Positions 1 through 64,000 of a stretch of 64,000 nt of DNA are shown here, piece by piece. The number at the start of each line of letters is the position of its first letter. The first letter of the stretch is position 1. This stretch comes from Phytoactinopolyspora limicola (GTDB taxonomy: Bacteria > Actinomycetota > Actinomycetes > Jiangellales > Jiangellaceae): the NCBI RefSeq assembly GCF_011320225.1, contig NZ_JAAOEN010000001.1:186001-250000 (forward strand). Direction: 5' to 3'. A program made the translations under genes and the position numbers. A model generated the notes under the pieces. It was given only the letters and a program-made list of their open reading frames with translations. It searched no databases and was not told the DNA's origin.

Positions 1-3
1 CCC

Positions 4-39
4 GTTTATGATTGAATTAGGATACAAACGATTATAAAC
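4..39. promoter_or_regulatory. Possible operator/promoter ahead of the EEP-DeoR genes
   Basis: AT-rich for this genome. GTTTAT at 4-9 is mirrored by ATAAAC at 34-39, an inverted pair of the kind bound by DeoR-family repressors, and a DeoR gene lies in the same operon. A candidate -10 (TAGGAT, 18-23) sits between the half sites. The upstream -35 would lie near or beyond the window edge, so this is suggestive only. Confidence 0.35.
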
Positions 40-81
40 ATGCACTACTTCTGTTCCCGTCGCTCGAACCAGGAGGCTCCC

Positions 82-819
82 CTGAGCACCCAGATCCTGA
101 CGTTCAACATCAGGCACGGCGAAGGCATCGACGACCGGCTCGACCTCGAACGGATCGCTCACGTCATCGAATCGACCGACGCCGACATCGTTGCCCTCCA
201 AGAGGTCGACCGGCACTTCGGCGGCCGCAGCCGATTCCTCGACCAGACCTGGTGGCTGGGCCGGCGGCTAGACATGACCGCCATCTACGGTGCCGACCTG
301 GCTCTGCCACCTCCGGACATCGGCCGACCACTGCGCGAGTACGGCAACGCGATACTCAGCCGCCACCCGATCGTGAGCTGGGACCACGTTCCACTGCCGG
401 CCTGGCCAGGCCACGAGTCGCGAGGTGTGCTGCGCGCATCGATCATGGTCGACGGCGATGAACCCCTCTCGGTATGGACCGCGCACCTCTCCCACGAGAA
501 CCCCGACCAGCGGGTGGAACAGGCCCGCGCGATCACGCGCATACTTCCCGACCCCCTCACCCGGCTCGTGCTCACCGGTGACATGAACGACGTCCCCGGC
601 AGCGGCACCATGGCCGAACTCACCCGGTCGTTGACCGACAGCTGGGCGACCCATCACGACGAACCGGGCGGCACCTACGACTCGGTGAGCCGCTCCATCC
701 GCATCGACTACGTCCTGACCGCACCCGACCTCGACGTAAAAGCCGTGGAACTGGTGGACGTCGGAGACGCATCGGACCACCTTGCCGTCATCGCGGAGAT
801 CGCCATTCCCAGGGAGTGA
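82..819 (+). CDS. Endonuclease/exonuclease/phosphatase (EEP) family protein
   Basis: A single EEP (DNase I-like) fold hydrolase of about 245 residues. In order it shows TFNIRHG (about residues 7-13), LQEVDR (39-44, metal-binding Glu), GNAILSR, GDMNDVPGS (166-174) and SDHLAV near the end, so the catalytic Asp/Asn and His are present. EEP enzymes hydrolyse phosphodiesters or phosphomonoesters of nucleic acids, lipids or sugars; the substrate here is unknown. Start: an ATG at 40 is in frame but has no ribosome site, whereas AGGAGG at 71-76 lies 5 bases before an in-frame CTG at 82, which also begins the protein exactly where homologues begin. It ends 3 bases before the DeoR gene, so the two are probably co-transcribed. 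No signal peptide is seen. Confidence 0.8.
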   Translation: MSTQILTFNIRHGEGIDDRLDLERIAHVIESTDADIVALQEVDRHFGGRSRFLDQTWWLGRRLDMTAIYGADLALPPPDIGRPLREYGNAILSRHPIVSWDHVPLPAWPGHESRGVLRASIMVDGDEPLSVWTAHLSHENPDQRVEQARAITRILPDPLTRLVLTGDMNDVPGSGTMAELTRSLTDSWATHHDEPGGTYDSVSRSIRIDYVLTAPDLDVKAVELVDVGDASDHLAVIAEIAIPRE

Positions 820-822
820 ACC

Positions 823-1665
823 ATGCCACGCGCCACCCGCCGCCGTTCCGCCCGCATCTCGGCCATCGTCGACCGGCTGGCACGGGGGGCCAAGGTGAAC
901 GTGCGCGAACTGGCCGGCGAATTCGGGGTGTCCGCGGGGACCATAAGACGTGATCTGTTACTACTCGAACAACAGGGAATTCTGTCGCGCACGCACGGCG
1001 GCGCCGTGTCCTCCGGCCGATCCACCCGCCCACCAGTTCCCTTTCGGCGCGATCACACGGACGTGAAGCGAGAAATTGCCGAACGCGCCGTCCGGTCCAT
1101 TCCACACGGAAATATAGCGGTGGGACTCAATGGCGGCAGCACCACACTCGAAGTAGCGCGGTTACTGGCCCGAAGAATTGGCCTCATGGTCGCCACCAAT
1201 TCACTCAGCATCGCCACCGAGTTGGCCGGACATTCATCCATTCGATTGTGGCTGACCGGTGGCATCAACCGGTCGAGCTCGCACCAACTCGTCGGCCCGG
1301 ACACCATCCGTTCCCTCCACCGGATCACCGTTGACGTCGCCATCGTCGGAGTCGACGGGGTCACCGCTCAGATGGGCTTGACCATCGACGACGACGCTGA
1401 AGCCGCTGGTGCTGCCGCCCTCGTGTCACGGGCCCGCCGCGTGGTGGTCGTCGCCGATGGCTCGAAAGTCGGGCGAGTCACGAGGACCCCGGTCAGTCCA
1501 ATCACCGACATCGACGAGTTGATCACGGATGCCACCGCGAATGCAGCCGAAGTTGATCATATTCGGCACCACGGAATCACCGTCTCAACCGACGGCGAAA
1601 CACAAGGGACTGACCATTACTTGAGAATGCGCACTTCACATTGCGCACTTTCGACTCACACATAG
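823..1665 (+). CDS. DeoR/GlpR family transcriptional regulator
   Basis: 280 residues. The N-terminal DeoR winged helix-turn-helix (about 13-60) has the signature run VNVRELAGEFGVSAGTIRRD followed by a THGGAV hinge. The C-terminal DeoRC sugar-phosphate sensor domain (about 85-240) contains GLNGGSTTLE and GVDGV elements typical of the family. Such proteins repress sugar or sugar-phosphate genes until a phosphorylated sugar binds. GGGAG before the ATG is the ribosome site. It follows the EEP gene by 3 bases and precedes a secreted beta-helix gene, so it may control this cluster and itself. The C-terminal tail of about 30 residues is longer than usual. Confidence 0.88.
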   Translation: MPRATRRRSARISAIVDRLARGAKVNVRELAGEFGVSAGTIRRDLLLLEQQGILSRTHGGAVSSGRSTRPPVPFRRDHTDVKREIAERAVRSIPHGNIAVGLNGGSTTLEVARLLARRIGLMVATNSLSIATELAGHSSIRLWLTGGINRSSSHQLVGPDTIRSLHRITVDVAIVGVDGVTAQMGLTIDDDAEAAGAAALVSRARRVVVVADGSKVGRVTRTPVSPITDIDELITDATANAAEVDHIRHHGITVSTDGETQGTDHYLRMRTSHCALSTHT

Positions 1666-1770
1666 ACGGCGCTATTAGCTAGTCCGCAGAATAGTTCTGT
1701 CCGGCGCCGGACGTAAGAGCGGGTCCTTCCGCAGCACTCAACGCTGTCCATAAACCGAGGGAGCGCAAAC

Positions 1771-3324
1771 ATGTGGAGATCGAACCGCCCATCGTCCGAT
1801 CCGACTGATTCCCAGCACCTACACCGCTCGCGGCGTTCACTGATCGGTGGAGCGCTGATCGGGGGTGGCGGCCTCGCCGCCGGTGCGCTGCTTTCCGCAC
1901 CACCAGCCGTGGCCGCACCACCGAGTTGGAAACGGTTCGGTGTCGAACACCCCGGCGGCGAACCAGACGAGACACAGATCCAGCGGGCGCTCGACGCCGC
2001 CCGCGACGCCGATGGCGGGCACGTCAACGTCGGCCCCGGCGTCTGGCGGATTCACAACCAGCACCTGCGCATCTATGCCAACACTCGACTCACCCTCGCG
2101 CCGGGAACGGTCTTGCTGCGCACCGGGGCGTTGACCGCCATGCTGAGCAACGGGCCTCGCGATGGTTCCGACACCACCACCGAGGGCTACGACGGCCCTG
2201 GCAACATCATCGTCGAAGGTGGCGTGTGGGATTTCAACGCCCGGGAGGTTCCCCGCCCCGGCTGGGGTTTGGTGTTCGGTCACGCTGCCAACATCGTCGT
2301 GCAGAACATGGAGATCCTCGACGTCTCCGAATGGCACGCCATCGAATACAACGCCATCTTCAACGGCGTCATCGACTCGTGCACCACGGTTGGTTCCATC
2401 GAACGGCCATCAGCGGCGTGGAACCAGGAGGCGGTGAGCATCGACCTCGCCTGGCCGGGACTACAACCGTTCGGCGCAGCCGACTACACCCAGAGCAAGA
2501 TGATCCGGATCACCAACAACTACTGCTCAGGTTGGCCGACGTTCGCCGGCGATCACAGCGGTTACACCGGGTCCAGCCATGAACAGTTCATCATCGCCAA
2601 CAACACGATGGAGGATCTGTCCTACTGGGGGGTCAGCATCCGCAACGTCAACGGGGCGGTGATCACCGGCAACACGATGCACAACGTCGGCGGCGGGATC
2701 TGGGTCCGGCCCCACGACGACCCGAACTACGACAACCACCGAGCCAACAACGGCATCGTCGTAGCGGACAACGTCGTCGACACCACCACCCGCGACGAAG
2801 GGATCCGAGTCCGGGGAATCGTCAGCGACGATCTCGGCGACGGGCGGATCTACGGCAGCTCCGTCACGGGCAACGTCGTGCGCAACGCCGAGCTGACCGG
2901 GATCGTCGTCCGCTGGGCGCCCGAGGCACAGGTGAGCAACAACACCGTGCTCGGCTCGAAGCGGCACGGCGTCGAGGTACTCGACTCTCCCGCGTCCGTC
3001 GTCTCCGCCAACTACGTCCGCGACCTTCACCAGCACGGCATCGCCGTCACCGGGGGCGACGGCCACCAGGTAAGCGGCAACTCCATCGCCAACGCGGGCC
3101 GGTCGGGCACCGGCGCCGGGATCCACTTCGCGCGCGCCACGACGGCCAACGTCCAAGGCAACAAAATCACCTCGGTGTCACCGAGGCCCGCCCACGCGAT
3201 CTCGTCCGACGCCGACGCCGCCGACCTCTTCTACACCAACAACGACGTCCGCGGCGGCTACGCCGACACCCCGTTCGACCTCAACGGCGACGGCCACACC
3301 GACACCCCCGGCAACCTCACCTAA
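1771..3324 (+). CDS. Tat-exported right-handed parallel beta-helix protein
   Basis: 517 residues. The N-terminus has a twin-arginine signal (SRRSLIGGALIGGG, about residues 20-33) with a likely cleavage after AVA near residue 48. The body (about 60-500) has many short N/D/G-rich rungs such as NNTMED, GNTMHNV, DNVVDT, GNVVRN and NNTVLG, which is the PbH1 pattern of pectate-lyase-like helices. Families with this fold are mostly polysaccharide lyases, epimerases or hydrolases; I see no assignable active site. The C-terminal FDLNGDGHTD resembles a calcium-binding or dockerin-like loop. The neighbouring DeoR regulator fits a carbohydrate role. The RNA leader at 1666-1770 shows no clear element. Confidence 0.8.
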   Translation: MWRSNRPSSDPTDSQHLHRSRRSLIGGALIGGGGLAAGALLSAPPAVAAPPSWKRFGVEHPGGEPDETQIQRALDAARDADGGHVNVGPGVWRIHNQHLRIYANTRLTLAPGTVLLRTGALTAMLSNGPRDGSDTTTEGYDGPGNIIVEGGVWDFNAREVPRPGWGLVFGHAANIVVQNMEILDVSEWHAIEYNAIFNGVIDSCTTVGSIERPSAAWNQEAVSIDLAWPGLQPFGAADYTQSKMIRITNNYCSGWPTFAGDHSGYTGSSHEQFIIANNTMEDLSYWGVSIRNVNGAVITGNTMHNVGGGIWVRPHDDPNYDNHRANNGIVVADNVVDTTTRDEGIRVRGIVSDDLGDGRIYGSSVTGNVVRNAELTGIVVRWAPEAQVSNNTVLGSKRHGVEVLDSPASVVSANYVRDLHQHGIAVTGGDGHQVSGNSIANAGRSGTGAGIHFARATTANVQGNKITSVSPRPAHAISSDADAADLFYTNNDVRGGYADTPFDLNGDGHTDTPGNLT

Positions 3325-3331
3325 CCCCGTT

Positions 3332-3552
3332 GTGCACCTGATCTCCGTTTTGTCACCTGATCTTTTCCACGGCAGCGATCAGGTGTGCTGAACGCGGGCA
3401 ACGGCTCGCCGTGCTGCATCTGATCGTCTCCGCGATGTGGACACTCGATGATCAGGTGCACAAACGGGCCGATTTTGGCCTGACGTGCATCTGATCATCG
3501 GTGCGTCCACATCGCGGAGACGATCAGATGCACAAACGGAGATCAGGTGCAC
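3332..3552. repeat. Long nested inverted repeat, copy 1 (YCTGATC family)
   Basis: A 221-base intergenic element whose ends are perfect inverted repeats: GTGCACCTGATCTCCGTTT (from 3332) and its complement ending at 3552. Inside are further inverted units: CACCTGATC at 3354 with GATCAGGTG at 3377, TGCATCTGATC at 3415 with GATCAGATGCA at 3522, and GATCAGGTGCAC at 3450 with GTGCATCTGATC at 3485, so the whole can fold into one branched hairpin. A related copy is at 18582-19044. No target-site duplication is seen. The remaining bases 3553-3757 hold nothing I can assign. Confidence 0.85.
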
Positions 3553-3757
3553 ACAGATGACTGCCGTACCCACGAACCGACATTCAGAGCGTGACACGGT
3601 GAGCGCCTCCACAAAGGGCGCATAGCGGGCACGATGACCGGCGTTCAACGCACCACGGGTATGCCCCGGCAGCGGTTGATGACACCGTCGTGCGCCAACG
3701 CGGCGCCGACGGTGCAGTGGTGAGCCAAGCCCCTACGACTGTGGCGCGGCGTCCGAT

Positions 3758-4753
3758 TCACTCGTAAAGGACGTATTCGGGCAACGGATCAAGCGCGAGC
3801 ACCTGCTCCGGCGTCATCAGCGGGCCGTGCCGAGCATCTTCCTCGAAGAACAGCTTGAAACCCGCGTGGACGTGGTCCGGTGTCGACGGAACGATGCGGT
3901 CCCAGGTTGCCTCCTTGTCCGCCTGGGCCCCGATCCCGTCGACGCTTTTCACCAGCACCACACCGGGATGGTCACCGAGGTCGGCCTCGTCGCGAACAAC
4001 CGACGGGTGCACCTGGTGGAACACGATCACCTTCTCCGGTAGGTCATGTTCGGCGACCAGATCCGAGACGTACGCGGCAACGTCGTCGAGTTCCTCACCG
4101 GTAGTGCTGCCATACGTCCGGCCGGGCACCTCGCCGTCACCGACGGCCCATTCGGGGTCGAGGGCCAGGCCGACATCCGGCTCCAGCAGCCACTCCTCCA
4201 ACAGTTCGACGTCGTCAAGGAAACTCGACCGGCCCGGCTGGATGTTGAGCAACAGCAAGGCGCCGTGTTCCCGTGCGGCCCGCAAGTAGTCCTCGATCAC
4301 CTCGTCCGGCTCGATGGTTCGGTACAGCCCGCTAGATGTCGCCGAGTTGTGCGCGATGACGGCGATCAACTCGTAGACCGGCAGCGCCGTGCGGCCGTCG
4401 ACTTCGTAGTCGGCGAGCATCTCGTCCAACGCGTCGGCGGCACCGTCGAGGTCATCCGCGTCGAGCCGCCCGAACGCCGGGGACCGGCCGCCCGAGAAGC
4501 CGACCAATCGGTGCTCGGGAAAGATCGACTCGGCTCCGCCCGGCAGCGTCGACGGCTCCTCCGCCGCATCGGACTCAGCCTCGGCATCAGCACCACCATC
4601 CGGGTCCGGATTCGGTTCGCCTTCCGGGGCGGATTCGGTGGTGTTCGGCGACGGCTCATGGGGCTGATCGACGACCGGATCCGGATCGGAGCCACACGCG
4701 GCGGCGAGCACTGCACAGGTCACAACAAACGGTACGAGGTGGCGTGTATCCAT
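3758..4753 (-). CDS. Putative lipoprotein, actinobacterial TIM-barrel-like family of unknown function
   Basis: 331 residues from the ATG at 4753; an upstream in-frame start at 4876 would put 41 unlikely residues before the signal peptide. The N-terminus has a hydrophobic stretch ending VLAAACG, a slightly non-standard lipobox, followed by a long acidic Pro/Glu/Asp linker (about 25-75). The globular part carries runs such as NIQPGRSSFLDDV, GLALDPEWAVGDGEVPG and a C-terminal FKLFFEEDARHGPLMTPEQ that I recall from actinobacterial lipoproteins without known activity. Alternating hydrophobic strands with conserved D/E (LALDPEW) would fit a glycosidase-like barrel, but that is inference. It probably sits on the outer face of the membrane. 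Confidence 0.65.
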   Translation of the reverse strand: MDTRHLVPFVVTCAVLAAACGSDPDPVVDQPHEPSPNTTESAPEGEPNPDPDGGADAEAESDAAEEPSTLPGGAESIFPEHRLVGFSGGRSPAFGRLDADDLDGAADALDEMLADYEVDGRTALPVYELIAVIAHNSATSSGLYRTIEPDEVIEDYLRAAREHGALLLLNIQPGRSSFLDDVELLEEWLLEPDVGLALDPEWAVGDGEVPGRTYGSTTGEELDDVAAYVSDLVAEHDLPEKVIVFHQVHPSVVRDEADLGDHPGVVLVKSVDGIGAQADKEATWDRIVPSTPDHVHAGFKLFFEEDARHGPLMTPEQVLALDPLPEYVLYE

Positions 4754-5012
4754 CAGTAGCGAGTCTGCCTGGATCGGTGCGAACAATGCCACCTCGGCTT
4801 CAGAGCTCAGCGGGGTCGCTGGTGCGCTGAACGCTCGCTGGAAACCGCGACCCGGGCCGATCAAACGAGGATTCACCGCACTAGGCCGGTTGATCCCACC
4901 ATGACGAAGGGCTCGTCGGATTTCAGTGGGTAGACCGCCCGAAGAACTATCGGCTGCCGAGACCGTGGCGGCCGCACACGTCGGCAGCGGCCGCCACGGC
5001 CGGACACGTCCG

Positions 5013-5105
5013 CGGAGGGCATGGGATTCGAACCCATGAGGACGGAGAGGGCCCCGCCCTAGAACTTTTCAAGAGTTCCCCGTTCGGCCACTCCGGCAGC
5101 CCTCC
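5013..5105 (-). tRNA. tRNA-Ser (anticodon UGA)
   Basis: Read on the minus strand, the acceptor stem GGAGGGC/GCCCTCC closes a class II tRNA of 93 bases. The anticodon stem GAACT/AGTTC is perfect with loop CTTGAAA, giving anticodon TGA, which reads UCA/UCG codons. A long variable arm (GGGCGGGGCCCTC) and a T arm ATGGG-TTCGAAT-CCCAT follow, all diagnostic of tRNA-Ser. The 3' CCA is not encoded. The discriminator base is G, as expected for serine. Confidence 0.95.
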
Positions 5106-5259
5106 CGGCATAGGCAAGTGTGCCACGAACCTCCGGGTCGGATCGACTATGGCGGCTTGGCCGCCGTCGCTGGCGGGGACCGTCGGACATCGTCCACGGT
5201 GAGGCTGGATCCTTTACTATGTCCTCCTCCGACAACCCGTCCGACCAACGGGAGAACCG

Positions 5260-5598
5260 ATGCGCTTCGTCCTTCTGATGTGTGACGACGACGCATCCTG
5301 GCCCACACCGGAGGAGATCGCGGCCGACCCCGAACACCAGAGCTGGTCGGCGCAGATGCGCAGCCGCCGGATACTCGTCGACGGCGGACAGCTACGGCCC
5401 AGCACCGAGGCCACAACCGTGCGGGTGCGCGGCGACGAGACGCTGGTCTCCGATGGCCCGTTCATCGAAACCAAAGACTTGATCGGCGGGTTCGCCGTGA
5501 TCGAGTGTCCCGATCTCGACACCGCCATCGAGGTCGCCGCCAGCCACCCCGTCGCCCGGTCCGCCGTCGTCGAGATCCGGCCGTTCTGGGAGACGTGA
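5260..5598 (+). CDS. YciI-like DGPF domain protein
   Basis: 112 residues covering a complete YCII-related (DGPF) domain: N-terminal MRFVLLMCDDD, a central SDGPFIETKDLIGGF with the family-defining DGPF, and a C-terminal ARSAVVEIRPF strand. The fold is a small ferredoxin-like alpha/beta barrel; the biochemical role in this subgroup is unknown. Its stop codon overlaps the GTG start of the sigma factor (GTGA at 5595-5598), so the two are translationally coupled. This pairing is the standard arrangement for ECF42 sigma factors. The ribosome site GGGAG lies 7-8 bases before the ATG. Confidence 0.9.
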   Translation: MRFVLLMCDDDASWPTPEEIAADPEHQSWSAQMRSRRILVDGGQLRPSTEATTVRVRGDETLVSDGPFIETKDLIGGFAVIECPDLDTAIEVAASHPVARSAVVEIRPFWET

Positions 5599-6857
5599 CG
5601 GACGAGATACAAGCCGCGGTAGCGGCGGCGTTCCAGGACGAGTGGGGCCAGGTCGTCGCCACCTTGATCAAGCTGACCGGAGACTGGGACCTCGCCGAGG
5701 AATGTACGCAGGACGCGTTCGCCGTGGCCGTCGACCGGTGGCGGCGAGACGGCGTCCCGCGTCGGCCCGGCGCGTGGCTGACCACCACCGCCCGACGGAG
5801 GGCCACCGACCGGCTGCGCCGCGACGCGGTGGGGGCGGCGAAGCTTCGGCTGCTGGCCGCGTCGGCCCGCGGTGACCCCAGCGCCGAACTCGCGAACGAC
5901 GAGGTAGACAGCGACGAATACGGCGACCACCGCCTAGAGTTGATCTTCACCTGCTGTCACCCGACGATCCCGTTCGAGGGCCGGGTGGCGCTGACGTTAC
6001 GCACCCTCACCGGCCTGAGCACCGCTGAGATCGCGCGGGCTTTCCTTGTCTCCGAGTCCACGATGGCGCAACGGCTCGTGCGGGCCAAGCGGAGGATCCG
6101 CGAGGCCGGGCTCCCCTACGTGGTGCCGCCGGCCGCGGACCTGCCGGAACGGACCGCGGCCGTGCTCGGGGTGCTCTACCTGGTCTTCAACGAGGGCTAC
6201 GGTGCTACCAGTGGTGCCGACCTTGTCCGCCGAGAGTTGAGCGCCGAGGCGATCCGGCTCGCCCGCCTCGTGGTGCACCTGATGCCCGGTGAACCCGAGT
6301 GCCTCGGGCTGCTGGCGCTCATGCTCCTGCACGACGCCCGTCGGACGACGAGGGTGGATCGCACCGGCATGCTGGTGCCGCTCGACGAACAGCGCCGCGC
6401 GGACTGGGACGCAGCGAAGATCGACGAGGGGGTGCATCTACTCGACACCGCGCTCAAGCTCGGCCGACCCGGTCCTTACCAGGTACAAGCGGCCATCTCG
6501 GCGTGCCATGCCACGGCCGCGGACGTGACGGACACCGACTGGTCGCAGATCGCCGTGCTCTACGAACGGCTGGCCACGCTGGCCCCCTCCCCGGTAGTGG
6601 AGCTCAACCGTGCTGTCGCCGTGGCCATGGCCGACGGCATCCCGGCCGGCCTGGAGCTGGTCGAGGCGCTGGAGCGCGACGGTGCGCTCGCCGGCTACCA
6701 CCTGCTGCCGGCCACCCACGCCGACCTACTCCGGCGGGCGAACCGCCCTGCGGAGGCGGCCACGTATTACCGGCGGGCGCTCGACCTCGTGGGTACTGAG
6801 GCCGAACGCCGCTACTTGCAGCGGCGCCTGGCCGAGGTGACCGCCCCCTCCCCATGA
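5595..6857 (+). CDS. ECF42-type RNA polymerase sigma factor
   Basis: 420 residues from a GTG that overlaps the stop of the DGPF gene by 4 bases; frames further upstream are read-through of the DGPF gene. Sigma region 2 (about 10-75) includes LIKLTGDWDLAEECTQDAF; region 4 (about 115-165) has LTGLSTAEIARAFLVSEST. A C-terminal extension of about 220 residues rich in TPR-like helices (YLVFNEGY, LLHDARR, LNRAVAVAM, YYRRALDLV) is characteristic of ECF42, where it is needed for activity and replaces a classic anti-sigma factor. The target genes usually include its own DGPF operon. The TGA stop lies inside a palindromic repeat (6849-6910), giving the terminus PSP. Confidence 0.92.
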   Translation: MTDEIQAAVAAAFQDEWGQVVATLIKLTGDWDLAEECTQDAFAVAVDRWRRDGVPRRPGAWLTTTARRRATDRLRRDAVGAAKLRLLAASARGDPSAELANDEVDSDEYGDHRLELIFTCCHPTIPFEGRVALTLRTLTGLSTAEIARAFLVSESTMAQRLVRAKRRIREAGLPYVVPPAADLPERTAAVLGVLYLVFNEGYGATSGADLVRRELSAEAIRLARLVVHLMPGEPECLGLLALMLLHDARRTTRVDRTGMLVPLDEQRRADWDAAKIDEGVHLLDTALKLGRPGPYQVQAAISACHATAADVTDTDWSQIAVLYERLATLAPSPVVELNRAVAVAMADGIPAGLELVEALERDGALAGYHLLPATHADLLRRANRPAEAATYYRRALDLVGTEAERRYLQRRLAEVTAPSP

Positions 6858-6910
6858 TCATGAACACTTTGCCGTGTTATGGCACGGCAAAGTGTTCATG
6901 ATCATGGGGA
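6849..6910. repeat. Gene-end palindrome copy A, probable terminator
   Basis: TCCCCATGATCATGAACAC (from 6849) and its inverted complement (ending 6910) form a 28-base-pair stem with only TTATGG as the loop. It supplies the TGA stop (6855-6857) of the sigma factor gene. Near-identical copies occur at 34033-34091, 37268-37335 and 61038-61095. There is no U tract, which is usual for actinobacterial hairpin terminators. Confidence 0.85.
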
Positions 6911-7019
6911 GGGGGGCCGCGGGGAGGGAGGGGCCGCGGGGAGGGTGTCGAACCTGGGCGGGCCCGTTCGTCGGTGAGGTAACCCCACGACGGGGACCAA
7001 CACACCAACGGAGGCACAG

Positions 7020-7820
7020 GTGCTACTCGAGAACAAGAACGCCGTCGTGTACGGCGCGGCCGGTGCGGTCGGCGGAGCCATCGCCCGGGCATTCGCCCAC
7101 GAAGGCGCCACCGTCTTCCTCGCCGGACGCACCCAAGGGCCGCTAGACGACGTGGCCCGGGAGATCCGGCAGGCCGGAGGGCGAGCCCACCCGGCCGTCG
7201 TCGACGCGTTGAACGAACCGGCCGTCGACAACCACCTCGCGTCGCTGATCGGCCAGGCGGGCCACCTCGACATCTCGGTGAACGCCATCGGCGTCGACCA
7301 CGTCCAGGGTGTCCCGCTCGTCGAACTGGCGGTCGAGGACTACGCCCTCCCCATCCAGACCTATCCGATCACCCAGTTCCTCACCGCGCGGGCTGCCGCC
7401 CGGCACATGGTCGACCAGGGCTCGGGTGTCATTCTCACCATGTCGACCACCGCGGCGCGGGTCTCCCTCCCCTCCGATGGTTTCGGCATCGCTTGTGCGG
7501 GGGTGGAGGCGCTGTCTCGGCAGCTAGCCGGAGAACTCGGCCCGCACGGCATCAGGGTGGTGTGCCTGCGCCCTGATGCGATCCCCGAGTCAGCCCGGCG
7601 CGGCTCACACACCCGCAGCGTCTGGGGCCGGGCGGCCGAGCGCGCCGGAATGACTCTGGACGAGTTGCTCGACGGCTCCCCCGGGATGTCCGGAGCACTC
7701 CTGCAAAGATCCCCGACGTTGCGCGAGGTAGCTGACGTCGCCACCGTCATGGCCTCGGACCGCGTCACCGCCATGACGGGCACCGTCGCGAATGTCACCT
7801 GCGGGGCCATCCTCGACTGA
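7020..7820 (+). CDS. SDR-fold oxidoreductase-like protein lacking the catalytic Tyr/Lys
   Basis: 266 residues from a GTG start; the purine-rich GGAGG at about 7011-7015 supports it. The Rossmann fold is clear: VYGAAGAVGGAIA (about 12-24) is the cofactor glycine motif, NAIG (about 89) and an STTAA strand (about 141) match SDR positions. The canonical YxxxK is changed to F-G-I-A-C (within GFGIACAGVEAL), so both catalytic Tyr and Lys are absent. It may bind NAD(P) without normal SDR chemistry or use another mechanism. The flanking genes (sigma factor, rhodanese) do not define a pathway. Confidence 0.85.
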   Translation: MLLENKNAVVYGAAGAVGGAIARAFAHEGATVFLAGRTQGPLDDVAREIRQAGGRAHPAVVDALNEPAVDNHLASLIGQAGHLDISVNAIGVDHVQGVPLVELAVEDYALPIQTYPITQFLTARAAARHMVDQGSGVILTMSTTAARVSLPSDGFGIACAGVEALSRQLAGELGPHGIRVVCLRPDAIPESARRGSHTRSVWGRAAERAGMTLDELLDGSPGMSGALLQRSPTLREVADVATVMASDRVTAMTGTVANVTCGAILD

Positions 7821-7872
7821 CGACGGCCCGCGGCCGGTCGGCTACGGCTGGGCGCCGGTCACGGGCGGTCGG

Positions 7873-8709
7873 CTACGGCTGGGCACCGGTGGCGGCCGGC
7901 CGGTCCGGGTCGGCCGACCACTGCGACCACGAACCCGGGTAGAGCGCGGCGTCGACGCCGGCGATGGCCAGCGCGGCCACCTCGTGTGCGGCGGTGACGC
8001 CGGAACCACAGTAGGCACCTACCGTCGCCGAGCCCGAGATCCCCACCGCGGCGAAACGCCGCCGCAGCTGGTCGGCTGGCCGGAACCGACCGTCGTCATC
8101 CACGTTGTCGGTGGTGGGTGCACTCAGCGCACCGGGAATGTGGCCGGCCCGTGGATCGATCGGCTCGGCGTCCCCTCGGTAGCGTTCCGCCGCCCGCGCG
8201 TCGAGCAACACCCCGTCGCGGGCCAGCTGCGCCGCCGCCTCGGCGTCGACGACCGGCATTCCGCCGGAGGTGAGGACCACGTCACCAGGGCTCGGCACGA
8301 CATCGCCGTCGTCCAGTGGGTATCCGGCCCGCCGCCAGGCGGCTAGGCCGCCGTCCAGCAGCCGGACGTCACGCACCCCGGCCCACCGCAACAGCCACCA
8401 CGCCCGGGCGGCGGTCATCCCGGCGTTGTCGTCGTAGGCGATCACCGCGACATCCTGGCGAACCCCCCAGCGCCGCGCCGCCCGTTGGAGCCGCGACACC
8501 TCTGGCAACGGGTGCCGGCCGAGCTCGGGTGTCGCCGGCGCGGCGAGTTCGGTCTCGAGGTCCACGTACACCGCACCGGGGAGGTGTTCGTCCTGGTACT
8601 GTTGCCGTCCGTCGGTTTGGCCGAGCTTCCACCGCACGTCCAGCACCACTGGCCGTGGGCCAACGGTCACCAGGCGATATAGTTCGTCGACATCGACGAG
8701 CACGTCCAT
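7873..8709 (-). CDS. sseA: Thiosulfate/3-mercaptopyruvate sulfurtransferase (rhodanese)
   Basis: 278 residues with two tandem rhodanese domains: an inactive N-terminal one (about 5-130) with VLDVRWKLG and LPGAVYVDLE, and a C-terminal catalytic one (about 150-270) with LDARAAERYRG and the active-site loop YCGSGVTA, whose Cys accepts the sulfur. CGSGVTA is the loop of bacterial thiosulfate/mercaptopyruvate sulfurtransferases; the exact donor cannot be decided. GGAAGGA precedes the ATG. It is cytoplasmic, with no signal peptide. The 3' end overlaps the second copy of an 18-base direct repeat (7836-7853 and 7867-7884, GGTCGGCTACGGCTGGGC). Confidence 0.9.
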   Translation of the reverse strand: MDVLVDVDELYRLVTVGPRPVVLDVRWKLGQTDGRQQYQDEHLPGAVYVDLETELAAPATPELGRHPLPEVSRLQRAARRWGVRQDVAVIAYDDNAGMTAARAWWLLRWAGVRDVRLLDGGLAAWRRAGYPLDDGDVVPSPGDVVLTSGGMPVVDAEAAAQLARDGVLLDARAAERYRGDAEPIDPRAGHIPGALSAPTTDNVDDDGRFRPADQLRRRFAAVGISGSATVGAYCGSGVTAAHEVAALAIAGVDAALYPGSWSQWSADPDRPAATGAQP

Positions 8710-8796
8710 GATCGTCCTTCCCGTGGGTCACCAAACGGGGGCCGCGGCCGCCCCCCGATTTCCGGCAAGCGAGGGTGTCAAGCTACCGTCTCATCC

Positions 8797-9585
8797 GTGA
8801 TGACCTCCGCCGGCGAAGGCCCGCGCACTCTGGCCGTCGACTGCGGCGGAACGGGCCTCAAAGCCACCGTGCTCGGTCCCGACGGCACGGCGCTACACAA
8901 ACGCAGCCGGTTACGCACACCCTATCCCTGCCCGCCCGACGTGCTGGTCGCGGCCGTCGTCTTGCTGGCCGAGACAACGGGGATGCAGTTCGACCGTGTT
9001 TCGGTCGGGTTTCCCGGCATGGTCCGGCTGGGTGTCGTACACGCCACCCCGCATTACGTCACCGAGGCTGGTCCGTTCACCCCGCCGCTGCCGGAACTGG
9101 TGGCGGCCTGGTCCGGCTTCGACATTCAGTCGGCGCTCGAGTCCGCCTTGGGGCGCCCCACCAGGGTCCTCAACGACGCCGAGATCGCCGGTCTTGCGGT
9201 GATCGACAGCAAGGGGTTCGAGGTGGTGCTCACTTTAGGTACCGGGCTCGGATGTGCTCTGTTCGACGACGGCGTCCTGCTCCCGAAGGTCGAGTTGTCG
9301 CAGGCGCCGTTCCGCAAGGGGCAGACCTACGACGAGCAGCTCGGCCACCACGCCCGGCGGCGCCTCGGCGACCGTCGCTGGTCCCGCCGGGTGATCCGCG
9401 CCGTCGACGGGTTACGCCCGGTCTTGCACTGGGATCACCTTTACGTCGGTGGCGGCGGCGCCCGCCATATCCAGGGCGAGTTGGGCGGCGACGTCACCGT
9501 CGTCGGCAACGAGAACGGCCTTCTGGGCGGCATCCGGCTGTGGAACGATCGTGTTTCTCGCGGCCGCCGGATCGAAGACATCTAA
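8797..9585 (+). CDS. ROK-family sugar kinase-like protein
   Basis: 262 residues; GTG (8797) and ATG (8800) are adjacent and either could start. The N-terminal phosphate-binding loop LAVDCGGTGLKATVLG and a second ATP motif TLGTGLGCALF place it in the ROK/polyphosphate-glucokinase branch of the actin-like ATPases. The catalytic Asp is in LNDAEIAG. The classic ROK zinc motif CxCGxxGC is absent, as in polyphosphate glucokinases, which are of similar length. It likely phosphorylates glucose or a related sugar using ATP or polyphosphate. It stands alone, with no sugar transporter next to it. Confidence 0.75.
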   Translation: MMTSAGEGPRTLAVDCGGTGLKATVLGPDGTALHKRSRLRTPYPCPPDVLVAAVVLLAETTGMQFDRVSVGFPGMVRLGVVHATPHYVTEAGPFTPPLPELVAAWSGFDIQSALESALGRPTRVLNDAEIAGLAVIDSKGFEVVLTLGTGLGCALFDDGVLLPKVELSQAPFRKGQTYDEQLGHHARRRLGDRRWSRRVIRAVDGLRPVLHWDHLYVGGGGARHIQGELGGDVTVVGNENGLLGGIRLWNDRVSRGRRIEDI

Positions 9586-9892
9586 GGTCATCGGCTGACC
9601 GCCGACCATCCCGGCGGCGGGCGAGATTCGCCGGCACGCCCGGGCCATCGCGCAGGATGCCCACGACGTGATCCAGCCGCAACACCAACGGTGATCCGTT
9701 AACCAGCCGGTCACACCGGGCCCACCGCGACACGTGCTTGTAACGGTTCCGAGCCGATCGGCGAAACGTCCACCCTCCACGCTCGTGATGTCCGGTTGCC
9801 GCAACGTCGCGGCTCGATGAAGGCGGACCGGGCGTGGCCTCCGGTGAACAGGTCGCGCCCGTTCCCCGCCGCTCGCGTTGGAGGGACGGCAG
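9586..9892. other. Intergenic region before amtB; possible GlnR-like site
   Basis: I see no gene in these 307 bases on either strand. GTAAC at 9740-9744 and GAAAC at 9763-9767 resemble half sites of the actinobacterial nitrogen regulator GlnR (GTnAC/GAAAC pairs), which would fit the ammonium transporter downstream, but the spacing is not standard, so this is a weak call. Confidence 0.3.
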
Positions 9893-11266
9893 ATGGATAC
9901 GGGAGATACCGCCTGGATTCTCGTGTGCACGGCGCTGGTCATGCTCATGACACCAGGCCTCGCACTCTTCTACGGCGGCATGGTGCGCGCCAAGAGCGTC
10001 ATCAACATGATGATGATGTGTTTCGGCGCGCTCGGTGTCGTCAGCATCTTGTGGATCATGTACGGCTACTCGATCGCCTACGGTGACAGCGTCGGAGGAT
10101 TACTCGGCAACCCGGCGGACTTCTTCGGCCTGTCCGGCCTGATGGACGACTTGAGTGGCAACATCCCCACCCTCGTGGACGTCGGTTTCCAGGGGATGTT
10201 CGCGGTGATCACGGTTGCGCTGATCGCCGGCGCGATCGCCGACCGGGCCAACTTCTGGACCTGGCTACTGTTCGCCGCGATCTGGATGACCGTCGTCTAT
10301 TCGCCGGTAGCGCATTGGGTGTGGGGCGACGGCGGCTGGATCATCGACTCGCTGGAGGCGGTCGACTTCGCCGGCGGGACGGCGGTGCACATCAATGCTG
10401 GTGCGGCGGGCCTCGCCCTCGCGATAGTGCTGGGCCGCCGGCGTGGTTTCGGCAAGGGCTCCCACCGGCCGCACAACCTGCCGTTGGTGATGATCGGCGC
10501 CGGGCTGCTGTGGTTCGGCTGGTTCGGTTTCAACGCGGGCTCCGCCTACGCCGCGGATGAGGCCGCCGGCGTGGCACTCGTCAACACCATCGGAGCGACG
10601 GCCGCGGCGCTACTGGCCTGGATCATCGTCGAGAAGGTGCGCGACGGGCACGCCACCTCGCTGGGCGCGGCGTCCGGAGTGGTGGCCGGGCTGGTGGCCA
10701 TCACACCGGCGGCCGGAGCGGTCAACCCGATGGGCGCGCTGTGCATCGGCGCACTCGCCGGCGTGATCTGCTCGCTGACGGTCAGCCTGAAGTTCCGGCT
10801 CCGCTACGACGACTCGCTGGACGTGGTGGGCGTGCACCTCGTGGGCGGCCTGGTCGGCACCGTGGCCATCGGTTTCTTCGCGACGGCGAACGCACCCGAC
10901 GGAGTGGACGGGCTGCTCTTCGGTGGTGGCGTCGACCTGCTCGGTCGGCAGATCGTTGGTGCGGTCGCCGTCATGGCGTACTCGTTCGTCGTGACGTACA
11001 TCATCGCGACCCTGCTGGAGAAGACCATCGGCTTCCGGGTACACGACGACCACGAGATCGTTGGTGTCGACCGGGTGCACCACGGCGAGTCGAGCTACGA
11101 GATCGCCACCGAGGATGACGTCCCGGAGGACGTGATGGCCCGGGTGAGCGCGGCGACGGCCGGGCCGCCCGAAGTGTCGACGACGCCCCGACGGGACAAC
11201 GAGCGAGCAACACGCGGGCGACCGGTGAACGCTGGCGACGGCGAGGCCAACCCCGCCACCACCTGA
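9893..11266 (+). CDS. amtB: Ammonium transporter (Amt/MEP/Rh family)
   Basis: 457 residues with 11 predicted membrane helices. It conducts NH4+/NH3 across the cytoplasmic membrane. The twin pore histidines are visible in GGTAVHINAGAAGLALAI (first His) and VVGVHLVGGLVGT (second His), and the N-terminal TPGLALFYGGMVRAK signature is complete. The ATG at 9893 follows GGAGGG by 7 bases; an in-frame TTG 15 bases upstream overlaps that ribosome site. A hydrophilic, acidic C-terminal tail of about 60 residues extends past the last helix. In many actinomycetes amtB is followed by glnK and glnD; here a terminator follows instead, so it is monocistronic. Confidence 0.95.
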   Translation: MDTGDTAWILVCTALVMLMTPGLALFYGGMVRAKSVINMMMMCFGALGVVSILWIMYGYSIAYGDSVGGLLGNPADFFGLSGLMDDLSGNIPTLVDVGFQGMFAVITVALIAGAIADRANFWTWLLFAAIWMTVVYSPVAHWVWGDGGWIIDSLEAVDFAGGTAVHINAGAAGLALAIVLGRRRGFGKGSHRPHNLPLVMIGAGLLWFGWFGFNAGSAYAADEAAGVALVNTIGATAAALLAWIIVEKVRDGHATSLGAASGVVAGLVAITPAAGAVNPMGALCIGALAGVICSLTVSLKFRLRYDDSLDVVGVHLVGGLVGTVAIGFFATANAPDGVDGLLFGGGVDLLGRQIVGAVAVMAYSFVVTYIIATLLEKTIGFRVHDDHEIVGVDRVHHGESSYEIATEDDVPEDVMARVSAATAGPPEVSTTPRRDNERATRGRPVNAGDGEANPATT

Positions 11267-11323
11267 ACCATCCCGTGCCCAGGTTGAGGGAGGTACCCAT
11301 CACGGGTGGCACCCCATGAAGAT

Positions 11324-11362
11324 GAGCGAGCCGCGCCTACACGTCCCGGGCGCGGCTCGCTC
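11324..11362. terminator. Bidirectional terminator between amtB and the methyltransferase
   Basis: A perfect 14-base-pair stem, GAGCGAGCCGCGCC (11324-11337) with its complement (11349-11362), and an 11-base loop. It lies between two convergent genes and can serve both. Confidence 0.85.
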
Positions 11363-11394
11363 ACGCGATGGAACACACCTTAGAGCTTCCGCTC

Positions 11395-12063
11395 TTAGTG
11401 GGTGACCACCACCATGGTGAACCCGTCGTACCCCTTGCTGCCGACGGTCTGAACGGTGGTGGCGCTGACTCTAGGCTCGGCGGCCACCCTGTCGGCAAAC
11501 CGCTGAATACCCTGCACACTGGGATCGTTGCTCTCCGGATCGGCAACCGCTCCGCCGCGTACCACGTTGTCGACGACGATGACGCTTCCCACCCGGGACA
11601 ACCGCAGCGCCCAGTCGAAGTACTCCGCGGTGGCATCTTTGTTGGCGTCGATGAAGACGAGATCGAACGGTTCCGGGCCGTCATCGGCGAGGCTCGGCAA
11701 CGTGTCGAGCGCCGGGCCGGTGCGTACGTCCACCAACGCCCCTAGTCCAGCACGGTCGAGGTTGGCGCGGGCTACCTCGGCATGTGTGGGATCGGCCTCC
11801 AGCGTTATCAGCCGCCCATCGGAGGGCAGCGCCCGGGCCAGCCAGATCGTGCTGTAGCCACCCAGGGTTCCGACCTCCAGAATGCGGCGTGCACCCTGCG
11901 CCAGCGCCACCAGCTGGAGTAGCTTGCCCTGGTTGGCAGCGACGCTGATGGCGGGCAGGCCGGCGGCATCACTGGCCTGGAGTGCCGCGTCGAGGGCCGG
12001 ATCCGGCGGATTGAACCGCTCCTCGAAGTAGTGGTCGACGGCCGTCCACTCGTGCTGGCTCAA
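11395..12063 (-). CDS. Class I SAM-dependent O-methyltransferase
   Basis: 222 residues, the usual length for the catechol/caffeoyl-CoA O-methyltransferase (Methyltransf_3) family. The SAM-binding loop EVGTLGGYSTIWLA (about 60-73), the acidic LITLEADP (about 83-90) and the metal-binding LVFIDANKD (about 131-139) are in order. It transfers a methyl group to a hydroxyl of a small phenolic or similar acceptor with a divalent metal; the acceptor is unknown. Cytoplasmic and monocistronic, convergent with amtB and sharing its terminator. Confidence 0.92.
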   Translation of the reverse strand: MSQHEWTAVDHYFEERFNPPDPALDAALQASDAAGLPAISVAANQGKLLQLVALAQGARRILEVGTLGGYSTIWLARALPSDGRLITLEADPTHAEVARANLDRAGLGALVDVRTGPALDTLPSLADDGPEPFDLVFIDANKDATAEYFDWALRLSRVGSVIVVDNVVRGGAVADPESNDPSVQGIQRFADRVAAEPRVSATTVQTVGSKGYDGFTMVVVTH

Positions 12064-12197
12064 CGTGTGTCCTCCATGAACGCTGGATGGTGATGTAAGA
12101 GCGTCAACCTCGGATCAGTGTTGATCTTGACATCTCCTTTACGCTCAATGTACGGGGTGTGCGATCCGACCAACCAGTACCTGCCCCGGGAGTGCGG

Positions 12198-12392
12198 ATG
12201 GAGTTTCTGGTTCTCATCGGGCTCCTCGGGGCGGCAGTGGTCGCCTTCTTCATCTGGGACGCCATCTTCTGGAGCAAAGCAGGCCCAGGCACCAAGACAC
12301 TTCGCTGCAAGATGTTCGGCTGCTCACCGCAATGGGGCTGGCGCAACGCCGGCATGAAGATCTGCACCCGGTGCCAGAACCGCATCCCCTAA
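12198..12392 (+). CDS. Small membrane protein with a C-terminal zinc-ribbon-like Cys cluster
   Basis: 64 residues from the ATG at 12198, which follows CGGGAG; an earlier in-frame ATG at 12159 lacks a ribosome site and adds a hydrophilic stretch before the helix. Residues 2-21 form one membrane helix (EFLVLIGLLGAAVVAFFIW). The cytoplasmic or external tail has CKMFGC and CTRC, two Cys pairs about 20 residues apart that could bind zinc. I do not recognise the family. It is divergent from the methyltransferase and upstream of the WXG100-like genes, but not obviously linked to either. Confidence 0.6.
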   Translation: MEFLVLIGLLGAAVVAFFIWDAIFWSKAGPGTKTLRCKMFGCSPQWGWRNAGMKICTRCQNRIP

Positions 12393-12537
12393 CGGCACGA
12401 GCGGGGGTCTGAGCGGCCGAAAACAACCGGGGATACTACTCCACCGCCCGGAGGCTGGACCGTTTGGCCCGACGATCACGTCGTTTCCACAACTGTCATG
12501 CTCCTCGAACATTTGCTGAATCGCTGAGGAACGTGAC

Positions 12538-14403
12538 ATGAACGATCAGGAACGCCGGGATGACCCAGCCGGCGGCACCGCCGTCGGGATCGACCCGGGT
12601 GCCCTCAACCAGCTGATCGCTGACGCTCGCGCCGCTATCGGCGAAATCGAACAGTTCACCGGCACCTACCGCAGCCGGTTCAATCAGGCCGGCGTGACCA
12701 CCACCAACATCAGCCGGCAGGAAGTGGTGGCCGAGTGGGTGAATGACCAGCTACCCATGCTGGAACGCCGCCGGGACATGGCTGAGATCGCGGCAGAAGG
12801 CCCACCAGGAACGTTCGTCGCGGTCGGCGCCGGGGATCTCGGTTGGGACACCGCGGACGAAGCCGCCAAGGCCGGCCGGGAAGACGCGGAACGCCTCCTC
12901 GAGGGACTCCACCCCGGCGACGAGATCCCGGACGAGGTCTACGCGCTGCTCCGGGAGCATAGCTTCGACCCCGACTACCTCGAGGCGTTCTTCAACAGCA
13001 CGGGCTCGGCGGTGTTGGCGATCTTCCTCCAGGACGCCTACCAGGGGTCCGGAGAATATGACAGCTCCAAGCTGGGCGCGGTGTCCTTCGCCCTGGCTGC
13101 CGCGAGCCACCGGATCGACATGGCCGGCGGCGAGTGGATGCGGGGAATGGACAACTGGGGAGACGTCGGGTGGCGCGAAGACGACGGCTGGACCACCATG
13201 GCCCAGTTCATGGGTTACGGACGTTGGAATGAAGACTTCCTGCACAGCGCCATGGACAACCTCCACCGTCTCGACGACACCGGCACCATCACCGTCATGG
13301 AAGCGCTGGCCCGCCATCCGGTGGCCGCCGCGACCTGGTTCCAGGGATCACCCTCCGGCAATCACCGTTTCGACACCAATGCCGAGTACGCCGCCGCCAT
13401 CATGCAGGGCTGGGCCTACGGCGAATCCGTCCACGAAGCGTTCCTCAAAGTGCTCGACGCGGCTACCGAAGGTGTAGCCCGCTTCGATCAAGGTCTGGCC
13501 GACAAGAGTGTCTACCTGCTCCTGAAGACTGTTCACGACATGGACGACAAAGTCGCTCAGGAGATGTACCGGCTGTGGTTCACCCACCTGATCGAGCGGC
13601 ATCTCGACGATCTTTACGACAGCGTGACCGCACCGGTCGAGGAGTACTACAAGGAACTCCGGGACGGCCGGGACGGCGTCGAGGCACCGGCGGAGTGGTG
13701 GGCGAGCATCGTCGAACAGGCCATGCGCGACGAGACGAACGCCGCCTACCTGTCCGTGCGGTTCCAAGAGAAGTTCGTAGAAACCCACGAATACTGGGGT
13801 GGTTCCACGGACTCCTCGAACCGAGATGCCAACAACTTTCCGCTCGCGCAGGCCAACCTCTTCGCCGACTGGTTCGTCTGCCGCAGCGCGAACGTCGCCG
13901 AGACGCTGAACAAGGAGGTCGACGAGTGGAACGAGATGCTCGGTGCCGCCATCGACCTCCTTACCGACCCGAAACACCCGAAGGAGCTTGCGCTCGACAT
14001 CGGCAAAGACATCGCCAACGGTCTACTCAAGGACCTCCTGTCACGGCCCTACCCGGACTACGACCCGGACGTTGGCTGGACCGAGCTCGAACACCGGATG
14101 TGGCTCAACGCGAGCGTGAACTATCACAAGAAGCGGCTCGGCGACGGCAGCCTGCCCGAGGTCGAGATCGTGCACGAGCGGGACGACGGCACCACCTGGA
14201 CCGAAACCTACGACGGCAACCCGGCCACCTACGAGGAACGGCACGGCGGCAAGTTCACCGACGACGACGGCCGGATCCTCCCCATCAGCGAGATGGACGA
14301 GGCCGGCATGCTCGCCTACATGGAGTGGGTGCAGGATCCGGCGGTGGTAGACGCCTATTGGAACGATCTCGGCGCCCATTTCCCGAACCCGGGCGTGTCC
14401 TGA
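12538..14403 (+). CDS. Large uncharacterised WXG100-associated protein
   Basis: 621 residues, no signal peptide or membrane helix. The first 110 residues are helical, with DPGALNQLIADARAAIGEIEQF and a later WVNDQLPMLERRRDMAE, resembling the N-terminal helical domain of actinobacterial type VII (ESX-like) secretion substrates. The middle (about 150-420) has AVLAIFLQDAY, YAAAIMQGWAYGESV and KSVYLLLKTVHDM, similar to what I recall of the DUF6571-like family. The C-terminal 100 residues are charged and Tyr/Trp rich. It is followed 28 bases later by a small WXG100-like gene, so the two are probably one operon. No secretion machinery (EccC ATPase) is in the window. Function unknown. Confidence 0.6.
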   Translation: MNDQERRDDPAGGTAVGIDPGALNQLIADARAAIGEIEQFTGTYRSRFNQAGVTTTNISRQEVVAEWVNDQLPMLERRRDMAEIAAEGPPGTFVAVGAGDLGWDTADEAAKAGREDAERLLEGLHPGDEIPDEVYALLREHSFDPDYLEAFFNSTGSAVLAIFLQDAYQGSGEYDSSKLGAVSFALAAASHRIDMAGGEWMRGMDNWGDVGWREDDGWTTMAQFMGYGRWNEDFLHSAMDNLHRLDDTGTITVMEALARHPVAAATWFQGSPSGNHRFDTNAEYAAAIMQGWAYGESVHEAFLKVLDAATEGVARFDQGLADKSVYLLLKTVHDMDDKVAQEMYRLWFTHLIERHLDDLYDSVTAPVEEYYKELRDGRDGVEAPAEWWASIVEQAMRDETNAAYLSVRFQEKFVETHEYWGGSTDSSNRDANNFPLAQANLFADWFVCRSANVAETLNKEVDEWNEMLGAAIDLLTDPKHPKELALDIGKDIANGLLKDLLSRPYPDYDPDVGWTELEHRMWLNASVNYHKKRLGDGSLPEVEIVHERDDGTTWTETYDGNPATYEERHGGKFTDDDGRILPISEMDEAGMLAYMEWVQDPAVVDAYWNDLGAHFPNPGVS

Positions 14404-14431
14404 CGCCGCATCGGCCGCCCAAGGAGAAACG

Positions 14432-14803
14432 ATGAACTACGACGGTACCGAGCTTTTCGACGGCCTCGACAACCGGATCGACCACCGCCCCCCGATCGGG
14501 ATATCCACCAAGCCGGGTGAATCGAACACGCAGCCGAACCCGGAGTACGAGGCGCTGCTCCAACTCAAGGCGGATGTCGAACGAGACAAGCCGGACGTGC
14601 GCGGCCAACTGCACGACATCGCCGAGGCGATGGGCAACGGCACGGTCTGGTTCGGGCCGCAGGCGCGGGAGTTCTCCGAGGAACTGGAAGCGTACAAGAA
14701 CCAGCTCCGCGACCGTAGCGACGACCTCCCTGACGATGTGCAAGAGAAGCTGAACAGGACGCCCTCGACCATTCCGGCGGGAGGCAACCAGCTCCCGGTC
14801 TGA
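14432..14803 (+). CDS. Small WXG100-superfamily-like protein
   Basis: 123 residues. The central region (about 40-100) is two amphipathic helices joined by GNGTVWFGPQAREF, comparable to the W-x-G hairpin of ESAT-6-like proteins, then a second helix EELEAYKNQLRDRSDDL. AAGGAG lies 7 bases before the ATG. It follows the 621-residue protein and is probably its partner, as type VII substrates and their small helpers are usually paired. The Pro/Thr-rich tail carries no clear YxxxD/E export signal. Confidence 0.6.
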   Translation: MNYDGTELFDGLDNRIDHRPPIGISTKPGESNTQPNPEYEALLQLKADVERDKPDVRGQLHDIAEAMGNGTVWFGPQAREFSEELEAYKNQLRDRSDDLPDDVQEKLNRTPSTIPAGGNQLPV

Positions 14804-14868
14804 CCAGCCCTGATCGTCCGGCGACGGGCGACCCGTGGGAGCCCGGCGCGGTGGGCCAGAATGGACAC

Positions 14869-15663
14869 ATGCGTGTAGCACTCGTGCAGACGGCGGCCGG
14901 CCTCGATCCGGCCGCGAACCTCGACGCCATCCAACGGCTGGTCACCGGCGTCGACGCCGAGCTGGTCGTTCTGCCCGAGGCCGTGATGCATGACTTCGGC
15001 ACACCCACCACACCCCTGGGCCCGGTCGCCCAGGCGGTCGACGGCCCATTCGTCGCCGGCCTGGCCGATCTCGCCAAACAACAGGGGGCGACGTTCGTCG
15101 GCGGCATGTTCGAGATCTCCGACGACCCCAACCGGCCGTTCAACACCCTCGTCGTCGTAGGTCCGTCCGGAGATCTACTGGCGACATACCGCAAGGCGCA
15201 CCTGTACGACTCGTTCGGCTACCGGGAATCCGACCGGCTGCTGGCCGGCCCCGCCACCCCCACCGTGGTAGACGTAGGCGGCTTCACCTTGGGGTTGCTC
15301 ACCTGTTACGACCTCCGCTTCCCCGAACACTCCCGGGCGTTGGTGACCGCCGGCGCGGATGTGCTCGTGTTGCCAGCGGCGTGGGTACGTGGCCCCCTCA
15401 AAGAGGACCACTGGTCGACGCTGGTGCGGGCCCGAGCTATCGAGAACACCACCTACGTCGCGGCCGCCGCACAGACCGGCAAGGCCTATTGCGGCCGCAG
15501 CATGCTGGTCGACCCGCTCGGGGTTGCGGTGGCGGCTACCGGCGACGCCGAAGGGGTCGTGTCCGGGCTGATCGACCGGGAACACCTTGCGGCCAGCCGC
15601 GAGCGCAACCCCGCGCTGCGACACCGTCGGCCCTGGCCGACGTCCGTCGTGACGGAGGAATAA
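14869..15663 (+). CDS. Nitrilase-superfamily carbon-nitrogen hydrolase
   Basis: 264 residues from the ATG at 14869; an upstream GTG at 14851 adds six unlikely residues. The Glu-Lys-Cys catalytic triad is visible: LPEAVM (Glu about 43), YRKAHLYDSF (Lys) and LTCYDLRFPE (Cys). The family hydrolyses amide C-N bonds; the short length and the RFPE motif fit the Nit/omega-amidase or deaminated-glutathione-amidase branch, but the substrate is not determined. Cytoplasmic. It precedes mobA by only 13 bases and may be co-transcribed with it. Confidence 0.9.
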   Translation: MRVALVQTAAGLDPAANLDAIQRLVTGVDAELVVLPEAVMHDFGTPTTPLGPVAQAVDGPFVAGLADLAKQQGATFVGGMFEISDDPNRPFNTLVVVGPSGDLLATYRKAHLYDSFGYRESDRLLAGPATPTVVDVGGFTLGLLTCYDLRFPEHSRALVTAGADVLVLPAAWVRGPLKEDHWSTLVRARAIENTTYVAAAAQTGKAYCGRSMLVDPLGVAVAATGDAEGVVSGLIDREHLAASRERNPALRHRRPWPTSVVTEE

Positions 15664-15676
15664 CCGGAGGTTGCCC

Positions 15677-16306
15677 ATGGCTCGAGGTGCGGTGATTCTG
15701 GCCGGAGGGTCGGCCCGACGGCTCGGGGGCGCCGACAAACCCCAGCTGATCGTCGGTGGCCGCGCGCTGCTCGACACCGCCATCGCCGCCTGCACCAGCT
15801 GCCCGGACATCGTCGTCGTCGGCCCACTACGACCCACCTGCCGGCCGGTGCGGTGGACCGTCGAAGAACCGCCGGGCAGCGGCCCGCTGGCGGCACTCGA
15901 CGCCGGGGTGGCCGTACTGCCGTCCGCAGCAACGACGGTGACCGTCCTCGCCGCCGACCTACCGGCGGTCACCGCCAGCACCGTCGAACGGCTACACGAA
16001 GAACTCGACGCCGGCACAGCGGACGCCGTGCTGCTCACCGACGGCACCGGCCGGCGCCAGCCACTCACCGCCGTCTACGCCCGGCCCGCTCTGGAAGCCG
16101 CACTGCGCGCGGCCGGGCACCTGCCCGACCGACCGCTCCGGCACCTCGTCGACCACCTCACCATCGCGACACTCCCCGACCCGATCGCCGCAGAAGACAT
16201 CGACACCGAGGTCGACCTGGCACGCTGGACCGGGACCACACCGACCGCGCAACCGCCAGGCCGGCCGGACGACGACGCCGTACGGAAGGATCACCAGGCA
16301 CCATGA
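15677..16306 (+). CDS. mobA: Molybdenum cofactor guanylyltransferase (MobA-like)
   Basis: 209 residues. The nucleotidyltransferase signature AVILAGGSARRLGGADKPQL (about 4-23) and the metal-binding VLAADLPAV (about 94) are present. MobA attaches GMP to molybdopterin to form the guanine dinucleotide cofactor of DMSO-reductase-type enzymes. The ATG at 15677 follows GGAGG by 6 bases; the TTG at 15671 is too close to that site. The stop overlaps the next gene's ATG (ATGA), so translation is coupled with the DUF6457-like gene, the usual actinobacterial arrangement. Confidence 0.9.
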   Translation: MARGAVILAGGSARRLGGADKPQLIVGGRALLDTAIAACTSCPDIVVVGPLRPTCRPVRWTVEEPPGSGPLAALDAGVAVLPSAATTVTVLAADLPAVTASTVERLHEELDAGTADAVLLTDGTGRRQPLTAVYARPALEAALRAAGHLPDRPLRHLVDHLTIATLPDPIAAEDIDTEVDLARWTGTTPTAQPPGRPDDDAVRKDHQAP

Positions 16307-16650
16307 CCATGGACCCGTGGATCACCGCCCTCTGCGAAGAGCTGAACGTGCCAATCGACGACGTCGACGTCGGCGCCATCCTCGATCTGGCCCGGGATGC
16401 CGCCCACAACGTGGAGCGCCCTGCGGCACCGGTCTCCACGTTCATCGCGGGCTACGCCGCGGCGCTCCGGGGCGGCGGATCCGGCGCGGTCGCTACCACC
16501 CTCGACACCGCGGCCGAGCTCGCCACCAACTGGCCCGGCCATGGACCCCAAGCAGCGGCCACCTCCGACGCAACACCACCCCTCGACGGTGGTGGACAGC
16601 CGTCGGCAGACGCGGACGCCACGACCCCATCCGACCGGACCGAACCCTGA
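16303..16650 (+). CDS. DUF6457-like MobA-associated small protein
   Basis: 115 residues. The N-terminal 70 residues form a helical domain (DPWITALCEELNVPIDDVD, then LDLARDAAHNVERPAAP, then TFIAGYAAALRGG) that I recall as DUF6457, found next to or fused to MobA and linked to molybdoenzyme maturation in actinobacteria. The tail is disordered and rich in Ala, Thr and Pro. The ATG overlaps the mobA stop by 4 bases, and its own TGA overlaps the next ATG (TGATG), so three genes are coupled. Its molecular role is not known. Confidence 0.8.
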   Translation: MTMDPWITALCEELNVPIDDVDVGAILDLARDAAHNVERPAAPVSTFIAGYAAALRGGGSGAVATTLDTAAELATNWPGHGPQAAATSDATPPLDGGGQPSADADATTPSDRTEP

Positions 16651-17633
16651 TGCGGGCCGTCGTCATCACCGAGGCCGGTGGGCCCGACGTCCTCCGCTGG
16701 CAGGAAGTGCCCGACCCGGTATGCGGTCCCGGTGAGGTGGTCATCGACGTGGTCGCATCCGCGGTCAACCGCGCCGACATCATGCAACGCCTCGGACACT
16801 ACCCGCCACCGCCCGACGCTCCGGAATGGCCCGGCCTCGAGTGCAGTGGGATCATTCGCGACGTCGGGCCGGACGTATCAGGGTGGGCGGTGGGTGACGA
16901 GGTCTGTGCCTTACTGTCCGGTGGTGGTTACGCCGAACGGGTCGTGGTTCCCGCCGGTCAGCTCCTCCCCGTCCCCGCAGGCATCGACCTCGTCACCGCC
17001 GCCGCCCTGCCGGAGGTCATGTGCACGGTCTGGTCCAATCTCGTCATGACGGCCGGGCTGCGCCAGGGCGAGGTCGTGCTGATCCATGGTGGCGGCAGCG
17101 GCATCGGGACCGCGGCGATCCAAATCGGTGTCGCGCTCGGCGCAACGGTCGCCGTCACCGCGGGTTCGGCCGCCAAACTCGAACGGTGTGCGCAGCTGGG
17201 CGCGTCGATCCTGGTCAATTACCGCGAGCAGGACTTCGTCGAGGCACTCCGCGCCGCTACCGGCGGGCGTGGGGCCGACGTCGTGCTCGACATCATCGGA
17301 GCCAAGTACCTGGCCGGCAACATCGATGTCCTGGCGGTCAACGGCCGCCTCGTCGTCATCGGCCTCCAAGGCGGACGGGCGGCGGAGATCGACCTGCGCG
17401 CATTGATGGGCAAACGCGCGTCGATCACCGGGACCACGCTGCGCGCCCGGCCACCCGCCGAGAAGGCCGGCATCGTCACCGAAGTCCGCGACCACGTCTG
17501 GCCAATGATCTCCAACGGTCAGGTGGTACCCGTCGTCGACCACCGGGTTCCCATGTCCGAGGCCGCCCGCGCTCACCGCACTGTCGAAGACAGCGACCAT
17601 GTCGGCAAGGTCCTACTGACAACGGCAGATTGA
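16650..17633 (+). CDS. NAD(P)H:quinone oxidoreductase (MDR superfamily, PIG3-like)
   Basis: 327 residues. The N-terminal GroES-like domain shows VVASAVNRADIMQRLGHYPPP, a PIG3/quinone-oxidoreductase signature, and the Rossmann domain has LIHGGGSGIGTAAIQ for NADPH binding. No zinc ligands are present, as expected for this non-zinc MDR branch. It reduces quinones or enones with NADPH. The ATG overlaps the stop of the DUF6457-like gene by one base (TGATG), so it is expressed with mobA, although a functional link to molybdenum cofactor is not obvious. Confidence 0.92.
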   Translation: MRAVVITEAGGPDVLRWQEVPDPVCGPGEVVIDVVASAVNRADIMQRLGHYPPPPDAPEWPGLECSGIIRDVGPDVSGWAVGDEVCALLSGGGYAERVVVPAGQLLPVPAGIDLVTAAALPEVMCTVWSNLVMTAGLRQGEVVLIHGGGSGIGTAAIQIGVALGATVAVTAGSAAKLERCAQLGASILVNYREQDFVEALRAATGGRGADVVLDIIGAKYLAGNIDVLAVNGRLVVIGLQGGRAAEIDLRALMGKRASITGTTLRARPPAEKAGIVTEVRDHVWPMISNGQVVPVVDHRVPMSEAARAHRTVEDSDHVGKVLLTTAD

Positions 17634-17675
17634 CGTGGGTCGGGAGTAGGCGCGACTGACGGGCGACAGGTCTGG

Positions 17676-17741
17676 CTGCCTTGATCATGTGCGAGTTCGC
17701 CACTTCCTGGGGGGTGTAGCCCGCACATGATCAAGTGGCAG
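17676..17741. terminator. Hairpin downstream of the quinone reductase
   Basis: CTGCCTTGATCATGTGCG (17676-17693) pairs with CGCACATGATCAAG and GGCAG (ending 17741) across a 28-base loop with one small bulge. It contains TGATCA like the gene-end palindromes elsewhere but is otherwise different. Probable terminator after the mobA operon. Confidence 0.65.
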
Positions 17742-17845
17742 CGTGAGTACGTCTCAGCCTGAACGCCTCGCGCTGCTTCGTCGCTGAACAGGACTCGTAG
17801 ACGCCTCGGGTGCCGTGGTCCCTCGCCGTGCGTCAAGATGGGGGT

Positions 17846-18433
17846 ATGACGGAGTCGAACGAGAACGCCGAGCAGCACGATGACGCACCGGGCCCAGAAA
17901 GCCCACGGGTCGTCGTTGTCGGGCCCGAGGGTATGGCCGTAGAGCCGGCGTCAAACGAGAACGAAGATGACAAAGAGCCGAGTTCGCTCACCGACCTGGT
18001 GGAGCAGCCGGCCAAAGTGATGCGCATCGGCAGCATGATCAAGCAGCTGTTGGACGAGGTCAAAGCGGCGCCCCTCGACGAGGCGAGCCGCCGCCGGTTG
18101 GGCGAGATCCACCGCACGTCCCTCGACGAACTCGAGGATGGCCTCGCTCCCGAACTGGTCGAGGAACTCGAACGTCTGGCGTTGCCGTTCGGCAATGACA
18201 CTGTGCCGTCCGAGTCGGAGTTGCGAGTCGCTCAGGCGCAGCTCGTCGGCTGGCTGGAAGGATTGTTCCACGGCATTCAGACCACACTCTTCGCTCAGCA
18301 GATGGCCGCACGTGCACAGCTCGAGCAGATGCGCCGTGCACTGCCACCCGGCGTGCAGATGCCCCCTGGACAACCAGGCGCGCCTGGTCAGCAGCCCGGC
18401 GAGGGTGAACAACGTAGCGGCATGTATCTCTAG
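17846..18433 (+). CDS. bpa: Bacterial proteasome activator (Bpa/PafE)
   Basis: 195 residues. The N-terminal 55 residues are acidic and disordered; residues about 60-165 form the four-helix bundle of the family (PAKVMRIGSMIKQLLDEVK, LGEIHRTSLDELEDGLAPEL, AQLVGWLEGLFHGIQTTLFAQQMAAR). The C-terminus ends GMYL, the equivalent of the GQYL tail that docks into the 20S proteasome alpha ring and opens its gate. Bpa forms a ring that feeds unfolded proteins such as HspR to the proteasome without ATP or pupylation. It is monocistronic here; proteasome core genes are not in the window. The ATG at 17846 is chosen over a start 36 bases upstream because the family begins here. Confidence 0.9.
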   Translation: MTESNENAEQHDDAPGPESPRVVVVGPEGMAVEPASNENEDDKEPSSLTDLVEQPAKVMRIGSMIKQLLDEVKAAPLDEASRRRLGEIHRTSLDELEDGLAPELVEELERLALPFGNDTVPSESELRVAQAQLVGWLEGLFHGIQTTLFAQQMAARAQLEQMRRALPPGVQMPPGQPGAPGQQPGEGEQRSGMYL

Positions 18434-18581
18434 CGTCCTGCACCAGAATCCGTGCGCCTGACAATTGGCACCCAGGTGGCGTCTTTCCTGGTCAGCCTGC
18501 GCGATGTGAGATCGGTGAGATCAGGTAGATGCGTGATGCGCAGCGGACCGCCTTAGCGCAACCCCCTCCCGACCCCCGCGT

Positions 18582-19044
18582 GTGCACCTGATCTCCGTTT
18601 TGCCACCTGATCGTTTTCCCTGGGGCGATCAGGTGTACCAACCGCGGGTGTCGACACGGTGTGGTGCATCTGATCGCGTCTCAGAGTATGGACGCGCGGC
18701 GATCAGATGCACGGTCAGCGCTTTTGAGTCGAGTTGTGCATCTGATCGGCAGCAAGTGTTCGGTCAGCGGATCCGTGACGGGCCCGGCGAGCGATCGGTG
18801 ACGGATCCTTCTGTTCGTGTCGTTGTTGGGGTGTGCGTGTCGTCGTCGCTTGCACCCGCGGGTGGGCGCCGGTCTGGTGATCAGATGCATCAACTCACCA
18901 GCGAGCCGCGTTTACACATCTGATCACCGCGCGTCCACATCACGGGACGCGATCAGATGCATCACACCGCGCCGTCGTCCGTCGTTGGTACACCTGATCG
19001 CCCCACAGAAAATGATCAGGTGACAAAACGGAGATCAGGTGCAC
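18582..19044. repeat. Long nested inverted repeat, copy 2 (YCTGATC family)
   Basis: 463 bases that fold back on themselves about a centre near 18813. Twelve YCTGATC or GATCAGR units pair symmetrically: 18582 with 19044, 18601 with 19014, 18627 with 18999, 18664 with 18962, 18701 with 18925 and 18736 with 18890. The outer 58 bases of each arm match with only about five differences (GTGCACCTGATCTCCGTTTT and its complement), and the inner arms match more loosely. A further GGATCCGT/ACGGATCC pair sits near the centre. The outer ends are the same as in copy 1 (3332-3552). Short frames inside have no coding character. The flanks at 18434-18581 and 19045-19079 hold nothing I can assign. Confidence 0.88.
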
Positions 19045-19079
19045 ACTCTGGCGGGGTGGGACGTCCGTGGCATACAAAC

Positions 19080-19114
19080 GGGGTCAGGGTTCCTGACGTT
19101 GGAACCCTGACCCC
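19080..19114. terminator. Strong hairpin terminator
   Basis: GGGGTCAGGGTTCC (19080-19093), a 7-base loop, and the exact complement (19101-19114). It lies downstream of the DUF6918-like gene on the minus strand and also after the long repeat, so it can act in both directions. Confidence 0.85.
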
Positions 19115-19181
19115 GATACATCTAGGTGCGCGGGGGTGGCGGCCTACCGGTGCAGGACATTCGGTCCGGCACCGGAACACA

Positions 19182-19643
19182 CTAACCGGCGTTGACGGCC
19201 GCCGCGTGCTTCTCCACGAGCTCACCCAGCCGCGGCAACGCCTCTTCGACGTGCTTCGTGGCCTGGGGGCGCAGCTTGGAGTAGACCTTCTTGACGCTTT
19301 CACGGTGCGATGCGGCGGCTCGGTCGTCGGTGACTCCGAGCAGGGCGTCGGCGGCTTCGGCCGAGTTGGCCGCCAGGTGGTCTTTGAACGAGGTGGTGCC
19401 GCTGGATCGGTAGCTGGCGTAGAACGGCTCCAACCTGGCGACGAAGTTCTCGAGCATGCTGTCGACCGCGTCCGTGACGAACGACGAATTGATCTTCTTG
19501 ATCAGCGCGTACCCGCTCTTGACGGCCAGGCCGGATACCCCACTCTTGTCGCTGACCTCGGCGTCGACCAATGCGGCCACGTCGGTCACCACCAGGGACC
19601 GGCGGCTCGGTGCGAGCAGAATCTCTTCCAACGTGTCTGCCAT
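19182..19643 (-). CDS. DUF6918-like small helical protein
   Basis: 153 residues, cytoplasmic, largely helical. It begins ADTLEEILLAPSRRSLVVTD and carries ALVDAEVSDKSGVSGLAVKSG, FVARLEPFY and a C-terminal KKVYSKLRPQATKHVEEALP. I recall this as a conserved actinobacterial family (DUF6918) without known function. It lies downstream of serS on the same strand (135 bases apart) and ends before a strong terminator. Confidence 0.75.
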   Translation of the reverse strand: MADTLEEILLAPSRRSLVVTDVAALVDAEVSDKSGVSGLAVKSGYALIKKINSSFVTDAVDSMLENFVARLEPFYASYRSSGTTSFKDHLAANSAEAADALLGVTDDRAAASHRESVKKVYSKLRPQATKHVEEALPRLGELVEKHAAAVNAG

Positions 19644-19778
19644 GACGTTATGCGTCCTTTATCTCGTTTTATGACCATGTCGCCCCCGTGCGAATGCAAC
19701 TGTAAATCACAGTCGCACGGATACCACAGCCGACCGGGTCACAGCCGCGCCAGGAACCTCACAGCTGTGCCAGGAACC

Positions 19779-21050
19779 TCACCGCCGCGTGGGAACCACG
19801 GGCTCGAGTACCTCGACGCCGCCGAGGTATGGCCGCAGCGCCGTCGGCACGGCCACGGAACCGTCCGGGCGCTGATGGTTCTCCAGGATCGCCACGATCC
19901 AGCGGGTGGTGCCCAAGGTGCCGTTCAGGGTGGCGACCGTCCTGGGGCCAGCCCCCGACCGTTCCCGGATCCCGAGCCGCCGCGCCTGGAACGTCGTGCA
20001 GTTCGACGTGGAGGTGACCTCCATCCAGCGCGACTGCGACGGCAACCACGCCTCGCAGTCGAACTTTCGCGCCGCACTGGACCCGAGGTCTCCGGCGGCG
20101 ACGTCGATCACCCGGTAAGGCACCTCGACCGCCGCGAGCATCTGCTCCTCCCATCCGAGCAGCCGCTCGTGTTCGGCGATGGCGTCCTCCTCGCGGCAGT
20201 AGATGAACATCTCGACCTTGTGGAACTGATGCACCCGGATGATGCCGCGCGTGTCCTTGCCGTGTGAGCCGGCCTCGCGGCGGTAACAGGCCGACCACCC
20301 GGCATAACGCAGTGGTCCGGCGTCAAGATCGACGATCTCGTTGGCATGGAAACCGGCCAGCGCGACCTCGCTGGTACCTACCAGGTAGAGATCGTCGCGC
20401 TCCAGCCGGTAGATCTCGTCCGCGTGTGCACCGAGGAAGCCGGTTCCGGCCATTACCTCGGGCCGCACCAAGGTTGGTGTGATGACGGGGGTGAACCCGG
20501 CATCGACGGCGGTCTTCATGGCCAGGTTGAGGATCCCCAGCTCCAGTTGCGCGCCCACACCGGTGAGGAAGTAGAACCGCGAGCCCGACACCTTGGCGCC
20601 ACGTTCGGTGTCGATGGCCCGCAACCCTTCGCCCAGCTCGAGATGGTCACGCACCTTGTCCAGCTCGGGTGCCGTGCCGACCTCGCGGAGAACCTTATAG
20701 TTCTGCTCCCCACCAGCGGGTACCCCGTCGAGCACGATGTTGGACGGCACCATGGCGAGTTCGTCGAGCCGTACCTGGGCGTCGTCCGCAGCCGCTTGGG
20801 CCGCCTTGACGGCCGCGGCGAGGTCTTTGGCCCGAGCCAACAGCGCCTGCTTCTCCTCACCAGACGCGTGCGGAATCTCCTTGCTCAAGACCTTCTGTTC
20901 GCCACGCAGCCGTTCGAACTCGGCTAGGGACGAGCGGCGGGCCTCGTCGGCGGCCAGCAACTCGTCGACCACGTCGATGCTCTCGCCGCGGGCACGCTGC
21001 GAGGCTCGGAGGCGGTCCGGATCATCACGGATCACTCGGAGATCAAGCAC
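19779..21050 (-). CDS. serS: Seryl-tRNA synthetase
   Basis: 423 residues from the GTG at 21050 ([17 protein letters not shown], the normal family start); a GTG at 21071 would add seven residues. The N-terminal antiparallel coiled coil (about 30-100) binds the long variable arm of tRNA-Ser. Class II motif 2 appears as [22 protein letters not shown] and motif 3 as [19 protein letters not shown]. It charges serine to tRNA-Ser, including the tRNA-Ser(UGA) gene at 5013-5105. No T-box leader is visible. Confidence 0.97.
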
Positions 21051-21121
21051 GTTGAGAGCGTACCGGCCCACCCCTACCGGCCGACAACCCGATTACCTCA
21101 GCGGAGTGCACCCCGTCGGCG

Positions 21122-22069
21122 TCAGCCGGACCGCAACGATTCCAGCCACTCGACGGCGTCGCGGAAGTCGGCATTGCTCATGCCGCGCCCAACTGGGGGG
21201 CGCACGCCGTCGGCCCGAGCGTACGAGCCGAGGAACCGCACGTCGGCGCAGACTCGACGCAGTCCCATGAGCGCCTCACCCACCCGGGCGTCGTTGAGGT
21301 GTCCTTCAGCGTCGATGACGAAACAGTACCGTCCCATCCCGTTGCCTGTTGGCCGCGACTCGATGCGGGTGAGATTCACTCCGCGAGTGGCGAACTGCTC
21401 CAGGATCTCCAACAAGGCACCCGGATGATCGTCACGGATGTACGCGACCAGGCTGGTCTTGTCCGATCCGGTGGACCGCGGCGGCCGCCCGGGCCGGGTA
21501 ATGAGCACGAACCTCGTCAGCGCGTCTTTGTCTTCCCCGATGTCGTCGGCTAACACCGCCAGCCCGTAACGCTCGGCGGCGATCGGCGCGGCGATCGCGG
21601 CGTCGTATAGCTCGCCGTCGACCCCCGGCGACCCGCCTGACACACTTTCGGCCGCCGCCGCCGTGGACGAGCCCATCGCCGTCACCGCGTCCGGCAGTGT
21701 CTTGCTGAGCCAGGCTCGGCACTGCGCCTCAGCAACCGGGTGGGTGATCACCCTCCGGACGCCGGTCAGCGTGGTCCCGGTGCGCGCCATCAACGTAAAG
21801 GTGACCGGCAGCAGGTGTTCGGCGGCGATCATCACCGGTGCGCCGCGGATCAATTCGTCGAGGGTGGTGTTTACCGACCCCTCGACGGAGTTTTCCAGCG
21901 GTACGACGGCTCCAGCGACGTCGCCGGTACGGACGGCGTCAACCGCCGTGTGAACCGTGGAGTACGGTTCGAGTGCGGCGCCGGCGAGCGCCGGTATGCG
22001 GCGCGCGGCCGCCTCGGTGAAGGTCGCTTCGGGGCCGAGGTAGGCGTATCGGCTGGTACTGGCAGGCAC
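21122..22069 (-). CDS. pheA: Prephenate dehydratase
   Basis: 315 residues from the GTG at 22069; the upstream extension to 22126 is low-complexity and unlike the family. Converts prephenate to phenylpyruvate in phenylalanine synthesis. The catalytic domain (about 1-190) starts RYAYLGPEATFTEAA and includes the LTRFVLI motif with the TRF catalytic Thr; the C-terminal ACT domain (about 200-280) has YIRDDHPGALLEILEQFA and ESRPTGNGMGRY for allosteric phenylalanine binding. Monofunctional, with no chorismate mutase domain. It follows the S9 peptidase on the same strand and precedes serS. Confidence 0.95.
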   Translation of the reverse strand: MPASTSRYAYLGPEATFTEAAARRIPALAGAALEPYSTVHTAVDAVRTGDVAGAVVPLENSVEGSVNTTLDELIRGAPVMIAAEHLLPVTFTLMARTGTTLTGVRRVITHPVAEAQCRAWLSKTLPDAVTAMGSSTAAAAESVSGGSPGVDGELYDAAIAAPIAAERYGLAVLADDIGEDKDALTRFVLITRPGRPPRSTGSDKTSLVAYIRDDHPGALLEILEQFATRGVNLTRIESRPTGNGMGRYCFVIDAEGHLNDARVGEALMGLRRVCADVRFLGSYARADGVRPPVGRGMSNADFRDAVEWLESLRSG

Positions 22070-22169
22070 GCCCAAAACTCTAGCCGGTGAACCCCGCCGC
22101 CACGTACCGCCGCCCAACCCCGGCAAAGATCCACCAGGGTTGGGCGGGGTACGGAACAGCTGCGACCCA

Positions 22170-24251
22170 TCAACGCAGGATGGCGGGCGGCTCCCAGTCT
22201 TTGCCGAGTACGTGATGGCCCAGGAACGCCGCCACCGTCTGGTACCAGACCTTGGCGTGTTGCGGGGTCAGGACCCAGTGGTTCTCGTCCGGGAAGTACA
22301 AGAACTTGTGCGGCATCTCGCCGTCGTTGGAAACGCTATGGCTGGCGAGCTCGTACCACAGCCGCAGCGCCTCGCCGATGGGTACGCGGTAGTCCTTGTC
22401 GCCGTGGATCACCAGCATCGGCGTCTCTATCTTGTCGACGCTGTGATGCGGTGAATTGTCACGGGCCATCTGGGGCGTCATCTCACGCAACCAGTACCAC
22501 GCGGCGTCGGTAGTGGCGCCGAACTGGTCCAGAGCCCATAGGCTGGCGTGAGTGACGATCGCGTCGAACCGGTCGGTGTGGCCGGCTACCCAGTTGGCCA
22601 TGTAGCCACCGAACGAACCACCCATCGCCGCGGTGCGGTTGTGGTCGATGTCGTCGCGTGCCACCGTGACGTCGGTGATGGCCATCAGGTCGGTGAATGG
22701 CGCCTTTCCCCACGCTCCCCAACCGCGTTTGATGAACTCGCGACCGTATCCGGTGGACAACGCGGGGTCCGGGAGTAACACCGCATACCCCTGCGCCGCC
22801 ATGATCCATGGGTTCCACCGCCACGACCACGCGTTCCACGAGTTCAGGGGACCACCGTGGATCCACAGCAGCAGCGGCGCCGGATTGGCCGGCGAAGTGT
22901 CGTCGGGGAGGGCCAGCCATGCCCGCACCCGCGTCCCATCCGTCGCGACGGTCTCGACCTCCTCCAGGCGCCCGGGCAGCCGCGGAGCCGGTACCGGGCC
23001 GAGGAGCCGGTGCGACGTCTGGTCCGCGACGTCGGCGGCCAGTCGGACGGGGGTCATCGGTTCGAGGTACGACGTGCGCATGGCATAGACGTAGCGGCCA
23101 TCGGGCGAGACGGAGACGTCGAAGTATGCGTAGTCGTCCGCGGTGAGCCGGGTCACGGCGCCGGTGTCGATCTCGACGCGGAACACCGGCGCCCGGCCGT
23201 TCTCGTCGGCGACGACGATCAGCGCGGATCCGTCGGGTGTCCAGGACGGTGCGCCGGCCGGCCAACGGTCCCAGTCTGGCGCCAGCTCGCGGACCGTACC
23301 GTCGGCTACCGACACCACGACCAACACCTGGTCGCCTGGATCGTGTGGGGTCGTCATCCGCTCCCGCACCGCGGCGACCATGGTGCCATCGGGGCTCAAC
23401 CGTGGAGCGCCGTACTCGTAGGCGGGCTCGTCGACGAGCATCCGCCGTTCGCCCGTGTTGGTATCGATGACCACAAGAGACCGCCGCAGCCCAGCGGCGT
23501 GTGGGACGTTCCATGTGCTGACGATCGTCCGTCCGTCAGCACTGATGTCGTGGTCGCCTCGCTCCAACGCCCGCCCGGCGTCGGGGGTGAGGTCGGTCAG
23601 CTCGACGGTCGGCTCGGCGAACTCGTCCTCGCCGTCGCTGAGCTGCCCGGCGAACAATCGGGGAAGGTCGGGGCCGAGGTCGCTGTCCCAGTACCGCACC
23701 GGGTAGCTCTCGTGCAGGATGGCCGAGACCTTCTTCTCCTTGCGCTCCTTACGTTTGGCCGCCTCCGCCTCGGCGTCCGACGACGACGGGTAGGTGGACG
23801 ACGAGACGACCACCGTCCCGCTGTCGCGAGCCACGACGACGCCACCGACACCACCGGGACGACGGGCCACTACCCGCGCCTCACCGCCGTCGACGGGCAG
23901 CATCCAGAGGAGTGGCACCTCGTCGTCGTCACTCGCGGACGGGTCGGGACGGGCCGAGCAGAACAGCAACGAGCCGTCGGGGAGGAACGCCGCACCGCTT
24001 TCACCTTTGGCGCTTCGGGTCAAGCGTCGCGCCGGACGCGAGCCGTCGGGATCGACGTCCCATAGGGCGGTGACGTATCTGGTCTTGTCCGCGTTCATCG
24101 TGGCGACCGCTGTCACCAACCGGCGCCCGTCGGGCGAAAGTGTGAGGCCGGCGGCACGTGGAAGTGAGATGTACTCGTCCAGATCGTGAAACGGGGTGGG
24201 GGAGGGCGGGGTCTCCGCTGTGATGTCGTTCACCCTCCCTATACCTATCAT
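22170..24251 (-). CDS. S9 family peptidase (prolyl oligopeptidase / acylaminoacyl peptidase type)
   Basis: 693 residues. The N-terminal two thirds form a WD/PD40-like beta-propeller (SPDGRRLVTAVATM, LSPDGTMVAAV, SVSPDGRYVYAM) that gates the active site. The C-terminal alpha/beta hydrolase has the nucleophile elbow AAMGGSFGGYMANW, IHGDKDYRVPIGEA for the catalytic Asp and DENHWV for the His. It cleaves short peptides or acylated amino acids. AGGAGG (24259-24264) lies 7 bases before the ATG. No signal peptide, so cytoplasmic. It is divergent from hsp20, with the CIRCE promoter between them. Confidence 0.95.
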   Translation of the reverse strand: MIGIGRVNDITAETPPSPTPFHDLDEYISLPRAAGLTLSPDGRRLVTAVATMNADKTRYVTALWDVDPDGSRPARRLTRSAKGESGAAFLPDGSLLFCSARPDPSASDDDEVPLLWMLPVDGGEARVVARRPGGVGGVVVARDSGTVVVSSSTYPSSSDAEAEAAKRKERKEKKVSAILHESYPVRYWDSDLGPDLPRLFAGQLSDGEDEFAEPTVELTDLTPDAGRALERGDHDISADGRTIVSTWNVPHAAGLRRSLVVIDTNTGERRMLVDEPAYEYGAPRLSPDGTMVAAVRERMTTPHDPGDQVLVVVSVADGTVRELAPDWDRWPAGAPSWTPDGSALIVVADENGRAPVFRVEIDTGAVTRLTADDYAYFDVSVSPDGRYVYAMRTSYLEPMTPVRLAADVADQTSHRLLGPVPAPRLPGRLEEVETVATDGTRVRAWLALPDDTSPANPAPLLLWIHGGPLNSWNAWSWRWNPWIMAAQGYAVLLPDPALSTGYGREFIKRGWGAWGKAPFTDLMAITDVTVARDDIDHNRTAAMGGSFGGYMANWVAGHTDRFDAIVTHASLWALDQFGATTDAAWYWLREMTPQMARDNSPHHSVDKIETPMLVIHGDKDYRVPIGEALRLWYELASHSVSNDGEMPHKFLYFPDENHWVLTPQHAKVWYQTVAAFLGHHVLGKDWEPPAILR

Positions 24252-24303
24252 GTCGTCGCCTCCTGATCATGATTGCTGTAGGACGGAAACAGACTCACCA
24301 CCC

Positions 24304-24343
24304 TTGATCGGGACGGTTAGCACTCCTATGTCGCGAGTGCTAA
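24304..24343 (+). promoter_or_regulatory. CIRCE operator and promoter of hsp20
   Basis: TTAGCACTC (24317-24325), 9 bases, then GAGTGCTAA (24335-24343) is a perfect CIRCE element, the HrcA repressor binding site of heat-shock promoters. It overlaps a promoter with -35 TTGATC (24304-24309) and -10 TATGTC (24327-24332) at 17-base spacing, so HrcA binding would cover the -10. Confidence 0.92.
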
Positions 24344-24461
24344 AATGACGGTGGCAACCGGCGCTGTTGTCTGGACCGCTCAGGACACCACGCAGACACA
24401 GCACCCGCGGAAGCCATGTGCATTCACACGTGAAGCATGTCGTTGTCTGGAGGTGGTTGTT

Positions 24462-24917
24462 GTGACGACTCGCTTCGACCCATTCCGTGAGATCGACCGC
24501 CTAGCCGACCATGTTCTCGGCACCGCCCGGAACGCCGCGACCATGCCGCTCGATCTCTACCGATCCGGGCACCATTACGTCATCCATTTCGACCTACCGG
24601 GTGTCGATCCTGGCTCCATCGACGTCAGTGTGGAGAATCGCACGCTCACCGTGCGAGCCCAACGCACTGATCGCGCCGACGAGGGCACCCAGTGGCTAGC
24701 GCGCGAGCGCCCCACCGGCACCTATGCCCGCCAACTCACCCTCGGCGACGGCCTGTCCACGGAGGAGATCGACGCAACCTACGCCGACGGGGTGCTGACC
24801 CTCACCGTCCCGGTCGCAGAACAAGCCCGGCCGCGGCGCATCGACGTCGTCCGCGCCGACACCGCACACGCGGTCGGCACCACGAGCAGCAACGAACGGC
24901 AAGAGATCCAGAGCTGA
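24462..24917 (+). CDS. Hsp20/alpha-crystallin small heat-shock protein
   Basis: 151 residues from the GTG at 24462, which follows GGAGGT by 7 bases; the in-frame stretch back to 24345 lies in the CIRCE leader. The alpha-crystallin domain spans about 30-125 (DLYRSGHHYVIHFDLPGVDPGS, then ENRTLTVRAQR), with the C-terminal strand ADGVLTLTVPVAE. It binds unfolding proteins during heat stress and holds them for refolding. The upstream perfect CIRCE indicates HrcA control. The 118-base leader is fairly long. The tail is short and polar. Confidence 0.93.
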   Translation: MTTRFDPFREIDRLADHVLGTARNAATMPLDLYRSGHHYVIHFDLPGVDPGSIDVSVENRTLTVRAQRTDRADEGTQWLARERPTGTYARQLTLGDGLSTEEIDATYADGVLTLTVPVAEQARPRRIDVVRADTAHAVGTTSSNERQEIQS

Positions 24918-24966
24918 GCCCATCGGCCCGAGTCTCTAGCAGGACCGAGGTGGCCCCGGCAGCGGC

Positions 24967-25980
24967 TCAGCGTGCTGCCGGGGCCGCGGTGGTGGTCCGC
25001 ACGATCAGCCGGGTCGGCAGCGTCATGATCTCCGCGTGGTCGGCGTCCCGACCACGCAACCGGTCAAGCAGGTACGCCGCCGCGATCCGGCCCTCCTCAC
25101 GCACCGGCTGGGCCACCGTGGTCAACCCGAACAGCCACGCCAGATCGTGATCGTCAACTCCCATCACGGAGACGTCATCGGGCACCCGGACACCGTCCTG
25201 CCGAGCCGCGTGGACGAATCCCATGGCGATCTCGTCCGACACCGCCATCACAGCGGTGGGCAGCGGCCCGCGCCGCTTGAACTCCGCGTACGCCTCGACG
25301 CCTGCCTCGGCGACGAACCTCCCCGCCACGGTCAGGGCGGGATCCGGCTCCACCCCAGCCGCCCGGAGCACCTCGGCGTACCCCCTCTGCCGGTCCGGGG
25401 CCACCGGGAACCCGAGGTGATCGTCCGGATCGCCTCCGATGAATCCGATGCGGCGGTGTCCCAGCCGTACCAGGTGTTCGGCCGCCATCCGACCGACCTC
25501 GACGTCGTCGATCCGCACCGTCGGGATGCCGGGCATCACCGGGCCGATCGCAACAACCGGGCGCTGCATCGCGACCAGTGCGGTCACCTCGTCCGGCATC
25601 AACGGCAGGCTGAGCACCACCAACGCGTCGACCCGTTTGCGGAGCAGATGAGTGTCGACGACGCGCCGCCGCTGCGTCTCGACGTCGGCGAGGCCGTAGC
25701 GCAGCACGTCGTATCCGGCCGCCGAGAACGCTTCCTGGGCGCCCTCGGCGACCGCGCTGAAGTACCACCCCCGAGCCACCGGCGACACCACACCGACGGC
25801 CCCTGTGCGGCCCGTGGGCAGTCCGGCCGCACTCGGTGACGGTACGTAGCCGAGCTCGGTAGCCACCGCCTGCACGGCAGCGCGGGTGGCAGGTGACACG
25901 CCTGGTAGACCCCGCAGTGCCCGCGACACCGTCGCCACCGAAACTCCGGCCCGTGCGGCCACGTCCACGATGCCCGTCAT
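24967..25980 (-). CDS. LacI family transcriptional regulator
   Basis: 337 residues. The N-terminal helix-turn-helix (about 3-48) is TGIVDVAARAGVSVATVSRA followed by the LGYVPSPSA hinge; residues 60-330 are a periplasmic-binding-protein-like effector domain (GFIGGDPDDHL, AVSDEIAMG, SVMGVDDHDLAW). It lies 27 bases downstream of the sugar ABC permease genes and likely represses them until a sugar binds. A LacI-type operator is present at 29977-29988 ahead of the binding-protein gene. Confidence 0.93.
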   Translation of the reverse strand: MTGIVDVAARAGVSVATVSRALRGLPGVSPATRAAVQAVATELGYVPSPSAAGLPTGRTGAVGVVSPVARGWYFSAVAEGAQEAFSAAGYDVLRYGLADVETQRRRVVDTHLLRKRVDALVVLSLPLMPDEVTALVAMQRPVVAIGPVMPGIPTVRIDDVEVGRMAAEHLVRLGHRRIGFIGGDPDDHLGFPVAPDRQRGYAEVLRAAGVEPDPALTVAGRFVAEAGVEAYAEFKRRGPLPTAVMAVSDEIAMGFVHAARQDGVRVPDDVSVMGVDDHDLAWLFGLTTVAQPVREEGRIAAAYLLDRLRGRDADHAEIMTLPTRLIVRTTTAAPAAR

Positions 25981-26007
25981 AGGAGTCAGCTTCCCAGGGA
26001 CGGCCCG

Positions 26008-26940
26008 CTAGCCCTTGACGCCCCCGGACAACAAACCCCGCACGAAGTAGCGCTGCAACGCTAGGAACACCACGAGCGGGACGATCATCGCGACGAACGC
26101 ACCGGCCGTGAGCAGGTGCCAGGCCTCACCGCGGCTCCCGGCCAGCTCGGCCAGGCGCGCGGTCAGCGGCGCGACGTTCGGGGTGCCGCCGGCGAAGGTC
26201 AGCGCCACGAGCAGGTCGTTCCACACCCAGAGGAACTGGAAGATGCCGAATGCGGCGATAGCCGGCACCAGGAGCGGAAGCAACACCCGGAAGAAGATCT
26301 TCACGTGGCCGGCACCGTCCACCCGGGCCGCCTCCACCAGCGACGGCGGGATGTCCTTCATGAAGTTGTGCAGCAAGAAGGTCGCCAGCGGCAACGCGAA
26401 GATCGAATGGGATAGCCACACCGTCCAGAACGATCCGGCGATCTCCCAGCGCACGTACTGCTGCATCAGCGGGATGAGGGCTACCTGAAGCGGCACGATC
26501 TGCAGCGCGAAGACCGCGACGAACAGAATGTCCCGTCCCTTGAAGTCGATCCAGGCGAACGCGTACGCCGCGAGCAACGCGAGGGTGATGGGGATAACGA
26601 CGGCGGGCAAGGTGATGACGATCGAGTTGATGAAGTACGTCGAGAACGATTCCCGAGCGCCGAAGAGCACCTCGTCGTAGTTGGCGAACGTGAATTCCGG
26701 GTTGGTGAACCACGTCCACCAACCGGAGGTGTTGATGGACTGCTGCGGCCGAAACGAGCTGACCAGCAGGCCGATCGTCGGGATCGTCCATACGAGCGCG
26801 ATGACGATCGCCACGGCCGACGCCCACGGCGACGACAGTTTCGCCCGGGCTGCCGCCGCCCGCCGCTCCGCCGCGGTGAGCTGACGGGGTATCGCAGCTG
26901 TGTCGGCGGGCACTACCGGAGGTGTGGGTGTCGTCGTCAT
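26008..26940 (-). CDS. Carbohydrate ABC transporter permease (MalG-like)
   Basis: 310 residues, six membrane helices. After a polar N-terminus of about 45 residues comes a helix (SPWASAVAIVIALVWTIPTI) and the periplasmic loop with a WTWFTNPEFTFANY run. The binding-protein-dependent transport EAA loop is EAARVDGAGHVKIFFRVLLP, which contacts the ATPase. It is the inner-membrane partner of the MalF-like gene; the start overlaps that gene's stop (ATGA). The ATPase is not in the cluster, so a shared MsmK-type ATPase is implied. The open frame continues upstream to 28236, but those residues are antisense noise. Confidence 0.93.
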   Translation of the reverse strand: MTTTPTPPVVPADTAAIPRQLTAAERRAAAARAKLSSPWASAVAIVIALVWTIPTIGLLVSSFRPQQSINTSGWWTWFTNPEFTFANYDEVLFGARESFSTYFINSIVITLPAVVIPITLALLAAYAFAWIDFKGRDILFVAVFALQIVPLQVALIPLMQQYVRWEIAGSFWTVWLSHSIFALPLATFLLHNFMKDIPPSLVEAARVDGAGHVKIFFRVLLPLLVPAIAAFGIFQFLWVWNDLLVALTFAGGTPNVAPLTARLAELAGSRGEAWHLLTAGAFVAMIVPLVVFLALQRYFVRGLLSGGVKG

Positions 26941-28166
26941 CGGATCTCCTCGGCGAGACGCAGCTGGCGCACCTGATAGATCACCACGGGTATGACCAGG
27001 ACGAACAGGAACACGGCGAGGGTCGCTCCAAGACCGAAGTTGCCCTGCCGGAAGCTCTGTGTGTAGAACTCGTTGGCCACCACGCTGGTCTCGAACTGGC
27101 CGCCGGTCATGGTGCGGACGATGTCGAACGCCTTCAGGGTGGTCATCGTCACGGTGACCATCACCACGATCAGCGCCGGCCGGATGCTGGGTACGGTGAT
27201 GTAACGGAACATGCGGATCCCCGTCAGCCCGTCGAGCCGGGCCGCCTCCACGATGTCGTCGGGGATCGCCTTGATGGCTGCCGACAGAACGGTCATGGCG
27301 AACCCGGTCTGCACCCAGATCATCACGATCAACAGCCAGAACGTGTTCATCGGTGCGCCGAGGAGGAACTGTTGTGGCTCGAAGCCGATCCACACCAAGA
27401 GCTGGTTGATCAGTCCGATCTGCGCGACGCCGTCCTGGTCGGGCCGGTAGGCGTACACGAAGCGCCAGATGATCGACGCTCCGACGAGCGAGATGGCCAT
27501 CGGCAGGAAGATCAATCCCTTGGCTAGGGCCTCGAAGCGGGTGCGGTCGACGAGCACCGCGTAGACCAGTCCGATGAACGTCGCGAGGATCGGCACCAGC
27601 AGGACCCAGATCAGGGTGTTGCGCAGTACGATCTGGAATTCGTTCTGGCTGAACATCGTGACGTAGTTGTCGAATCCGATGTAGTTCGCTCCGGTCCGGT
27701 CGAAGAAGCTCTCCCGGATCGTGCGGAACATCGGATACAGCAGGCCGAAGGCCAACATCAACAAGGCGGGGCCGAGGAAGGCGGCCACCAAAGCCCAGTT
27801 GGGGACAGCTCGGGCCCGGTCGACCGATAGCAGGATCAGTGCCATCACGACGACGAAGAGCACGATGGCGAAGACCATGACGCCGAGCTTCTCCGGCGTC
27901 GTCGTCGTGTCCAGCAACCAGTTGGGCCACGGGACGGAGAACTCGTCGAACGGCGACACTCCGAAGGCCGATAGGAGGAAGGCGGCGCCCGCCACCGTGG
28001 CGAACACCCCCAGCGCGATCAGCGCGAGGGTCCAGCGGACCGAGCCGCTGGGCCGCGGACCACCACCCAACAGGCGGGGGTCCGGCGTGTCGTGGCCGGA
28101 GACCGTGACGGTCGAGCCGGCGCTGTCGTCCGCCGGCGGCGGCGAGGGAGAACGAGGGTCGGACAA
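26937..28166 (-). CDS. Carbohydrate ABC transporter permease (MalF-like)
   Basis: 409 residues with a polar N-terminus of 40 residues and eight likely membrane helices; two extra helices precede the six-helix core, as in MalF/AglF types. The EAA motif is EAARLDGLTGIRMFRYITVP. With the MalG-like partner it forms the membrane channel of an ABC importer; a large solute such as an alpha-glucoside is suggested by the binding protein. It overlaps the downstream gene by 4 bases. Confidence 0.93.
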   Translation of the reverse strand: MSDPRSPSPPPADDSAGSTVTVSGHDTPDPRLLGGGPRPSGSVRWTLALIALGVFATVAGAAFLLSAFGVSPFDEFSVPWPNWLLDTTTTPEKLGVMVFAIVLFVVVMALILLSVDRARAVPNWALVAAFLGPALLMLAFGLLYPMFRTIRESFFDRTGANYIGFDNYVTMFSQNEFQIVLRNTLIWVLLVPILATFIGLVYAVLVDRTRFEALAKGLIFLPMAISLVGASIIWRFVYAYRPDQDGVAQIGLINQLLVWIGFEPQQFLLGAPMNTFWLLIVMIWVQTGFAMTVLSAAIKAIPDDIVEAARLDGLTGIRMFRYITVPSIRPALIVVMVTVTMTTLKAFDIVRTMTGGQFETSVVANEFYTQSFRQGNFGLGATLAVFLFVLVIPVVIYQVRQLRLAEEIR

Positions 28167-28357
28167 GACAACATCCTTTCCGCGTGCGGGTGGCGAACAT
28201 CCGCCTGCCGGGTGCCCTCATCCGGCGAGGCCACACAGCACGGCCCTCAGCCCCGGTGCTGGCAGGAATCCGGCAACGATCACGCAGCCCGATGACACAA
28301 CCACGCCGCGAGACGACCTTGGTCGGTCAGCAAGCTCAGAGCCTGCTTTCGGAACTG

Positions 28358-28385
28358 GCTCTCGGTGGCCGAAGCCACCGAGAGC
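28358..28385. terminator. Intercistronic hairpin between binding-protein and permease genes
   Basis: GCTCTCGGTGGC, loop CGAA, then the exact complement: a 12-base-pair stem with a tetraloop. It lies between the binding-protein stop (28453) and the permease start (28166). Such hairpins usually stabilise the upstream message or cause partial termination, giving more binding protein than permease. Confidence 0.7.
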
Positions 28386-28452
28386 ACAACTCGTCCAGAG
28401 AGGTGGGCCGTGGAGCACGCCCCCCGAACAGGCCCGTAGGGTCTTGACCCCG

Positions 28453-29889
28453 CTATTGCGGCCAGGAACTCTCGATCGCGTCGAGAACCTCGTCGTCCGG
28501 CTTGTCGTTGGCTATCCAGTTAGTCATCTCGGTCCAGAACGAACCCGCCCCGACCTCGCCCGGCATCAGGTCGGACGCATCGAACCGGAAGATCGTCTCC
28601 GGATCCTGGAGGATTTCCACCGACAGCCGATTGATCTCGGTGTCGACGTTCTCCAGATCAAGGCCGGTGTTGGCCGAGATCCAGTTGCCTTCGATGGCCT
28701 TCAGGTTCGCCCATTCCGGCGACGCGAGGAACGCCTGGAACGCCTGCACCTCGGGGCGGTCGTCGAAGGCCGCGGCGAACTCGCCGCCGCCGAGCACGGG
28801 GTTGCCGAAGTCGTCACCCATCGGGGGCAGGTAGAACGCGTAGACATCACCGTCCGGCGCGACGGTCGCTCCCGCCTCAGTGAAGTTGACCTGGTAGAAC
28901 GATGCCTGGCGGTGCATCCAGCAGTTGCCGTCCAGGATAGGCAGGCCACCGGCCTGGAACTCCGTGGCGGCGATGCTTCTCACATCACCCAGTCCACCGT
29001 TGACGTAGTCGTCGTTCTTCAGGATGTCGCCCACCGCGGCCAACACTTCGGCCACCTGGGGGTCGTTGAATGGGATGTCGTGGTTCATCCACTGGTCGTA
29101 GACGTCGGGGCCGTGCATGCGGAGCATGACGTCTTCCATCCAGTCGGTGGCCGGCCAGCCGGTGGCATCACCGGACCCGATCCCCGCGCACCACGGCTTG
29201 CCGTTGCCGTCGGCGACGATCTGATCGGACAACGTGAGCATCTCGTCCCACGTCTCCGGAATCTCATAGCCGGCGTCGGCGAACATACTCGGCGAATACC
29301 ACACGAACGACTTGACGTTCGCACCGATCGGCGAGGCGTAGAAGGTGCCGTCGACCGTTCCGAGTTCCTTCCACTCCTCAGCGAAGTGCAGGTCGGTGTA
29401 TTCCTCGGCGAGCGTGCCCGCCAAGGACTGGACCGACCCGGTGTCCTGCACCACGGTCTCCAGCAGGCCAGGCTGCGGGAAGTAGGCGATGTCTGGGGCG
29501 TTGCCACCCCGGACCCGGACCGTCAACTGCGCCTCGAACTCACCGGAACCCTCGTAGTTGATGGTGGCACCGGTGCACTCCTCGAACGGTTTGTACGACT
29601 CGATGTGGGCGAGGTCTTCCGGCGCGACGATCGACGTGTACACGTGCACGGTGGTGCCGCTCAGGTCGCCGTACTGCTCGTAGGCCGCGCAGTCACCCGG
29701 ATCGTCGGCGCCGTCGGTGTCGTCTTCGTCTGGATCGGTGTCGGTGTCGTCGGCGTCATCGCCGTTTTCGGCGGCCGCGGTGCCGTTGGCGGAATCGTCG
29801 TCGTCCCCGCCACATGCGGCCAGCACGAGCGACAGCCCAGCGATACAGCCGATCGCGGCCACGCCCGCTCTCCTCTTGCTCAGGTTCAT
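28453..29889 (-). CDS. ABC transporter sugar-binding lipoprotein (alpha-glucoside type)
   Basis: 478 residues. The lipoprotein signal ends LVLAACGG (Cys about 23) and is followed by an Asp/Thr-rich linker (about 25-65). The mature part is a type B (cluster D) solute-binding protein: VHVYTSIVAPEDLAHIES, PDIAYFPQPGLLE, a hinge near GKPWCAGIGSGDATGWPATDW and a C-terminal DLMPGEVGAGSFW. This profile matches AglE-like alpha-glucoside binders. The ATG at 29889 follows GGGAGG; an in-frame start at 30003 would add 38 residues that are not signal-like. Anchored to the outer face of the membrane. Confidence 0.92.
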   Translation of the reverse strand: MNLSKRRAGVAAIGCIAGLSLVLAACGGDDDDSANGTAAAENGDDADDTDTDPDEDDTDGADDPGDCAAYEQYGDLSGTTVHVYTSIVAPEDLAHIESYKPFEECTGATINYEGSGEFEAQLTVRVRGGNAPDIAYFPQPGLLETVVQDTGSVQSLAGTLAEEYTDLHFAEEWKELGTVDGTFYASPIGANVKSFVWYSPSMFADAGYEIPETWDEMLTLSDQIVADGNGKPWCAGIGSGDATGWPATDWMEDVMLRMHGPDVYDQWMNHDIPFNDPQVAEVLAAVGDILKNDDYVNGGLGDVRSIAATEFQAGGLPILDGNCWMHRQASFYQVNFTEAGATVAPDGDVYAFYLPPMGDDFGNPVLGGGEFAAAFDDRPEVQAFQAFLASPEWANLKAIEGNWISANTGLDLENVDTEINRLSVEILQDPETIFRFDASDLMPGEVGAGSFWTEMTNWIANDKPDDEVLDAIESSWPQ

Positions 29890-29944
29890 CTGGTGCCTCC
29901 CGTCCGTGGGATCCGGCTCGGATCCCTGGTCGGCCCGAACCGAA

Positions 29945-29964
29945 AGGCACGCACATTCGTGCCT
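29945..29964 (-). promoter_or_regulatory. AGGCACG/CGTGCCT inverted repeat in the sugar-binding leader
   Basis: A perfect 7-base inverted repeat separated by CACATT. It lies between the LacI-type operator and the binding-protein start. It could be a second regulator site or a leader hairpin; the sequence alone does not decide. Confidence 0.5.
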
Positions 29965-29976
29965 GTGACGGACAAC

Positions 29977-29988
29977 GAAAACGTTTAC
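29977..29988 (-). promoter_or_regulatory. LacI-type operator
   Basis: GAAAACGTTTAC is a CG-centred near-palindrome of the form bound by LacI-family regulators, 88 bases upstream of the sugar-binding protein gene. The LacI gene at the end of the same cluster is the obvious candidate to bind it. The rest of the gap up to pdhA (29989-30484) holds no gene that I can see. Confidence 0.7.
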
Positions 29989-30484
29989 GCAACGAAAACT
30001 CAAGGGACCAATGGCACCGAACCGGTAACAATTACGTCACATGGCGCCACGCGGCGGACATCTCACCCACCGGGCAACGCCCCGCACCGTGCCGACGCTC
30101 CGGCGCCGCCACCACCCACGCCGCCCTTCACCACCCGCATCGCGACTGCTGGGACGCCCGAGCACTTGTGCGGTCACATCAGGCGGGAGCGGGTGAAGTT
30201 GTGCGGGTCGACGAGCCCAGAACCCGGCGCCGATGGGCAGGCTGGAGGGGGGAACTTCGAGACTGCCGATCAGGGGTCACCCGGCGAGGGACGGGAAGGC
30301 GAAAGGGTGGGAAGTATTCACACCGGTTCGGACATGGGTACCGTGTCAGTAGCACCGTCGTGGCACACGTCACGACACACACCGCCGGTCGACCCCCGAG
30401 GCACCCCACTCGACCGCACCGGCGGCCAGGACACGGCCAGGCGTACGCGGCGACCCCGCAGAGCCCACGACGTGAAGGAGAGAC

Positions 30485-31639
30485 ATGACTGTCGATTCGA
30501 CGGTTGAGCCGGCCGGCGGCGCAGCCGCGAGCGAACCGGAGCTCGTGCAGCTGCTGACCCCCGAGGGGGAGCGCGTTCCCGACGACCACTACGACGCGCT
30601 GATCGACGACATCGGCCCTCCCGAGATCCGCGGCCTCTATCGCGACCTCGTCCTCGCCCGGCGTATCGACAGCGAAGCCGTGGCACTACAGCGCCAGGGC
30701 GAACTCGGGCTTTGGGCCAGCCTCCTGGGCCAGGAGGCCGCACAGGTCGGTTCCGGCCGCGCACTGCGCCCACACGACCACGTTTTCCCCACCTACCGGG
30801 AGCACGGCGTCGCCTGGTGCCGGGGGGTCGATCCAGCCCGGCTGCTCGGTCTGTTCCGGGGCGTCGACCAAGGCGGTTGGGACCCCCGAAGCACCAACTT
30901 CCACCTTTACACCATCGTCATCGGTGCACAGACCCTGCACGCCACCGGATACGCGATGGGGGTGCAGCGTGACGGCGCAGTGGGCACCGGCGACCCCAAC
31001 CGCGACACCGCGGTGATCGCGTACTTCGGTGACGGCGCCACCAGCCAGGGCGACGTCAACGAGGCCTTCATCTGGGCGAGCGTCAACAACACCCCGGTGG
31101 TCTTCTTCTGCCAGAACAACCAGTGGGCCATCTCCGAGCCGCTGGAGCGGCAGACCCGGGTGCCGCTGTACCGAAGGGCACACGGCTTCGGCTTCCCCGG
31201 CCTACGGGTCGATGGCAACGACGTCCTCGCGTGCCTGGCGGTCACCCGCGAGGCTCTGCAACGCGCCCGAGACGGCGAAGGCCCCACCCTCATCGAAGCG
31301 TTCACGTACCGCATGGGGGCGCACACCACCACCGACGACCCCACCCGCTACCGGCTCGGCTCCGAGCTGGAGCACTGGCGGCTCAAGGACCCCATCGAGC
31401 GGGTCAAGGCTTATATCGTGCGCGGCGAACTCGCCGACCAGGAGTTCTTCGACGAGGTCGAAGCCGAGGCGGAACAGTTGGCCGAGCACCTCCGCACGGC
31501 GTGCCGCGAGCTACCCGATCCAGGCCCCGAGTCCATCTTCGACCACGTGTACGTCGACCCACCGGCCCCGCTCCTCGCCCAGCGCGACGAAATGACGGCC
31601 TACCTCGACTCCTTCGCCAACGAGGAGGCGCGCCGATGA
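30485..31639 (+). CDS. pdhA: 2-oxoacid dehydrogenase E1 alpha subunit (pyruvate dehydrogenase type)
   Basis: 384 residues. The thiamine-diphosphate motif is YFGDGATSQGDVNEAFIWAS through CQNN, with RQGELGLWASLLGQEAAQ and FPTYREHG typical of actinobacterial E1 alpha. With the beta subunit it decarboxylates a 2-oxoacid and passes the acyl group to the E2 lipoyl arm. I name it pdhA by overall pattern, but the branched-chain (bkd) specificity cannot be excluded. GGAGAG precedes the ATG. It starts a three-gene operon (alpha, beta, E2); the stop overlaps the beta start (ATGA). Confidence 0.9.
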   Translation: MTVDSTVEPAGGAAASEPELVQLLTPEGERVPDDHYDALIDDIGPPEIRGLYRDLVLARRIDSEAVALQRQGELGLWASLLGQEAAQVGSGRALRPHDHVFPTYREHGVAWCRGVDPARLLGLFRGVDQGGWDPRSTNFHLYTIVIGAQTLHATGYAMGVQRDGAVGTGDPNRDTAVIAYFGDGATSQGDVNEAFIWASVNNTPVVFFCQNNQWAISEPLERQTRVPLYRRAHGFGFPGLRVDGNDVLACLAVTREALQRARDGEGPTLIEAFTYRMGAHTTTDDPTRYRLGSELEHWRLKDPIERVKAYIVRGELADQEFFDEVEAEAEQLAEHLRTACRELPDPGPESIFDHVYVDPPAPLLAQRDEMTAYLDSFANEEARR

Positions 31640-32613
31640 CCACCTTCAACATCGTCAAGGCCATCAACGCCGGGTTACGCCGCGCCATGGACGGCGACCC
31701 CAAAGTGCTCATCATGGGTGAAGACGTCGGCAAACTCGGCGGCGTGTTCCGAGTCACCGACGGCCTCCAGAAAGATTTCGGCGAGGACCGCGTCATCGAC
31801 ACCCCGCTGGCCGAGTCGGGCATCATCGGTACCGCTGTCGGCCTGGCACTACGTGGCTACCGGCCGGTCTGCGAGATCCAGTTCGACGGTTTCGTGTTCC
31901 CCGGCTACGACCAAATCGTCAGCCAGGTCGCCAAGATGCACTACCGGTCCGCCGGACGGCTGCGGCTGCCCATCGTCATCCGTATTCCCTACGGTGGCGG
32001 CATCGGCGCCGTCGAGCATCACAGCGAAAGCCCGGAAGGCTACTTCGTCCACACCCCCGGCCTGAAGGTTGTGACCTGCGCCGACCCGGTTGATGCCTAC
32101 TGGATGATTCAACAGGCCATCGAGTCCGACGATCCAGTGATGTTCTTCGAGCCCAAGCGCCGCTATTACGAGAAGGCGGAGGTCGACACCGACGGCTCGC
32201 CCACACTCCCGCTGCACGCCGCCCGAGTGGTGCGGGAAGGCACGGACGCCACCGTCGCCGCCTATGGTCCGATGGTCAAGACCTGCCTGGAAGCCGCCAC
32301 CGCCGCGGCCGACGAGGGCCGCTCACTCGAGGTCATCGACCTACGCACCCTCGCCCCGCTCGACCTCGGGCCGGTGATCGAGTCGGTACGGCGCACTGGG
32401 CGGCTCGTCGTCGTCCACGAGGCCCAGCGGACCCTCGGGGTTGGCGCGGAGGTGGCCGCCCGCGTCACCGAAGAGTGCTTCTACGAGCTCGAGGCACCGG
32501 TGATGCGGGTCACCGGCTACGACACCCCCTACCCGGCGTCCCGGGTGGAGGACGACTACCTCCCCGACCTCGACCGCGTGCTCGATGGCGTCGACCGGAC
32601 CTTGGCCCACTGA
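31636..32613 (+). CDS. pdhB: 2-oxoacid dehydrogenase E1 beta subunit
   Basis: 325 residues from the ATG at 31636, which follows AGGAGG and overlaps the alpha-subunit stop; the open frame upstream of it is out-of-frame alpha-subunit sequence. Conserved features include MGEDVGKLGGVFRVTDGL, DTPLAESGIIGTAVGLA, and the transketolase C-terminal domain VIDLRTLAPLD and VHEAQRTLGVGAE. It completes the thiamine-diphosphate site at the interface with the alpha subunit. The E2 gene follows after 33 bases. Confidence 0.93.
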   Translation: MTTFNIVKAINAGLRRAMDGDPKVLIMGEDVGKLGGVFRVTDGLQKDFGEDRVIDTPLAESGIIGTAVGLALRGYRPVCEIQFDGFVFPGYDQIVSQVAKMHYRSAGRLRLPIVIRIPYGGGIGAVEHHSESPEGYFVHTPGLKVVTCADPVDAYWMIQQAIESDDPVMFFEPKRRYYEKAEVDTDGSPTLPLHAARVVREGTDATVAAYGPMVKTCLEAATAAADEGRSLEVIDLRTLAPLDLGPVIESVRRTGRLVVVHEAQRTLGVGAEVAARVTEECFYELEAPVMRVTGYDTPYPASRVEDDYLPDLDRVLDGVDRTLAH

Positions 32614-32646
32614 CCCTGGTGCTTCCCGCCCCGAAAGGAACACAGA

Positions 32647-34023
32647 GTGAGCGTTTCGCAGTTCAACCTCCCAGACGTCGGTGAAGGGCTGACCGAAGCC
32701 GAGATCGTGTCCTGGAAGGTCAAGCCGGGCGACGCCGTCAAGGTCAACGACATCATCGTCGAGATCGAGACCGCCAAGTCGCTCGTCGAGTTGCCGTGTC
32801 CGTATACCGGCGTGGTCGAAGGGCTCTTGGTCGACGAGGGTGCCACCGTGCCGGTCGGCACCCCCATCATCGCGGTACGCACCGCCGACGATCCCGCTCC
32901 CGCGGATACCTCGAGCCCGGGCGAAGACCTCGTCCCGGTTCCCGACGCGTCGCCCGAGCCCACGGCCACCTCATCCTCCGGCGACGAACGGCAGCCGGTC
33001 CTCGTCGGCTACGGGCCGCGCACGTCGGCCGCCAAACGCCGCGTCCGCAAGCCGACCGGCGCGACAGGCAGCCCGGCGACCACCCCGACCACCACCCCGG
33101 AGAGCAGCGGACCAGACCGCGAGGCTCCGACTCAGACACTCGTCCGGGCCAAACCGCCAGTGCGCAAACTGGCGAAAGATCTCGGTGTCGACCTTTCCAC
33201 GGTCACCCCCACCGGGCCGAACGGCACCGTGACGCGCGACGACGTCCATGCCGCCGCCAGCACTCCCGCCGCGCAACCAGCGGCGGCCGGAGCAGTGGGA
33301 GAGGGGGGCTGGAAGGCCCAACCGCGCGAGGAGCGCACCCCGATCCGGTCGGTGCGGCGCAAGACCGCCGAAGCTATGGTGCGGTCGGCTTTTACCGCGC
33401 CGCACGTAACCGAGTTCATCACCGTCGATGTCACGCGCACCATGCGCCTAACCGACCGGCTCCGCACGTCACGGGAGTTCCGCGACGTCAAGCTGTCGCC
33501 GCTGGCGCTCGTCGCCCGGGCGGTCTGCCTGGCGATGCCGCGCACTCCCGCGGTCAACTCTCGGTGGGACGACGACGCCGGCGAGATCATCACACAGCGC
33601 TACGTGAACCTCGGCATCGCAGCGGCCACTCCGCGTGGACTGGTCGTCCCCAACATCAAGGACGCTCACACGCTGCCGCTGCGTGAGCTGGCCGGCGCCA
33701 TCAACGAGTTGGCCGCGACCGCCCGGGACGGCAAGACACCCCCGGCGGACATGCTCGGCGGTACGTTCTCCATCACCAACGTGGGTGTCTTCGGCGTCGA
33801 TACCGGAACCCCCATCATCAACCCCGGCGAGGCGGCCATCCTGGCCTTGGGCGCCATCCGCGAACAGCCCTGGGTGCACAAGGGCAAGATCAAGGCGCGC
33901 CAGGTCACCACATTGGGGCTGTCGTTCGACCACCGCTTGGTCGACGGCGAGCAAGGCTCGCGGTTCATCGCGGACGTCGCGGCTCTGCTGGAGGATCCGG
34001 GGAACGCCCTCGCCTGGGCCTGA
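32647..34023 (+). CDS. 2-oxoacid dehydrogenase E2 (dihydrolipoamide acyltransferase)
   Basis: 458 residues from a GTG preceded by AAAGGA. One lipoyl domain (about 1-80) with the lipoyl-lysine motif EIETAKSLVELPCPY; an Ala/Pro/Thr-rich linker; a peripheral-subunit-binding domain (about 170-205, PPVRKLAKDLGVDL, GTVTRDDV); and the catalytic domain with LSFDHRLVDGEQG containing the catalytic His and Asp. It transfers the acyl group from lipoyl to CoA. The E3 gene (lpd) is not in this operon and must be elsewhere. The stop lies 10 bases before a gene-end palindrome. Confidence 0.94.
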   Translation: MSVSQFNLPDVGEGLTEAEIVSWKVKPGDAVKVNDIIVEIETAKSLVELPCPYTGVVEGLLVDEGATVPVGTPIIAVRTADDPAPADTSSPGEDLVPVPDASPEPTATSSSGDERQPVLVGYGPRTSAAKRRVRKPTGATGSPATTPTTTPESSGPDREAPTQTLVRAKPPVRKLAKDLGVDLSTVTPTGPNGTVTRDDVHAAASTPAAQPAAAGAVGEGGWKAQPREERTPIRSVRRKTAEAMVRSAFTAPHVTEFITVDVTRTMRLTDRLRTSREFRDVKLSPLALVARAVCLAMPRTPAVNSRWDDDAGEIITQRYVNLGIAAATPRGLVVPNIKDAHTLPLRELAGAINELAATARDGKTPPADMLGGTFSITNVGVFGVDTGTPIINPGEAAILALGAIREQPWVHKGKIKARQVTTLGLSFDHRLVDGEQGSRFIADVAALLEDPGNALAWA

Positions 34024-34032
34024 CTCACCGCG

Positions 34033-34091
34033 TCCATGATCATGAACACTTTGCCGTGCTATAGCACGGCAAAGTGTTCATGATCATTGGA
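34033..34091. repeat. Gene-end palindrome copy B, probable bidirectional terminator
   Basis: TCCATGATCATGAACACTT and its complement form a stem of about 28 base pairs whose centre GTGCTATAGCAC is fully symmetrical. It lies between the convergent E2 and LPXTG genes, so it probably terminates both. Same family as copies at 6849, 37268 and 61038. Confidence 0.85.
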
Positions 34092-34110
34092 GGGTTCGCT
34101 GTTTCTGTTG

Positions 34111-35409
34111 TCAGCTGCGACCGTTGCGGCCCGCAGCAGCGAATCCGGCAAGACCGAGCCCACCAGCCAAGGCCACCAGGCCGGCGGTCAGCAGGGCACC
34201 CGAGGCCAGACCGGTGTCGGGAAGCTGCTCGTCCTCGTCTTCCTCGTCCTCATCTTCGTCCTCGTCCTCAGGAGGTGTGGTCGGCTCCGGCGTCCCCGTC
34301 GGTGTCTCGGTCGGCTCCGGGGTCTCCGTGGGCTCCGGCGTCTCCGTCGGCGTGTCGGTCGGCTCCGGGGTCTCCGTGGGCTCCGGTGTCTCCGTCGGTG
34401 TCTCGGTCGGCTCCGGGGTCTCCGTGGGCTCCGGCGTCTCCGTCGGTGTTGTCCACGACACCTCACCCGAGACCTGGAGGTCGGTGTTCTCCGACGCCGC
34501 CAAGATCAATGACTGCGTCTCGTTGTTGTCGTAGTCCGACCCGACGAACAGCCGCCCCAGGCTGAGCGTGGCCGAGGCCTCGAGGTGCACGCTGCCCGAG
34601 CCATCGTCGGTCCCGTCCGGCACGTCGACGAAGAGCTGGGCGCCGTCGGTCACGTCGTCGCCCACCGGCGCGGCTTCGTCGTCGACCAGGCCGACACCGT
34701 CGGGCAGCACAGCGCTGAGCCGAGCCGACTCCGCCGTCGTCGACACCTCGAAGGGGCCGATCAGCGAGCCGGGCTCACCGGACAACTCAGCCGGAGTAAG
34801 CGCCAGTTCCGGCGCCGGCTGTTCGGTCAGGCCTTCGTTGTTCTCCCCGGTCAAATAGTTGTACAGGGCTCGCACGTCCGGGCCGGATTGAGGATTGCCT
34901 GGGGTGACGTCGCGGCGGGCCAGGTCGACGCCGTCGCTGAAGTGCCAGATGGCGGCCTGGGTCGCGGTGATCGCCTCCTGCTCGCTCAGGCCGTCGCGGA
35001 AGTTGTAGCCGACGGCGTCCTCGATGTCGTCGAGCGAAACCGCCGGGTACGAATGGTGCAGGATCCAGTTAACGTAGTCACGGTTCTCATGGAACGGCGA
35101 TTCCGGGTCGGGATATTGGTCCCAGGGAACCTCTTCCATCTCTGGATGGTCTCGGTCGATCGCCACGTTGATCTCGACGCAGTACGTCTTCAGCGCCGCA
35201 CCATCCGGCGTGGTCAACCCGATCAACATGGTGCGAGGCTGGCCGGCGCCGTCGATGTTGACGCGGAGACCACTAATGTCGTTCCCGTCGAGTTTTGCTC
35301 GTTTCTCAGCTTCAGCTGTGGTCAGCGCGGCGGCGGATACACCCGCGCCGACCAGAGACAGCGCCAGGCCCCCAGCTATGAGGGCGGCTCTGCGGACTGG
35401 CGATGGCAT
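34111..35409 (-). CDS. LPXTG-anchored surface protein with a thioester (TQXA) domain
   Basis: 432 residues. Signal peptide about 1-28. The thioester domain (about 40-190) has TYCVEI (Cys77) and ITATQAAIWHF (Gln151), the two residues that form an internal Cys-Gln thioester able to bond covalently to host or surface amines. A stalk follows with a beta-rich region (about 200-320) and a Pro/Glu/Thr repeat (about 320-390). The C-terminus has the sortase signal LPDTG, a membrane helix and a basic tail. It is probably linked to peptidoglycan by a class-E-like sortase. Monocistronic; it ends at the gene-end palindrome shared with the E2 gene. Confidence 0.9.
   Translation of the reverse strand: MPSPVRRAALIAGGLALSLVGAGVSAAALTTAEAEKRAKLDGNDISGLRVNIDGAGQPRTMLIGLTTPDGAALKTYCVEINVAIDRDHPEMEEVPWDQYPDPESPFHENRDYVNWILHHSYPAVSLDDIEDAVGYNFRDGLSEQEAITATQAAIWHFSDGVDLARRDVTPGNPQSGPDVRALYNYLTGENNEGLTEQPAPELALTPAELSGEPGSLIGPFEVSTTAESARLSAVLPDGVGLVDDEAAPVGDDVTDGAQLFVDVPDGTDDGSGSVHLEASATLSLGRLFVGSDYDNNETQSLILAASENTDLQVSGEVSWTTPTETPEPTETPEPTETPTETPEPTETPEPTDTPTETPEPTETPEPTETPTGTPEPTTPPEDEDEDEDEEDEDEQLPDTGLASGALLTAGLVALAGGLGLAGFAAAGRNGRS
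34279..34450. repeat. Coding repeat of PTETPEPTETP units in the LPXTG protein
   Basis: Tandem 18- to 54-base units built on GGCTCCGGGGTCTCCGTG variants encode the stalk just outside the wall anchor. Such repeats expand and contract by slippage, so the stalk length may vary among strains. Confidence 0.8.
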
Positions 35410-35727
35410 CTTTCTCCCTTGTTGTCATCCCCTGCCAGCCGCGTCGGCGGACAGGTACGCAAAATCAAGATCACTCCCCCGCCGGGGCGGATATTACCGA
35501 ACAGTCACAGACCTGTCGCAAGTGCCCCCGACTTGAAGAAAGGCGACAATCAGGACCTAGAGGCCGTTCCATCAACGAGGGGCCGTGACCGGGTCCGCCG
35601 CGCCACATATCCGTCTCGGCGCCGCACGTCACGCACAGACGTCCGCCGCTCGGCACTGGTGTATCGCGCCGGAGATCCACCGCTCGCCACTAGGCAGCAA
35701 CTGATCGTTGGCATAGGGTCGACTTCC
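35410..35727. other. Divergent intergenic region without a recognised gene
   Basis: These 318 bases separate the LPXTG gene (minus) from the thioesterase (plus). Short frames are present on both strands but have no coding character. Promoters for both genes must lie here; I see no strong inverted repeat. Confidence 0.5.
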
Positions 35728-36525
35728 GTGGCCGACTTCAACGAAGCGACAGCCGTCAAACTGGTGCGGCCGGGATCGTACGACGTCAAGATCGACGACA
35801 CCTGGTCCGTCGGCGACGTCCCCAACGGTGGATACCTGCTCGCCTTGATCTTGAAGGCGGTGGCCGCGGAGTCACCCCACCCCCATCCCGTCAGCACCAG
35901 CGCGCATTACGTCGCCCCGCCAGCCGGCGGGGAAGCCCGGATCAACGTCGATCTCCTACGCGCCGGCCGCACCACCGCCACGCTGCGCGCCACCCTGGTT
36001 CAAGACGAGATTCCTCGGGTCGAGGCGCTGATCACCACCGGCACACTTGATCGTGACGCCGCCGTCGAGTGGGCCGGTCCCGCACCAGAGCCCGTCGCCC
36101 CCGTCGACGAGTGCATCCCCGCGGTCGTCGACCTACCCGACGGCTCCCACGTCGGCCTGCTGGAACACGTCGACCTGCGGCTCGATCCACAAACACTCGG
36201 GTGGTTCTCCGGCCGGCCGGCCGGTCAGCTCTCCATGCGCGGCCATGTCCGGCTCGTGGACGGCACTCAACCCGACCCCGTCGTACTCGCGTTGGCAGTC
36301 GACTCGTTGCCGCCCACGGTGTTCGGCCTCGGCCGACTGGGGTGGGCTCCCACCGTCGAGCTGACCGTCACCACCCGTAGTCTCCCGGCCCCGGGCTGGC
36401 TCACCGTCCACCTCCGGGGTCGTCTGGTCCGTGACGGCTGGTTCGACGAGGAGGCCGAGGTCTACGACGCCGACGGTGCCCTGGTCGCTCAGTCGCACCA
36501 ACTCGCCCGGGTCCGAGTCACCTGA
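35728..36525 (+). CDS. Acyl-CoA thioesterase (TesB-like double hot-dog)
   Basis: 265 residues from the GTG at 35728. Double hot-dog fold: the N-terminal half has WSVGDVPNGGYLLALILKA and TSAHYVAPP, the C-terminal half LRGRLVRDGWFDEEAEVYDADGALVAQSHQ with the typical DG-x-x-x-Q terminal strand. It hydrolyses medium- or long-chain acyl-CoA; the substrate is unknown. The upstream in-frame extension to 34585 lies across the LPXTG gene on the opposite strand and is rejected. It ends 55 bases before the DtxR gene. Confidence 0.88.
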   Translation: MADFNEATAVKLVRPGSYDVKIDDTWSVGDVPNGGYLLALILKAVAAESPHPHPVSTSAHYVAPPAGGEARINVDLLRAGRTTATLRATLVQDEIPRVEALITTGTLDRDAAVEWAGPAPEPVAPVDECIPAVVDLPDGSHVGLLEHVDLRLDPQTLGWFSGRPAGQLSMRGHVRLVDGTQPDPVVLALAVDSLPPTVFGLGRLGWAPTVELTVTTRSLPAPGWLTVHLRGRLVRDGWFDEEAEVYDADGALVAQSHQLARVRVT

Positions 36526-36580
36526 CCAACCGATGTCGGCGGACACCACACCGACAGCTGGCGGGCACTACTCTGTCGGT

Positions 36581-37279
36581 GTGGCCGACGAGCATCGCCC
36601 GAGCAAGGTGTCAGTGGCAGCTGAAGACTGCGTGAAGGTTATCTACGCCGCGCAGGAATGGGACGACGTCCCCGTCACGACGTCCTACCTCAAAGCACGT
36701 CTTGGCGTCGGCGCTCCGGCCATCTCCGAGATGGTGCGCCGGCTGCATGACCAAGGGTTGGTCACCCATCAGCGGTACGGCCCGGTCGATCTCACCGCAG
36801 CCGGGCGGGCCCTGGCGCTTCAGACCTTACGCCGGCACCGCCTCGTCGAGACGTACCTCGTCGCCGAGCTCGGGTACGGCTGGGACGAGGTCCACGACGA
36901 AGCCGAACAGCTCGAACACGTCATCTCCGACCGCCTTCTGGAACGGATGTCGGAGCGGCTAGGACACCCCTTCCGCGATCCACACGGCGACCCGATCCCG
37001 GGCCCCGACGGCACCGTTCGGCGGCCCAACGCCGTCCGCTTGTCTGCCCTCGCACCGGGGGACGTGGGATACGTTGCCCGGATCTCCGACGACGAGCCGG
37101 AACTCCTCCGCTACTTCACCGCTCACGACATCAAGCTCGACCAACGGGTGGAGGTGCTGCGCAGGCGCACCTTCGCGGGATCGTCGACACTCCGGGTCGG
37201 TGCTGGCGACACCGTCGACGAGCTGGAGCTGACCGACGTGGCCGCGGCAGCCCTATGGGTTGTCCGCCCGTCCCCATGA
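36581..37279 (+). CDS. DtxR/MntR family metal-dependent regulator
   Basis: 232 residues from the GTG at 36581. A -10-like TACTCT (36569-36574) ends 6 bases before it, so the message may be leaderless; an in-frame ATG at 36533 is the alternative. The winged helix (about 5-65) has EDCVKVIYAAQEW and GVGAPAISEMVRRLHDQG; the dimerisation/metal domain (about 66-130) shows RRHRLVETYLVAELG and HDEAEQLEHVIS, where conserved His/Glu metal ligands fall; a C-terminal SH3/FeoA domain follows. It represses metal uptake genes when Fe2+ or Mn2+ is bound. The metal ABC importer at 42.9-45.5 kb is a possible target. Its TGA stop lies inside a gene-end palindrome. Confidence 0.9.
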   Translation: MADEHRPSKVSVAAEDCVKVIYAAQEWDDVPVTTSYLKARLGVGAPAISEMVRRLHDQGLVTHQRYGPVDLTAAGRALALQTLRRHRLVETYLVAELGYGWDEVHDEAEQLEHVISDRLLERMSERLGHPFRDPHGDPIPGPDGTVRRPNAVRLSALAPGDVGYVARISDDEPELLRYFTAHDIKLDQRVEVLRRRTFAGSSTLRVGAGDTVDELELTDVAAAALWVVRPSP

Positions 37280-37335
37280 TCATGAACACTTTGCCGTGCT
37301 ATCACCCGGCAAAGTGTTCATGATCATGGGGACGG
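37268..37335. repeat. Gene-end palindrome copy C, shared by convergent dtxR and pucR genes
   Basis: CCGTCCCCATGATCATGAAC and its complement make a stem of about 29 base pairs with loop TGCTATCACC. Both convergent genes stop inside it: the DtxR TGA at 37277-37279 and the PucR stop at 37302-37304. The left arm is read as PSP-stop, the right arm, on the minus strand, as HDHEHFAG-stop. Confidence 0.88.
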
Positions 37336-38825
37336 TCTAGGCCGACGGCGCGGGTAGCGAGCAGCATCGAGGCGATCACCGAGGGATCGTCGACGCGATG
37401 CCCCAAGAGCTCCTCGGCCCGCCGCAGGCGCTGATGCAGCGACTGCCGCCGAACATGCAACTGCTCCGCCGCCCGGGTCGGGCTGCATCCGTGCCGTACG
37501 TACACATCCACCGTGCGGACCAGTTCGCTGCCGTGTGCCGCGTCCCAGCGTCGCAGCGGCCCCAGGAGGTCATCCACGAGCTGGCGGCGGGTGTTCTCGT
37601 CGAGCATCCCCAGAAGCCGGTCCGGGATGTTCTCCCGCCACACCCGGATGGCCGGGCCACCGGTGTCGGCCACATCGTGCGCCTCGCGCAGCGACCGCCC
37701 CACCTCGGCCGGCGGCACCGGGGGACCCACCACACATCGGAGGCCGGCGAGCCCGTCGACACTGCACCCACTCTGTTGCCGTAGCCGCTGCGCTACCGCA
37801 CCCGAGGGGTCCGCTGTGTGTCCGTCGGCCACGACGATACTCAACACGTGATCGCGCACGCGGGCCACCAAAGTCCCCCCAGTGGCCGCGCCGGCCGCAC
37901 GCATCATCGCGATCGTCGCCCTGGGGTCCGCGGTGGACGCGACGATGCCGATCAGCTCGGCGCCAGCGGGTGGATGTACACCGGCTAGTCCGGCGCGGAT
38001 GGCGAACTCGTGCTCGCTGGCGACCTTGCCGGTCAGCAGGTCCTCCAAGAGGGCGGCAGCACCGCCAGCCTCGCCTGGAGAGTCGCGCAGTTGCGCGACG
38101 GCGACTCCCGCCGCGGCGGCCACCCGGCGAGCGGCGAGCGCGGCGGCGCCAGGACTCCATCCAGGGGCACACTCGGCGACCACGTCCCCCCATTGACGAC
38201 CGTCGACGAGGATCGGCGCCCGGGTCGGGGCGTCACTGACCAACCGGCTCAGCGCGGGCTTCGCCGGGACACCACCGGCGGCTACCACCTGGCCGGCCGC
38301 GGTAGCAACCAGTACAGGACCTCCCAGCCGTTCCGCCGCCACCCGCGCGACGCCGTTCAGCCCGCCGCGGGTCAAGACGGCGAACAGAGCTTCACTGAGT
38401 TGGTCGACGGTACGCAACTCGGTGCCTTCACGATCCAGGATCACGGTATTCACGGCGCGACAGATACGCTCGAACGGCACGACGTCGTCCAGCCGGATCA
38501 GTGGAATCCCTCGTCGGCCGGCCTCGTCGACGAGTTCGTCGGGCAGCATCGGCAGTGAGCGGCCGATCTCGATCGCCACGGCGGCGACACCACGCTCGGC
38601 TAGGTCCCGGATCCAGAACCGGCGGGCGCCGGCGTCGGTGCCCGACAGCCCCAACCCGGTGGTCAAGAGCAACTCGCCGCCGGCGAGCAGTGGCCCGATC
38701 TCGAAGATTTCACTCGAGTGCGCCCACAAGACGCGCCGATTCAACTCACCGGCACCGGTGGTCAGCACCGGAGCCGCAGCCTGAACCACCGCCAGGTCGA
38801 GTATCTCGCGTACCGTCATCGACAT
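37302..38825 (-). CDS. PucR-family transcriptional regulator
   Basis: 507 residues from the ATG at 38825. The N-terminal PucR sensor domain (about 1-125) has VREILDLAVVQAAAPVLTTG and AGGELLLTTGLGL; a GGDEF-like central region (about 290-400) follows; the C-terminal PucR_HTH_30 (about 440-495) is YVRHGCSPTRAAEQLHVRRQ. PucR regulators activate purine or pyrimidine catabolism, which fits the divergent cytosine deaminase and permease genes. The last residues, HDHEHFAG, are encoded by the palindrome at 37268-37335 and are not part of the family. Confidence 0.92.
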   Translation of the reverse strand: MSMTVREILDLAVVQAAAPVLTTGAGELNRRVLWAHSSEIFEIGPLLAGGELLLTTGLGLSGTDAGARRFWIRDLAERGVAAVAIEIGRSLPMLPDELVDEAGRRGIPLIRLDDVVPFERICRAVNTVILDREGTELRTVDQLSEALFAVLTRGGLNGVARVAAERLGGPVLVATAAGQVVAAGGVPAKPALSRLVSDAPTRAPILVDGRQWGDVVAECAPGWSPGAAALAARRVAAAAGVAVAQLRDSPGEAGGAAALLEDLLTGKVASEHEFAIRAGLAGVHPPAGAELIGIVASTADPRATIAMMRAAGAATGGTLVARVRDHVLSIVVADGHTADPSGAVAQRLRQQSGCSVDGLAGLRCVVGPPVPPAEVGRSLREAHDVADTGGPAIRVWRENIPDRLLGMLDENTRRQLVDDLLGPLRRWDAAHGSELVRTVDVYVRHGCSPTRAAEQLHVRRQSLHQRLRRAEELLGHRVDDPSVIASMLLATRAVGLDRPHDHEHFAG

Positions 38826-39062
38826 GCCTTGACACTGCCGTGTACTACGAGCAAGGTCAATGACCCGGCGTAGCAAATCAGCTAGACGAATGTTGACGTT
38901 CTGTCCGTTGCCTGAACACCGGCAAACGATCAGGCTGTAAGGGCCTGCTCTTCGGCCCACGTTGGATCGGACCCACCCCTCACACTGGCTGTCCGCCCCC
39001 CAGATCCGCTGTCGGCCGGAGGGCAGGCCCCTTCACGTCACAACCCAACGGAGGTGCACCCG

Positions 39063-39548
39063 GTGCAGGGCTCTCCATCCGATCCCCGGCGGATGCGGGC
39101 TTGGCTGACCGTGGCTGTCGACGAAGCACGAATCAGTGTTGGCGAAGGTGGTATCCCGATCGGTGCGGCGCTGATAGGTCCCGACGGGGAGGTTCTCGGC
39201 CGTGGCCACAACCGGCGGGTCCAAGACGCAGACCCGTCGCTGCACGCCGAGACGGCCGCTTTCCGGGCCGCTGGCCGCCGCCGCACCTACCGGGACACCA
39301 CTATGGTCACGACGCTGTCGCCGTGCTGGTACTGTAGCGGCCTCGTCCGCCAGTTCGGGATCTCCAGGGTGGTCATCGGCGAGGCCCGGACGTTCGTCGG
39401 CGGACACACGTGGCTTGCTGAGCATGGGACCGACATCGTGCTGCTCGACGATCCCCAATGTGTCGAACTGATGGAGCATTTCATCGCTGCCAACCCGGAG
39501 CTGTGGATGGAGGACATCGGCGATGACGGCGAGCACCGGCAGCGGTGA
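39063..39548 (+). CDS. Cytosine/nucleoside deaminase (CDA superfamily)
   Basis: 161 residues from the GTG at 39063, placed 8 bases after GGAGG; the GTG at 39054 overlaps that ribosome site. The zinc site is LHAETAAF (His ligand and catalytic Glu) and LSPCWYCSG (two Cys ligands). Overall form, with PDGEVLGRGHNRR and a C-terminal FIAANPELWMEDIG, matches yeast-type cytosine deaminase, which makes uracil and ammonia. It overlaps the cytosine permease start by 26 bases, so uptake and deamination are coupled. Divergent from, and probably controlled by, the PucR regulator. Confidence 0.9.
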   Translation: MQGSPSDPRRMRAWLTVAVDEARISVGEGGIPIGAALIGPDGEVLGRGHNRRVQDADPSLHAETAAFRAAGRRRTYRDTTMVTTLSPCWYCSGLVRQFGISRVVIGEARTFVGGHTWLAEHGTDIVLLDDPQCVELMEHFIAANPELWMEDIGDDGEHRQR

Positions 39549-40800
39549 CGTCGACCCCGACTATCCGATCGACCCGGTCCCCCGACATGCCCGTCAGTCT
39601 CTGTTCTCCCTCTCGGTAGTGCTGCTCGGCTTCACCTTCTTCACCCCGACCATGCTCGCGGGGGCCCAGGTGGGAGCCGCGTTCGAGTTCTGGCCACTCA
39701 TCGGTGTCCTGCTCCTTGGCAGCGTGGTCCTCGGCAGCTACGTCGCCATCATCGGCGGCATCGGTGCCCGCACGGGTTTGACCACGGTGATGATGTGCCG
39801 GTACGCGTTCGGCGCGAAAGGGTCCAAACTCAGTTCGCTGCTGCTGGGCGGAACCCAGGTCGGCTGGTACGGAGTCACCGTCGCCACCCTGGCCCATCTC
39901 GTCGCCCAGGCCGCTGGTTGGGAAGGCGACGGCGCCCAACGGCTGCTGATGGTCGCCGGTGGTGCCGCCATGGGGGTCACGGCGTACTTCGGCTACCGAG
40001 GTATGTACGGCCTGTCCATCGTGTCGGTGCCGTTGCTCCTGGTTCTGGCCGGGTGGGTCACCTACCGGTCGTTCGACGAGGTTGGCGGTATGTCGGGGAT
40101 GCTCGACCAACGTCCCACCGCGACCATGAGCATCGCCGTGGCCGTGACCATCATCGTCGGTACGTTCGCCTCCGGAGGCACTCAGGCGCCCAACTGGACC
40201 CGATTCGCCCGCACACCGCGGCAAGGGCTCGGCGCCGGCCTCATCGCATTCTTCGTTGGCCAGTTCCTCATGCTGTTTTTTGGTGCGATCGGTGCGATCG
40301 CCTTCGGCCAGCCGGACTTCGTGCTGGTCCTGTTCGACCTCGGCCTGGTCGCCTGGGGTCTGGTCTTCCTGGTCGGCAACCTGTGGACCACCAACGACAA
40401 CACGGCCTACAACTTCGGCGTCGCCGGTGCCGAGATCGCCAACACGCGGTCGAAGAAGCCGTTCGTTATTGGTGGTGTGATCGTCGGGACCCTGCTGGCC
40501 GTCACCGGGATCTACGACAACCTGGTCACCTATCTCGTCTGGCTGGGCATCGTGATCCCACCGATCGGCGGGGTCATCATCGGCGACTGGTGGGCACGGT
40601 GGCGCGGCGGGATCCCGGATCCGTCGACGTTCCCCTTCCCGTCCGTACGTTGGGGGAACGTCGCGGCCTATGCCCTGGCAGCGTTGGTCGCCAAGGCCTC
40701 GGACCAGTGGAGTTGGGGGATCCCGCCGGTCAACGGCATCGTGGTGGCCGTCGTCGCCACCGTGCTGCTGAGCCGCCTGCGCTCAGTGAGACTCGTTTAG
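39523..40800 (+). CDS. codB: Cytosine/purine permease (NCS1 family, CodB-like)
   Basis: 425 residues with 12 membrane helices. NCS1 features include the N-terminal YPIDPVPRHARQSLFSLSVV, GARTGLTTVMMCRYAFG, and the substrate-site region AQAAGWEGDG / WTRFARTPRQG. It imports cytosine or a purine by cation symport and feeds the deaminase encoded just upstream. The ATG lies 26 bases inside the deaminase gene. Its 3' end overlaps the convergent alkaline phosphatase gene by 18 bases. Confidence 0.92.
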   Translation: MTASTGSGDVDPDYPIDPVPRHARQSLFSLSVVLLGFTFFTPTMLAGAQVGAAFEFWPLIGVLLLGSVVLGSYVAIIGGIGARTGLTTVMMCRYAFGAKGSKLSSLLLGGTQVGWYGVTVATLAHLVAQAAGWEGDGAQRLLMVAGGAAMGVTAYFGYRGMYGLSIVSVPLLLVLAGWVTYRSFDEVGGMSGMLDQRPTATMSIAVAVTIIVGTFASGGTQAPNWTRFARTPRQGLGAGLIAFFVGQFLMLFFGAIGAIAFGQPDFVLVLFDLGLVAWGLVFLVGNLWTTNDNTAYNFGVAGAEIANTRSKKPFVIGGVIVGTLLAVTGIYDNLVTYLVWLGIVIPPIGGVIIGDWWARWRGGIPDPSTFPFPSVRWGNVAAYALAALVAKASDQWSWGIPPVNGIVVAVVATVLLSRLRSVRLV

Positions 40801-42735
40801 CGGGTCGAGGCCGAGGGCATCCGCGATCGCGTGGAACACCTCGGTGTTGTCCAGGAACGCGTTGAACCGCGCCGCCCCCGGGCCAGAAGCGAAGATCGAG
40901 ACGTCTTCGACCGTATGGACGCAGTTGGTCGAGCCCAGCGGTAGGTTGCCAATCTGAAGTTCGGCGCCGGGATCCCGCTCCGGGTTGTCCACTGCCTCGC
41001 CGGTGCTGGGGTCGATCAACGCCGGCTGCTGAAACACCGCGTTGTGCTGGAAGTCGTCGGTGTGATCCGGGTGGTTCGACCAGCCGAAGAACAGACCCAC
41101 CTCAGGGTTGGGGTCGTCCGGGAAGCCGTCGCCGTCCTCGTCGACGTATGTGGGGAACCCCGCGTCGCCGTAGACCCCGTTGGCCGCCCGGCCTTCGGCG
41201 CCGCGCCGATCGTGGGTGCCGACGATGCTCATCGAGTGATTGTGGTCGGCAGTGACGACGATCAACGTGTCGTCGCGGCCTTCGGCCCACTTCTTCGCTA
41301 CCGCGATCGCCTGGTCGAACTCGATCGTGTCGTAGGTGGCTCGCGGTCCGTCCAGTGGGTGCTCCATCTTGTCGATGGATGCGGCCTCGACCATCAGGAA
41401 GAACCCGTTGTTGTTGCGCTCCACCACCTTGAGCGCGGCCTCAGTCATCTCCATCAGCGTGGGCTGATCGTCCCAGTCGCCGAGCACCTCAGGCTTCTTG
41501 ATCAACTGGCGGTCGACGTAAACGTTCATGTTTCGCGGATGGAACAGGCCCAGCAATTTGTCCGGAGCCGGTCCGTTGAGCGCCGCCTCGAGGTCAGCAC
41601 GGCTGCCGACGTGGGTGTATCCAGCCTGCTCGAACTCGTCGACGACGTTGCGGTCGTCGTTGCGGTTCGATCCGTTCACCGACTGAGGCCAGAAGAACGA
41701 CGCTCCGCCGCCCATCCACACATCCAGCTCCTGCGCCAGGAACTGGTCCATGATCGCCGCGTACTCGGCGCGCCGACGGGTGTGCGCGAACACCGCGGCC
41801 GGAGTGGCGTCCTGGACGTCCGAGGTGGCGACGACCCCCACGGACATCCCCCGGGTGCGGGTCAGCAGTTCGGCGATGTTCTCGACCCGCGGGTGTTTGT
41901 CGGGGTCGGGTTCGTTCGATTCATACACACCCATAGCGTTGACGGAAGACTTGTGGCCGGTCATATAAGCCGACATCGAGTTCGCCGAGTCCGTGGCGAT
42001 GGAGTCCACGCCCGACGTGCCGACCATGCCGCGATATTCCATCCGGTCCATCTCGAGCAGGCCGTGGTATTTGCCTTCGGTGATGCCCTTGGACAGGATC
42101 CGCGCGGCGGTGATCGCCGGGGTGCCCATCCCGTCGCCGAGGAAGAAGATGACATTCTTGGCTCGGCGATCGCCGACCTTCGCCACGACAACGTCGTGCC
42201 CGACCTCGGATCGGGTGGTCCGGCCGCGTGAGCGCACATTGGCCCACACCTTGTATTGCCCCGGCGCATCGTAGAAGACACCTTCGTAAGTGACCTCCAG
42301 ACTGTCGTCACGGGTGCTTGTGCGTACGGGGTCACCGACGAGGATGGGCGCCGGGCCATTCGGTCCCTGGACCGAGATGTCGAGCCGTGCCGTCTTCGGG
42401 TCCACCCCGGTGGCTTCAACTCGCAGGTCGAATCGGGCTCCGGCCAGGAACTTCGCCCGGTCGATCGGCAAGATCCGCACCTGCGGGGTCTGCGGCCGGC
42501 GGTCGGCCGAGGCGTCCGTGCGCATCGTGTGGGCGTGCGGGTCGGTGTCGAGCAACCCGTCCGCCGAACCCCGCCGGCTCCGCGCCGCCTCGCCGCCCGG
42601 GGTGGCCAGCGCCGGCGCACCTCCTAGGCCGATGATCGCTGCCGCGGCTACACCACCGCCACCGCTGCGCAGCAGCGCCCGCCGGGATATCCCGGTGTTG
42701 CCTTCCGTCTCCTGACGCTGAGGATCGTTGGTCAC
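40783..42735 (-). CDS. Tat-exported alkaline phosphatase (PF00245 family)
   Basis: 650 residues from the GTG at 42735, about 10 bases after GGAGAGG; an upstream start to 42786 is rejected. Twin-arginine signal GISRRALLRSGGGG and cleavage near ALA. A domain of about 110 residues (HTMRTDASADRR, RILPIDRAKFLAGA) precedes the catalytic core, which has FFLGDGMG, the nucleophile region TDSANSMSAYMTGHK, VTADHNHSM and metal ligands such as THDRRG. It releases phosphate from monoesters outside the cell. A C-terminal CVHTVEDVSIFASGPGA matches the family. Convergent overlap of 18 bases with codB. Confidence 0.92.
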   Translation of the reverse strand: MTNDPQRQETEGNTGISRRALLRSGGGGVAAAAIIGLGGAPALATPGGEAARSRRGSADGLLDTDPHAHTMRTDASADRRPQTPQVRILPIDRAKFLAGARFDLRVEATGVDPKTARLDISVQGPNGPAPILVGDPVRTSTRDDSLEVTYEGVFYDAPGQYKVWANVRSRGRTTRSEVGHDVVVAKVGDRRAKNVIFFLGDGMGTPAITAARILSKGITEGKYHGLLEMDRMEYRGMVGTSGVDSIATDSANSMSAYMTGHKSSVNAMGVYESNEPDPDKHPRVENIAELLTRTRGMSVGVVATSDVQDATPAAVFAHTRRRAEYAAIMDQFLAQELDVWMGGGASFFWPQSVNGSNRNDDRNVVDEFEQAGYTHVGSRADLEAALNGPAPDKLLGLFHPRNMNVYVDRQLIKKPEVLGDWDDQPTLMEMTEAALKVVERNNNGFFLMVEAASIDKMEHPLDGPRATYDTIEFDQAIAVAKKWAEGRDDTLIVVTADHNHSMSIVGTHDRRGAEGRAANGVYGDAGFPTYVDEDGDGFPDDPNPEVGLFFGWSNHPDHTDDFQHNAVFQQPALIDPSTGEAVDNPERDPGAELQIGNLPLGSTNCVHTVEDVSIFASGPGAARFNAFLDNTEVFHAIADALGLDPLNESH

Positions 42736-42890
42736 GATATGCCCGCCTCTCCGTCGTCTCTTGGTCGAGCTGACGGCACCGAGCATCGGCGTTGTCCGTT
42801 CTGTCCGGGTAAAGATCGCCGCACCTGAACTGATACGGCGGATGAATAGTGGGCGGTGCGGCGCACCTACCCCTTACTCCCCTATCCCGG

Positions 42891-43775
42891 TCAGTCGCGG
42901 GTGGGCTGCGCGGTGCGGCCGGCGCGGGCAGTACGGATGCGCCGCCGCAACGGGGCCACCACCACACCTCGCCGGGGACCGAACAGGTACACCACGAAGA
43001 ACAGCACACCTTGGGTGAGGACCACCGCCCCACCCGGCGATACGTCGGCGTAGTAAGCGGTGTAGAGGCCGACGAACGCACTCGTCACAGCCAATGCCGG
43101 AGCGATGACGAGCATCCGCTCCATCCGGTCGGTGAGCAAATACGCTGTGGCCCCGGGGGTAATGACCATCGCGACGACGAGAATCACGCCAACCGCTTGC
43201 AGTGCGACCACGACGGTCAACGCCAGCACCCCGAGCAGCAGAATCTGGATCCGACGCGGGCTGATGCCGATGGCATAGGCGTGGTCGGCATCGAAGGCGT
43301 ACAGGGTCAGATCGCGGTGGCGCAACAGCAGTACAGCCACCGTGATCGTCCCGAGGACCACCACCTGGATGATGTCCGCATCGGACAAGCCCAGCACGTT
43401 GCCGAACAGGATGTGATGGAGGTCCACCTCGCTCGGGGTGACCGACACCAGCACCAGGCCAAGGGCGAACAGTGTCGTGAAGACGACGCCGATCGCCGCG
43501 TCGCCCTTCACCCGCGACGTCGCCCTGACGGTGCCGATCAGCCATACCGCGAGGCAGCCGAACAGGAAGGCACCCACGGCGAACGGGGCTCCCACAACAT
43601 ACGCCAGCACGACGCCGGGCACCACGGCGTGTGAGACCGCGTCGCCCATCAGCGACCACCCGATGAGCACCAGCCAGCACGACAGCAGAGCACACGCCAC
43701 ACCGGCGACGGACGTGACGAGAAATGCCCAGCGCATCACCTCCAGTTGCCATGGCTCGGCGAGAAACTCGATCAT
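42891..43775 (-). CDS. Metal ABC transporter permease (Mn/Zn/Fe type)
   Basis: 294 residues, eight or nine membrane helices, ABC-3 family (ZnuB/MntB/TroC). Typical motifs: WSLMGDAVSHAVVPGVVLAY (the helix preceding the ATPase contact), KGDAAIGVVFTTLFALGLVL and ALQAVGVILVVAMVITPGATAYL. The start overlaps the ATPase gene stop by 4 bases. Last gene of the binding protein - ATPase - permease operon. Confidence 0.93.
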   Translation of the reverse strand: MIEFLAEPWQLEVMRWAFLVTSVAGVACALLSCWLVLIGWSLMGDAVSHAVVPGVVLAYVVGAPFAVGAFLFGCLAVWLIGTVRATSRVKGDAAIGVVFTTLFALGLVLVSVTPSEVDLHHILFGNVLGLSDADIIQVVVLGTITVAVLLLRHRDLTLYAFDADHAYAIGISPRRIQILLLGVLALTVVVALQAVGVILVVAMVITPGATAYLLTDRMERMLVIAPALAVTSAFVGLYTAYYADVSPGGAVVLTQGVLFFVVYLFGPRRGVVVAPLRRRIRTARAGRTAQPTRD

Positions 43776-44539
43776 CCGCGAGCCGTGCTCTCGTCCGGGA
43801 CAGCAGACGACGCCGAGAACGCGAGCGCCAGGTGCTCTGGCCGTAAAACCTCGGTTGGTGTGTCGTGAATGAGGACGCGCTGGTGGAGCAGCACGGCTTC
43901 GTCGGCGAGGCTGGGTAAGGCGGGTAGGTCATGGGTGGCGATCAACACGGTGGCACCGGCCTCGGCCCGGCGGCGGAGCAGCGCGGAGATCGTTGCCTCC
44001 GAGGCCCGATCGACACCGGAGAACGGCTCGTCCAACAGGAGCAGCCGAGCATCCTGGGCGATCCCTCGGGCCACGAACACACGTTTGCGTTGACCACCGG
44101 AGAGCTCACCGATCTGCCGCCCGCCGAGTTCGGTCAGCTCGACCTGGTCCAGGGCTGCGGCCACTGCTTCGCGGTCCGCCGGCCGGGCTCGACGTAGCCG
44201 GCCCATCCGCCCATAACGTCCCATCATGACGACGTCTCGCACCCGTAACGGGAAGGCCCAGTCGACGTTCTCAGCCTGCGGCACATAAGCGACCTCTCCG
44301 AACCGACGACTCCGCGCCGGATCCGCGCCGAACAGGCGGACGGTTCCCCCATCCGGGCGGACCAGCCCGGTGATGGTTCTGAACAGCGTGGACTTTCCGG
44401 AGCCGTTCATGCCGATGATCCCGCACACCCGGCCAGCTCCGACGGAGAGCGACATCCGGCGCAGCGCGACCACGTCTCCGTACCGAACGGTGACATCCAC
44501 GACTTCGACCACCGGCTCCCCCACCACGGACGATCCCAT
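43772..44539 (-). CDS. Metal ABC transporter ATP-binding protein
   Basis: 255 residues. Walker A GMNGSGKSTLF, signature LSGGQRKRVFVARG, Walker B LLLLDEPFSGVD and H-loop ATHDLPAL are all complete. It powers the metal importer with the adjacent permease and binding protein. The start overlaps the binding-protein stop by one base (TGATG), so all three genes are translationally coupled. Confidence 0.94.
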   Translation of the reverse strand: MGSSVVGEPVVEVVDVTVRYGDVVALRRMSLSVGAGRVCGIIGMNGSGKSTLFRTITGLVRPDGGTVRLFGADPARSRRFGEVAYVPQAENVDWAFPLRVRDVVMMGRYGRMGRLRRARPADREAVAAALDQVELTELGGRQIGELSGGQRKRVFVARGIAQDARLLLLDEPFSGVDRASEATISALLRRRAEAGATVLIATHDLPALPSLADEAVLLHQRVLIHDTPTEVLRPEHLALAFSASSAVPDESTARG

Positions 44540-45492
44540 CAGGATCGGCCCATCCGCTCATCGGCGCCCGTCAAGCCGTCGATGATGGTGTCGACGTCGT
44601 ACTGGATGAGGTCGAGGTACGTTGGGACCGGCCCGTCCGGCTCGGACAGCGAGTCGACGTACAAGGCGCCGGCATAATGCGCATCCGCCTCGCGGGCTAC
44701 CCGTCGTTGCAGGTCGTCGCTGACCGTCGTCTCGCAGAACACGGCCGGCACCTGGTTGTCCCGCACGAAGTCGATCACGTCGACCACCTGCTTCGGAGTG
44801 GGGTCGGCGTCGCTGTTCACCGGCCAGAGGTAGGCCTCACCCAGCCCGGCATCCCGGGCGAGGTAGGAGAACGCACCTTCGCAGGTCACCAAGGCCCGCT
44901 GATGCTCTGGCAGATCCACCAACGCGTCGACGAGTCCAGCATGAACGTCGCGCAACTCATCCGCATACGCCGCAGCGTTGGCCGCGAACTGGTCAGCTCG
45001 GTCAGGGTCGAGTTCGGCGAACGCGTCGGCGATGTTCTCCGCATAGGTGATCACGTTGAGCGGTGACATCCAGGCGTGCGGGTTAGCGTCTCCGGCATAG
45101 TGACCGGACTCGATCGGGATGGTCTCGATACCGTCGGTGACGACGACACGAGGCGCGTCGACTCGAGCCATGAAGTCGTCGAACCACAGCTCCAGACCGA
45201 ATCCGTTCTCGAGGATCAGATCGGCGTCGGCGACGCGACGGATGTCGCTCGGTGTGGGCTCGTATCCGTGGATTTCCACACCAGGCTTTGTGATGGATTC
45301 GACCACGACGGCCTCACCACCGACGTTGCGGGCGATATCGGCCAGCACCGTAAACGACGTCATGACCACCGGACGTCCATCGTCGCCGGTCGCCGCTGCC
45401 CCACCGCCGCACGCAGCGAGCAGCAGAACCGAACTCACAAGTACAGAAAGCCGAACACTAGAGTTCGGGTGGCCGAACTTTGTACGTCGCAC
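44539..45492 (-). CDS. Metal-binding lipoprotein of the Mn/Zn ABC importer (TroA/PsaA-like)
   Basis: 317 residues from the GTG at 45492 with the signal ending LLLAACGGG. Cluster A-I solute-binding fold with a metal site formed by HGYEPTPSD (His), NPHAWMSP (His), a third ligand at VTCEGAFSYL (Glu) and an Asp near VDSLSEPDG. A Glu third ligand is usual for Mn/Fe binders, while Zn binders have His, so manganese or iron import is the better guess. The N-terminal coding region contains two CCGAAC/GTTCGG inverted pairs (45451-45476). Outer face of the membrane. Confidence 0.9.
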   Translation of the reverse strand: MRRTKFGHPNSSVRLSVLVSSVLLLAACGGGAAATGDDGRPVVMTSFTVLADIARNVGGEAVVVESITKPGVEIHGYEPTPSDIRRVADADLILENGFGLELWFDDFMARVDAPRVVVTDGIETIPIESGHYAGDANPHAWMSPLNVITYAENIADAFAELDPDRADQFAANAAAYADELRDVHAGLVDALVDLPEHQRALVTCEGAFSYLARDAGLGEAYLWPVNSDADPTPKQVVDVIDFVRDNQVPAVFCETTVSDDLQRRVAREADAHYAGALYVDSLSEPDGPVPTYLDLIQYDVDTIIDGLTGADERMGRS

Positions 45493-45636
45493 TTCTTCGC
45501 CTTCCGCGATCGCCCTGCTTCCCGCCCTTCCTTAGAGTACCCGTCGGTCCGGCCGCCCAAGCCACCCCTACCTGCCGCCCCTACCTGCCGCCCACGCCCA
45601 TGAACTCGGCGCCCGGCCTCCCCACCCACTCCCGGT

Positions 45637-45686
45637 GATCGTTGCCGGCTTCGTGTCGCCCGGGCGACACGAAGCCGGCCACGATC
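45637..45686. repeat. Loop-less 25-bp palindrome in a divergent promoter region
   Basis: GATCGTTGCCGGCTTCGTGT with its flanking CGCCC (45637-45661) is followed directly by its complement (45662-45686) with one mismatch and no loop. It lies between the divergently transcribed metal importer and EamA transporter genes, so it is not a normal between-gene terminator. The rest of the gap 45493-45808 shows nothing further apart from the G tract. Confidence 0.75.
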
Positions 45687-45688
45687 CC

Positions 45689-45700
45689 GGGGGGGGGGGG
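45689..45700. repeat. G12 homopolymer tract
   Basis: Twelve consecutive G, flanked by CCC on each side, 109 bases upstream of the EamA transporter start. Tracts this long vary by slippage and also attract sequencing errors. Confidence 0.8.
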
Positions 45701-45808
45701 CCCGTAAATTGGCGGGATCTCGCAGGTCAACGTCCGTTCACCGCTATCACCGGGCCGGCCAACTCCGGAAGAATGACGGATGTACATGCTCAAACTACGG
45801 AGACGGTC

Positions 45809-46810
45809 ATGACAACGACAACGGCGCGGCCCGGACTGATCTGGATGGCGCTGATCACCGTCTACGTCATCTGGGGCTCGACCTACTTGGCGATCCGTGT
45901 TGTCGTCGAGGCGGACATTCCGCCGATCCTCGGTATGGGCATCAGGTTCGCGGTGGCCGGCACCCTGCTCTTCGTGGCCCTGCTGCTACACGGACAGCGC
46001 CACCTGGCCGACGGCCGCCCGCCGGTCCTGAGAATCTCGACTCGGGAGTTGCGCGGCGCCGCTATCATGGGTGCGCTGCTGCTGATGTTCGGCAACGGTG
46101 TCGTGGCGATCGCCGAGCAGACGGTGCCCAGCGGGCTGACCGCGCTGATCATCGGCGCCATACCGCTGTGGTTCGTGCTTCTGCGAGTGCTGGCGGGCGA
46201 GCGTCCGCGCACACTGACCTGGCTCGGCATCAGCGTCGGGCTGGGCGGGCTCACGATGATCAGCCTGTCTCGGGGCGGCATCGACGGCATCGAGACGTGG
46301 GGAGTGCTCCTCCTCTTCCTCGCCACCATCTCGTGGTCGTTCGGCTCGTTCATCTCGCCGCGGCTCGGCCTACCCCGCAACGGATTCGTCGCGTCCACCT
46401 ACGAGATGATCATCGCCGGCTTCGCCATGATCACCATCTCGGTCATATCTGGCGAGGCCGCGCGGCTGGACGTCGCGACAGTGGACCCCTCCGGTTGGAT
46501 CGCCCTCGTTTACCTGATCGTGTTCGGCTCCCTCCTTGGGTTCACCGCCTATGTGTACGCACTCGCACACGCACCGTTGTCGCTCGTGGGCACGTACGCC
46601 TACGTAAACCCGGTGGTCGCCGTCCTCCTGGGCTGGGCCATCTTGTCCGAGCCGGTCACCGGCATCGTCATCCTCGGTGGCGCGCTGCTGGTCGGCGGGG
46701 TTGCGCTGGTCGTCAGCGCCGAACGGCGACCACCTCGGGCGGCCGTAGCCAACTCCACAACATCCCGCCGTTCCCGCCGACGCCTGCCGGCCCGGACCCA
46801 GCAAGGCTGA
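45809..46810 (+). CDS. EamA/DMT-family transporter
   Basis: 333 residues with ten membrane helices in two EamA repeats. The first starts LIWMALITVYVIWGSTYLAI, the second near LLLFLATISWSFGSFISPR; both have the WGST/WSFGS entry signature and the terminal GWAILSEPVTGIVILGGALLV. YedA/RhaT-like exporters of this family release amino acids or other metabolites; the substrate is unknown. The ATG follows GGAGA. Monocistronic, convergent with the XRE regulator, with a terminator between. Confidence 0.9.
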   Translation: MTTTTARPGLIWMALITVYVIWGSTYLAIRVVVEADIPPILGMGIRFAVAGTLLFVALLLHGQRHLADGRPPVLRISTRELRGAAIMGALLLMFGNGVVAIAEQTVPSGLTALIIGAIPLWFVLLRVLAGERPRTLTWLGISVGLGGLTMISLSRGGIDGIETWGVLLLFLATISWSFGSFISPRLGLPRNGFVASTYEMIIAGFAMITISVISGEAARLDVATVDPSGWIALVYLIVFGSLLGFTAYVYALAHAPLSLVGTYAYVNPVVAVLLGWAILSEPVTGIVILGGALLVGGVALVVSAERRPPRAAVANSTTSRRSRRRLPARTQQG

Positions 46811-46844
46811 CCGCCCGGCACACGAGCGCGCCGACACCGAACAC

Positions 46845-46883
46845 ACTCAGGGTGGGCAGAGGGAAACCCTGCCCACCCTGAGT
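46845..46883. terminator. Bidirectional terminator between the EamA and XRE genes
   Basis: ACTCAGGGTGGGCAG (46845-46859) and the exact complement (46869-46883) form a 15-base-pair stem, with further G-C pairs in the loop. Confidence 0.85.
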
Positions 46884-46937
46884 CACACGGAGTAAGCGCG
46901 AAAAGTGGAAACCTCCTCGCGCTCTGCGATCACGGAG

Positions 46938-48326
46938 TCAGCTCAATGCCAGCTCACGGTCGTCAGCCGGCGCGTCGAGCACTACACCGGCACCAACCGA
47001 GTGCATGATCCGCATGGACTGCAACGCTCGGTCGAATGCCTCGAGTGCCTCGTCGGTACGCCCCAGATCGCGATAGAGGTCACCTAGCTCACGCCACGCG
47101 GCCGCGGCGCGACGCGACGCACCCATCGCCTCGAGCATGGACGCGGCCAACGAACCCTCACGAGCACTCTGGTCTACGTCGCCCTCGGCACGGAGGACTC
47201 GAGCCAGCACAAGCCGTGCTCGTGCAGCCTCCATGCGTGGCTGGTCGTCCATGTCACGCAAGGCCGCTTGGGCAGCCTCGTGAGCCTCGTTCAACCGTCC
47301 GAGCGTGAGCAGAGCGTCGGCCCGGGTGCTGTCGAAGTGGCGAACGTCGTCCGTCCCACCGTGGGCGGAGATTTCACCTCGCACGCTCTCCAGCAGATCC
47401 AACGCTTCCGTGGCGCGCGGCTCGTCGCCCTGGAGCAACAACCACGCGTACGCCATGCGCAACCGCGCCAGGTTACGACGATCATCGCCCTCGCCGAACA
47501 GCGCCAGGGCGCGATCTACGAGACTCAGCGCCTGAGCGAGGTCGCCGCGGGCCTCGGCGATCACCGATGCGTTCCAGTACGCCGCCCCGCGGGTGTGCGG
47601 AGCGCCCATCTCGTCGGCGGCCCGGACGAGTTCCGCGGCCAACGTCCGCGAACGGACGATGTCGCCCCGGCCGTGATACGCGCTGAGCACCGTGCAACCC
47701 AGCCGCACGTACTCGTCGGTGTGTTCCAGGCCCATCTCGCCGGCCGAGCGCATGGCCTCTTCGCCGATCTGGATGGCCATGTCGAGGTCACCGGCGCTCT
47801 GGTAGCAACGGGACATCACGAGAGCGACATCCAGCCACGGCTGAACTTCTGGTGTCTGCCGGGCTTCGTCGGCCAGCTGGCCCAAGAGGTCGATGGCGCC
47901 CTCGATGTCTCCCTTGCGCTCCAGCGCCTGCGCTTGGCCGAGCCGAGCCCGGCGGCTCTGCTCGTCATTCAGACCGGGATCGCCGATCAACGTGGTGAAC
48001 TCGTCGTAAGCGCCGTCGGCCTGACCGTCGTACAGCGCTTTCTCCGCACGCCCCAGCGCCAGCCGGGCCCGTGTGCGCACCGAGGCGTCGACACCGTCAC
48101 GCAGATACTCCACGTCTATCCGCAACCGCTCAGCGATATGCGCCAAAGCCGCGGCAGCCGGTTGACGGCGACCACTCTCCACCAGCGAGACATAACTGGG
48201 CGACAACATCCCCTCAGCGATGTCCGCCTGCGAAAGACCAAGCTCAATCCGTCGCGATCGGATTCGCTGCCCGACGGGCGTCGGGGTTGGCGCCTCGTCA
48301 ACTGTTGCTTGTGGCTGCTCTGTCAT
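46938..48326 (-). CDS. XRE-family regulator with a TPR array (possible peptide receptor)
   Basis: 462 residues. An N-terminal Cro/C1-type helix-turn-helix (about 18-75: VGQRIRSRRIELGLSQADIAE, then SPSYVSLVESGRRQPAAAALA) is followed by about nine TPR-like helical hairpins to the end (AEKALYDGQADGAYDEF, RCYQSAGDLDMAIQIGEEAMR, LGDLYRDLGRTDEALEAFDRALQS). HTH-plus-TPR is the layout of RRNPP peptide receptors (Rgg, PlcR, NprR) and of other actinobacterial TPR regulators. It is divergent from a 42-residue secreted-peptide gene at 48402, with an inverted repeat between the two starts. Whether it binds that peptide is inference. Confidence 0.85.
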   Translation of the reverse strand: MTEQPQATVDEAPTPTPVGQRIRSRRIELGLSQADIAEGMLSPSYVSLVESGRRQPAAAALAHIAERLRIDVEYLRDGVDASVRTRARLALGRAEKALYDGQADGAYDEFTTLIGDPGLNDEQSRRARLGQAQALERKGDIEGAIDLLGQLADEARQTPEVQPWLDVALVMSRCYQSAGDLDMAIQIGEEAMRSAGEMGLEHTDEYVRLGCTVLSAYHGRGDIVRSRTLAAELVRAADEMGAPHTRGAAYWNASVIAEARGDLAQALSLVDRALALFGEGDDRRNLARLRMAYAWLLLQGDEPRATEALDLLESVRGEISAHGGTDDVRHFDSTRADALLTLGRLNEAHEAAQAALRDMDDQPRMEAARARLVLARVLRAEGDVDQSAREGSLAASMLEAMGASRRAAAAWRELGDLYRDLGRTDEALEAFDRALQSMRIMHSVGAGVVLDAPADDRELALS

Positions 48327-48337
48327 GACACTATTGC

Positions 48338-48349
48338 ACTACAGGTAGT
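48338..48349. promoter_or_regulatory. Inverted repeat between the XRE and peptide genes
   Basis: ACTACAGGTAGT is a perfect 5-base inverted repeat with a 2-base spacer, 11 bases from the regulator start, and CTAGTCCTAG follows at 48359-48368. The region is AT-rich for this genome. Both are plausible sites for the XRE protein to control itself and the peptide gene. Confidence 0.5.
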
Positions 48350-48401
48350 CATTTTTTGCTAGTCCTAGTGACCAGCCCAGTGATCCAGGAGGTAGATCGC
48401 G

Positions 48402-48530
48402 GTGGCCCGTATCAAGCGCGTACTCGCCGTCACTCTTGCTGCATTGACCCTGACGGCAACTGCCGCCATCGTTGCTGCCCCAGCTTCCGCAGGCACCATC
48501 GCGCCCGACTGGCCTGTGATGTGCTGCTAG
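48402..48530 (+). CDS. Short secreted peptide precursor, candidate signalling peptide
   Basis: 42 residues from a GTG 8 bases after a perfect AGGAGGT (48387-48393). Residues 1-30 are a textbook Sec signal peptide: basic start ARIKR, hydrophobic core LAVTLAALTLTATAAIVAA and cleavage motif PASA. Cleavage leaves a 12-residue product, GTIAPDWPVMCC, ending in two adjacent cysteines. It has its own terminator (48547-48606) and starts 75 bases from the divergent XRE-TPR regulator. The arrangement matches propeptide/receptor pairs of the RRNPP type; an alternative is a small secreted bacteriocin-like or structural peptide. I do not recognise the family, and cognate import (Opp) genes are not in the window. 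Confidence 0.65.
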   Translation: MARIKRVLAVTLAALTLTATAAIVAAPASAGTIAPDWPVMCC

Positions 48531-48546
48531 GAGTAACATTGAACGC

Positions 48547-48606
48547 GCACGGACGACTAGCTGCGTCTCGCCCCCCGAACGCAGGTATGTCGTCCGTGCT
48601 TTAATT
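48547..48606 (+). terminator. Terminator of the peptide gene
   Basis: GCACGGACGAC (48547-48557) pairs exactly with GTCGTCCGTGC (48589-48599) and is followed by TTTAATT. The loop contains a second hairpin CTGCGT/ACGCAG. The T-rich end makes this one of the few classical intrinsic terminators in the window. Confidence 0.8.
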
Positions 48607-48703
48607 GTGCGCCCATGCACCTGTCGAGCATCACCCGACGAGTTCCGTCAGTGTCCGTTTTATAACTGACAGTTACCTGGTGCTCACTCCGAGTTATTGA
48701 CCT

Positions 48704-49828
48704 TCACGCGCCGCGAGTTAACCACTCGGCACACACCCGGATGACAACATCGTTGGCTTCCGGCTCGCCGACAGTCACGCGGCATCCTTCATCACCGAAT
48801 GGGCGGACAATTATCCCCGCTTCGGCACATTTCTGGGCAAATCTGTCTGTTTCCTCACCCAGTTCTAGCCATACGAAGTTCGCCTCGGTGCGCGGCACCG
48901 GCCAGCCCTGCTCTCGTAGGGCCGCGGCCACTCGGTCACGTTCACCAACCAGGTCATGCACCCGCTCCAGCAGGTCGGCCTCACGTTGGAGCGACGCCAC
49001 CGCCGCCGCCTGCGCAAGGCTCGACACCCCGAAGGGCACCGCCGTCTTCCGAAGCGCGTCAGCCACCTCGTCATGCGCGACCGAGAAGCCCACCCGCATA
49101 CCCGCCAGGCCGTAGGCCTTCGAGAAGGTACGCAACACGCAGAGGTTGTGGTGTCCGCGGTAGGCGTCGATACCGTCGGCTGCCTCGGGATCACGCACGA
49201 ACTCGCGATATGCCTCGTCCAGCACCACCAGCACGTTCTTGGGTACCTGTCCCATGAGCCACTCCAACTCGTCCCGAGTGACCACGGGACCGGTCGGGTT
49301 GTTGGGACTACAGACCAACACCAGCTTCGTCCGGTCGGTCACTGCGGCAGCCATAGCCCGCACGTCATGCCGGGCATCGGCGTCCAGCGGGACGCGCACC
49401 GACGTCGCCCCCGAAACTCCCACCACGATCGGATAAGCCTCGAACGATCGCCACGCGTACAACACCTCGTCGCCCTCCGCGGCACAGGCCTGCACGATCT
49501 GCTGGAGAACTCCGACGCTGCCGGTGCCCGTGGCGATGTGTTCGGCCGGTACGTCAAACCGGCGTGCCAGCGCCTCCACGAGGGTCGTGGCGAACATGTC
49601 GGGGTAACGGTTGACCGATCGGGCCGCCTCGACGATGGCTTCCTCAACCCCGGGTAGAGGCGGGAACGGGTTCTCATTGGACGACAACTTGACCGGTACG
49701 GGTCCCCCGGCGCCCCCAGCGGCTCGGCCGGGGCGATACGACGGCAAGCCGTCCAGCGCCGCCCGCAGCCGCACTCGTGGGTGCATCACCTCGTCGACGC
49801 GGTTCTGCGTGTCATTCGATGGCGTCAT
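48704..49828 (-). CDS. Histidinol-phosphate / aromatic aminotransferase family
   Basis: 374 residues from the ATG at 49828 (49786 is an alternative); the open frame further upstream is antisense to the holin-like gene. Fold-type I PLP enzyme: the substrate motif [27 protein letters not shown] and the PLP lysine in [16 protein letters not shown]. It is either HisC or the aromatic aminotransferase Pat that makes phenylalanine; sequence alone does not separate them. It is not next to other his or aro genes. Divergent from the holin-like gene, sharing a short promoter region with TATA-like sequences near 49840. Confidence 0.88.
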
Positions 49829-49856
49829 GGTGACGCACGATATACGCTCAGCGTCC

Positions 49857-50234
49857 GTGACCTCCTTTCTGATCCGCATCGTCGTCAACGGGCTTGCGTT
49901 GTGGGTGGCGACAGCCATGGTCGGCGGCGTCAACGTCACCTCGGCAGATTCCACCACCGACAAGGTCCTCACCCTGCTGGTGATCGGCCTGATCTTCGCG
50001 CTGATCAACACCTTCATCAAACCGGTGGTGCAGATACTCACACTGCCGCTGTTCCTGGTGACCTTAGGACTGTTCACGTTCATCGTGAACGCCCTGATGC
50101 TCTGGCTGACCGGCTGGATCGCCGAGCAGCTCAACGTGCCGTTCGAGGTCACCGATTTCTTCTGGTCGGCCGTTTTGGGCGCCCTCGTCGTCTCCTTCGT
50201 GAGCTGGATGCTCAACCTTTTGCTCCCGAAATAA
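49857..50234 (+). CDS. Phage-holin-like (PF04020) membrane protein
   Basis: 125 residues, four membrane helices, from the GTG at 49857; a TATACG box at 49840-49845 would give a very short leader. Typical motifs: [19 protein letters not shown], then [25 protein letters not shown] and a final [18 protein letters not shown]. This is a chromosomal family found in most bacteria (YvlD-like); it is not evidence of a prophage. Function unknown. Confidence 0.9.
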
Positions 50235-50382
50235 CGTCCAAACGGCTGACGCGGGGTCTTTCGCTACCCCGGTACTGTGCCGTATCTTAGTGTCCGCGTT
50301 CGCACGACGAGGGTGGTCAACAGGCTGCTACGGGGGCCGTGGTGCCAAGTTCTCATCCCTTATGAGCATGGTGGACAACAAC

Positions 50383-50787
50383 ATGACGACTGGTCACGCC
50401 CCTGTCGCGTCCCTCTTAACCGAGCGACCCCCGGACGAGCACTTGATCTCCGAATTTCCACGGCAAGCCCTTCCACCCCGCGCCAACACGTCGCGGCCCA
50501 GCAGTGCGGCACATGCTTCGATCCACCAGCAATATGAGGTGGTGTACGACGACGCCCACGGCCGCCCGCTGCTGGCGTTCACCGATGGCCAGTGGTGGGA
50601 CATGACATCACAGTCACCACGTCCGGTGACCGTCCGGTTCGCCCTGCGCCGTGACCCCTCGTGGGCCGGAGCGGTCGTACAGACGGTGTGCCTGTGGATG
50701 CGCAGCCACCCGCACGACGAGCGCTCGTTCGACCTCGCCACCGAGCTCGCGCTGGCCGTGGGCGAGCTAGCGCGCCAGCAGGACTGA
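50383..50787 (+). CDS. Small protein of unknown function upstream of the LMW phosphatase
   Basis: 134 residues from the ATG at 50383 (GGTGGA 7 bases upstream); in-frame ATGs at 50362 and 50368 are alternatives. The first 45 residues are polar; a compact part follows with YEVVYDDAHGRPLLAFTDGQ, WWDMTSQ and a helix SFDLATELALAVGELARQQ. I do not recognise the family. It ends 11 bases before the phosphatase start, so it is likely in the same transcript. No signal peptide or membrane helix. Confidence 0.6.
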   Translation: MTTGHAPVASLLTERPPDEHLISEFPRQALPPRANTSRPSSAAHASIHQQYEVVYDDAHGRPLLAFTDGQWWDMTSQSPRPVTVRFALRRDPSWAGAVVQTVCLWMRSHPHDERSFDLATELALAVGELARQQD

Positions 50788-50798
50788 TCCGCCGCACC

Positions 50799-51335
50799 GT
50801 GCCGAGCTCCCTACCGGTCAAGATCTGCATCGTCTGTGCGGGCAATATCTGCCGGTCACCGATCGCCGAGGCCGTACTTGCGGCTCGGCTGGCCGAGAAC
50901 GGGCTCGACGACCAAGTGGTCGTGGAGTCGGCTGGTACCGGCGGCTGGCACGCGGGCGAACCAGCTGATCCGCGCGCGGTACGGACGCTGCACGCCAACG
51001 GTTACGACGGCTCCCGACATAGGGCTCGACAGTTCCGCCCGTCATGGTTCGACGAGTTCGATCTCGTCCTTGCCCTCGACAATTCCAACCTCGCCGACCT
51101 CGAGCGGCTCGCGCCCGACGAACCTGCCCGATCCAAGCTCAGGTTGTTCCGCAGCTACGCTCCCGACGCCACGGGCGATCTCGATGTGCCCGATCCCTAC
51201 TACGGCGGCGACTCCGGATTCGCGCTCGTCTTGAGTCTCGTCGAGGAGTCCGTCGCAGGCCTCATCACCCACCTGCGTACTGACCTCACCTCGGCCACGA
51301 CACCTCCCGAGTCTCGTCGGCCACGGCCAGCATGA
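50799..51335 (+). CDS. Low-molecular-weight protein tyrosine phosphatase family
   Basis: 178 residues from the GTG at 50799. The P-loop CAGNICRSPIAE (C-x5-R-S) is at about 12-23, and the general-acid loop DVPDPYYGG follows near residue 130. The family removes phosphate from phosphotyrosine or from small molecules and ribulosamine-5-phosphates. It overlaps the fructosamine-kinase-like gene by 4 bases. LMW-PTP and fructosamine kinase pairs are a recurring module for protein deglycation, as I recall from work on bacterial FN3K homologues. Confidence 0.9.
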   Translation: MPSSLPVKICIVCAGNICRSPIAEAVLAARLAENGLDDQVVVESAGTGGWHAGEPADPRAVRTLHANGYDGSRHRARQFRPSWFDEFDLVLALDNSNLADLERLAPDEPARSKLRLFRSYAPDATGDLDVPDPYYGGDSGFALVLSLVEESVAGLITHLRTDLTSATTPPESRRPRPA

Positions 51336-52237
51336 CCGTCGACCCACCACAGGCACAGCCTGCGAGTTCAGATCCGGCCAACACCGACCAGCTGGGCGAA
51401 CTCCTCGGAACAGCCGTCACCGAACTCACGCCTATCGGCGGTGGAGACATCTGCCGGGCGTACCGGGCACGGCTGGAGGACAGCCGCACCGTATTCGTCA
51501 AAACCCTCGTCGACGCACCGGACGGTTTCTTCGCAACCGAGGCCTATGGCCTCCGCCAACTCCACTCCGCCGCCGGTGGAGTACCCGTGCCGGAGGTGCT
51601 GGCCGCCGACTCGGCCCACCTTGCGCTCGAGTGGGTCACCCAGGGGCCACCCTCAGCATCGGCCGCGGAACGGTTAGGCCGGACACTCGCCGCAACTCAC
51701 CAGGCCGGCCACGATGGTTTCGGCTCGCTGCGCGGTCCCGGGTGGATCGGGACCCTCCCCCTGCCCGGGGGTCCGTGGCCAGACTGGCCCCGGATGTGGG
51801 CCAACGGTCGCATCGAGCCATACCTGAGGTCGGCTCGGGATCGTGGGGCGATAACCAAGCGCGACGCCGCGGACGTGACCCGGGTGATGGACGTGCTGCC
51901 GGATCTCACCGGCCCGGCCGAGGCACCGTCTCTGGTCCATGGTGACCTCTGGGCGGGCAACGTGTTGTGGGGAGCCGACGGGCGTACCTGGTTGGTCGAC
52001 CCCGCGGTGCACGGCGGTCACCGGGAGACCGACCTCGCCATGTTGATGCTGTTCGGCCTACCCCACCTCGACCGAGTCGTGGCTAGCTACCACGAGGCCA
52101 CGCCACTCGCCGATGGCTGGCGAGACCGGCTGCCCCTCCACCAGCTCCATCCCGTACTTGTCCACGCTGTGTTGTTCGGTGGCTCCTACGGCTCGCAGGC
52201 CGGTCAACTCGCCCGGCTCGCGCTGCGGTCGCACTGA
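51332..52237 (+). CDS. Fructosamine/ribulosamine 3-kinase family protein
   Basis: 301 residues, the usual length. The protein-kinase-like fold is seen in the ATP lysine region (TVFVKTLVDAPDGFFATEAYGL), the catalytic LVHGDLWAGNVLW and the metal-binding TWLVDPAVHGGHRETDLAML. The family phosphorylates sugars attached to protein lysines so that they fall off, a repair of glycation. The ATG overlaps the phosphatase stop (ATGA), consistent with the two acting in sequence. Confidence 0.92.
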   Translation: MTVDPPQAQPASSDPANTDQLGELLGTAVTELTPIGGGDICRAYRARLEDSRTVFVKTLVDAPDGFFATEAYGLRQLHSAAGGVPVPEVLAADSAHLALEWVTQGPPSASAAERLGRTLAATHQAGHDGFGSLRGPGWIGTLPLPGGPWPDWPRMWANGRIEPYLRSARDRGAITKRDAADVTRVMDVLPDLTGPAEAPSLVHGDLWAGNVLWGADGRTWLVDPAVHGGHRETDLAMLMLFGLPHLDRVVASYHEATPLADGWRDRLPLHQLHPVLVHAVLFGGSYGSQAGQLARLALRSH

Positions 52238-52303
52238 GGGGTCGGGAGCGCCCGCCAAGGGCGGCCATCCGGATGCGGACGACGCGGCCAAACAGCGGAT
52301 AGT

Positions 52304-52360
52304 CCGGCCTGACCTTAATGTCCGGCACCACTCGACGACACGGCGCGCCGGTCAGGCCGG
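52304..52360. promoter_or_regulatory. CCGGCCTGACC inverted repeat in the ABC exporter leader
   Basis: CCGGCCTGACC (52304-52314) and its exact complement (52350-52360), 35 bases apart, lie about 80 bases before the ABC ATPase start. This may terminate the kinase transcript or be a regulatory leader hairpin for the exporter. Confidence 0.55.
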
Positions 52361-52442
52361 AACGGACACATCCAGCCGGCCGAACCGATATTTTCGGGCA
52401 CGGGGGCCGCCCGCCGGCCCGCTCAGATTCAGGAGTCCACCG

Positions 52443-53447
52443 ATGATCACTGTTCAAGGCCTGCGCAAGCGCTACGGCAACAAGCTCGCTGTCGACGACC
52501 TCACGTTCGACGTCCAGCCGGGTGTCGTCACCGGCTTCCTCGGCCCCAACGGGGCGGGTAAGTCCACCACCATGCGGCTGATGCTCGATCTCGACCACGG
52601 CGCCGGCGAGACCCGCTTCGACGGGCGGCGGTTCGACGAGATCCGGCATCCGATGCACGAGATCGGTGCGGTGCTGGAGGCCAAAGCGTTCCACCCGACG
52701 CGGACGGCCCGCAACCACCTGCGGATGCTGGCCGCCGGCAGCCGAATCCCGCGGAAGCGGGTCGACGAAGTTCTCGACTTCGTTGGCCTGACCGGGGTCA
52801 GGGGCAAGAAACCCAAAGGTTTCTCACTGGGTATGTCGCAGCGCCTCGGACTCGCCCAGGCGATGCTTGGCGACCCGGGCACGCTGATCCTCGACGAGCC
52901 GGCCAACGGACTCGATCCGCACGGCATCCACTGGCTACGCGACGTGCTGAAGACCCTCGCCGGACAGGGGCGCACCATCTTCGTCTCGTCCCACCTGTTG
53001 TCGGAGATGTCGCTGATGGCGGACGAACTCGTCGTCATCGGTCAAGGAAAGATGATCTTCAATGGCGAGGTCGACGTGTTCGTCCGGCAGTTCACCCAGT
53101 CCACTGTGCTGGTGAAAACGCCGTCGGCCACGGACTTCGCTGAGACTCTCAAGGGTATGGGCGCCACCGTCGACCCCGCGCCCGACGGTGGGCTACTCGT
53201 GTCGGGTGCGGACGCCTCGGTGATCGGTGAACTGGCGCACCGAGACGGGATCGTCCTACACGAGCTGGCCACTCGTAGCGCCTCGCTCGAGGAGGCGTTC
53301 ATCACCGCCACGGGCGCTTCGGAGGAGTACGTCGCCCACGACGTCACGGCCGGCCCGCCGCCCGAAACCCCACCACCGACCGACTCGCAGCCCGTCCAGG
53401 AGACCGGCGACGACACCACGGACAAGCCGGCCGGAGGTGCGGCATGA
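52443..53447 (+). CDS. ABC transporter ATP-binding protein (ABC-2 exporter type)
   Basis: 334 residues; AGGAG lies 7 bases before the ATG, and the frame upstream is leader sequence. Walker A GFLGPNGAGKSTTM, a signature motif changed to FSLGMSQRLGLA, Walker B LILDEPANGLDP. The C-terminal 80 residues form the regulatory tail of this family, followed by a disordered Pro/Thr-rich end. It pairs with the permease that starts inside its stop codon (ATGA). BcrA-like exporters of this kind move antibiotics or peptides; the substrate is unknown. Confidence 0.93.
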   Translation: MITVQGLRKRYGNKLAVDDLTFDVQPGVVTGFLGPNGAGKSTTMRLMLDLDHGAGETRFDGRRFDEIRHPMHEIGAVLEAKAFHPTRTARNHLRMLAAGSRIPRKRVDEVLDFVGLTGVRGKKPKGFSLGMSQRLGLAQAMLGDPGTLILDEPANGLDPHGIHWLRDVLKTLAGQGRTIFVSSHLLSEMSLMADELVVIGQGKMIFNGEVDVFVRQFTQSTVLVKTPSATDFAETLKGMGATVDPAPDGGLLVSGADASVIGELAHRDGIVLHELATRSASLEEAFITATGASEEYVAHDVTAGPPPETPPPTDSQPVQETGDDTTDKPAGGAA

Positions 53448-54223
53448 TCGACGCGCTGCGCTTTGAAACAACACGTATCCGCACTTTGCGGTCCACATAT
53501 TGGCTGATCGGACTCGGCCTGCTGCTGACCGCCGGGGTGGCGTTGATCATCACGCTGGCCACCATTGATGAGCCGCTCGACGACAACCTGGTCCGGGACA
53601 CCCTGACCGGCGGTGGTGAGTTCGCCACGTTCATCCCGATCTTCATGGCGATCATCGGGATCTTCGCGGCGGGACATGAATACCGGCACGGGACTATTCA
53701 GCCGACGCTACTGGCGATTCCTCAACGCACCACGATCCTGACCGCCAAGGTAACGATCGTCATGGTCACCGCATTGCTGGTCGCCGTCGCATCACTGGCG
53801 ATCAACTTCGGTGTCGGCGCCCTCGTGTGGGGCGAAGCTCCCGACATCACCTCCAGCCCGCTGAACGACGCATTGCTCGGCTACATCGTGCTGGTCGTTA
53901 TCTACGGTGCCCTGGGGGTCGCGCTTGCGCAGTTGTTCCGAGGGGTGCCGTCAGCCATTGTTGTCCTGCTCATCACGCCGATGCTCGTGGAACAGCTCAT
54001 CGCCGGGCTCTCGATGCTGGACGCCCTGGACTGGTTGCAGCCAGCACTGAAGTTCTTGCCGTTCGCGGCGGGAACGCGGCTGTTGGCCACCGAAGACTAC
54101 ACCCACACCGACGGCCCCGACTTCGACTACCTGGACCGATGGGCATCCGGTGGTGTCTTCGCCGGCTTCACCTTGCTGGTGCTGCTCGTTGCGTGGCTGC
54201 TGTTCAAGAAGCGCGACGCCTGA
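53444..54223 (+). CDS. ABC-2 type permease
   Basis: 259 residues, six membrane helices. It begins DALRFETTRIRTLRSTYWL, then a periplasmic loop and EYRHGTIQPTLLAIPQRTTIL, the conserved ABC-2 coupling region. Inner-membrane part of the exporter encoded with the ATPase just upstream. The terminator at 54252-54277 ends the operon. Confidence 0.9.
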   Translation: MIDALRFETTRIRTLRSTYWLIGLGLLLTAGVALIITLATIDEPLDDNLVRDTLTGGGEFATFIPIFMAIIGIFAAGHEYRHGTIQPTLLAIPQRTTILTAKVTIVMVTALLVAVASLAINFGVGALVWGEAPDITSSPLNDALLGYIVLVVIYGALGVALAQLFRGVPSAIVVLLITPMLVEQLIAGLSMLDALDWLQPALKFLPFAAGTRLLATEDYTHTDGPDFDYLDRWASGGVFAGFTLLVLLVAWLLFKKRDA

Positions 54224-54251
54224 CCCGATGTCGGCTTCCCGCATTCAGGTC

Positions 54252-54277
54252 AGCCGGGGCCGGCTATGGCCCCGGCT
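54252..54277. terminator. Bidirectional terminator between the permease and VOC genes
   Basis: AGCCGGGGCC, loop GGCTAT, then GGCCCCGGCT: a perfect 10-base-pair stem between two convergent genes. Confidence 0.8.
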
Positions 54278-54317
54278 ACGGGCCCGGTGAGCGTTGCTGG
54301 CCGTAGCCGTTGGCGGC

Positions 54318-54953
54318 TCAGAGCGTGACGAGACCCTGCGGGGTCAGGAAGCTGACCGACTGTAGCCCGGGCTGGCCGTTGGGGTTGGCCCACACGACGT
54401 TCACGTCCTCGAGCGGATGAGACTCCGGCTCACCGAGCCAGCCGGCCACACGCTGTGGGTCCCCGGCGATCTCCAGGCCGACCAGTTGGATGTCGCGGCC
54501 CCCTTGCGACGGGTGTTCGGCCGGATCGGACTCCCAGCACACGAAGAACGGGAGTTGGGGGTCGTTGATCAACCCCTTGATGCCGATCTGTTTCCACCTC
54601 AACTCGAATCCGTCGGGCCGCTTCCGGTTGCCCTGCACCGCGGGGCGTTCCAGACGACGTTCCACCGGTCCGATCTCGGTGACGGCTACCACCCACCCGA
54701 GCCACCCGCCGCCGAGGTCAGAGCGTGCCTTCACGGCTTGGCCGAAGGGCACGGTATCCGCCGCGGGGTGGTCGAGCACCTCCACAACTTCAAGGTAATG
54801 CCCGCTGGTCAGCGGCAGCACTCGGTTGCGAGTGCCGAAACGTGGATGGATACCTCCCTCGCCGAACTCGACGCCCAGGGCGCCGGCCAACCGGGCTGCC
54901 GTGGCATCGAGGCCGTCCGGGCCTGCCGCGTACGAAACGTGATCGAGCCGCAT
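54318..54953 (-). CDS. VOC-superfamily (glyoxalase-like) protein
   Basis: 211 residues from the ATG at 54953; an upstream start to 55085 lacks family resemblance. The N-terminal RLDHVSYAAGPDGLDATAA and GTRNRVLPLTSGHYLEVVEV match the Glyoxalase_3-like branch, and the second half adds WKQIGIKGLINDPQLPFFVCWE. It may bind a metal and a small organic substrate; the reaction is unknown. Divergent from the winged-helix gene at 55100. Confidence 0.85.
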   Translation of the reverse strand: MRLDHVSYAAGPDGLDATAARLAGALGVEFGEGGIHPRFGTRNRVLPLTSGHYLEVVEVLDHPAADTVPFGQAVKARSDLGGGWLGWVVAVTEIGPVERRLERPAVQGNRKRPDGFELRWKQIGIKGLINDPQLPFFVCWESDPAEHPSQGGRDIQLVGLEIAGDPQRVAGWLGEPESHPLEDVNVVWANPNGQPGLQSVSFLTPQGLVTL

Positions 54954-55099
54954 GAAGGCATGGTCGCAGCCGCCCGCGGCTGGCACTTGGTCAGGCTGCC
55001 CTAAGTACCCTGGCCGGCGCGGTACGCAGGATTCGAGGCGTCCGGCGGCCATAATAGATACGTGCCCAAAATGACGGTCCACCACACGCGGATCCGGCA

Positions 55100-56473
55100 G
55101 TGACCATGCCGGAGCGAGCCATCCATCAGCCGAGCAACGGAACCCGCGAAGAGATCACCATCGGAGTGGTCGGCGCCGACGAGATCGTGCGCCGCATCAT
55201 GTCGGTCGCCCGAGCCACCGGCAGTCCGTCGTGGCGGCTGATCGCAGCGGTGTACGGAGTCGAGCACGAGGCGCATGCACAGGCCATGAAGATCGCCTCG
55301 CGTGTCGACGTATGCCTGTTCGCCGGCCCCCTGCCCTACGACGTCGCGACCCGTCCCGGCGACCTTCCGGTACCGGCCACGTACATCCCCGTCGGCGGCT
55401 CAGCTCTGTACGGCACCTTGTTGCGCGGAGCCCTGGAGGGCACCTTCGACCCGCTGCGGGTGAGTGTGGACTCCGCGCCCGTGGCTGACGTGCGGGAAGC
55501 CTTTCAGGAGATCGGACTCGACCCGGCGGCGGTGCGGGTCATGCCATACGTCCACCCCGAATCGGCCGCCGAGTTCCTGGACTTCCACCGGGAGCTGTAC
55601 GAGCGGGGCGCGACGACCGGCGCCATCACCACGGTGCCAACGGTGGCCGCGGCGCTGGCGGCGGCCGGGGTCCCGTCGTTGAAGATGACCCCGGCGGGCA
55701 CCACCATCCGGCACACGCTGCACACGGCCGCCCTGATCGGCAGCGGCGCCAAACTCGAGGAATCACGGATCGTCACCATGATCGTCCGGGTGCCCAGCGG
55801 TGCGTTCCCGGCACACGCGAGCCCCAGCAACTACTGGTACCAGGAACTGAAGCTCTCCCTCCATCGTGAATTGTTGCGGGATGCTCGCCCGATGGATGCC
55901 GCCGTACTTACCCGCGACGAACATAGCTACCTCGTGGTCACCACCATGGGTTCGTTGAATCTCGCCACCGACGATCTAACGATGGCTCCGTTCCTCGGCC
56001 GGATCTCCGCCGAACTCGGATTGCGGCTGGAGGTCGGCATCGGTTTGGGCCGGTCCACTCGGGAGGCCGAGCTCAACGCCCAAGCCGCGGTCGACAAAGC
56101 CTCGGCGGCCGGCGCCGATACCGCGTTCCTGGTGGGGCCGGGAGAAACTGTCCTTCAACTGCCCGCTGCCCGGCAGGAGGACGACGGCACACCGGCGGCG
56201 GCCTCCCAGCCCGCTCAGCCCTCCCGCGACTCTCGGGCCGCCGAGATCCTGGCCCGCCTGGCAGAGAAGATCGACGCCGACAACGACAGCGAGCGAGTGA
56301 TCGACGCCGAACGGGTCGCTGAGCTGCTCGGCGTGACACTGCGTACCGCACGGCGAATGCTGCACACGTTGGTCGATGAGGGCCTCGCGTGGCCGATGCC
56401 ACCGGCACGCTCCAGCAAGGTGGGCCGGCCGCCGCGGCCGTACCAACTGCTCGTCGACAAAGTTGACCGCTGA
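55100..56473 (+). CDS. Unrecognised regulator-like protein with C-terminal winged helix
   Basis: 457 residues from GTG 55100 (ATG at 55106 is equally possible). The first 210 residues form an alpha/beta domain (ITIGVVGADEIVRRIMSVAR, VDVCLFAGPLPYDVA, YIPVGGSALYGTLLRGA) resembling a response or ligand-binding domain. Residues about 230-365 look like a degenerate nucleotide-cyclase/GGDEF-type domain (RIVTMIVRVPSGAF, FLGRISAELGLRLEVGIGLG). A winged helix follows (DAERVAELLGVTLRTARRML, then KVGRPPRPYQLL). I do not recognise the family; a ligand-controlled transcription factor is the likely role. Confidence 0.6.
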   Translation: MTMPERAIHQPSNGTREEITIGVVGADEIVRRIMSVARATGSPSWRLIAAVYGVEHEAHAQAMKIASRVDVCLFAGPLPYDVATRPGDLPVPATYIPVGGSALYGTLLRGALEGTFDPLRVSVDSAPVADVREAFQEIGLDPAAVRVMPYVHPESAAEFLDFHRELYERGATTGAITTVPTVAAALAAAGVPSLKMTPAGTTIRHTLHTAALIGSGAKLEESRIVTMIVRVPSGAFPAHASPSNYWYQELKLSLHRELLRDARPMDAAVLTRDEHSYLVVTTMGSLNLATDDLTMAPFLGRISAELGLRLEVGIGLGRSTREAELNAQAAVDKASAAGADTAFLVGPGETVLQLPAARQEDDGTPAAASQPAQPSRDSRAAEILARLAEKIDADNDSERVIDAERVAELLGVTLRTARRMLHTLVDEGLAWPMPPARSSKVGRPPRPYQLLVDKVDR

Positions 56474-56628
56474 TCCCTACGGGTTACCGCCCCACCCGGA
56501 AGTCGAGTTCGGGGCCTTCCAGTACCTGGACTCATGCTGCCCGACGTGCCCCCGGGCCACTGGGCCTGAGTGGTCTACCTCTTGACGGGTCGTATCGCGC
56601 ACGAGAGACTCGATCTAATTTCGGACAC

Positions 56629-56647
56629 GACAGAATTCGCTTCTGTC
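56629..56647. promoter_or_regulatory. GACAGAA/TTCTGTC inverted repeat upstream of the beta-propeller gene
   Basis: GACAGAA-TTCGC-TTCTGTC is a perfect 7-base inverted repeat 24 bases before the GTG start. Placed where a repressor would block transcription or a leader hairpin would form. Confidence 0.55.
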
Positions 56648-56670
56648 TAAAGTCGAAAAGAGAGGTCCCT

Positions 56671-58968
56671 GTGACGAGACCGACCCGTACCCTCCTTTCC
56701 ATCCTCACCGCCGTGACAGTGGCCACCGGCCTGTCGGTCGGCGGAGCGGGCGCCACGAGCCCGCCGGACATGTCATCCACCAGCACAGACGACCCCGTCA
56801 AGAGCGCTGACGCCATCACCGATCTCGGCGAACCGGTGCACAAAGTCCAGACGCTGAGTTCGGCGGTGGGCCCCGGCTCCAACGACGAACCCCTCGGCTA
56901 CTACGTCGTGGAAGGCAACCCGACCACCCGCGCCGAGTTCACCGTGACCGACCTGCGCACCAACCAGACCGTGCGGCAACTCCGGGTGCCGTACGGCAAT
57001 GCCAGCCAGCGCACCATGGGCCTGTCGCCGGTAGACGGCACGGTCTACTTCGCCACGTCCGACGTCAGCCATCTGTACAGCTACACACCTGGTGACGAGG
57101 ACATCAGGCACTACGGCCCGGCGCCGGACGGTCAGCGAGTGTGGTCGATGGCCGTCGGAGCCGACCGTACCGTCTGGTTCGGCACCTACCCCGGTGGACG
57201 GCTCTACTCCCTCGACCCCGACACCGAGGAGATCACCAACCATGGCCGCGCCGTCGACGGCGAGCAGTACATCAAGTCGATCGAACCTGCCGGCGACACC
57301 GTCTACGTCGGTACCGAGTCCAACGCCCGCCTGGCCGCCTACGATCTCGGCTCCGGAACGTTCACCGAGATCGAGATGCCAGCCGGGCATGCGGCGAACA
57401 ACATCGTCGCCCTCGACCTCCGCGACGACCTGCTCTTCGTCAGCACCGCCAATATGCACGTGCTCGACGTCGAGACGGGTGAGTGGGTCGACCGCTTCAC
57501 CAACGCCAGCGCACGGGTCTCACCTGTCTCCCCGATCGACCCAGATGCGGTCTACCTGCGCCTCGGCGGCGAGATCAACCGCTACGACCTGCGCACGGGA
57601 GAACGCACGCCCACCGGCTGGCGGCCGAACGCGACACCAGAGTCGTGGGCATGGATCGACCGCGACGGCACGGGGCCGTGGCTGGCGATGACGTATTGGA
57701 ACGAAGGCCGAACCTACGGGTACAACGTCGAGACGGGCCGCACGTCGTACCAGGTACCAGGCCTCATGGGGGCCGGCGCCCAGATCATCAGCCTGGGTTC
57801 GGGCCCGGACGGCAACATCTACACGGGTGCCTACCTCAGTCCGCCTGGCATGGGCCGTTTCGATCCGGACGGTGACGGGTTCGACCTGCTCGCCGGCTCC
57901 GGGCAGATCGAGGGGTACGGAACCTTCGGAGACGACCTCGTCTTCGGCCGCTACCCGCAGGGGTCGCTGTACCGCTACGACCCGTCGCGCCCGTGGCAGA
58001 CCGGTACCAATCCGGAGAACCCGTTGCCGATCGGCGACGAGCAGAGTCGTCCGCAGGCCTTCGTCGAACTCACCTCCGTGCCTGGCACGGTTGCCGTGGC
58101 CTCGGTACCAACGGGTGGCCGACACGGCGGGGCGATCACGTTGTGGCGACCGGACGAGGGCACCCACGAGGTGTTCCGGCACGTCGTCGAGGACCAGACG
58201 CCGGTGTCGCTGGTCGAGCATGGCGACGTCCTGCTCGGCGGGACGTCGATCGAAGGCGGCTACGGCATCGACCCGGTCACCGACGAGGGCGTGCTCTTCG
58301 CGTGGGATCCGGTCACCGGTGAGACGTTGTGGAGCGCCGCCCCGGTACCGGGCGCGCCGACCATATCCGGGCTGGCTCTGGACGACGACGGCCGACTCTG
58401 GGGTATCGCCGGGAGCACCACGGTGTTCGAGTTCGACCTCGACGCCGGCGAGACCGTACGCACCATCGAGATCGATGCCGGTTTCCCGACTGACCGCTAC
58501 GGCAACAGCAATCGGTTGCTGTTCGACCACGGCCGCCTGTTCGGATCGACCGCCAACCGGTTGTTCGTTCTCGACCACGTCACCGGTGAAGTGACGACGC
58601 TGTACGGCGGACCAGCTGGCAGCCCGGCGCAACGGGTCCAAGAGCTAGCCCAAGACCGGCACGGTGACCTCTACGTCGTCGGCGCCAGCACCCGGTTGCT
58701 GCGCTACCAGCTACCGGCCGACCGCACCCCACCCGAGGTCAACGCCGACGTGTTACCACCCAACCCCCGCCAAGGGAAGGGGGTGACGGTACGGCTGAAC
58801 GCCACCGACGATGACGACTCCGCGCCCACCATTCACTACCGGGTGGACGGCGCGAATTGGGCGGTGTATTCACGCCCGGTGCGGTTAGCCAGTGGCCAGA
58901 CCCTCGAGTACCGGGCGATCGACGCCGCCTGGAACTCGTCGCCGGTGGAATCCGTCGTCGCTCCCTGA
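56671..58968 (+). CDS. Secreted beta-propeller protein
   Basis: 765 residues from a GTG with AGAGAGGT upstream. Sec signal peptide about 1-30. The body is a series of PQQ/WD-like propeller blades (GLSPVDGTVYFATSDVSHLY, GADRTVWFGTYPGGRLYSLD, DDDGRLWGIAGSTTVFEFD, RHGDLYVVGASTRLLRYQ). The last 60 residues (NATDDDDSAPTIHYRVDG, YRAIDAAWN) form an OmpL47-like or Big-like beta-sandwich. Probably an extracellular scaffold, or a lyase acting on a polymer; no active site can be named. Confidence 0.85.
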   Translation: MTRPTRTLLSILTAVTVATGLSVGGAGATSPPDMSSTSTDDPVKSADAITDLGEPVHKVQTLSSAVGPGSNDEPLGYYVVEGNPTTRAEFTVTDLRTNQTVRQLRVPYGNASQRTMGLSPVDGTVYFATSDVSHLYSYTPGDEDIRHYGPAPDGQRVWSMAVGADRTVWFGTYPGGRLYSLDPDTEEITNHGRAVDGEQYIKSIEPAGDTVYVGTESNARLAAYDLGSGTFTEIEMPAGHAANNIVALDLRDDLLFVSTANMHVLDVETGEWVDRFTNASARVSPVSPIDPDAVYLRLGGEINRYDLRTGERTPTGWRPNATPESWAWIDRDGTGPWLAMTYWNEGRTYGYNVETGRTSYQVPGLMGAGAQIISLGSGPDGNIYTGAYLSPPGMGRFDPDGDGFDLLAGSGQIEGYGTFGDDLVFGRYPQGSLYRYDPSRPWQTGTNPENPLPIGDEQSRPQAFVELTSVPGTVAVASVPTGGRHGGAITLWRPDEGTHEVFRHVVEDQTPVSLVEHGDVLLGGTSIEGGYGIDPVTDEGVLFAWDPVTGETLWSAAPVPGAPTISGLALDDDGRLWGIAGSTTVFEFDLDAGETVRTIEIDAGFPTDRYGNSNRLLFDHGRLFGSTANRLFVLDHVTGEVTTLYGGPAGSPAQRVQELAQDRHGDLYVVGASTRLLRYQLPADRTPPEVNADVLPPNPRQGKGVTVRLNATDDDDSAPTIHYRVDGANWAVYSRPVRLASGQTLEYRAIDAAWNSSPVESVVAP

Positions 58969-58983
58969 CCCGAGTCCACGCCG

Positions 58984-59027
58984 ACACGTCACCTCGACCA
59001 CAGCACCTCGTGGTCGAGGTGACGTGT
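58984..59027. terminator. Bidirectional terminator between the propeller gene and thiE
   Basis: CACGTCACCTCGACCAC (58985-59001) and its exact complement (59010-59026) with an 8-base loop, between two convergent genes. Confidence 0.88.
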
Positions 59028-59053
59028 TCCCACCATGGGCCCGAGGCGCGCGA

Positions 59054-59719
59054 TCAGGGCGTCACCGGCAACAGCACATCGCGAAGGCGGCGGGCGGCGT
59101 CCTCCGGATCGTCGGCATCGGTGATGGCACGGACGACGACGATCCGCCGGGCGCCGGCCCGCACTACCTCCTCCACCGTGCGGTGATCGATCCCGCCGAT
59201 GGCGAACCACGGTGTTCGCGGTGGGTTAGCCGCCACAGCGCGGACCGTCTCGACCCCCACCGCGGGACGACCCGCCTTGGTGGGCGTCGGCCACACCGGT
59301 CCAACACAGAAGTAGTCCACGTCCCGGTCCGCGTCGGCGGCCGTCGCCTGATCCACGCCGTGGGTCGAGCGGCCCAGCAGCACGTCGGGTCCGAGCAACT
59401 GACGAGCCGCCCGCACCGGGAGGTCACCCTGCCCAGTGTGGAACACCGGCGCACCGACCAGGCGGGCGACGTCGGCACGGTCGTTGACCGCCACCAGCGC
59501 CCCGTACTGTGCCGCGATGTCGGCCACCACGGGTTGCAGTTCCAGCTCCTCGCGCACATCGAGGGCCTTGTCTCGCAGCTGGACGATATCCACCCCGCCG
59601 CGCAGCGCGGCGTGCAGGAACTCCGGCAGATCACCTCGGTCTTGGCGGGCATCGGTGCAGAGGTACAGGCGGGCCCGCGCCAGCCGTTCGGCCGCCGGCT
59701 CGTAGGACGTCGAGTTCAC
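59054..59719 (-). CDS. thiE: Thiamine phosphate synthase
   Basis: 221 residues from the GTG at 59719 (59755 is an alternative). TIM barrel with [52 protein letters not shown] and [12 protein letters not shown], all signature positions of ThiE. It joins the pyrimidine (HMP-PP) and thiazole phosphate to make thiamine phosphate. Divergent from the TPP riboswitch-led thiOSG operon, which makes the thiazole half. Cytoplasmic. Confidence 0.95.
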
Positions 59720-59782
59720 GACGGCGAGTGTGCCATGCCCGCGGTGAGCGAGCACGCCGGGCGTCGTCGTACGGTGGAAGGG

Positions 59783-59890
59783 TGCACGGGAGCCCGGCAG
59801 CGGGCTGAGAGGGCCGGCGCACCCGCCTCAGCGGGCCCACGCCACCTGGCCGACCGTCGTACCTGACCTGGGTCATGCCAGCGGAGGGAG
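59783..59890 (+). promoter_or_regulatory. TPP riboswitch (THI element)
   Basis: Conserved TPP aptamer pieces occur in order: ACGGGAGCCC near 59786, GGGCTGAGAGGG (59802-59813), ACCTGACCTGG (59861-59871) and the 3' box GGTCATGCCAGCGGAGGGA (59871-59889). The final box contains the thiO ribosome site GGAGGG (59883-59888), so binding of TPP can mask translation initiation directly. Confidence 0.95.
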
Positions 59891-59893
59891 CGC

Positions 59894-61069
59894 GTGGAGA
59901 TGGACACCGGCGACACCACCGACGTCATCGTCGTCGGATGCGGAATCATCGGCGCCTCTGTCGCGTGGCAGTTGGCCCGCCGCGGCGCGGTCGTCAGATG
60001 CCTCGACCCACACCCCGGTGACGGCTCGACCTACGCTGCGGCCGGCATGCTCGCCGCGGTCACCGAAACCACCTTCGGCGAACACGAGCTGATGCGGCTC
60101 AACCTCGAAGCAGCGGCGATGTGGCCGGATTTCGCCACCCAGCTCGAGGCCGAGACCGGCCAGCCGTGCGGGCTGCGCCGTACCGGCACGCTGACACTCG
60201 CCTTCGATGGCGACGACCGCCAGCAGCTACGCCGCCTCCATCAGCTGCACGTGGAATGGGGCCTCGACGCTCGGGAGATCACGACCGACGCCGCCCGACA
60301 GATGGAACCGACCCTCGGGCCGCGGCTGGCGGCGGCTATCTGGGCACCTGGCGATCATCAAGTCGATCCACGGTCGGCGCAGAAGGCACTGCTCACCGCG
60401 CTGATGGCAAGGAAGGTCGACATCATCGAACGAGCTGTCGAGCGTGTGCTGCCAGGTACGGCCGTAACGGGTCCGTCGAGGCCCGGTGTCGTGGACACCA
60501 ATGGTCAGGTCCACCGAGCCGACCTGGTTGTCGTGGCGGCGGGCTGGAACAGCCGGCTGCTCGCCCCCGGCTGCCCCACCCGTCCGGTCAAGGGGCAGGT
60601 GGCGCGGCTGGACGCCCGTGCAGTGCCAACATTCCAGCTGACCAGGGTAGTTCGCGGACTCGTGCAGGACCGACCGGTGTACCTTGTGCCGCGGGCGGAC
60701 GGGGAGATCGTGGTCGGGGGGACCAGCGAGGAGCAGCCGGACAACCGGCAGGTGACGGCCGGTGGTGCGTTCGCCCTACTCCGCGACGCCCGCGCACTGG
60801 TTCCCGGCATCGACGAGCTACCCGTCACCGAACTCACCGCTCGGGCCCGCCCCGGCAGCCCGGACAACCTGCCGCTGATCGGCGATGCCGGCCCACCCGG
60901 CATAGTGCTGGCTACCGGCCACTACCGCAACGGTGTCCTGCTAGCGCCGCTGACCGCCGCGGCGGTGGCGGCCCGCTGGGCGGACGGCAAACTACCCGAC
61001 TCGGTGTCCGCCGCACACCCGGCCCGCTTCCACCCCACCCATGATCATGAACACTTTGCCGTGCCATAG
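59894..61069 (+). CDS. thiO: Glycine oxidase (ThiO)
   Basis: 391 residues from the GTG at 59894, 5 bases after GGAGGG; the ATG at 59900 is spaced too far. The FAD motif VIVVGCGIIGASVAWQLA is N-terminal; the body ends with GDAGPPGIVLATGHYRNGVLLAPL, typical of D-amino-acid/glycine oxidases. It oxidises glycine to the imine used to build the thiazole ring. The last residues (HDHEHFAVP) are encoded by a gene-end palindrome (61038-61095) and are not part of the family. First gene of thiO-thiS-thiG under the TPP riboswitch. Confidence 0.95.
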   Translation: MEMDTGDTTDVIVVGCGIIGASVAWQLARRGAVVRCLDPHPGDGSTYAAAGMLAAVTETTFGEHELMRLNLEAAAMWPDFATQLEAETGQPCGLRRTGTLTLAFDGDDRQQLRRLHQLHVEWGLDAREITTDAARQMEPTLGPRLAAAIWAPGDHQVDPRSAQKALLTALMARKVDIIERAVERVLPGTAVTGPSRPGVVDTNGQVHRADLVVVAAGWNSRLLAPGCPTRPVKGQVARLDARAVPTFQLTRVVRGLVQDRPVYLVPRADGEIVVGGTSEEQPDNRQVTAGGAFALLRDARALVPGIDELPVTELTARARPGSPDNLPLIGDAGPPGIVLATGHYRNGVLLAPLTAAAVAARWADGKLPDSVSAAHPARFHPTHDHEHFAVP

Positions 61070-61095
61070 CACGGCAAAGTGTTCATGATCATGGG
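61038..61095. repeat. Gene-end palindrome copy D inside thiO 3' end
   Basis: CCCATGATCATGAACACTTT and its complement form a stem of about 27 base pairs with a CATA loop. It encodes the last residues of ThiO up to the TAG at 61067-61069, and ends 22 bases before thiS. It lies within an operon, so here it cannot be an absolute terminator; it may attenuate or stabilise the message. Confidence 0.85.
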
Positions 61096-61116
61096 GAGCA
61101 ACGAGGGAGACTACAC

Positions 61117-62161
<1,045 letters not shown>

Positions 62162-62237
62162 TCACCTCGACACCTGCCCCGTCGTCTGTCCGAATCATTC
62201 AAGACACCCCTCCACCGGCTGCCCTACGGTCGACAGC

Positions 62238-62636
62238 ATGACACCACGCATCGCAGTGATCGAGTTGGTCGTGGAAGACATGGGCCGCTCCTTCGCGTTC
62301 TACCGCAGACTTGGTCTCGACATCCCAGCCGGCGCCGAGAACGCCCCCCACGTCGAGGTGGAGCTGCCGGGCGGCTTGAAACTCGCGTGGGACTCCGTCG
62401 CGACGATCCGCTCCTACGACCCCAACTACCAGCAGCCCGGCGTGAGCCAGATCGCCCTCGCCTTCGACTGCGGCGCTCCCCATGGGGTGGACAGCGTGTT
62501 CGAAGACTTGACGACTGCCGGATATCGCAGCGAACACACACCGTGGGATGCGGTGTGGGGCCAGCGGTACGCTGCCGTGCTCGATCCCGACGGCAACCAG
62601 GTGGACCTGTTCGCGGCGCTGCCATCCGGTGGGTAG
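62238..62636 (+). CDS. VOC/glyoxalase-family protein
   Basis: 132 residues, one VOC domain with paired beta-alpha-beta-beta-beta units: IAVIELVVEDMGRSFAFYRRLG and AVLDPDGNQVDLFAALP. The second metal Glu position is replaced by Asp in VDLF, so it may be a non-metal bleomycin-resistance-like binder rather than an enzyme. Convergent with the AraC gene. Confidence 0.88.
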   Translation: MTPRIAVIELVVEDMGRSFAFYRRLGLDIPAGAENAPHVEVELPGGLKLAWDSVATIRSYDPNYQQPGVSQIALAFDCGAPHGVDSVFEDLTTAGYRSEHTPWDAVWGQRYAAVLDPDGNQVDLFAALPSGG

Positions 62637-62694
62637 GCGGCTACTGCTGTCCGGTGGGTCGGCGGCCCCCGGAGCGGATTGGGTACGACGCTGG

Positions 62695-63378
62695 TCAGGC
62701 TACGAGAGAGCGGAAGGTGGTGCCGCCCAATGCGCGCGTCTCGCGCGCGAGGTGGGCCTGGTCGGCATACCCACTGACCACTGCCGCCTCGGCCGCTGCC
62801 ACACCGCGGCGGCCGAGGCGTAGGGCGTGGTTGAACCGCAGGATGCGGGCCAGCGTCTTTGGTCCGTATCCGAAAGCATCAAGGCTGCGCCGGTGCAACT
62901 GACGGCTGCTCAGGCCGGCCGCCGCGGCGACGTCGTCGACCCGCCACCCTGCTCGCAGCCGTTCTTCGGTGAATCGGGCCAGCGGATCCGGTGGCTCAGC
63001 CTGATCCAGCCGCCGCGCCACCACCCGCTCCAGGAGGTCACCCGGGGCCGGTGCTGCCCGTAGCTGTTCGGTGAGCCGCCGGGTATCGGCCGCGGGCCAC
63101 ACGTCGGCCAGCAGAACCAGACGGTTGCGCAGGTGATGGGCAGGTATACCGATCACTCGCGGCCCCACGCCGTGGCCGAACCGCAGGCCAGTGAACGAAC
63201 GGCGCGTCCACGTCGTCTGGTGCGCCGTGGTGTCCGGGCCGGCCACGTACAGGGCATCACCAGCCAGAATGATGTCCATACAGCCATCCGGCAGGACACG
63301 GTGAACCTGAGTATCGTGCTCGGCCCGGCCCGTCCACAGAATGGTGGACGGTAACGACGACGGCCGTTCCGTGTACAT
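62695..63378 (-). CDS. AraC-family transcriptional regulator
   Basis: 227 residues from the ATG at 63378; an in-frame GTG at 63438 adds 20 doubtful residues. The N-terminal DUF6597-like region (VHRVLPDGCMDIILAGD) is followed by the AraC helix-turn-helix pair (about 135-225): WRVDDVAAAAGLSSRQLHRR, FGYGPKTLARILRF, then AAVVSGYADQAHLARE. Effector unknown. It is convergent with the VOC gene, which may be a target. Confidence 0.9.
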   Translation of the reverse strand: MYTERPSSLPSTILWTGRAEHDTQVHRVLPDGCMDIILAGDALYVAGPDTTAHQTTWTRRSFTGLRFGHGVGPRVIGIPAHHLRNRLVLLADVWPAADTRRLTEQLRAAPAPGDLLERVVARRLDQAEPPDPLARFTEERLRAGWRVDDVAAAAGLSSRQLHRRSLDAFGYGPKTLARILRFNHALRLGRRGVAAAEAAVVSGYADQAHLARETRALGGTTFRSLVA

Positions 63379-63581
63379 AACACCGAGCATGACACACCGG
63401 TCCGACAGGGACGGCACCGTCGGCCACGAGCCTTCCACATCCGTCGGATGGGTCCAGTCGCCCCGGATTCCCGACGTGGATCGATGGCCGCGAAGGGATT
63501 GCCAAGATGATCGCTGTCGATAAGACTAATTTTCACAGGCGAGTCAAACGTTGACGAATGAGAAAATGAGGAGGCATATCG

Positions 63582-64000
63582 ATGGCCTCGTTCCGCACCC
63601 TTCTCACCCTGACCGCAACCGCCGTACTGACCGCGGGCCTAGCGACCGCGCCCGCGTCGGCGAGCCCCACGACGCCCCGAGCGGCGGTCTCCGGCAGCGC
63701 ACCAGCCGCCGCCGCGCTGGCCACCACCAACGCCGCGCCGGCCCAGTGCTCAACCAACCCAGCCACTCCGAAACACCAGTTCCGGGCCATGTGGATCGCG
63801 TCGGTGTACAACATCGACTGGCCCAGCGCCACCGGGCTCAGCGTCTCTCAACAGCAGGCGGAATTCCGTGCCTGGCTGGACCTCGCTGAGCAGCACAACA
63901 TGAACGCCGTGGTGGTCCAGATCCGGCCCACCGCGGATGCGTTCTGGCCATCCTCCTACGAGCCCTGGTCACAGTGGCTCACCGGAACACCCGGCGCAGA
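63582..64000 (+). CDS. Secreted glycosyl-hydrolase-like (GHL10) protein, truncated by the window end
   Basis: 139 residues visible, cut at the window edge. GAGGAGG ends 7 bases before the ATG. Sec signal about 1-27 (LLTLTATAVLTAGLATAPASA), an Ala/Pro linker to about residue 55, then the start of a family-10-like glycosidase barrel: FRAMWIASVYNIDWPS and MNAVVVQIRPTADAFWPSSY. These proteins are probably extracellular glycosidases acting on wall-linked or environmental glycans. Confidence 0.88.
   Translation, partial: MASFRTLLTLTATAVLTAGLATAPASASPTTPRAAVSGSAPAAAALATTNAAPAQCSTNPATPKHQFRAMWIASVYNIDWPSATGLSVSQQQAEFRAWLDLAEQHNMNAVVVQIRPTADAFWPSSYEPWSQWLTGTPGA

Follow-up and report, generated by a model that had tools for sequence, protein, structure and literature searches.

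The 64,000-nt stretch of DNA analysed here (the window) carries a 42-residue pre-peptide gene divergent from an XRE-TPR regulator, and this peptide-regulator pair is real and widely conserved. No description of it was found in the library searched, which has few subscription papers and no bioRxiv preprints, and as far as that search goes the pair is undescribed. The pair probably represents an RRNPP-like quorum-sensing system in Actinomycetota, with putative export, import and binding of the peptide. The evidence comprises the ORF, its conservation and amino-acid constraint, its class-wide tie to the regulator, the fixed Cys-Cys end and the predicted fold of the receptor. The features of the locus are listed below, with the evidence for each in brackets.

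46938-48326, minus strand: XRE (HTH_3) + TPR regulator, 462 aa, ATG start, presumed peptide receptor (ORF, Pfam, model, orthologues)
48327-48401, no strand: divergent intergenic region, 75 nt between both start codons (conserved in Jiangellaceae)
48387-48393, plus strand: Shine-Dalgarno sequence AGGAGGT of the peptide gene, 8 nt to the start codon (sequence)
48402-48530, plus strand: pre-peptide gene, 42 aa, GTG start (orthologues and selection analysis)
48402-48491, plus strand: Sec-type leader, codons 1-30, predicted cut after A28-S29-A30 (sequence, conservation)
48492-48527, plus strand: presumed secreted part GTIAPDWPVMCC, codons 31-42, with the CC codons at 48522-48527 (conservation)
48546-48601, plus strand: conserved hairpin in the 3' UTR of the peptide gene, outer arms 48547-48557 and 48589-48599 (fold, covariation)
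48564-48581, plus strand: invariant 18-nt core of the hairpin, CGTCTCGCCCCCCGAACG (identical in 20/20 Jiangellaceae)
48704-49828, minus strand: HisC-like aminotransferase, convergent flank outside the pair, putative start (Pfam Aminotran_1_2)

The full product of the ORF at 48402-48530 (+) is MARIKRVLAVTLAALTLTATAAIVAAPASAGTIAPDWPVMCC, laid out as MARIKRVLAVTLAALTLTATAAIVAAPASA followed by GTIAPDWPVMCC with the predicted cut between them; it ends in ..DWPVMCC, W-P included. The n-region, h-region and AxA site were recognised by simple home-made rules together with conservation, pointing to putative Sec export. Residues P35, P38, M40, C41 and C42 were invariant in seven aligned sequences, and the peptide had no match in Pfam. 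Five leader-type ORFs with a Shine-Dalgarno sequence passed our home-made filter in the 64-kb window, and one of the five, 48402-48530, was CC-ended. The sequence-only reading had claimed a GTG-started ORF behind AGGAGGT, a Sec-type leader and an HTH-TPR regulator diverging at 75 nt, in the receptor/propeptide layout of RRNPP systems. The start and the Shine-Dalgarno sequence were borne out at 48402 and 48387-48393, the leader was retained in 20 of 20 near-complete family genomes with its cut predicted after ASA, and the regulator (46938-48326, minus strand) does begin 75 nt from the peptide start codon. The genomic signature of the layout was also found (462-aa TPR receptor, HTH, adjoining 42-aa pro-peptide), with the peptide conserved next to orthologous and distant regulators.

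Two symmetric elements at the divergent region are candidate operator sites. The palindrome TGTCATGACA at 48321-48330 overlaps the regulator start and was present in 18 of the 20 loci of a 20-locus alignment. In the same alignment, the inverted repeat ACTAC-AG-GTAGT at 48338-48349 was exact only in the five loci of the genus Phytoactinopolyspora and was ACTACAGTCAGT-like elsewhere. On the far side of the peptide gene, an aminotransferase-like ORF occupied the equivalent place in two further loci (L016, L018). We do not favour reading the ORF as a cysteine-attenuator leader peptide, since the gene that follows is convergent and a cut site is conserved in the leader.

Conservation was examined in 22 Jiangellaceae genomes, of which the 20 near-complete ones carry the exact hairpin core. 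The nearest named relatives of the regulator were those of Phytoactinopolyspora (89-90% identity), then those of Haloactinopolyspora and Jiangella (68-73%), and the window was accordingly assigned to Jiangellaceae. A profile search found the regulator in 21 of the 22 genomes. A tblastn search with the peptide alone gave matches in 7/22 genomes at E <= 0.01, whereas the hairpin core recovered an exact copy in 20/22, the remaining two being 75% and 81% complete. The tblastn result therefore underestimates the spread of the peptide, because the hairpin-anchored search recovered all 20 near-complete genomes. Each of these 20 contained a leader ORF of 40-43 aa ending in Cys-Cys and divergent from an XRE-TPR regulator, with a Shine-Dalgarno-like stretch before its start and a stop codon 35-68 nt 5' of the hairpin core; in L028 and L030 an alternative ORF reading was also present and was disregarded in this count. 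In two Jiangella species (L110, L111), a second, different leader peptide ending in DYCC or DFCC was observed on the regulator's other side, its ORF convergent and approximately 137 nt beyond the end of the regulator match.

The peptide ORF is under amino-acid constraint. By the Nei-Gojobori method, dN/dS was approximately 0.17 in six Phytoactinopolyspora-group sequences and 0.36 in ten Jiangella sequences, four of the 20 sequences (L020, L021, L029, L033) having been placed in neither group. The sequence-only reading had staked its claim on a conserved peptide beside orthologous regulators and on constrained substitutions, and both were observed: the peptide stood beside the regulator in 20/20 family genomes, and beside distant regulators as well, and both dN/dS values were low. 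It had also proposed comparing the leader with the last codons. The leader was the tighter part (0.14 in the Phytoactinopolyspora group and 0.29 in Jiangella, versus 0.19 and 0.48 for the mature part minus CC), and pN was below pS in the mature part of both groups. Retention of the leader and the CC end in all 20 near-complete family genomes, together with the low dN/dS, shows the ORF to be more than a chance frame.

These data also bear on the idea that the short ORF encodes a small membrane toxin or single-helix protein held by the XRE regulator in a toxin-antitoxin-like manner. Such a gene would likewise be small, with one hydrophobic helix, an XRE neighbour and structured RNA at its 3' end. 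However, the ORF is not patchy in the family but present in all near-complete genomes, its AxA-type cut site is conserved, its tail is hypervariable apart from a fixed CC, and its regulator is a 462-aa TPR protein, so that we regard a toxin as very improbable.

The pairing extends across the class Actinomycetes. When 296 class genomes were searched with a profile, 48 of them had regulators at E <= 1e-40. Of the 38 sites that do not belong to the 20 near-complete family genomes, 30 (L070-L099) were read, all but the eight weakest. A leader-type ORF ending exactly in CC adjoined the regulator at 21 of these 30 loci, 15 times upstream (co-directional in L076) and six times downstream and convergent. 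Four loci had a leader-type ORF without CC, and no leader-type ORF was found at five, two of which lie at contig ends. A second set comprised the best 80 of 315 regulator relatives in named genomes; it partly overlaps L070-L099, and the counts were not summed. CC-ended ORFs were present near the regulator at 51 of the 80 loci (48 with a Shine-Dalgarno sequence by the filter; in L114, L149 and L172 it was weak or absent), and CC followed by a tail at 14, with 1-6 extra residues in 12 and a longer tail in two (L123, L128). Three loci, all from Streptosporangium, had a leader peptide without CC, five had a CC-ended or tailed peptide 1-2.4 kb from the regulator, and no candidate peptide was found at seven, two of them at contig ends. 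Even class regulator homologues as distant as approximately 31-41% identity had a small leader peptide nearby, mostly ending exactly in Cys-Cys. The terminal Cys-Cys had been called unusual in the sequence-only reading; it is instead common to most class peptides examined, and the pairing is broader than first claimed.

The association was compared with more distant DNA of the same 80 loci (95 kb near the regulators versus 517 kb distant). Among leader ORFs with a Shine-Dalgarno sequence, as defined by a home-made filter composed after the first examples had been seen, 51 of 83 within 600 nt of the regulator were CC-ended, versus 2 of 38 beyond 1.5 kb. Both distant CC-ended ORFs sit in loci without a near peptide. 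The orientation of the pair varies by clade and may be divergent, convergent or co-directional, indicating that the pairing is not one inherited stretch of DNA.

Some loci departed from the simple arrangement. Actinomadura sp. DC4 has two pairs with different peptides in one genome (L132, L138), and a Spongiactinospora locus (L175) has two peptides. In three Streptosporangiaceae MAGs, a prolyl-oligopeptidase-family (S9) gene separates the regulator from a CC-bearing leader peptide (L134:4835-6643, L137:2899-4698, L146:6362-8173); its product is possibly a processing, maturation or turnover enzyme. Cellulomonas sp. L122 contains two tandem XRE-type ORFs (3088-4524 and 4914-6317), the first judged by eye, with the gene of a CCRPAL peptide between them. 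The regulator of a Spirochaetaceae MAG (L118) was identical to that of the actinomycete locus L073, and the contig is probably mis-binned.

Across the class loci, the sequence between the leader and CC is hypervariable. In five of the eight Nonomuraea loci from named genomes (L156, L167, L169, L173, L178), the last 16 codons minus CC gave pN 0.507 versus pS 0.47, compared with 0.152 versus 0.267 in the leader; pN was below pS in the mature part of the three other small groups tested. The cysteines stayed fixed while their codons varied, TGT being used once in 7 of 51 loci. A fixed anchor with diversifying residues is the pattern that would be expected of signal specificity.

Outside the class, a wide profile was applied to 346 phylum genomes, of which 20 matched at E <= 1e-50; 19 of these are from other classes, and the remaining one is the genome of the window itself. 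A divergent leader-type ORF of 28-35 aa with a Shine-Dalgarno sequence was present at 13 of the 20 regulator loci in those 19 genomes; the distant-DNA control described above applies to the 80 class loci only. Eleven of these 13 ORFs had W-P near the end (..GYPWPK, ..NWPHVP, ..NWPKH, ..PTWPHC and once ..APWPHCC). At three loci the leader ORF lay on the opposite side of the regulator, and at four nothing passed the filter or a relaxed rescan.

Regulator homologues were also found in 16 plasmid records. Six were inspected, and a CC peptide was present in three (L181, L184, L185) and not found in the other three. Two of these peptides are annotated as hypothetical proteins, namely L181:4518-4733 (..DIPLCC, WP_123083198.1) and L185:5702-5866 (..DLPLCC, WP_331750220.1), the latter approximately 1.9 kb from the regulator. 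As for phage or viral carriage, a partial match came from one short unverified contig, and in two viral contigs the similarity was confined to the HTH part. Neighbouring genes included PucR and xanthine-dehydrogenase-type genes in Streptosporangiales, glycosyltransferase/glycogen-synthase genes in Streptomycetaceae and NRPS parts in Kutzneria, where the pair of L159, with an adjacent CC peptide, lies among NRPS-type genes (Condensation, AMP-binding). On the Streptomyces plasmid L182, a regulator homologue stands beside an adenylation-domain gene, and the peptide was not found there. No common target emerged among the neighbour genes of the few loci examined.

In Jiangellaceae, the peptide ORF is followed by a strongly conserved hairpin. 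The fold of 48520-48620 had a z-score of -4.6, and none of 200 shuffles was as good. Over the 20 Jiangellaceae sequences, 97.6% of the stem cells were paired and 8 of 19 pairs had changed on both sides; four of five hairpin measures exceeded all 500 shuffles, and the fifth (further pair types) was reached by 66 of them. The core is single-copy in its own genome. An exact core was absent from 371 class genomes outside Jiangellaceae, 25 of which contained one-mismatch matches, a level to be read beside a reversed control pattern that also matched occasionally. When a model of the hairpin was run on 55 sources (511,925 bases), it matched only the window site, there on both strands, and none of the 54 other loci. 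Rfam searches were negative for 48300-48800, even with E values as high as 10 allowed, and for six loci at gathering level, and a known RNA family was rejected on this basis.

From sequence alone, this element had been taken for a T-rich terminator. That reading holds only in part: the hairpin (48547-48599) is strong, but its tail, CTTTAATTG, is not clearly T-rich, the terminator scan raised no flag and the T run is missing in several relatives. A terminator alone was rejected, since invariance extends to the loop and several species have no T run; the core being invariant over 20 species, the hairpin goes beyond a plain terminator. It could act as a regulatory element of the 3' UTR or belong to a dual-function RNA. 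The 6C RNAs of actinobacteria, among the C-rich-loop RNAs, have a hairpin loop with six cytosines, and this loop is the likeness to the element described here; in contrast to 6C RNA, the latter is one hairpin behind a coding ORF and had no Rfam 6C match.

The RNA could even be the main product, with the ORF and the C-rich hairpin making up a regulatory or dual-function RNA whose peptide is secondary. An 18-nt core that is single-copy and invariant in 20/20 loci, within a covarying stem, is consistent with this; however, in the genomes and loci searched the hairpin was seen in Jiangellaceae only, whereas the peptide-regulator pairing is class-wide, and the ORF itself is under amino-acid constraint. 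We consider it highly unlikely that the RNA is the main product, and the peptide signal remains the preferred reading.

The regulator matched HTH_3 (36.4 bits, cut-off 23), TPR_12 and TPR_MalT over the Pfam cut-offs. Its AlphaFold2 model (pLDDT 86.7) shows an HTH followed by approximately nine TPR-type helix pairs. Foldseek with this model placed PlcR-PapR7-DNA at rank 4, and the VIA-align Z was 25.0 over 343 residues for Rap with peptide (4gyo), 24.9 for a phage Rap with peptide and 23.1 for NprR (5dbk). The eukaryotic LGN scored as high as Rap (Z 26.1), and MalT was also among the fold matches. A profile match to PlcR was obtained at E 6.7e-10 over the HTH and first TPRs, and designed and eukaryotic TPR proteins matched as well. 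Because LGN scores as high as Rap, the modelled fold says no more than that the regulator has a TPR superhelix of the peptide-binding sort; peptide sensing does not follow from the fold alone.

Four regulator residues, E136, R173, T212 and N252, were 91-100% conserved among the receptors of CC peptides. They are located in helices 121-138, 162-178, 204-220 and 243-259, which were taken as the opening helix of each of four consecutive TPRs in the model, and they presumably face the groove, a prediction from the general TPR pattern rather than from coordinates. R173 was Arg in 73/73 receptors of CC-ended peptides and in 18/18 receptors whose peptide was not found or set aside. It was lost in all seven receptors of peptides in which K or R immediately follows CC (Cellulomonas, Actinotalea, Micrococcales MAGs), retained in all five with S/A/T in that place and lost in two of the seven whose peptide lacks CC. 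In the receptors of these seven non-CC peptides, T212 was replaced by Gln and N252 by Gly or Gln without exception; among the 73 CC receptors, N252 was not Asn in seven and T212 was not Thr in four. The columns were chosen post hoc among approximately 60 conserved columns, and the tree, a quick one with long branches meeting and deep nodes unsure, placed two events for R173 loss and one each for K/R after CC, non-CC and Q212. With one or two events each and columns picked afterwards, the co-change carries no statistical weight; confined as it is to single clades, it is suggestive only.

Alternatively, the peptide might be secreted without being the regulator's ligand, acting as an extracellular or envelope peptide (for example, with metal- or redox-active vicinal cysteines) whose gene is controlled by a regulator sensing something else. 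Simple regulation would account for the adjacency and the shared intergenic region, the most fixed element in the class is CC, which would suit a metal or redox site, and TPR regulators can sense other things, MalT being among the fold matches. In some clades, however, the peptide gene lies at the regulator's other end or is separated from it by a peptidase-family gene, and no promoter region is shared; in other classes most peptides lack CC while the pairing is still present. The stretch between leader and CC diversifies, and candidate groove positions change along with the peptide end, albeit in single events. On balance, this explanation appears unlikely, although clearly less remote than a toxin or an RNA product, and we retain the RRNPP-like pair.

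For export, processing, import, binding, DNA target and outcome, we infer the following course. The divergent gene would give a 42-aa pre-peptide, whose Sec leader would be cut after ASA to release GTIAPDWPVMCC, possibly trimmed further. The peptide would accumulate outside and return through an oligopeptide permease; SBP_bac_5 (oligopeptide-binding protein) had 40 matches in the own genome, so the capacity for import is present, but these matches are numerous and unspecific, and neither an importer nor a peptidase gene lies beside the window pair. Inside the cell, the fixed Cys-Cys C-terminal end may dock in the TPR groove of the XRE-TPR regulator encoded next to it, with the variable residues before CC setting specificity. 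Binding would alter the action of the HTH at the 75-nt divergent region and thereby the expression of the pair and probably of other genes.

The closest known parallel is PlcR-PapR of the Bacillus cereus group, an RRNPP system in which an XRE-type HTH + TPR receptor is likewise found beside a short pro-peptide; the PapR pro-peptide is exported, as the present one putatively is, and its C-terminal residues are the signal. Unlike PlcR-PapR, the pair described here has a 462-aa receptor with approximately nine TPRs, a divergent peptide gene and a Cys-Cys end, and belongs to Actinomycetota. NprR-NprX and Rap-Phr, also RRNPP systems, share a TPR superhelix of similar length (Z 23.1 and 25.0) and differ in ligand end and phylum. 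In PMC10075063, the RRNPP signature is a TPR receptor of about 250-500 aa beside a small exported pro-peptide of 10-100 aa; the present locus combines 462 aa with TPRs, an N-terminal HTH_3 and a 42-aa neighbour at 75 nt. The RRNPPA survey in PMC9765709 covered Firmicutes and so does not bear on other phyla. The pair would work like an RRNPP system, while membership is left aside, the link to PlcR being a profile match over the HTH and first TPRs. The NsdA family (NF053720) showed weak similarity to the TPR part, at 33.8 bits far below the curated cut-off of 75, and the regulator was not assigned to it. We know of no adjacent peptide in that family.

More tentatively, and with somewhat less than even confidence, the pairs may form an old phylum-wide Actinomycetota peptide-signalling family separate from Firmicutes RRNPP, with mostly W-P ends in other classes and Cys-Cys in Actinomycetes, each with its own neighbouring XRE-TPR receptor. 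The vicinal cysteines would then be a fixed and possibly redox-switched anchor, and the Jiangellaceae transcript would double as a regulatory RNA by way of its invariant C-rich hairpin. In PMC10075063 and PMC13220807, actinomycete cell-to-cell signalling is presented chiefly as a matter of small diffusible molecules, gamma-butyrolactones among them, and PMC10075063 gives small molecules as the typical signals of Actinomycetota. The peptides are small enough for custom synthesis, which makes the idea testable at once. If it is true, they would offer an inexpensive synthetic means of influencing regulation in antibiotic producers, and this antibiotic-producing group would possess a widespread, gene-encoded and species-specific peptide code with the receptor next door.
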